21,448 bases of DNA from positions 1 through 21,448 of the IMG/VR virus record IMGVR_UViG_3300018420_003474; one strand, written 5' to 3'. The position numbers and the translations under genes are program-made. The stretch is from a virus. The notes under the pieces were generated by a model, which saw nothing but the letters and a program-made list of their open reading frames with translations, had not been told where the DNA came from and did no database searches. How positions within the stretch are numbered: position 1 is the first letter of the stretch; every line of letters begins with the position of its first letter. Below, piece by piece: positions 1 through 21,448 of this stretch.

Positions 1-2943
1 AGTACCCTTAGCAATCTTCCACGTTGTCCTGTCATCAGTAGATACGCAGTAGTAGATAGCGCCATCACCAGCAGCTTCATCTGCTGTCATAGAATTAATG
101 TCAGTCCAGTATGTTGAGTCTGTGGAGGTTGTGGTGTGGGCTGCGTGGTAGCCTGATGGGATATTAGAGGATGCGCATGAATACTCATAGACTGTGCTTG
201 CAGCATTTTCACCAGATATAAAGCTCTGGTCATCAGGTAATATAAAAAGATGCGCACTTGAACTCATCTGCCCAGACATCGCATACGACCTACCTGTATA
301 ACTAGCTGTGGCAATGTCAAAGCCTGTTGTCAGCTCATATTCAAAGACCGTTTCGCTAGAAAAATCATTTACGAATATTTTTTTCCCGTCTGAGCTAATG
401 CCCATTGATGCTGCAGAGCTTATCTGACTGCTTACGCTAAAAGACTTGTTTGCATAACTTGCGCTGCTGACGGTAAAAGCTGTAGACAATGTGTATTGGT
501 ACAATGCGTTATCTGTATCATCTACGATAATCATTGTTGTGCCAGCAGGATTGAAAACGACTCCTTTTGCATCAGTAGATTGCGAACTAATATTAAAACT
601 GCCGTCAAATGAATATTGATCTATTTCAAACTCATTTCCTGACGAGGCGCTAAACTGCAAAAGATTGTTGCCGTTTTTGCCCGCAATAAACATTCTGTGT
701 CCAGTAGGGCTAAACCATAGTCCACTAGGGTTTGAGTCCCTGTTCCCGACTCCAAGATATTTACTTGCGTAACTTCCAGTTGTTATGTCAAAAGCAGTGC
801 TAAGATTTAGCTGTATTACGTCATTTGGCCCATCATCAGTAACAAATAACCTAGTTCCCGCAGAGTTAATGAATATTCCGGTAGGTGCGCTTATGTTTGC
901 GCCACCTGTAGCTAGATTTAAGGTAGCAACTTGAGAAGGGCTAGAAAGGTTTGCCAATTTCACCTGACCACTTAGCTCCAAGTCACCATCAGTCGTGTTA
1001 AATACAACGCCATACATCTGCCAAGAGCCTGAAGCTACTTGATCGTATGATGTAGGTGCTGTGGTTTGAGATACAGCGCCAGCAGTAGAAGTAAGGATAA
1101 ACACACCACTGTTAGCCTCAATGGTCTTGCCTAAGTCAGCAGATGCGAAGGAGCCTGAGCCTAAAATGACCTTACCCAGTGATAACGTATATTCATATAT
1201 GCCATCGTTTGTATCACCAAGAATGAACATCTTTGTGCCATCATTATTGAATCTTACCGATTTAGGTGCTGTGTCTTGCCCCGACACGCTAAAATTTTGC
1301 GTATAGGAAGCAGTAGAAACATCAAATCCAGTTGTCAGGGCATATTCATTCACATCCTGTCCAGTGGTTCCAACCATAAACATTTTTGTACCATCTAAAT
1401 TGAATGCTAAACCTCTTGGAGCACTTTCTTGACTACCAAAATCAAAACTCTGAGTGAATGATGCGGTTGATATATCAAACCCTGTGGTTAGGGCATATTG
1501 ATGAACAAAGTCAGAACTATTTCCAGTGATAAACATTTTTGTGCCATCACTATTAAAAACAACATCTTGCGGGCTTGTTTCCTTAGAGCTTACTGAAAAG
1601 TTTTGAGTATAGGAAGCTGTGCTAATATCAAACCCTGTACTCAATGCATATTCATTGACATCATCACCGTCAAAATCCACGATAAACATTTTTGTGCCGT
1701 TTGCATTAAACGCCAACCCAGAGGGATTTCCTGCTTGAGATGAAACACTAAAATTTTGCGTATACGATGCAGTACTCACATCAAATGCTGTGCTTAGAGC
1801 GTATTGAAATATTGCATCGGATGACCTTCCTGTTATGTACATTTTCGTGCCATCATCATTGAACGCCAATCCATTAGGATTACCATCTTGTGAAGCAACA
1901 GAAAAGCTGTCTACAAAAGAGCCTGTGCTAACATCATAAGTATCAAAGTCTAGCGTAGTCGCAGGAGCAGAGTTATATCTCGTGTAGTTCTCCGAGGATG
2001 AATTTACATCCCACGCATTATTACTTACACCTGTCTGAGACACTTCTTTAGTAACTGATACTACAGGAACAAGTACATTGTCTGATAAAGTCATTATATA
2101 CGATTCACCAGCAGTAAAGGTCTTAGTTAAAGTAGTTCCTGCACTAGACCCTAAACTGTCGATCTGTGTTTGTATACTAGATGTGACACCATCAACGTAG
2201 CCGAGTTCGGTTGCCGTGAGAGTAGCAGGAATGCCAGTCAGTGTATTAAGTTCAGATGTAGAAGCGGTGATACCAGTCAGTGTATTGAGTTCAGATGTAG
2301 AAGCTGTGATGCCTGTTAGAGTATTCAGCTCAGCAGCAGATGCGGTAACACCCAAGTCAACAAGAGTTACTGATCCTGCTCTAACTGTAACTTCGCCTCC
2401 CATGCCCGCATGATTGACACAGTAGTAATAAAGAGTATCCGGAGCATCTTGCTCTAATTTTACTTCAGTATAAGCACCAGCAGTTCCTGGTGTCCCTACA
2501 GCAGTAACTCCTACAGTATAAGAAGAGCCTCCACCATGTGTACCATCTGCTGTTGTACTTAAAAGTAAGGGATGGCCTGAGTTTGAACTGTCTGATTGAT
2601 CGAACTTATAAGTTACTGAAGGAATAAGGCGAGCTATTTGTTGCTCAGTGCCATCTAAATAAAACTTATTTCCCGATCCAGAATCTGCTACAGTAACCGC
2701 TATAGAAGGTTGCTGCAAGGCATCAATTTGAGTTTGAATTGCTGAAGTAACACCGGCAGTGTAATTGATTTCTGCTGCGGTAGCGGTAAGACCAAGATTA
2801 GTCAATGCAGTTGAAGCACTAGCTAAGTCAGAAAGATTATTTGAAATTTCTAACTTATCGTCATTAATATTGGTAAAGTTAGCATCAACTTCATTGTTAG
2901 TTAATGGACTTCCTTTCGCTGACCTTAATGTAATAGTTGACAT
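1..2943 (-). CDS. Tail-fibre-like protein, 3' end outside window (at least 981 residues)
   Basis: The frame starts at ATG 2943 and has no stop to base 1, so the C-terminus is missing. AAGG lies 7 bases before the ATG, and the gene follows the 77-residue gene after 9 bases. Order of parts: a short N-terminal segment (1-40) with TLRSAKGSPLTNNEVDANFT, of a kind I remember from marine T4-like fibre proteins; a stalk repeat ending IQTQIDAL (about 57-75); a cupredoxin-like domain (about 97-195); three 13-residue SELNTLTG repeats; a second stalk copy ending IQTQIDSL (245-264); five propeller-like blades (about 338-592); an unrelated insert (about 590-680); five more blades (about 682-922); and a segment with YYCVSTDDRTTW at the window edge. 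By inference it is a virion fibre or adhesin that contacts the host. The family is not identified by search, and assignment as fibre rests on repeats, position and size. Confidence 0.8.
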   Translation of the reverse strand, partial: MSTITLRSAKGSPLTNNEVDANFTNINDDKLEISNNLSDLASASTALTNLGLTATAAEINYTAGVTSAIQTQIDALQQPSIAVTVADSGSGNKFYLDGTEQQIARLIPSVTYKFDQSDSSNSGHPLLLSTTADGTHGGGSSYTVGVTAVGTPGTAGAYTEVKLEQDAPDTLYYYCVNHAGMGGEVTVRAGSVTLVDLGVTASAAELNTLTGITASTSELNTLTGITASTSELNTLTGIPATLTATELGYVDGVTSSIQTQIDSLGSSAGTTLTKTFTAGESYIMTLSDNVLVPVVSVTKEVSQTGVSNNAWDVNSSSENYTRYNSAPATTLDFDTYDVSTGSFVDSFSVASQDGNPNGLAFNDDGTKMYITGRSSDAIFQYALSTAFDVSTASYTQNFSVSSQAGNPSGLAFNANGTKMFIVDFDGDDVNEYALSTGFDISTASYTQNFSVSSKETSPQDVVFNSDGTKMFITGNSSDFVHQYALTTGFDISTASFTQSFDFGSQESAPRGLAFNLDGTKMFMVGTTGQDVNEYALTTGFDVSTASYTQNFSVSGQDTAPKSVRFNNDGTKMFILGDTNDGIYEYTLSLGKVILGSGSFASADLGKTIEANSGVFILTSTAGAVSQTTAPTSYDQVASGSWQMYGVVFNTTDGDLELSGQVKLANLSSPSQVATLNLATGGANISAPTGIFINSAGTRLFVTDDGPNDVIQLNLSTAFDITTGSYASKYLGVGNRDSNPSGLWFSPTGHRMFIAGKNGNNLLQFSASSGNEFEIDQYSFDGSFNISSQSTDAKGVVFNPAGTTMIIVDDTDNALYQYTLSTAFTVSSASYANKSFSVSSQISSAASMGISSDGKKIFVNDFSSETVFEYELTTGFDIATASYTGRSYAMSGQMSSSAHLFILPDDQSFISGENAASTVYEYSCASSNIPSGYHAAHTTTSTDSTYWTDINSMTADEAAGDGAIYYCVSTDDRTTWKIAKGT
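178..900 (-). repeat. Beta-propeller-like blades 6-10, diverged
   Basis: Five more units of the same type, about residues 682-922, with cores starting near 689, 741, 794, 846 and 897 (spacing 51-53). Examples are GIFINSAGTRLFVTDD, GLWFSPTGHRMFIAG and GVVFNPAGTTMIIVDD. They are more diverged than blades 1-5 and are separated from them by about 76 extra residues, including ILGSGSFASADLGKTIEAN and ASGSWQMYGVVFN, which do not fit the blade pattern. Confidence 0.7.
1168..1932 (-). repeat. Beta-propeller-like blades 1-5, exact 153-bp period
   Basis: Five copies of a 51-residue unit, about residues 338-592 of the fibre. The core is GLAFNxDGTKMFIxG, then an EYAL(S/T)T turn, then FDVSTASYTQNFSVSSQ. 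The first core residue falls at 358, 409, 460, 511 and 562, so spacing is exactly 51 residues with no insertion or deletion. The alternating hydrophobic strands and DGTKMFI signature resemble YVTN/WD40-type propeller blades. The coding DNA is also visibly similar from copy to copy, which points to recent tandem duplication. Confidence 0.8.
2237..2353 (-). repeat. 39-bp tandem repeat, three copies, in the fibre gene
   Basis: Three adjacent copies start at 2237, 2276 and 2315. The first two are nearly identical; the third is more diverged. On the coding strand each encodes 13 residues of the type ITASTSELNTLTG. Similar short repeats form trimeric stalk segments in phage fibres as I remember them. 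The period is a multiple of three, so gain or loss of copies keeps the frame. Confidence 0.85.
2359..2655 (-). other. Cupredoxin-like domain within the fibre gene
   Basis: Residues about 97-195 of the fibre. Visible features are YKFDQSD followed by SGHPLLLS (His124), then a Gly/Ser-rich stretch with His136, and near the end DTLYYYCVNHAGMGG, giving Cys175, His178 and Met181. A distant His plus C-x2-H-x2-M is the type-1 copper ligand arrangement of blue copper proteins, and the C-x2-H-x2-M spacing is that of amicyanin. I recall closely similar YYYC..H..MG segments in marine phage structural proteins. Copper binding is inferred, not shown; the domain could use the fold for stability or bind another metal. 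Confidence 0.6.
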
Positions 2944-2952
2944 CTACTTACC

Positions 2953-3186
2953 TTATTTGTTTATTTTATCAAAAATTAATTTCAACATATCTTTGACTTC
3001 TGTTACTTCTTCTTTCAGACTATTTATATCGTCTTCATATTGGCGTATTTTTTTAGTATTTTCGTTTCTTAATGTTCTAGAATTTTTGTAATCTCTTAAA
3101 GCGGCATTGTCTGTATTGACAATGCCTTTTGAATTGCTCTCACGATAAAGATTTCGTTCATCTTTCACTTTTAGGTATTTAGTCAT
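2953..3186 (-). CDS. Small coiled-coil protein of the tail cluster, function unknown
   Basis: A 77-residue, highly charged protein. Residues 1-40 contain KYLKVKDERNLYRES and IVNTDNAALRDYKNSR; residues about 41-77 have heptad-like spacing (INSLKEEVTEVKDMLKLIFDKI) and should form a coiled coil. There is no signal peptide or membrane segment. It starts at ATG 3186, four bases after the stop of the giant structural gene, with AGGT upstream. It lies 9 bases before the fibre gene. I remember small proteins of this pattern (KYL.VKD... IVNTDN.AL.. then a coiled coil) at similar positions in T4-like cyanophages, with no assigned role. Its position suggests a small virion component or an assembly helper for the neighbouring large proteins; this is inference. 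Confidence 0.75.
   Translation of the reverse strand: MTKYLKVKDERNLYRESNSKGIVNTDNAALRDYKNSRTLRNENTKKIRQYEDDINSLKEEVTEVKDMLKLIFDKINK
3021..3028 (-). promoter_or_regulatory. Candidate T4-type late promoter element inside the 77-residue gene
   Basis: The minus strand reads TATAAATA, an exact match to the T4 late-promoter -10 element. Transcription would start near 3015, giving a leader of about 70 bases before the fibre ATG at 2943. The same bases encode an ordinary stretch (Asp-Asp-Ile-Asn-Ser), so a chance match in AT-rich DNA is possible. Confidence 0.35.
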
Positions 3187-3190
3187 TTTG

Positions 3191-6100
3191 TTATACCTGA
3201 AGTGCGTATGCTCTAAGACTTGAAGTTTTAGGTATCACTGCTGTATTATTGCTTAGGTGAACCACTTTGATTGCAAAATACTTAAATCCAGTGTGAATAA
3301 CAGTTGACTTGGTAACACTACCGAGAACTGCTGCTACTGAAGGACTTCCTCCAGATAAAGTAGCAGTAACAGTTCCTGTATAGTCTCGCCCTGGATTAAC
3401 TATACGAATTTCAGTTACTACATCACCGGTCAATATTGCCTCAGCAGTTGCACCAAATCCAGTACCAGCATCGTCAGTTAGGGTTACAGAAGGTGCGCTT
3501 GTGTAACCCGAGCCGCCGGAAGTAATCGCTACCGCAGATATCCTAGTCACATCATATTCTAATACTCCGGATCCGTTAACACCCCAACCAGACGCCTTTG
3601 CAGGAATCTTATAGGAATATTCTGCCGTTGATTCAGTAGCGACAAAGGGAGATTCGTCTATAGACAACTGTTTCCAAACTATTTCACTCAAGAAATCTGC
3701 ATCATCTTCAGCATTCATTGCTTTAGCATATACTTCAACAGAAGTGCCAGAAGGGATAGCATTATCTAAGTAGACTTTAAGGTCTTCTGCATCCTGTCCT
3801 TCAGCTAGAACTACTTGCCTTGTGATATATTTAGAACTAGCATCTCCCCCTACTGCGGTTTCTTCTGTTGTGCTTGTGTTGTTTATGTCGTTAATAAGCG
3901 CCAACATATCTAAAGAGGACATATCTATCATAGGTCCGACATTGTTTGATGTGGTAGAAAGAGTAAATTTCAGCCTACCAGTTTTCTCGCCTGAGTAATT
4001 AGCCTGTTCGTTTGAATAGCTATAGATAGTTTTTTCTTCAGATAGCTCCTCAGTTGAATTTACTCTAGCATTTCCATAAACAGTATTTGCACTTGCAGCG
4101 CCTGTCTTAGTTAATGCAGATTCAACAGCAATAGAGCCTCTAGAATCAGGATTTATAGTTGCAGCTTGTATAGCATGTGCGCTCACTGCCCTATTGTTGA
4201 TAGATTCGATGTCAACAAATGTTGTGCCGTTTCCTATCATATCGCCTACAGCAAAATGCCCATCAGTAACATCTAATTCGTATGTAGAGTATCCTCTATC
4301 AAAAAACTTGTTGATTGCACGATTCAATCTTGCAGTCACTGCTGCGTTGGTAGTTGGTGTTCCGCCACCGGTAAAAGCTATAGTTGGGGCTGAAGTATAA
4401 CCAGAGCCAGGATTTGTCAAAGTAATAGCTGTTACTGCTCCCCCTGCTTCAGTTGCAGTTGCAGTAGCACCTGTGCCGCCGCCACCTGAGATTGTTACTG
4501 TAGGAGCAGATGTGTAACCTGCGCCGGCTTCATCAATGGTAAAAGTAAATCCATGAATCACATCTTCTCGGCTAAACTTAGGTGTTGGAATATTTCCGCT
4601 ACCATCTTGAGTATCATCCCAAGTGTTGCCATCTACTTTAATCCAATCAGTGTTTTTATTTGTAACATTGAGAATATAATCAGTATTAGCTTCAAACTTA
4701 GCCCTTCTCAAAACGAACATCAAATCTTCAGATTGATGTGCTGACCAGCTTCTATTGTTAGCAGAAGTAAATAGTACGCCGCCGTGAGCTTGTTTAGTAA
4801 TTCTAGTAGTTGTTCCGACCTCAAGCTCTCCCAATTCTCCTATCCAAACTTCATATCCAGGATCATCTGCATCCGGAATGAGAACCATACAGTATTCTGT
4901 GTCATTGTCTAGGTGAACTGGGTTTTTGAATTTGAAGTTAGTACTTGCATACTTTACTGTGCCATCGCTTTCAATGGTTGAAGTATAACAATGAGACCTT
5001 CTCATATGAACTTGTCCGTTCGGAACTATAGTAGTTCCTGGAACACCATTCACAACTTCTCTTATTTGTAAAGTAATACCGTTGTTATTTTCTTCTGCTG
5101 AAATTGATCTAAAGAAAATGTCTGCTGAAGTAATAAACATTCCGCCGGGCATTCCTTCAACAAAAAATGTTTGTGCTAATGGGTCTTTGCCTCTAAATGA
5201 AGTACCAGACTCAGAACAAAACAGGTCAAATTCGTTGAAATCAAAATCAAATGCAGAAGCAGAAACGGAAACTAATGAAGGATCAGTAGTTGCATCGTTT
5301 AACGAATCAGTAAAAGGTGTTGTTATTACTGGTATATTAGCTGTAGACGCTCCGCCTGATAAATTGCCCACAGTAATTGAATGATTATCAAAAATATTCC
5401 AATCGTCTTGGAGGTTGTCATAAATTACTAAATCATTTTCATCAGAATAATTAGCAACAGTTACAACATGTACACCGCCAGTATTGGAGTCAATATTATT
5501 ATTTTCATCATTAATAATCACTTCATTTACTGCTGCTTGTTTTGGCACAGTAGTTTTAGTACTAGGGTTGTAAGTAGTTCCAAGTTCTGCTAAAACACTC
5601 TTATTTTGAACAGTTATGTTGTCATTATAGAGAAATGCTTCCCTGTCATCCATTTCATCTAAATAAGTTTCTCCTCTCCAATCTCTAAATTCATTGACAG
5701 TTACACCGTTTGACTGAGTAGTGGAAATCAAAACATCTGCAGGATCTAATTCGTCTGGAATTGCACCTGTACCGACTACTTGTCCATTTACAGTAATTAC
5801 TTCATTAGGAACTGAAGTATCTGTAACTTGAATAGTTTGTTCAGTATCATTACTATTAACTGTATTACTAAGAACATTTTCAGTAGTTATACTCCGAACT
5901 TGTGGAGTGATTGGAGTTGACGGCATTGGAGGTTTAGTTGCTTCGTATTCTTTAGAAACATAGGAAGCACTAAAAATTGCTTGAGCATAAGAAGATGCAC
6001 TATTAATAGATTCTGTATTAGAAACTTGTACTACAATATCACCTGTTCTAAATTCGCTGCTGTGAATATCGATACTAAAAGTTGCTCTTCCATTAGAGTT

Positions 6101-9100
6101 TGTTGTAACATTGCCTTTTCTGACTCCCCCCATGACAACCATATGAGCCGAGTTAGGCAATAATCCTTCAACTGTGCCTGATATAGTAAGTGGGCGAACA
6201 AATGTGTCTACTGTAAGCGTAGTATTCTCTACTGTTTGTATCTGTGAACCTTCCCAGACCCAATCTCCGCCTCTTTGTTGCCAAACAGTGGTAGAATTAG
6301 CAGGAATAGTTGTTTCATTTATCCAATCAACACCGTATTCTTCTTCTGTTTCAAAAACTCCGTAACCAAAATCAGGATGTTCTGTGCCAATGCTTGTACC
6401 TACTTGCTCCCAGGCTCCCCAATGTATAGACCAGCCCGAAGTAACACCTCCGTTTGAGGTTAAATTTCCTTGACTTAGGTTATCATATTGTCCATTGTCA
6501 TTTTCATAAGGCTCTGGCGCAGCATGTTGGTCATAGAAAGAATCTGAGGATGGATTAAGAGACATACTACCATTATATTTACCAACAGGAACTGCGGGAG
6601 GCGTAATAGAAGCTCCAGAATCATTTATAGTTACTGAAGTCGAAACTCCTTTTCCATCAAGAGTCAGGGTCAATGTTTCCGCAGATTCAGTCACCCCATC
6701 AGAAGCGATGACCAAAGAAAGAAAGCTGTCTCCTGCAGAATCTATTGTAAAGTTGCCCGTAAGAGCAGCACCATTTATGTCTGCTGAAGAAACCCCTGTA
6801 ATAGTATAAGGAACCAGTGTTCCTGAAGAAACATTATCTGTCTCTAAAGTTATAGTAAGAGAATTTCCCTCATTGATAGAAGTACTGGACCTAACTAAAG
6901 CATAAGAAGGCTGACCAATTGCAACTGGTACTGGAGGTGCTGGCACTACAACAGGAGTAGATATTGAAGCTGGTGTATCAAATAATAATTCACCTACGAC
7001 ATTTCTATATTTGCTTGCCTGCATTTGTTTCGCATAGATAGATTCAAAATAGGGAACATGAAACATGTCTCCTGTTTGACCTACAGTTGTTCCTGTAGAA
7101 TCTGCTTTAAATCCAACAACACTCGACTTAAACGCTGCCCTAAGTTCACGGTTTTTAGTGTCTATAGAACAATTATTATCTTGATGTGTTACATTATTAA
7201 CACTAAAACCTGTAAACGAATCTACAACAAACCCATTCTTGAATCTATCAACTCCATTAGCATCTAATATTTTAACTTCTCCGGCTTGTTTTTCTAGCAG
7301 AGTAAGTGTGGTATAGTATTCAAGATTTGAAATTCTTTGTTCAAGCCCTCCAATATCACTCATCGTGTATCTTTTATTCTTTTCTAAGCGAATAGATACT
7401 GCTAAATCAGGGCGACCGTAAAAGGTTGCTGCTTGCTTAGATAGACAAGGATACGGTGGAAGAAATCCTTTAGCTAAAGTCATTGACCTATTAGGGGCTT
7501 CAGGTGTTTTAGGATTCAGTTCGGGTATGCTCTTAACTACCTTAATTTTACTATCTTCTGTAATAACAACTCTATACGCTTCAGCTAAATAATATTCTAA
7601 ATCTGTTGTGAAAGTTAGAACTGGAACTGGATTGGTTAGGCCATTTGAAGGTCTGTCAATAGATTCTAAGATACTCGGATTTTCAGTCGCACCTGCTAAA
7701 GTAGTAGAATCTGCTGCTGTGTTTGACATGTAAGGTCTAAAATCAATAGCATTTTTTAAATCAAAAACGCCGCCTGTAGAAGAACTATACAAAGGAATTT
7801 CTTCTGTCTTAATTCCGGTTGATCCAGTATCGTCAACCGGATATGAGTCTACACAAGCAAAAGTAGGACCAGAAACAGTTCTGCTAAAGTAATCGACTTT
7901 TACCGTGATGTATCTGTAAGTTGTTTCATCAAAAGTACTAGTGGCTCGTTTTTGAATTGACCCCAAACCATAGAAATTGTCACGCTGTCCGTTATCTACA
8001 ATGAATTCACGGGTGACATCTCTGACATTAGTTTCATAATCAGATTGATCTGTTGCAAGAATTTGCTTTACTTTAAATATGTCACTTATACCAATAGAAT
8101 ATTTTCCGCTTGCTGAGTTTGTATTGGTAGTGGCATCTATTTTAACTAATCTATCTTTGTTTAGAACTTTCGCAAGAGGAGATGTATCAGATGATTGCAT
8201 ATTTACAAAAAGTCTAACATTTCGATTTGCGTCTAGGATAGTAGTTCCTAAATCAATAGTCAACGCAGTTTCACTTGTTTGAGATACTGTCCCTGTAAGT
8301 GGAATTACTTCTCCCTCTGCATAGGCCGTAGAATCAACAGTAAATGAATCAGTAGCAACAAGAATCATGTTAGCTTCAACAACTGAGTCTGAAACTGAAC
8401 CATTTCCAAAGAAAAAAGTCTCGTTTGCTATGCTTGAACTTACATTTATTACAGCATTGGTATCAGCAGATATGTCAAATTCTTTAGTAAATTTAAAGTT
8501 ATAATCATATGCAGAAGAATCTGCTTGTAAAGTTTTGATGTGAGAATACGGAAGGTTCCATATAAGTTTATTGAAATTTGTTTCGTAAACTTGTGCATCT
8601 CCAGCAGAATTCAATACGATGTCAGCAAAACCATTTGCGGCTGTGCTTGGGTAATATATACCTCGTACTTCAGTGAAGTCTCCAACAGACATTTTGATAT
8701 CATATAGATACAATTTGTATTGGGCTGCTGATGTGCCTGCTGTACCAGAGTCTAATACGATGTGTCTAGTTTTAGCAGTTCCAACTTTATTTCCTGTTAC
8801 ACTAGTCGCAGAAAAATTGCCGCCAGATACACCGTTCTGAACTGTGTCATATAAATCTACAACACCTGTTCCTACAGAAAGATCGCCACCGTCAACATCC
8901 CATGCACCACATACATCGTCTACTAATACATAATTACCGAAAGAAGTTGACTGTGATACAGTTTCTTCAATTCTAGTAGCAGAAGGCTTATCAAAAGGAA
9001 TAACCTTTTCTGCTAATAATTCAATAGGATAGCCTGCAACATTAGCTTTACCTGGACGAATAGTCGCAACTAATTTAGTAGCAAGTCCACCTTGACCTGA

Positions 9101-10117
9101 AGGCAGTTGACCATTATTTTTTCCGTCATCTAGATGTTCTCTAAAAAAGCACTGCAAGCCTTCAATCGTATAATTACCATTCGCATTATACGCTCTTTCA
9201 GCCATCACGGAGCCTAGTTGTCCGAGTTGGTCTGTTTTAATATTTGATCTTATAATTTGACCAAACTGCCAAGTGGCATATCGATAGAAGTTTTCAGGAA
9301 TAGTATCTGTATTAGTGTATGACTTTAGTGATACTGTAAACTGTAGTCTATCGGCTCCGGGTGCATTGTAATTATATGAACCATTTGCAGGATCTAAGAG
9401 TGTATTATCATCTGTTGACTCAACGACCTGCTCTGTAACTAGAAACCCGATTTTTTTGTCAACTAAGGGAGTATAAGCATCAACAAAAGTAGATATTTCA
9501 GTAGTTCGTATAAAAGCTCCACGGGCATAGATAATACCAGGAGACAAAGTTACATGTGAAGCAAGACCAGAATATCTTTCTCGTGATCCTATTGCAGCAG
9601 ACGCAGAATTAAATGTAACAAATGTATCTCCGCTGAGAGTAGTATCTAAAGACTCAACAGTAAGGGTTTCTCCCATTGAAAATTCTTGAACGCCAGCAGT
9701 ATTTGTACCTGCTCCTTGATCTATATAAGAAATATACAGAGTTTTTGTATCAGGACTGTCACCTTGTGTACCAGTTTTGGTATGAACTACTTTAGCCTTC
9801 AGACCAGTTGTACCACCAACTAGGGTAGCACCCACATAATTAGCGAGTGTTGAATTTACTATTGTTGTGCCGCCGAAGTCACTATCGTTTACTTTGATGT
9901 ATGAAAGTCTTGTAATTTTTTCTTCGCAGCCGCTAATTATTGCGCCTGCTTTGAGATTATAACTTCCTAGTTGACCTAATTGATCCGATAGCGCACTTTG
10001 AAGCTGGGTAAGCTCTCTAGCTTGAACAGCGACACCAGGCTTAAACAATACCCGGTTGTAATTTTTTGTGCCGTCAAAATCGTCAAAGTACGGAGATGCA
10101 TTTAAATTGAGAGCCAT
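3191..10117 (-). CDS. Giant baseplate/tail virion structural protein (2308 residues)
   Basis: The N-terminus ([20 protein letters not shown], then [20 protein letters not shown]) matches, from memory, the DUF4815-type structural proteins of marine T4-like phages. Residues 1-1050 carry this region. A Pro-rich linker (about 1050-1070) leads to a Calx-beta-like domain (about 1070-1170; [14 protein letters not shown], then [16 protein letters not shown]). A beta-rich segment follows (about 1170-1400). [15 protein letters not shown] near 1644 opens a jelly-roll-like region, to about 1820, of the kind seen in cyanophage baseplate proteins. GxGYT modules lie near 1860-1912 and 2190-2260. The start ATG has AGGA 7 bases upstream, overlapping the gp8 stop. 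By order it holds the position of T4 gp9/gp10 but is far longer than T4 gp7 (1032) or gp10 (602). It probably forms the outer baseplate and attachment platform; the exact T4 equivalent is uncertain. Confidence 0.8.
3310..3540 (-). repeat. GxGYT module pair near the C-terminus of the giant protein
   Basis: [20 protein letters not shown] followed by an Ala-rich strand, then a weaker second unit ([18 protein letters not shown]). The pair lies about 50 residues from the end of the protein, just before a final strand-rich segment. Confidence 0.7.
4375..4550 (-). repeat. GxGYT module pair in the giant structural gene
   Basis: Two consecutive Gly-rich units, about residues 1860-1912: [20 protein letters not shown] followed by an Ala/Thr-rich strand, then [18 protein letters not shown]. 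The units closely resemble those in gp8 and in the gp7-position protein of this window. Confidence 0.8.
6620..6905 (-). other. Calx-beta-like domain in the giant structural gene
   Basis: About residues 1070-1167. It contains [20 protein letters not shown], then [21 protein letters not shown], and [16 protein letters not shown]. The order (an 'EG' entry, a Thr/Leu strand, 'DI', a 'G.ftID' strand, then 'D...E..E.l.l.L') is the usual Calx-beta pattern, a calcium-binding Ig-like domain found in adhesins. A Pro/Val linker separates it from the N-terminal part. Confidence 0.6.
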
Positions 10118-10126
10118 TTATCTTTC

Positions 10127-11719
10127 CTAAAAATTAAGTACTGTTTTAATTGTTTCAACTTGGTCTGATGATCTATTGATCGGTGACTTATTTTCAACAT
10201 AAACAATATCACCTGAAGTTACATCTATTTCTGGGGATGTAACACTATTTATACTCAAACCAGTAAGACTTTTCGTAGTATTCGCCAAAGTACTTGAAGC
10301 AGTTATTAGACCAATAATTGGTTGTAAATATATGCTATAGGTACCAGAATCAGTTTCTGCTATGTGACTGACTGTAAACTGTCCACCATCGTCGGTAGTA
10401 ATATTATCATCAACTGCATAGTTAGAGTTATCAGCCACATCAATTACATAAGAAGCAGTGGCTGTATTATTAGTCCATATTGCTTCGCTTGAGTCTCTAA
10501 GATTTTTGATTAATCCTATTTGTCTAAAATCGTTATCAAGTATCAAATCTTCATTAGTATTTTCTGAAATAGAAACTACAACTCCAATAGAACTTGCAAA
10601 AAGTTCTTTTACTGGATTTGATCCGTGACCATTTATTGGAGAAACTATAGCTCTCGCAACAGCATTTGTGCCAGATCCTACGGCTTGAGTAAATGACACA
10701 TTAGCAAATGTATATCCAGTTCCTCTATCCGTAACCTCGATTGCTGTAATAGCTCCAGTGTCAGGAGCTATTGTTGCTGTAGCTACAGCCCCTGTACCAT
10801 CACCAGTTATAGTAACAGTAACATCATCTGGGGTGTATCCTTGCCCAGCATTAGTAATTTCTATCTTATCTACAGTTCCTTTAACAGCAGCAGTTTCTAC
10901 TGCTTGCTGCAAAGCAGGCAGTGCATCTGCATCACCTAAAGCAATTGTTGCTTCAGCGCCTGTTCCGCCGCCGCCTGAAATTCTAGCAAGTGCAAAAGTA
11001 TAACCAGACCCTTGAGTATCTAGTGTAATACTAGTCACTGCATCTCCAGTTATTGTTGCAGTTGCAGAGGCTCCTTTACCATCACCAATAATATTTACTG
11101 TGGGAGCACTAGTATAACCACTTCCGCCTGCGGTTACAGTAACACTATCTAGCTCGCCATTAACATCGTGTGTTGGATTGCCCGTGAGTTTTCTTACAGG
11201 AATGTGTTCTGAGTCTAAGAAAGCGGTTTCATCAGCAGCAGATACTTGAAACAAAAACTTCCAAGTATAACCATCAGTAGTTGAAAAAGTATTAGTACTA
11301 GTATCAGTAGGCTTTTGAGAAACTGTTGCATTGCTATTATTATCAATACACTTGTAAACTTTATTTTCGTCAGTAATCACATAAAAGTTAGCATCTGCTA
11401 AAGTAGTAGCTTCTGAGTTAGAAGGTCTTGTTGAAGAATAATCATCGTCATATGAATCATAGACAGTACCAGACACCCAGTCTATCCTTCTAGCTAGATG
11501 ACAAACATTAGCAGAAGTAATTAACTGAGTGAAAAGTATGTTTCTTCTATAATCTCTAGTGAAAGTCTCGGAATCTACAGGAGTCGGCGGTGCTTCGTCA
11601 TCATCCCAAGCACCAGTTTTTCCTAGAGAAAAATGAAAATAATCATTTTCACTATTCACATCTCTGTAAAATGACCGAGCGATTTCAACCCGTCCTAACT
11701 TTGTAAGTAAAAGAGCCAC
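10127..11719 (-). CDS. 8: Baseplate wedge protein gp8
   Basis: The ends match T4 gp8 by eye: FHFSLGKTGAW near 28-38 (T4 has a similar GRSEPW segment), VYKCIDN near 120, DGYTWKFLFQVS near 148-159, and the C-terminus YVENKSPINRSSDQVETI, against T4 YMENRPPIIMAMDQTEEI. T4 gp8 is 334 residues; this one is 530. Most of the extra length is four GxGYT modules at about 190-365. gp8 is a dimeric part of the T4 baseplate wedge that joins gp7 and gp10 with gp6. The start is GTG at 11719: an in-frame TAG lies 9 bases upstream, there is no ATG nearby, and AGGT precedes it at a usable distance. It follows the 147-residue gene after 13 bases. Confidence 0.88.
   Translation of the reverse strand: MALLLTKLGRVEIARSFYRDVNSENDYFHFSLGKTGAWDDDEAPPTPVDSETFTRDYRRNILFTQLITSANVCHLARRIDWVSGTVYDSYDDDYSSTRPSNSEATTLADANFYVITDENKVYKCIDNNSNATVSQKPTDTSTNTFSTTDGYTWKFLFQVSAADETAFLDSEHIPVRKLTGNPTHDVNGELDSVTVTAGGSGYTSAPTVNIIGDGKGASATATITGDAVTSITLDTQGSGYTFALARISGGGGTGAEATIALGDADALPALQQAVETAAVKGTVDKIEITNAGQGYTPDDVTVTITGDGTGAVATATIAPDTGAITAIEVTDRGTGYTFANVSFTQAVGSGTNAVARAIVSPINGHGSNPVKELFASSIGVVVSISENTNEDLILDNDFRQIGLIKNLRDSSEAIWTNNTATASYVIDVADNSNYAVDDNITTDDGGQFTVSHIAETDSGTYSIYLQPIIGLITASSTLANTTKSLTGLSINSVTSPEIDVTSGDIVYVENKSPINRSSDQVETIKTVLNF
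10640..11155 (-). repeat. Four GxGYT modules inserted in gp8
   Basis: Units at about residues 190-365 of gp8: [60 protein letters not shown] and DRGTGYTFANVSFTQAVGSG. Each is followed by an Ala-rich strand and an 'AIT' or 'SIT' turn. T4 gp8 has no such block, so this is an insertion relative to T4. Confidence 0.8.
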
Positions 11720-11732
11720 TATTTTCTACCTA

Positions 11733-12176
11733 TTAAGAAATTGTGATGGTCCAAGTAACTGTCATAGTATCGGCAGCACCTTTATTAATTACTGAAAATA
11801 AAGTACGACAAAGAAGTGTGCCCGCAGATGAAGCATTGAGAATACCAGCTTCAGTCAAAGCACCTGTTCCAGTTCCTGCAGGGTATGTAGCAACATAAGA
11901 AATTGAAGCACCTGTTACAGTAGAAGAATCTAGTGCAACACGAGCAGATTCGGTCTCAAGTGCAGTATCGCCTGAAGCGGCTGCTGTAGTTCCTGTACCA
12001 ACTGCCATATGACTCATAGCAGTTGCAGTAGCATCCTTCATACGAGAAGAAATATAGTTAAGTCCAGTATCAACTACTAGATTTGGAACAGTAAAGTTTT
12101 GAGAAACTCTACCGTCTTCGCCACGGACAACGACATTAACGCTGCCAGTAGCTTTCAATTTATCTTTTTTAATCAT
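11733..12176 (-). CDS. Small virion-structural-type protein (147 residues), function unassigned
   Basis: The sequence has the pattern KATGSVNVVVRGEDGRV, then VPNLVVDTGLNYISSRM, then MSHMAVGTGTTAAASGDTAL, then ALTEAGILNASSAGTLLCRT and a final strand WTITIS. I recall this pattern from small structural proteins of many tailed phages, where it is mostly unannotated. It is beta-rich, with no signal peptide or membrane segment. The start at ATG 12176 has GGAG 9 bases upstream. It is the only gene in the window preceded by a real intergenic gap (70 bases). It lies between the gp7-position gene and gene 8, which T4 has side by side, so it is an insertion relative to T4. A role on the baseplate periphery is inferred from position. 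Confidence 0.75.
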   Translation of the reverse strand: MIKKDKLKATGSVNVVVRGEDGRVSQNFTVPNLVVDTGLNYISSRMKDATATAMSHMAVGTGTTAAASGDTALETESARVALDSSTVTGASISYVATYPAGTGTGALTEAGILNASSAGTLLCRTLFSVINKGAADTMTVTWTITIS

Positions 12177-12246
12177 TTTATCCGTCTCCGGTAATTTTGT
12201 TTTATAAAAAATTCATTACAATATATATAATAAATTTTAAAGTATT
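12177..12246 (-). promoter_or_regulatory. AT-rich 70-bp gap with a weak late-promoter-like element
   Basis: This is the longest non-coding stretch in the window. On the minus strand TTATAAAAC (12199-12207) resembles but does not match TATAAATA. A start 6 bases on would leave a leader of about 15 bases with the GGAG site at its 5' end. A run of alternating A and T lies further upstream. I see no GC-rich hairpin with a T run, so no terminator is called. Confidence 0.25.
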
Positions 12247-14298
12247 TTATGGGTTTAAGACTGCTGAAAACACTTCAGAAGTCGCTGCTGTTTCAGTAAA
12301 AACTTTTCCTATTGATTTAAACAATCCTGATCCAGTGTAACCTGGTGGCAAGTATTCACCTTCAACATACTCTTGTGCTAAGCCATCTTCTATAGTAACT
12401 ACGTCTGTAGTCATTTCTCTATTAAGGGCTACGCTAAAGTTAGAAACAGTATTTAATGTTTCGTTTATTGTCCTATCCCATTGCACTACTATTGTAACAG
12501 CATCAGTTTGTGCAACAAGGTCTTCAAACTTAAATATTTGTAAATTGATACCATCTGTTTCAACACTTATGAATGGAGCAAAATTTACGTTATTACTAAT
12601 AATCAAATCACCAAATACTTCCATTCCAGCTGGGTGAAGTAATTTCTTATAATTAGTAACCCATTCTTTTTGTGGTCTTGATGATTTAACAATATACGAA
12701 TATTTTTGAAACTTAAAATTATCTTGAAGTCTATTTACATCAGATAGTTTACCTCTATCATCTTTGTATTTTCCTTCATTATTATATAAGTAACCAGTAG
12801 TAAGTACTACGTCTAAAGATTCCCCTGTTTTGGAAATAATCTGTATTGTAGATACTTCATTAGTATAACCAGAGCCAGAGTTTACAATAACCCATTTGGT
12901 TGGTTTATTAGTAGAATCTACTGCTTCTACACGAATGACTGCACCATTTGATGATGCTGCATTAAAGTCTTCGCCAAAATAACCAGGCAAAGCATAAGGC
13001 TCTCCATCGGATCCATCTTCATTGATTGTGAATACGTCACCTACAGAAAACCCTGCATCTGTCCCAGAGTAAGTGCCAGAAACTACTGAAGTTAGAGTTC
13101 TTCCTAAGTAAGCCTTTGCATTAGCTGTAGTTCCTGCTTCATCTCTAAGAACAATAAATGTTCTAATATCAGATACATCAAAAGAAACATTGACAGTACC
13201 AGAATATCCAGAACCACCATCTGTAACAGTGATTGCTGTTATTTCTCCGTCTTCTACTGTTGCTGTAGCAGTAGCGCCTGCTCCGCCGCCTGTGTCAGTG
13301 ATGACAACATTCGGTGCAGCATAATAACTATAGCCCCCCGAGGTAACTGCAATACTTGACACTTCTCCGCTAGTTATAGTAGCAGTTGCGGCTGCCTGAG
13401 CACCGGGGCCAATTATATCTGTAACATTTGAAGGAACTTCTAGTACAATTTCGTATTCTTGTGGTGCAGAGTATGCAATTTTCAACACTCTTGTGACTGA
13501 AATTGGTATTGTTTTTGCTACAGTAATAGAGCCTGTCGTTTCGTAGTAAATTACATCTGCTAATAATCCTGAAAGATTTGCTACTTCATAACCATTGGCA
13601 GCGGTGGCTCTTACTGATTTTTCTTCTACCCAAACACCATCAGATGCTCTAAGTATATTTTTACTGGGATAGAATACATCAATCTCTTCATTATATACTA
13701 GTTTGAAAAAGGCTCTTATTGATCTTTCAGACCCCTTTGATTCAAATATAGATTTTATGTTTTTATATAAGTGTTTCCTGTCCGCCTGTACTGCTTGAGG
13801 GAAATCTACAGCTAATTCTTTTGCCCACTTATTAAGTTCTGCATCATTTGCATCATCAATATCAAAATAGTTTTTATTCAGAAGCAAATTTATAGGATTA
13901 TCTGCTTGATCCATGTATTCATAATACTTTTCAATGAAAGTTACGAATTGAGAATGATCTTCTCTTATGAATTCTGGCAAAGAGTATTTTATATTTAAAC
14001 TGCTCTTTTCGTCATACTCTTGTGGTATACCAGCAGCAGTTGAAACGATTGCAGTAAGCTCTGCTCCAGATCCTCCGCCGCCGGTTACAGTCACTGTAGG
14101 AGCAGATGTATAGCCAGATCCAGAATTTAATACAGTGACAGTTTGTACGGTACCATTGAAGATTGCAACTTGAGCAGTGGCACCTGTACCTCCGCCACCA
14201 GTGATAGTAACAGTAGGCACAGTAGTGTATCCACTACCAGCAGCGGTAATTTCTATGGAAGAGATATACCTATAAAAAGATGGAATTTGATCCGACAT
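12247..14298 (-). CDS. Baseplate wedge protein in the gp7 position
   Basis: A 683-residue protein directly after gp6, with TAATG stop/start overlap, where T4 carries gene 7. A conserved-looking core lies at about 95-215: [40 protein letters not shown], then [20 protein letters not shown], recalled from unnamed structural proteins of marine T4-like phages. GxGYT modules occur at three places: two units at 16-83, two at about 310-370, and a partial one near 465. The C-terminal third includes [19 protein letters not shown] and [16 protein letters not shown]4 gp7 is 1032 residues, and I cannot see direct similarity, so the gp7 label rests on position. A role in the wedge is likely. Confidence 0.65.
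13190..13390 (-). repeat. Internal GxGYT module pair in the gp7-position protein
   Basis: About residues 310-370: a diverged unit ([20 protein letters not shown]) and a second ([14 protein letters not shown]). These are less regular than the N-terminal pair, which suggests an older insertion. Confidence 0.65.
14040..14260 (-). repeat. GxGYT module pair at the N-terminus of the gp7-position protein
   Basis: Residues about 16-83 hold two units: [20 protein letters not shown] and [20 protein letters not shown], each followed by an Ala/Val-rich strand. They begin only 15 residues after the start, before the conserved core, so the module looks added at the front of the protein. Confidence 0.8.
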
Positions 14299-16211
14299 TA
14301 ATAGCCTGCATTATCTTCTGTTACTGTAATATCCAGACCTTTTCTTGATCCAACTTCTACGTTATAAGAACTATCGTCAATGGTTAAAATTGTGTTGTTT
14401 GACGGTCTAGCCACTACTGCACTGGTAGAAACTTCAGAGTTCCTAGAAAGAATATTAGTTTTAATGTCGTTAGAGTCATCATGTGGGCGAGTACTTACTC
14501 TAATCGAAGTTTCTGTGCCAAATAATGATGCCACTGTCATAGAAGGAATTGTAAGTTTTCCTGTCGTATAATCTATCGTACCGATAGAAGCAAGCTGTGT
14601 TCCTGCGGTGTCTACTAGAAATAAAGAACCAGTACCGTTGTATTCTGGTGGCACAACTGTAGAAGCAGGTACGTCTTTTATTTTTACTTTATTTGTAGTA
14701 GTACCAATAATTGCATTGAACCAAGTGCTATGCAATTCTCTTGGCTGAATTCTACTATTGAAAGTAAATGTATAATTGTCTGTTGTTCCAAGAACAGTGG
14801 GGGTCAATCTTTTTTGTATAGTTGGTGTGATATTGACAGAAACAATAGAAGGCGATACTGCTTTAATATCATCATGTACTTTAGAATAGTAAAAATTCTT
14901 ATTCAACTGATTCAAATTTTCAGTGAAAAAAGTATTGACTGCCGCGGATACTGCATCACTTATTTGACCTGAAGTCAAGGTAGTCAAATCGCTATTAAAA
15001 GTCACACCAATTTTAAGTCCAATAAATTGATATATTGGATCAACAAATTCTGGTAAAATAGCAACTGGAGCTTTTGGATTTACTATCTCAGTAACAATTC
15101 TATCTTTATCTGCTTGTGTTACTACTTGTCCTTCAACGGGGTCAAGTGATATAAAAACTTTTCCGTATATCGGAGGATCATTATTTTCTCCTCCCCAAAC
15201 CGAAACAGATTGAATGTTGGGATTACTAGCTAATATTAGACTTTTATAATCTCCTGAAGAAACTGCACGTTCTTTAGTTGCATTATATAAAGGTGCAGTT
15301 TTTCTTATACTATCAATGCTTTCTCTAGATGCACCGCCTGAAGCCACCGCAGTTTTTGTAGAATCAAATGTCTTTACTTCATTTGAACCAGTCAAAGAAG
15401 CCGCACAGGTAAATGTTTTACATAAATTGGCATCTTCTCCATTTGAAACAATATAATCTATCAGAACTATATTACCGTCAACTAGCTTTTCGCCAAGAAC
15501 CCCATCACCAAATCTAATGACATATTTACCATCTACGCCTTCTTCCAGAAAATATACTTTAGTGGTACTTGTCAAATCCAACAAAGAAGATTTAGCCGTG
15601 AATGTATTTAAAGTCAACTCAGTAGTTGAAGTTTGTACTCTAACTCTGAGAGTAGTAGTATCAATGTTCTCGTTAGGTATTGTAATAGGACCTGAAAGAT
15701 TAGAAGAGTCAATCAAGAAACTATTGTCTACTCGTGTTCCTTCTTTGAGTACTAATCCGGAAAACTTGAATCCGTCCGTTCCATTTATGTCTTCTAGAGT
15801 AGCTGTTTGTGTCTGATTTGGATAGAAATTAAAGCTAGTATTATTAACAGTAGACGTAAAAATAGTGTCTCTTGTCAGAGAATACGTTGTACCAACATAC
15901 GCTGGATCTGGAGTTATTACAAAATCAACACTAGCAGTAGCTGCTCTCCTCGATCTTGGGGTGTAACCAATAGCCTTTGCTAGAGATACAACAGAACTTC
16001 TTTTAATTGCAGAATCTAAAAAAGATTCATTGGCTAACATGTGAGCCATAACAGCATTATAATGTGTATTATAGGCAAGGGTATCTAAAAGAACAGATAG
16101 AGCTGAACCTTCAAAATCATAATCACTAAACTCACTCTGCGATTGCATAAAGGTTTTGAGAGATTGTTTTATATTATCAAAATCTAATTCTGTTACGTTT
16201 AACTGTGCCAT
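14298..16211 (-). CDS. 6: Baseplate wedge protein gp6
   Basis: A 637-residue protein, close to T4 gp6 (660). The N-terminal region (about 30-100) has [20 protein letters not shown], then [20 protein letters not shown] and [10 protein letters not shown], the hallmark of the gp6/baseplate-J family. A middle part has [10 protein letters not shown] near 232 and [13 protein letters not shown] near 327, both typical of J-like proteins. In T4, gp6 dimers join the wedges into the ring around the hub and bind gp25 and gp53. The start ATG 16211 has AAGG 7 bases upstream, overlapping the gp25 stop. Its stop shares one base with the next start (TAATG), consistent with coupled translation. Confidence 0.92.
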
Positions 16212-16215
16212 TGTC

Positions 16216-16620
16216 TTACCTTAACCTTTTTAGATTAGCTGTTAGTGTTTGCGGTTTATCTGTACCAACAACAAAATATCTCAGTGTAATATCATATGAA
16301 TTATCATCATAATTAGCAACCACTAATAATGATTCTATTTTTGCTCTGGGTTCATACGTTTCTATTAGGTTTTTTATTGTGTTTTTGATTACCCCTGCCA
16401 ATATATTTGACATAGGTTCAAACAAATATCCCCTAAGATTCGCTCCCTTTTCAGGTTCAAATGGTCTCTCATAAAAGTTAGTTCTCATAAGAATATTCAA
16501 AGACTGTTTAACAGCATTGACATCTAATTTTTTAGATACATCGCCTGTCACAGGATTCGCAGTAAAATTCAAATCCAAATCTTTGTATATTCTTGATACT
16601 TTTAATGATTCTGTTGCCAT
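16216..16620 (-). CDS. 25: Baseplate wedge protein gp25
   Basis: A 134-residue protein, near T4 gp25 (132). The GPW/gp25 pattern is clear: VKQSLNILMRTNFYERPFEP (about 37-56), GANLRGYLFEPMSN, and YEPRAKIE near 90, the conserved EPR motif of the family. gp25 sits at the centre of the wedge, where it contacts gp6 and gp53 and the first sheath ring; it is shared with type VI secretion (TssE). I see no Shine-Dalgarno sequence in the 23 bases between this gene and the previous stop. Those bases instead contain a perfect late-promoter element. Confidence 0.95.
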   Translation of the reverse strand: MATESLKVSRIYKDLDLNFTANPVTGDVSKKLDVNAVKQSLNILMRTNFYERPFEPEKGANLRGYLFEPMSNILAGVIKNTIKNLIETYEPRAKIESLLVVANYDDNSYDITLRYFVVGTDKPQTLTANLKRLR

Positions 16621-16625
16621 AATCG

Positions 16626-16633
16626 TATTTATA
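16626..16633 (-). promoter_or_regulatory. Late-promoter-like TATAAATA directly before gene 25
   Basis: The minus strand reads TATAAATACG within the 23-base gap before gene 25. This is the T4 late consensus. With the usual spacing (element at -13 to -6) the predicted start is base 16620, the A of the gene 25 ATG itself, giving a leaderless message. No ribosome binding site is visible in the gap, which is consistent with that. Confidence 0.5.
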
Positions 16634-16643
16634 ACAGTTTTAG

Positions 16644-17279
16644 TTATATTCCTATTAAATCTGGTATATTGACATTTACAAAATTGCCAGACGCATTAGC
16701 ACTCTTTTTAACTGCATCAATTCTATAAGGAAAATCAACTATATTAGGAATGTTTATACCTAATATATTAGCAATAGGACTATCTGTCGGAGTTGAAATT
16801 GGGGCTCCTTTTAAAACAAACCCAGCGCCATCTTCTTCAAAGTTAGGTATTTTTTGACAAAGGTTATTTAAGTCCAATGCTCCTGTTTTTAATAAATCAG
16901 GAATGTCTTCTATTGCAATATCGCCTAAATCCAACCCACTATACTTTGTCTGTAAGTTATTGATTTCATTGGTAATATCGTCTACTGATAATTTTGCTGC
17001 CAGAAAACTAGAAGCAAAACTTTCAATATCAGCTTGCAATCCTTTTATTTCTTCTGGCACTTCAATCTCAGGTACATATTGTTTTAATTTTGATGTAACA
17101 AGTTCTTGTATAGCCTGTGCATCAGTAGCCATATCTATTATAGCAGCAGCGTCGGTAACTGCCTGACTTACTGTAGGTGATATTGGTATTTTATCAAACA
17201 AAGTGCCAACTAGCTCATCAGTTGAACCTATTGACTGAGTTAGTTCTACTAAATTTTCAGTTGCGCCACATAAACTCAT
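16644..17279 (-). CDS. Unassigned protein between gp5 and gp25 (211 residues)
   Basis: I do not recognise a family. The protein is acidic and largely helical: DELVGTLFDKI near 20-30, AAIIDMATDAQAIQELVTSK near 45-65, and likely coiled-coil regions at about 80-115. The last 60 residues (VLKGAPISTPTDSPIANILG, ending FVNVNIPDLIGI) are richer in Pro, Gly and hydrophobic residues. There is no signal peptide or membrane segment. The start ATG 17279 has AAGGAG 6 bases upstream, overlapping the gp5 stop. T4 does not have an equivalent here. I recall an unnamed gene of about this size between gp5 and gp25 in marine T4-like phages. Its position among hub and wedge genes suggests a spike or hub partner; this is inference. 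Confidence 0.65.
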   Translation of the reverse strand: MSLCGATENLVELTQSIGSTDELVGTLFDKIPISPTVSQAVTDAAAIIDMATDAQAIQELVTSKLKQYVPEIEVPEEIKGLQADIESFASSFLAAKLSVDDITNEINNLQTKYSGLDLGDIAIEDIPDLLKTGALDLNNLCQKIPNFEEDGAGFVLKGAPISTPTDSPIANILGINIPNIVDFPYRIDAVKKSANASGNFVNVNIPDLIGI

Positions 17280-17289
17280 TCATGTCTCC

Positions 17290-18798
17290 TTAAGGTGTAG
17301 GTGTACCTGAGATGCCGCCGCCAGGAGTAACACCCAAGTGCTTATGTGTGCCAAGAACAATAGTACCTTGTTGAACTATTGATCCCGATACTGTTCCTGT
17401 TACTGTCAATGCACCTGTTATGTTATATGCCCCAGTATGCGTTGTGACGCCTGTTATAGTTCTAACTGGAGCAACTACTGTCTGTGAAGTAATCGCTGAC
17501 AGAGTTTGTGTAGTACTCGCCTCTACAAGCTGTACTGAGGCAGTTAGTGTTTGATTCAAAGCAGCAGACAATGACATATTCAAACCAATAGCTTTGAAGT
17601 TGCCTGTAGGCGCACTTAAATTTACATTACCAGTAGTACTCATCAAAGAGTAACCGAGTATTGCAGTACTTGAAGTTGAACCAACTGAAACTGAACTAAA
17701 ATTACCACCAACGGTAGAAACTTTATCGCCGCCTACAGTTTCAGTTCTATTGCCTATAACGGTGTCTGTTTGATTGCCGCCTGTGCGAAAAGAATGATCT
17801 CTTGAGACATTAGTACTTTGCCCTGAAAGAACTTCAGTAAAATCATTACCTACTACTTTAGTAACACGATTGCCTGCAACTGTAGTAAACAAGTTTCCAC
17901 CTATCTCTTGATACATATCTCCTGTCACTAAAACTCTTGCATCACCGCCTATTGTGACATCGCACGAACCCTTGACAAAAACTTTTTTGTCTTTCAGTGT
18001 TATTTCGTATTCGTCACCGACTACCTTTGTGATCTTTGAACCATCTGCTTGCACTTCATAAAAGGTTCCTGCAGAATGATATTCGTGTATTCTTTCATTA
18101 TTGGGCGTGTCATCTATTTCAAAAACATGTCCGCTTTCTGTTTCGTTTACTTTGTTATATGGATAGACTGAACAATTATTATCAAAATTAGGTTCTTCGT
18201 TTGAAGCATTGTATGTATAACTATTTTCTCCAAATCTTGGATGTGGTTCTTCCCAGATCTCTCTGTCATAAGTCGCACCAGAAATGTCAGAAGAAACTGA
18301 TTCTACATGGGGTGCAACTGCTCTCGGTATTGCTTCTTGTCTGGCTGCTCTCTTGTTTAACAGACTGGCATGTGTTTCAGCATCAGCATTTCTTGCTAAT
18401 CTTGATAGATCAGATTCTTGTAGTTCATTTAGACCCACATCCGGCTCACTTCTTGGAAATATACCGTCAGGGTCAGAGAAGCCTACATTCTCATCAACAT
18501 TTTTGTTTCTTGGTTTGCCTCCTAAAGTACCTACAATAACAGGCTGCTGCCCCTCTTCCCCGTCAGCAAAGAAGCCTAGCACAGTTGATCCCTGAACATA
18601 GGCAGGAGTATCACCTACTCCAGATATGCTCGGAGAAGTCGTAGGAGAGACAGGAACAGCCCATGGCAGATCAACAGTTGGTAAGTCTTGTTTAGACGAG
18701 GTGTGATATCCGATAATTCTCACTCGGCACCGGCCGAGCATTGCAGGATCCACCCTGTCTTCTACGACACCTATCCACCAATTAAAATTAGGATACAT
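17290..18798 (-). CDS. 5: Baseplate hub/spike protein, gp5-like, without lysozyme domain
   Basis: 502 residues from ATG 18798. The N-terminal OB-fold domain (about 3-95) shows WWIGVVEDRVDPAMLGRCRV, LPWAVPVSP, and VLGFFADGEEGQQPVIVGTL, typical of gp5/gpV/VgrG. A linker (about 95-230) follows where T4 gp5 carries its lysozyme; none is seen here. From about 255 to 370 a beta-helix is built of VxG-type octapeptides (VTGDMYQEIGGNLFTTVAGN and following). The C-terminus ends GTHKHLGVTPGG, with His485 and His487. The trimeric spike would pierce the outer membrane. A longer frame opens at TTG 18822, but AAGGAG lies 9 bases before ATG 18798 and sets the start there. The gene overlaps the gp27-like gene by 11 bases. 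Confidence 0.88.
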   Translation of the reverse strand: MYPNFNWWIGVVEDRVDPAMLGRCRVRIIGYHTSSKQDLPTVDLPWAVPVSPTTSPSISGVGDTPAYVQGSTVLGFFADGEEGQQPVIVGTLGGKPRNKNVDENVGFSDPDGIFPRSEPDVGLNELQESDLSRLARNADAETHASLLNKRAARQEAIPRAVAPHVESVSSDISGATYDREIWEEPHPRFGENSYTYNASNEEPNFDNNCSVYPYNKVNETESGHVFEIDDTPNNERIHEYHSAGTFYEVQADGSKITKVVGDEYEITLKDKKVFVKGSCDVTIGGDARVLVTGDMYQEIGGNLFTTVAGNRVTKVVGNDFTEVLSGQSTNVSRDHSFRTGGNQTDTVIGNRTETVGGDKVSTVGGNFSSVSVGSTSSTAILGYSLMSTTGNVNLSAPTGNFKAIGLNMSLSAALNQTLTASVQLVEASTTQTLSAITSQTVVAPVRTITGVTTHTGAYNITGALTVTGTVSGSIVQQGTIVLGTHKHLGVTPGGGISGTPTP

Positions 18799-20158
18799 CT
18801 GAGGTATCTCCTTCAAGAGCAACCTTTTCTGGAGAATCTTCGTATCCGTTTTTAATAAGTTCGGTAATCATGCTGTGCCTAGTTGAATCAAATTTATGGT
18901 GAATAGCTGATATAATGTAAAATCCAGAGAGAAGAGGATCTAATACTGTAGATAAATCTTCTCCGGGTGCTTCAGCAGAAGGATACAACAGACTTATTAC
19001 ATTTCCCACCTGTATATCTGTTCTACCTGGAAGAACCGCTTCAAATTTATTATTATCAAAAGAATTTAAATAGCCTTTTCTGTTTAATTTATTGGTAGAT
19101 ATATTTGAAGCAGCAGAACCAGAGGGCAATTCTTTTTCTTCAGTAATACCAAAATCACTAAACAATCCAGTATTATGTGATTGAAAAGTCTTATGCGCCC
19201 TAGGGTCTTTTAGCAATGTGCTAGGTATAATACTTTTGCTTCCAGTTTTCACAAAATCAGGAAAATCAAAATCTGAAGATACATTAATAACTTTTTTGGT
19301 ATAAAAGTCGTACCCGTCTATAGAGGCTGAAAAGGCTCCTTTATTGTTTCCATCAAGAACATCTATAGTAGTCAACATTTTCAAGTCTTCTATTGCTGTA
19401 ACTGAATCCGGCAATCTGTTTCCAGTATAACCAACATCAGTTATTCTTCTTGGCATATTAGCACCATTTCTTTCTAATACATATTCGTCAAATACTCCGT
19501 TCAACTGAGATTGTATTAGTCCTTCAATACTGGCGAAATAAAATGATTGATTTGATTCAAAGAATAGATAATCCGATCCTTTCAATTTGCTGCCCTTTGC
19601 AGTCTTTGATATAAAATTCATATTTCTGAAAGGAGACCAATGATTTGAAGTATATTTTATTCTACTTGTATGTGGAGTATCTAAGATAACTAATGGTCTA
19701 TCATATTCAATATAGTCTTCGTATATTTTTTGTGCTATTTCATCAGTTGGTCCGCTGAATGCTTTTGTCACTACTGATGTTGTGTTCTCATACCCCTCAA
19801 TTGACATAAAAGAAATATTGTAATATTGTGATCTATCATCGTTCAAAACTCTATCATATATCGCATATATTTGAAATGTTTTTTCAATTACATTTCCGGG
19901 AATGTCTTCTAAGGTGGGTGTCCTAACTTTTATAGTAATATATTCATTACCAAGAATAGGAAAATTACTAATCAAATTAGCAGCATCAGCTACGATGAGA
20001 TTCCCTGTCATGCAAAAGGAAAATATATCTTCATATATATTAAGCTCCAACATAAATTCAGTTATGTCGGCACTAGCACCACTATTTTGACTAGTAAGAT
20101 TTAGTGACTCTAGTTTATATTCACCTGCATGAATTAGAGTCTCACTTGAAAAATCCAT
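18788..20158 (-). CDS. 27: Baseplate hub protein, gp27-like
   Basis: A 456-residue protein between gp53 and gp5. The N-terminal part (about 15-130) has ESLNLTSQNSGASADITEFM, then LELNIYEDIFSFCMTGNLIV and an ISFMSIEGYEN strand; these are tube-like beta domains as in gp27/gpD hub proteins. A middle part (about 170-230) has NHWSPFRNMNFISKTAKGS and a DYLFFESNQSFYF segment, recalled from hub proteins of marine T4-like phages. The last part has GRTDIQVGNVISLLYPSAEA and SGFYIISAIHHKFDSTRHSM, typical of the final hub domain. T4 gp27 is 391 residues. It forms the trimeric torus that joins spike to tube. The start ATG 20158 lies 3 bases after the gp53 stop, with no strong ribosome site. Family inferred from position and pattern. 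Confidence 0.8.
   Translation of the reverse strand: MDFSSETLIHAGEYKLESLNLTSQNSGASADITEFMLELNIYEDIFSFCMTGNLIVADAANLISNFPILGNEYITIKVRTPTLEDIPGNVIEKTFQIYAIYDRVLNDDRSQYYNISFMSIEGYENTTSVVTKAFSGPTDEIAQKIYEDYIEYDRPLVILDTPHTSRIKYTSNHWSPFRNMNFISKTAKGSKLKGSDYLFFESNQSFYFASIEGLIQSQLNGVFDEYVLERNGANMPRRITDVGYTGNRLPDSVTAIEDLKMLTTIDVLDGNNKGAFSASIDGYDFYTKKVINVSSDFDFPDFVKTGSKSIIPSTLLKDPRAHKTFQSHNTGLFSDFGITEEKELPSGSAASNISTNKLNRKGYLNSFDNNKFEAVLPGRTDIQVGNVISLLYPSAEAPGEDLSTVLDPLLSGFYIISAIHHKFDSTRHSMITELIKNGYEDSPEKVALEGDTSDVS
18808..18813 (-). promoter_or_regulatory. Ribosome binding site fixing the gp5 start
   Basis: The minus strand reads AAGGAG, 9 bases before ATG 18798 and inside the end of the gp27-like gene. 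It supports the ATG over the upstream in-frame TTG at 18822, which would place this site inside the coding region. Confidence 0.8.
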
Positions 20159-20161
20159 AAT

Positions 20162-20662
20162 TTAGACGACCATCAATTTTTTGTAATTGGCAATAAATCT
20201 AGAAATATATTCAGGTTTTAGTAAGAAAATTTGCCTCTTGCTTTGATTTATGTCTAACTCATAGTTGTAGTTAGTCACCGGCTCTATTTCGCTTATTTTA
20301 CTAGGATCATAATCAACTGTTATGTCTTTATTTGCAATAAGACGATAATGATGTGTAAAGTTTGCATTGCCTGTGCCGTATTTTGATTCAACAAAATCAA
20401 GTAGTTCTTCATCTCTTTTAGGCCATTCTTCATATGTATCTACAATATCATTAACAACCAATATGATCCAATGATATTTAGAAGAACCATACACGTTATT
20501 AGAAATTATATCAGGAGTTTCTCCATTTTTAATATAATGTGATTCTAACGCTAGTCTGTTGTTGATTTGTCTATCTAACCCAACACGCCTGAAGATGTCT
20601 TTGGTTACAATAGTTTTTTCATCTACTTTATAAGTTATTTTAGGCATAGCTTTAAAAAACAT
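20162..20662 (-). CDS. 53: Baseplate wedge protein gp53
   Basis: A 166-residue protein, somewhat shorter than T4 gp53 (196). A LysM-like part is clear: YIKNGETPDIISNNVYGSSK followed by YHWIILVVNDIVDTYEEWPK (about 43-82). The gp53 family has the same order of 'G.tPe.ia...YG...yhWvil..N'. In T4, gp53 clamps neighbouring wedges around gp6 and gp25. Its ATG overlaps the stop of the gp48-like gene by one base (TAATG), consistent with coupled translation. A second ATG at codon 6 exists but lacks a ribosome site. Confidence 0.9.
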   Translation of the reverse strand: MFFKAMPKITYKVDEKTIVTKDIFRRVGLDRQINNRLALESHYIKNGETPDIISNNVYGSSKYHWIILVVNDIVDTYEEWPKRDEELLDFVESKYGTGNANFTHHYRLIANKDITVDYDPSKISEIEPVTNYNYELDINQSKRQIFLLKPEYISRFIANYKKLMVV

Positions 20663-21448
20663 TAGTAACCGTCCGCTATTCTTTCGTTAGTTAGTGTTTC
20701 AAGTTCAGTAAATGCTAGTTGCATGTTTATCTCAGCTGGAGCGCCGTTTTCACCTTTAATTGTAGTAAAAGCATCTTGATTTCCATATGTGATTTTAACA
20801 TCAGTCAATGCACAAGAAGATATCTTACTTACATGAGGATTTTCTTTTCCTTTGTAATGATATTCTATTTCAAACTCGGATGGATATTCTAAGAATAGTT
20901 TACTAGGAGAAACCTCAGGGTGCATATGATATTTAAATAATTGAATTATTCTCTGTACATTGCTGTATTCTTGTTTATTTCTCGGGTTGAATTTATAATT
21001 AAAAGCAAACTGTCTGAATCCCATGTTAGAAAATAGTTGTTCTTTATATGGATTGGCTACTTTGCTTGATGCTAAATCAATAGATGTTCCGAGTTCTCCG
21101 CCGATTCCTAGGGAGCCTGGTAAATTTGCAGCAGCTTTAATTGCTGACCTAGCTGCTAGAGGCCCAGCTGTTTCAAGTATATTACTGAAATTGATTCCCT
21201 CGTTAAAAACAGGATTGCCAGCAAGACCTGCTAGAGGCCCCAATTCTTTGTTTTCCCAATTTGCAGAATATTGAGAGACAGGAGGAGCTGAAACATAAAG
21301 TTCAATAGCACCTAATGTTCTAACTTTAGATATAGTTTCTATTATATTTTCTATATTTTCTGTCCCTTCTGCGGCAAGATATACACCGCCTGCTGCGGCA
21401 ATTGATGCTGCAAAAGGACTAGTTTTGCCGCCGACGAGTCTACCAAAA
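20662..21448 (-). CDS. 48: Tail tube cap protein gp48-like, 5' end outside window
   Basis: The frame is open to base 21448, so about 261 C-terminal residues are present. The first visible residues include GGKTSPFAASIAAAGGVYLA and LGAIELYVSAPPVSQYSANW, then MGFRQFAFNYKFNPRNKQEY and IIQLFKYHMHPEVSPSKLFL, ending ETLTNERIADGY. The 'F.F.f.P.n..E...v..II..fK.hM.Pe' pattern is typical of gp48 and its paralogue gp54. The Pro-rich 'lYvp...v.y...wen..lG' segment favours gp48. In T4, gp48 sits on the hub and starts the tail tube with gp54. A TTG at 21243 could be mistaken for the start, but it is in the middle of the conserved region. gp54 is the alternative. Confidence 0.82.
   Translation of the reverse strand, partial: FGRLVGGKTSPFAASIAAAGGVYLAAEGTENIENIIETISKVRTLGAIELYVSAPPVSQYSANWENKELGPLAGLAGNPVFNEGINFSNILETAGPLAARSAIKAAANLPGSLGIGGELGTSIDLASSKVANPYKEQLFSNMGFRQFAFNYKFNPRNKQEYSNVQRIIQLFKYHMHPEVSPSKLFLEYPSEFEIEYHYKGKENPHVSKISSCALTDVKITYGNQDAFTTIKGENGAPAEINMQLAFTELETLTNERIADGY

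Follow-up and report, generated by a model that had tools for sequence, protein, structure and literature searches.

The central spike encoded in the IMG/VR fragment IMGVR_UViG_3300018420_003474 is of the T4 contractile-tail type, and it probably carries a self-made metal apex of the P2/phi92 type that replaces the separate PAAR cap, the two types of tip having apparently been exchanged several times in this group of viruses. The sequence examined, hereafter the window, is the whole record of 21,448 bases. Its minus strand carries a T4-type baseplate operon, in which gp6 is followed by further structural proteins. The features of the operon are as follows.

20662..21243, minus strand: baseplate tail tube cap (Pfam T4_tail_cap 1.6e-5, PHROG 230 9.8e-48)
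20162..20662, minus strand: gp53 baseplate wedge protein (Pfam Phage_gp53 5e-11)
18788..20158, minus strand: tail protein preceding the spike gene, candidate gp27-type hub (PHROG 350 'tail protein' 9.5e-64)
17290..18822, minus strand: gp5-type central spike gene (Pfam Gp5_OB and Gp5_trimer_C; PHROG 430 1.8e-85; T4 gp5 chains 1.9e-40)
16644..17279, minus strand: 211-residue protein between the spike and gp25 (open reading frames of the window; homologues at this position in the L054/L061/L066 clade)
16216..16620, minus strand: gp25 baseplate wedge protein (Pfam GPW_gp25 2.2e-11)
16212..16215, minus strand: empty PAAR slot, a 4-bp gap between gp25 and gp6 (open reading frames of the window and comparison with relatives)
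14298..16211, minus strand: gp6-like baseplate wedge protein (Pfam Gp6-like_1st 3.5e-21, PHROG 219 2.3e-156)

The tail protein that precedes the spike gene is perhaps a gp27-type hub; the 'tail protein' at the same operon position in phiM12 is annotated with an HHpred match to gp27. Repeats of one type are common to three adjoining structural proteins at 3191-14298 of the window and also match many PHROG virion proteins, and DNA repeats lie within 10100-14400. One scan of genome contigs found no relative of the window.

The spike ORF comprises 510 codons from a TTG start, or 502 from the ATG at residue 9 (18796-18798, minus strand). Pfam searches assigned Gp5_OB (2e-18, 67.5 bits) and Gp5_trimer_C (6.8e-12, 46 bits) to the protein, above the respective cut-offs of 25 and 30.9 bits, and Gp5_C scored slightly below its cut-off of 20.4 (0.0011, 19.4 bits). 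In T4, the OB domain docks on the hub. Residues 218-334 of the window spike align with residues 385-500 of T4 gp5, and the best Gp5_trimer_C stretch is 323-384. The lysozyme domain, which in T4 is placed between the OB domain and the beta-helix, is absent, and no lysozyme family is found among the Pfam matches of the spike at E<=1; according to its annotation, KVP40 also lacks this domain. AlphaFold2 monomer models were poor, both for the last 140 residues (mean pLDDT 56.8) and for the 502-residue protein (mean pLDDT 60.2). The parts of the spike, numbered in the longer frame, are located as follows.

18370..18699, minus strand: OB domain, residues 42-151 (Pfam Gp5_OB)
17671..18171, minus strand: trimerisation region of the T4 gp5 type with the beginning of the triple beta-helix, residues ~218-384 (T4 gp5 alignment, Gp5_trimer_C)
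17293..17361, minus strand: apex segment, residues 488-510, IVLGTHKHLGVTPGGGISGTPTP (Pfam Apex stretch 488-508 and aligned relatives)
17338..17346, minus strand: HxH motif His493-Lys494-His495 (31 of 31 complete relatives; codon variation synonymous only)

The C-terminus of the spike reads GTHKHLGVTPGGGISGTPTP, which confirms the claim of the earlier note that the protein ends in an HxH motif. The His485 and His487 of that note follow the ATG numbering and are His493 and His495 in the longer frame, encoded on the minus strand by CAT at 17344-17346 and CAC at 17338-17340. Fifteen residues lie C-terminal of the motif (counted on L001, which is identical to the window), placing it within ~30 residues of the C-terminus. 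In a single sequence, such a motif is only mildly unusual: when the protein or its last 130 residues were shuffled, HxH appeared within the last 33 residues in 1.0-1.3% of cases. It is therefore conservation that decides that the motif is more than chance. The relatives in IMG/VR comprise 33 loci, of which 31 have a complete C-terminus (the ends of L015 and L028 are incomplete), and HxH is present in all 31, including L001-L003, which are identical to the window over the spike. An alignment of 17 sequences, the window among them, shows both histidines in every one. Across 19 distinct ends, the two His codons vary synonymously only (CAT/CAC), while the codons directly after the motif change residue freely; among the relatives, the residues that directly follow HxH and the length of the preceding helix vary widely. 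Run by tblastn against 50,697 phage records, neither the last 131 residues of the window spike nor the C-terminal parts of L091 and L056 gave a match, with the proviso that low-complexity filtering may hide matches.

The end of the spike resembles that of P2 gpV. The Pfam Apex model (PF18946, 'GpV Apex motif') matched the last 140 residues with 21.5 bits, above its cut-off of 20.8, and the full-length spike with 19.1 bits (0.0014), slightly below it. At E<=0.1, the model found 5 of 24 HxH-type C-terminal fragments and none of 19 blunt spikes, the latter scanned at full length; it is insensitive for the HxH ends of T4-type spikes. A profile made from the last 60 residues of 46 HxH cluster representatives scored 24.2 bits against P2 gpV, over the last ~50 residues of gpV, compared with 16.8 bits for the best of the gpV shuffles (1973 of 2000 shuffles scored) and 0.7 bits for a blunt-end profile against gpV. 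A single hhalign comparison with P2 gpV was weak (probability 20%). P2 gpV ends IEHTGGELSSNGKVLHTHKHPGDSGGTTGSPL, with HxH near the C-terminus, a short Gly-rich tail ending near Pro, and an HTG upstream. The window spike likewise has an HTG upstream of HxH (TTHTGAYNITG...LGTHKHLGVTPGGG) and a Gly-rich tail ending near Pro, the stretch from HTG to the end reading TTHTGAYNITG...LGTHKHLGVTPGGGISGTPTP, although the distance from HTG to the motif is 31 residues in the window and 15 in P2.

Elsewhere, the window spike is T4-type (Gp5_OB, Gp5_trimer_C), has ~510 residues compared with 211 in P2 gpV, and belongs to a T4-type baseplate. The gpV-type N-terminal domain, Phage_base_V, gave no Pfam match on the window spike at E<=1. 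A PDB search with the full spike found no gpV chain at E<=1, and the PDB sequence matches of the last 131 residues at E<=10 included neither gpV nor a chain of the phi92 spike protein (gp138). As judged from its sequence, the spike as a whole appears to lie outside the P2 gpV family. The best sequence match of the last 131 residues was the 246-residue PDB chain 9zd7_P, 'tail tip gp86' (HTGNY...THKHGGVMPGGG, E 0.033), a weak and short match. The proposal that a T4-type baseplate has been joined to a P2-type tip, made in the earlier note, is thus supported by T4-type domains and neighbours on the one hand and by the GpV Apex match and the gpV profile score on the other.

According to PMC10715212, the spikes of P2, phi92 and R2 pyocin are tipped by iron sites of six histidines, and the P2/Phi92 tip resembles the PAAR cone. 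P2 itself gave no PAAR match in a whole-record Pfam search, and thus no separate cap is seen. In phage Milano, the gp27 spike has an HVH apex at which a density peak was read as iron (PMC10811340), and gp35 of the marine Bacillus phage ZY1, a protein of 183 residues reported as P2-like, has an HAH apex interpreted as an iron site (PMC11448403). The word PAAR occurs in the main text of neither the Milano paper (PMC10811340) nor the ZY1 paper (PMC11448403). Iron is also what PMC6116203 gives for the HxH sites of P2, phi92, R2 pyocin and T4 gp37. These precedents make it unlikely that a self-made tip uses its histidines mainly to lock the trimer, with zinc or some other metal bound there or no metal at all, even though T4 gp12 was crystallised with zinc in its HxH site, after reconstitution with a zinc salt (PMC6116203), and PAAR tips hold zinc (PMC10715212). 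HxH is also found within tail fibres (PMC6116203), so that the motif alone is no proof of a tip.

In T4, the tip of gp5 is formed by a PAAR protein, gp5.4 (PMC4576200). T4, KVP40, RB49, Mosig, and HTVC008M have the same OB and trimerisation domains and the same baseplate neighbours as the window, but they combine a blunt spike with a PAAR match, whereas the window combines an HxH end with an empty slot. A blunt end together with a whole-record PAAR match was found in T4, RB49, KVP40, PX29, D479, Astolliot, V45v66, ACP17, CP81, 207E48.1, HTVC008M, and Mosig. S-SSM5 is blunt and has a weak PAAR match under the cut-off, and S-CAM1 has a PAAR match and a blunt end on its second spike gene. P-TIM40 and ACG-2014j (blunt end on the second spike gene) are blunt and gave no Pfam PAAR match in the whole record; phiM12, SP1, Atu_ph04, and P-SSM2 have other spike C-termini and no PAAR match. 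None of the cultured T4-type phages in this set has HxH at the spike end, the set consisting of Mosig, Melnitz, and 20 hand-picked records (P2 and 19 T4-type phages) out of 2309 matching the spike. The open frame with the PAAR motif has 342 residues in Astolliot (L196) and 332 in Vibrio phage 207E48.1 (L211), so that the tip protein of these phages may carry a further domain.

In several blunt clades, a gap of 206-341 bp separates gp25 from gp6 and houses the PAAR gene (19 blunt loci, counting repeated records). In 82 of 86 HxH loci, the gp25 and gp6 frames overlap or are no more than 12 bp apart, and the gap is 378-402 bp in L055, L056, L057, and L060, which also have HxH ends. The slot of L055 and L060 holds an ORF of ~125 residues (MANKI...) unlike PAAR, and the gap of L056 and L057 is sized as that of L055. 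Ten blunt loci have PAAR elsewhere than in this slot; the gene lies ~6.7 kb downstream of the spike in Mosig, and ~17 kb and ~23 kb away in ACP17 and V45v66, respectively.

HxH ends and PAAR genes were found to exclude each other. The 247 loci and the window yielded 227 spike ORFs whose stop codon is visible, and the 224 that were kept form 132 clusters at 90% identity; PAAR was called in these locus and cluster counts with a profile made from T4-type PAAR proteins. Where both gp25 and gp6 were visible downstream, PAAR was present in 0 of 86 HxH loci and in 29 of 30 blunt loci, some records being counted repeatedly. Among informative clusters, defined as those in which gp25 and gp6 were seen or PAAR was seen, it was present in 0 of 45 HxH and 23 of 24 blunt clusters (Fisher p 2e-17, uncorrected for kinship). 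L105 has a blunt spike without a detected PAAR. The uninformative clusters comprise 1 HxH, 47 blunt, and 10 'other' clusters, the blunt ones being mostly Mosig-like, short contigs. V45v66, ACP17, S-SSM5, and P-TIM40 were uninformative, with gp25/gp6 outside the fetched stretch; when V45v66, ACP17, and S-SSM5 (PAAR in the whole record) and P-TIM40 (none) are added, the blunt count becomes 26 of 28. In an earlier count that covered only some of these data, PAAR was present in 0 of 38 HxH and 22 of 27 blunt. Whole-record Pfam searches agree: PAAR was found at E<=0.01 in 0 of 34 HxH, 7 of 11 blunt, and 0 of 5 other records (50 records in all), and, in a second set, in 0 of 22 HxH and 5 of 6 blunt records, with the L216 record giving no match and the end of L052 unclassified.

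Spikes classed as 'other' (15 clusters) were left out of the comparison of HxH and blunt ends. They include the OB half of Melnitz, phiM12, SP1, Atu_ph04, P-SSM2, the first genes of S-CAM1 and ACG-2014j, L072-L082, L107, and L148. Two apparent exceptions to the exclusion were rejected. Melnitz (L035, L037) seemed to combine HxH with PAAR, but its FHNHRR... is read as part of a peptidase-like C-terminal domain and not as a spike end; L035 and L037 were removed by hand from the cluster count, and L036-L039 were removed as sub-loci of records already included. V45v66 was taken as HxH under a looser rule, but its HIH is internal, and the spike, which ends RIDLNP, has a PAAR. In Melnitz (L035), a Methylophilales phage, two proteins make up the spike: the first is an OB protein, and the second has the beta-helix and an apparent peptidase-like end domain. 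The PAAR gene follows directly after the second protein. A third class of spike ends without HxH (L072-L077, L079, L082) reads DHTNATGPIGRTG... or RHDAGTDYSCSSDPAR... with a polar tail, and none of its 4 informative clusters has PAAR. It may represent an apex in which metal binding has changed or been lost.

Could the virus nevertheless encode a PAAR cap elsewhere in its genome, with HxH as a metal site of structural role close to the shaft end, beneath the cap? The window, which contains no PAAR, is a 21.4-kb fragment, Mosig, ACP17, and V45v66 carry PAAR outside the gp25/gp6 slot, and HxH sites are known inside fibre shafts (PMC6116203). We consider this arrangement very unlikely, in view of the absence of PAAR from all 86 HxH loci with gp25 and gp6 visible and from HxH records of 125, 170, and 137 kb (completeness not known). 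PF13665 (PAAR-like) had no match in any of 9 records, the window among them; PF14107 and PF19267 were uninformative as queries, since the control genomes gave no match. Furthermore, most spikes that go with PAAR have a short final strand (such as IDLN, IDIG, or INLN), unlike the window with its glycine/proline tail. These data favor a self-made apex that replaces the cap.

The raw counts come mostly from related viruses, and the tip label is strongly clustered on the trees. The negative association between HxH and PAAR could thus be a matter of shared descent only, old lineages each keeping their own tip without functional exchange. A tree of 74 spikes, namely the window and 73 cluster representatives, was computed on the OB and trimerisation region, which keeps the tip out of the comparison. 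On this tree, the tip type changes 8-9 times, with at least 6 of the changes on supported branches, and PAAR changes 7 times. In 6 independent pairs on supported branches, PAAR goes opposite to the tip in 6 of 6 pairs (160 of 200 random pairings) or in 5 of 6 (40 of 200). An independent pair with both traits going in the same direction never occurred in the 200 pairings (sign test, median p 0.031, range 0.031-0.063). Although the sign test stands on 6 pairs only, and a first tree (89 rows) gave 4 such pairs, too few for significance to be reachable, the repeated tip changes make descent alone highly improbable as an explanation, and so does the following pair of near-identical operons, which differ in the tip and in PAAR together.

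L093 has an HxH end and no PAAR, whereas L216 is blunt and has an ORF in the slot (5126-5386). In steps of 200 bases, the two are 90-99.5% identical from 1.5 kb upstream of the spike to about codon 430. Beyond that codon and into the beginning of the next gene, the identity falls to 54-91%, and past this exchanged block it is 96-100% over the next ~600 bases. L216 then has ~265 extra bases between gp25 and gp6, containing the 86-residue ORF, and the identity beyond is ~89-100%. By itself, the slot protein of L216 gave no Pfam hit; it is assigned as a PAAR protein because of its relatives. Its counterparts in L220 (94% identical) and L243 (65% identical) gave Pfam matches of 0.0056, a weak PAAR match, and 0.0067, respectively, and our own PAAR profile finds the L216 protein at 3e-5. 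H39 and H44 are invariant across 12 aligned PAAR proteins. A chimeric assembly as the source of the difference was rejected, as L216 and L220 (blunt with PAAR) and L093, L089, and L223 (HxH) derive from five different metagenomes, and each type is found more than once. In L093/L216, the gene at the place of the 211-residue protein of the window encodes 208 residues, its homology to that protein was not detected, and its first part lies inside the exchanged block. The 211-residue protein gave no convincing family match in Pfam or PHROG, and its homologues occupy the corresponding position in members of the L054/L061 clade with either type of end, HxH or blunt.

Based on these results, a working model of the tip can be proposed. 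Three spike chains would form a T4-type beta-helix that does not end bluntly. By analogy with the known hexa-histidine sites, each chain would turn His493 and His495 towards the axis, where the six histidines would hold one metal ion, most likely iron, and the last 15 residues, rich in glycine and proline, would form the point. Such a self-made tip would substitute for a separate PAAR cap (gp5.4 in T4), and contraction of the sheath would drive it through the outer membrane with the tail tube behind. A helix closed at its end by its own chains would have no need of a PAAR cap, and this would account for both the empty slot and the mutual exclusion. An exchange of tips would then require two coupled changes, namely replacement of the 3' part of the spike gene and gain or loss of a small PAAR gene, the latter between gp25 and gp6 in several clades. 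Since HxH ends are common among other T4-type viruses, exchange inside that group suffices, and no P2-like donor is required.

Both tip types are already known, and so is their structural likeness (PMC10715212). In the open-licence literature, surveyed by titles and the beginnings of abstracts, no HxH tip on a T4-type spike and no exchange with PAAR was found. Our results suggest that the tip of the T4-type spike is probably a swappable part with two interchangeable solutions, between which recombination has switched at two separate sites of the operon, several times and in near-identical viruses. A T4-type phage without a PAAR gene thus need not have a blunt spike. As near-identical baseplates occur with either tip, their functional equivalence is testable, and the question of why PAAR is needed becomes a comparison of two natural versions. 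If the tip has indeed been switched repeatedly, this suggests selection on the tip itself, for example by the outer envelope of the host or by periplasmic host factors.
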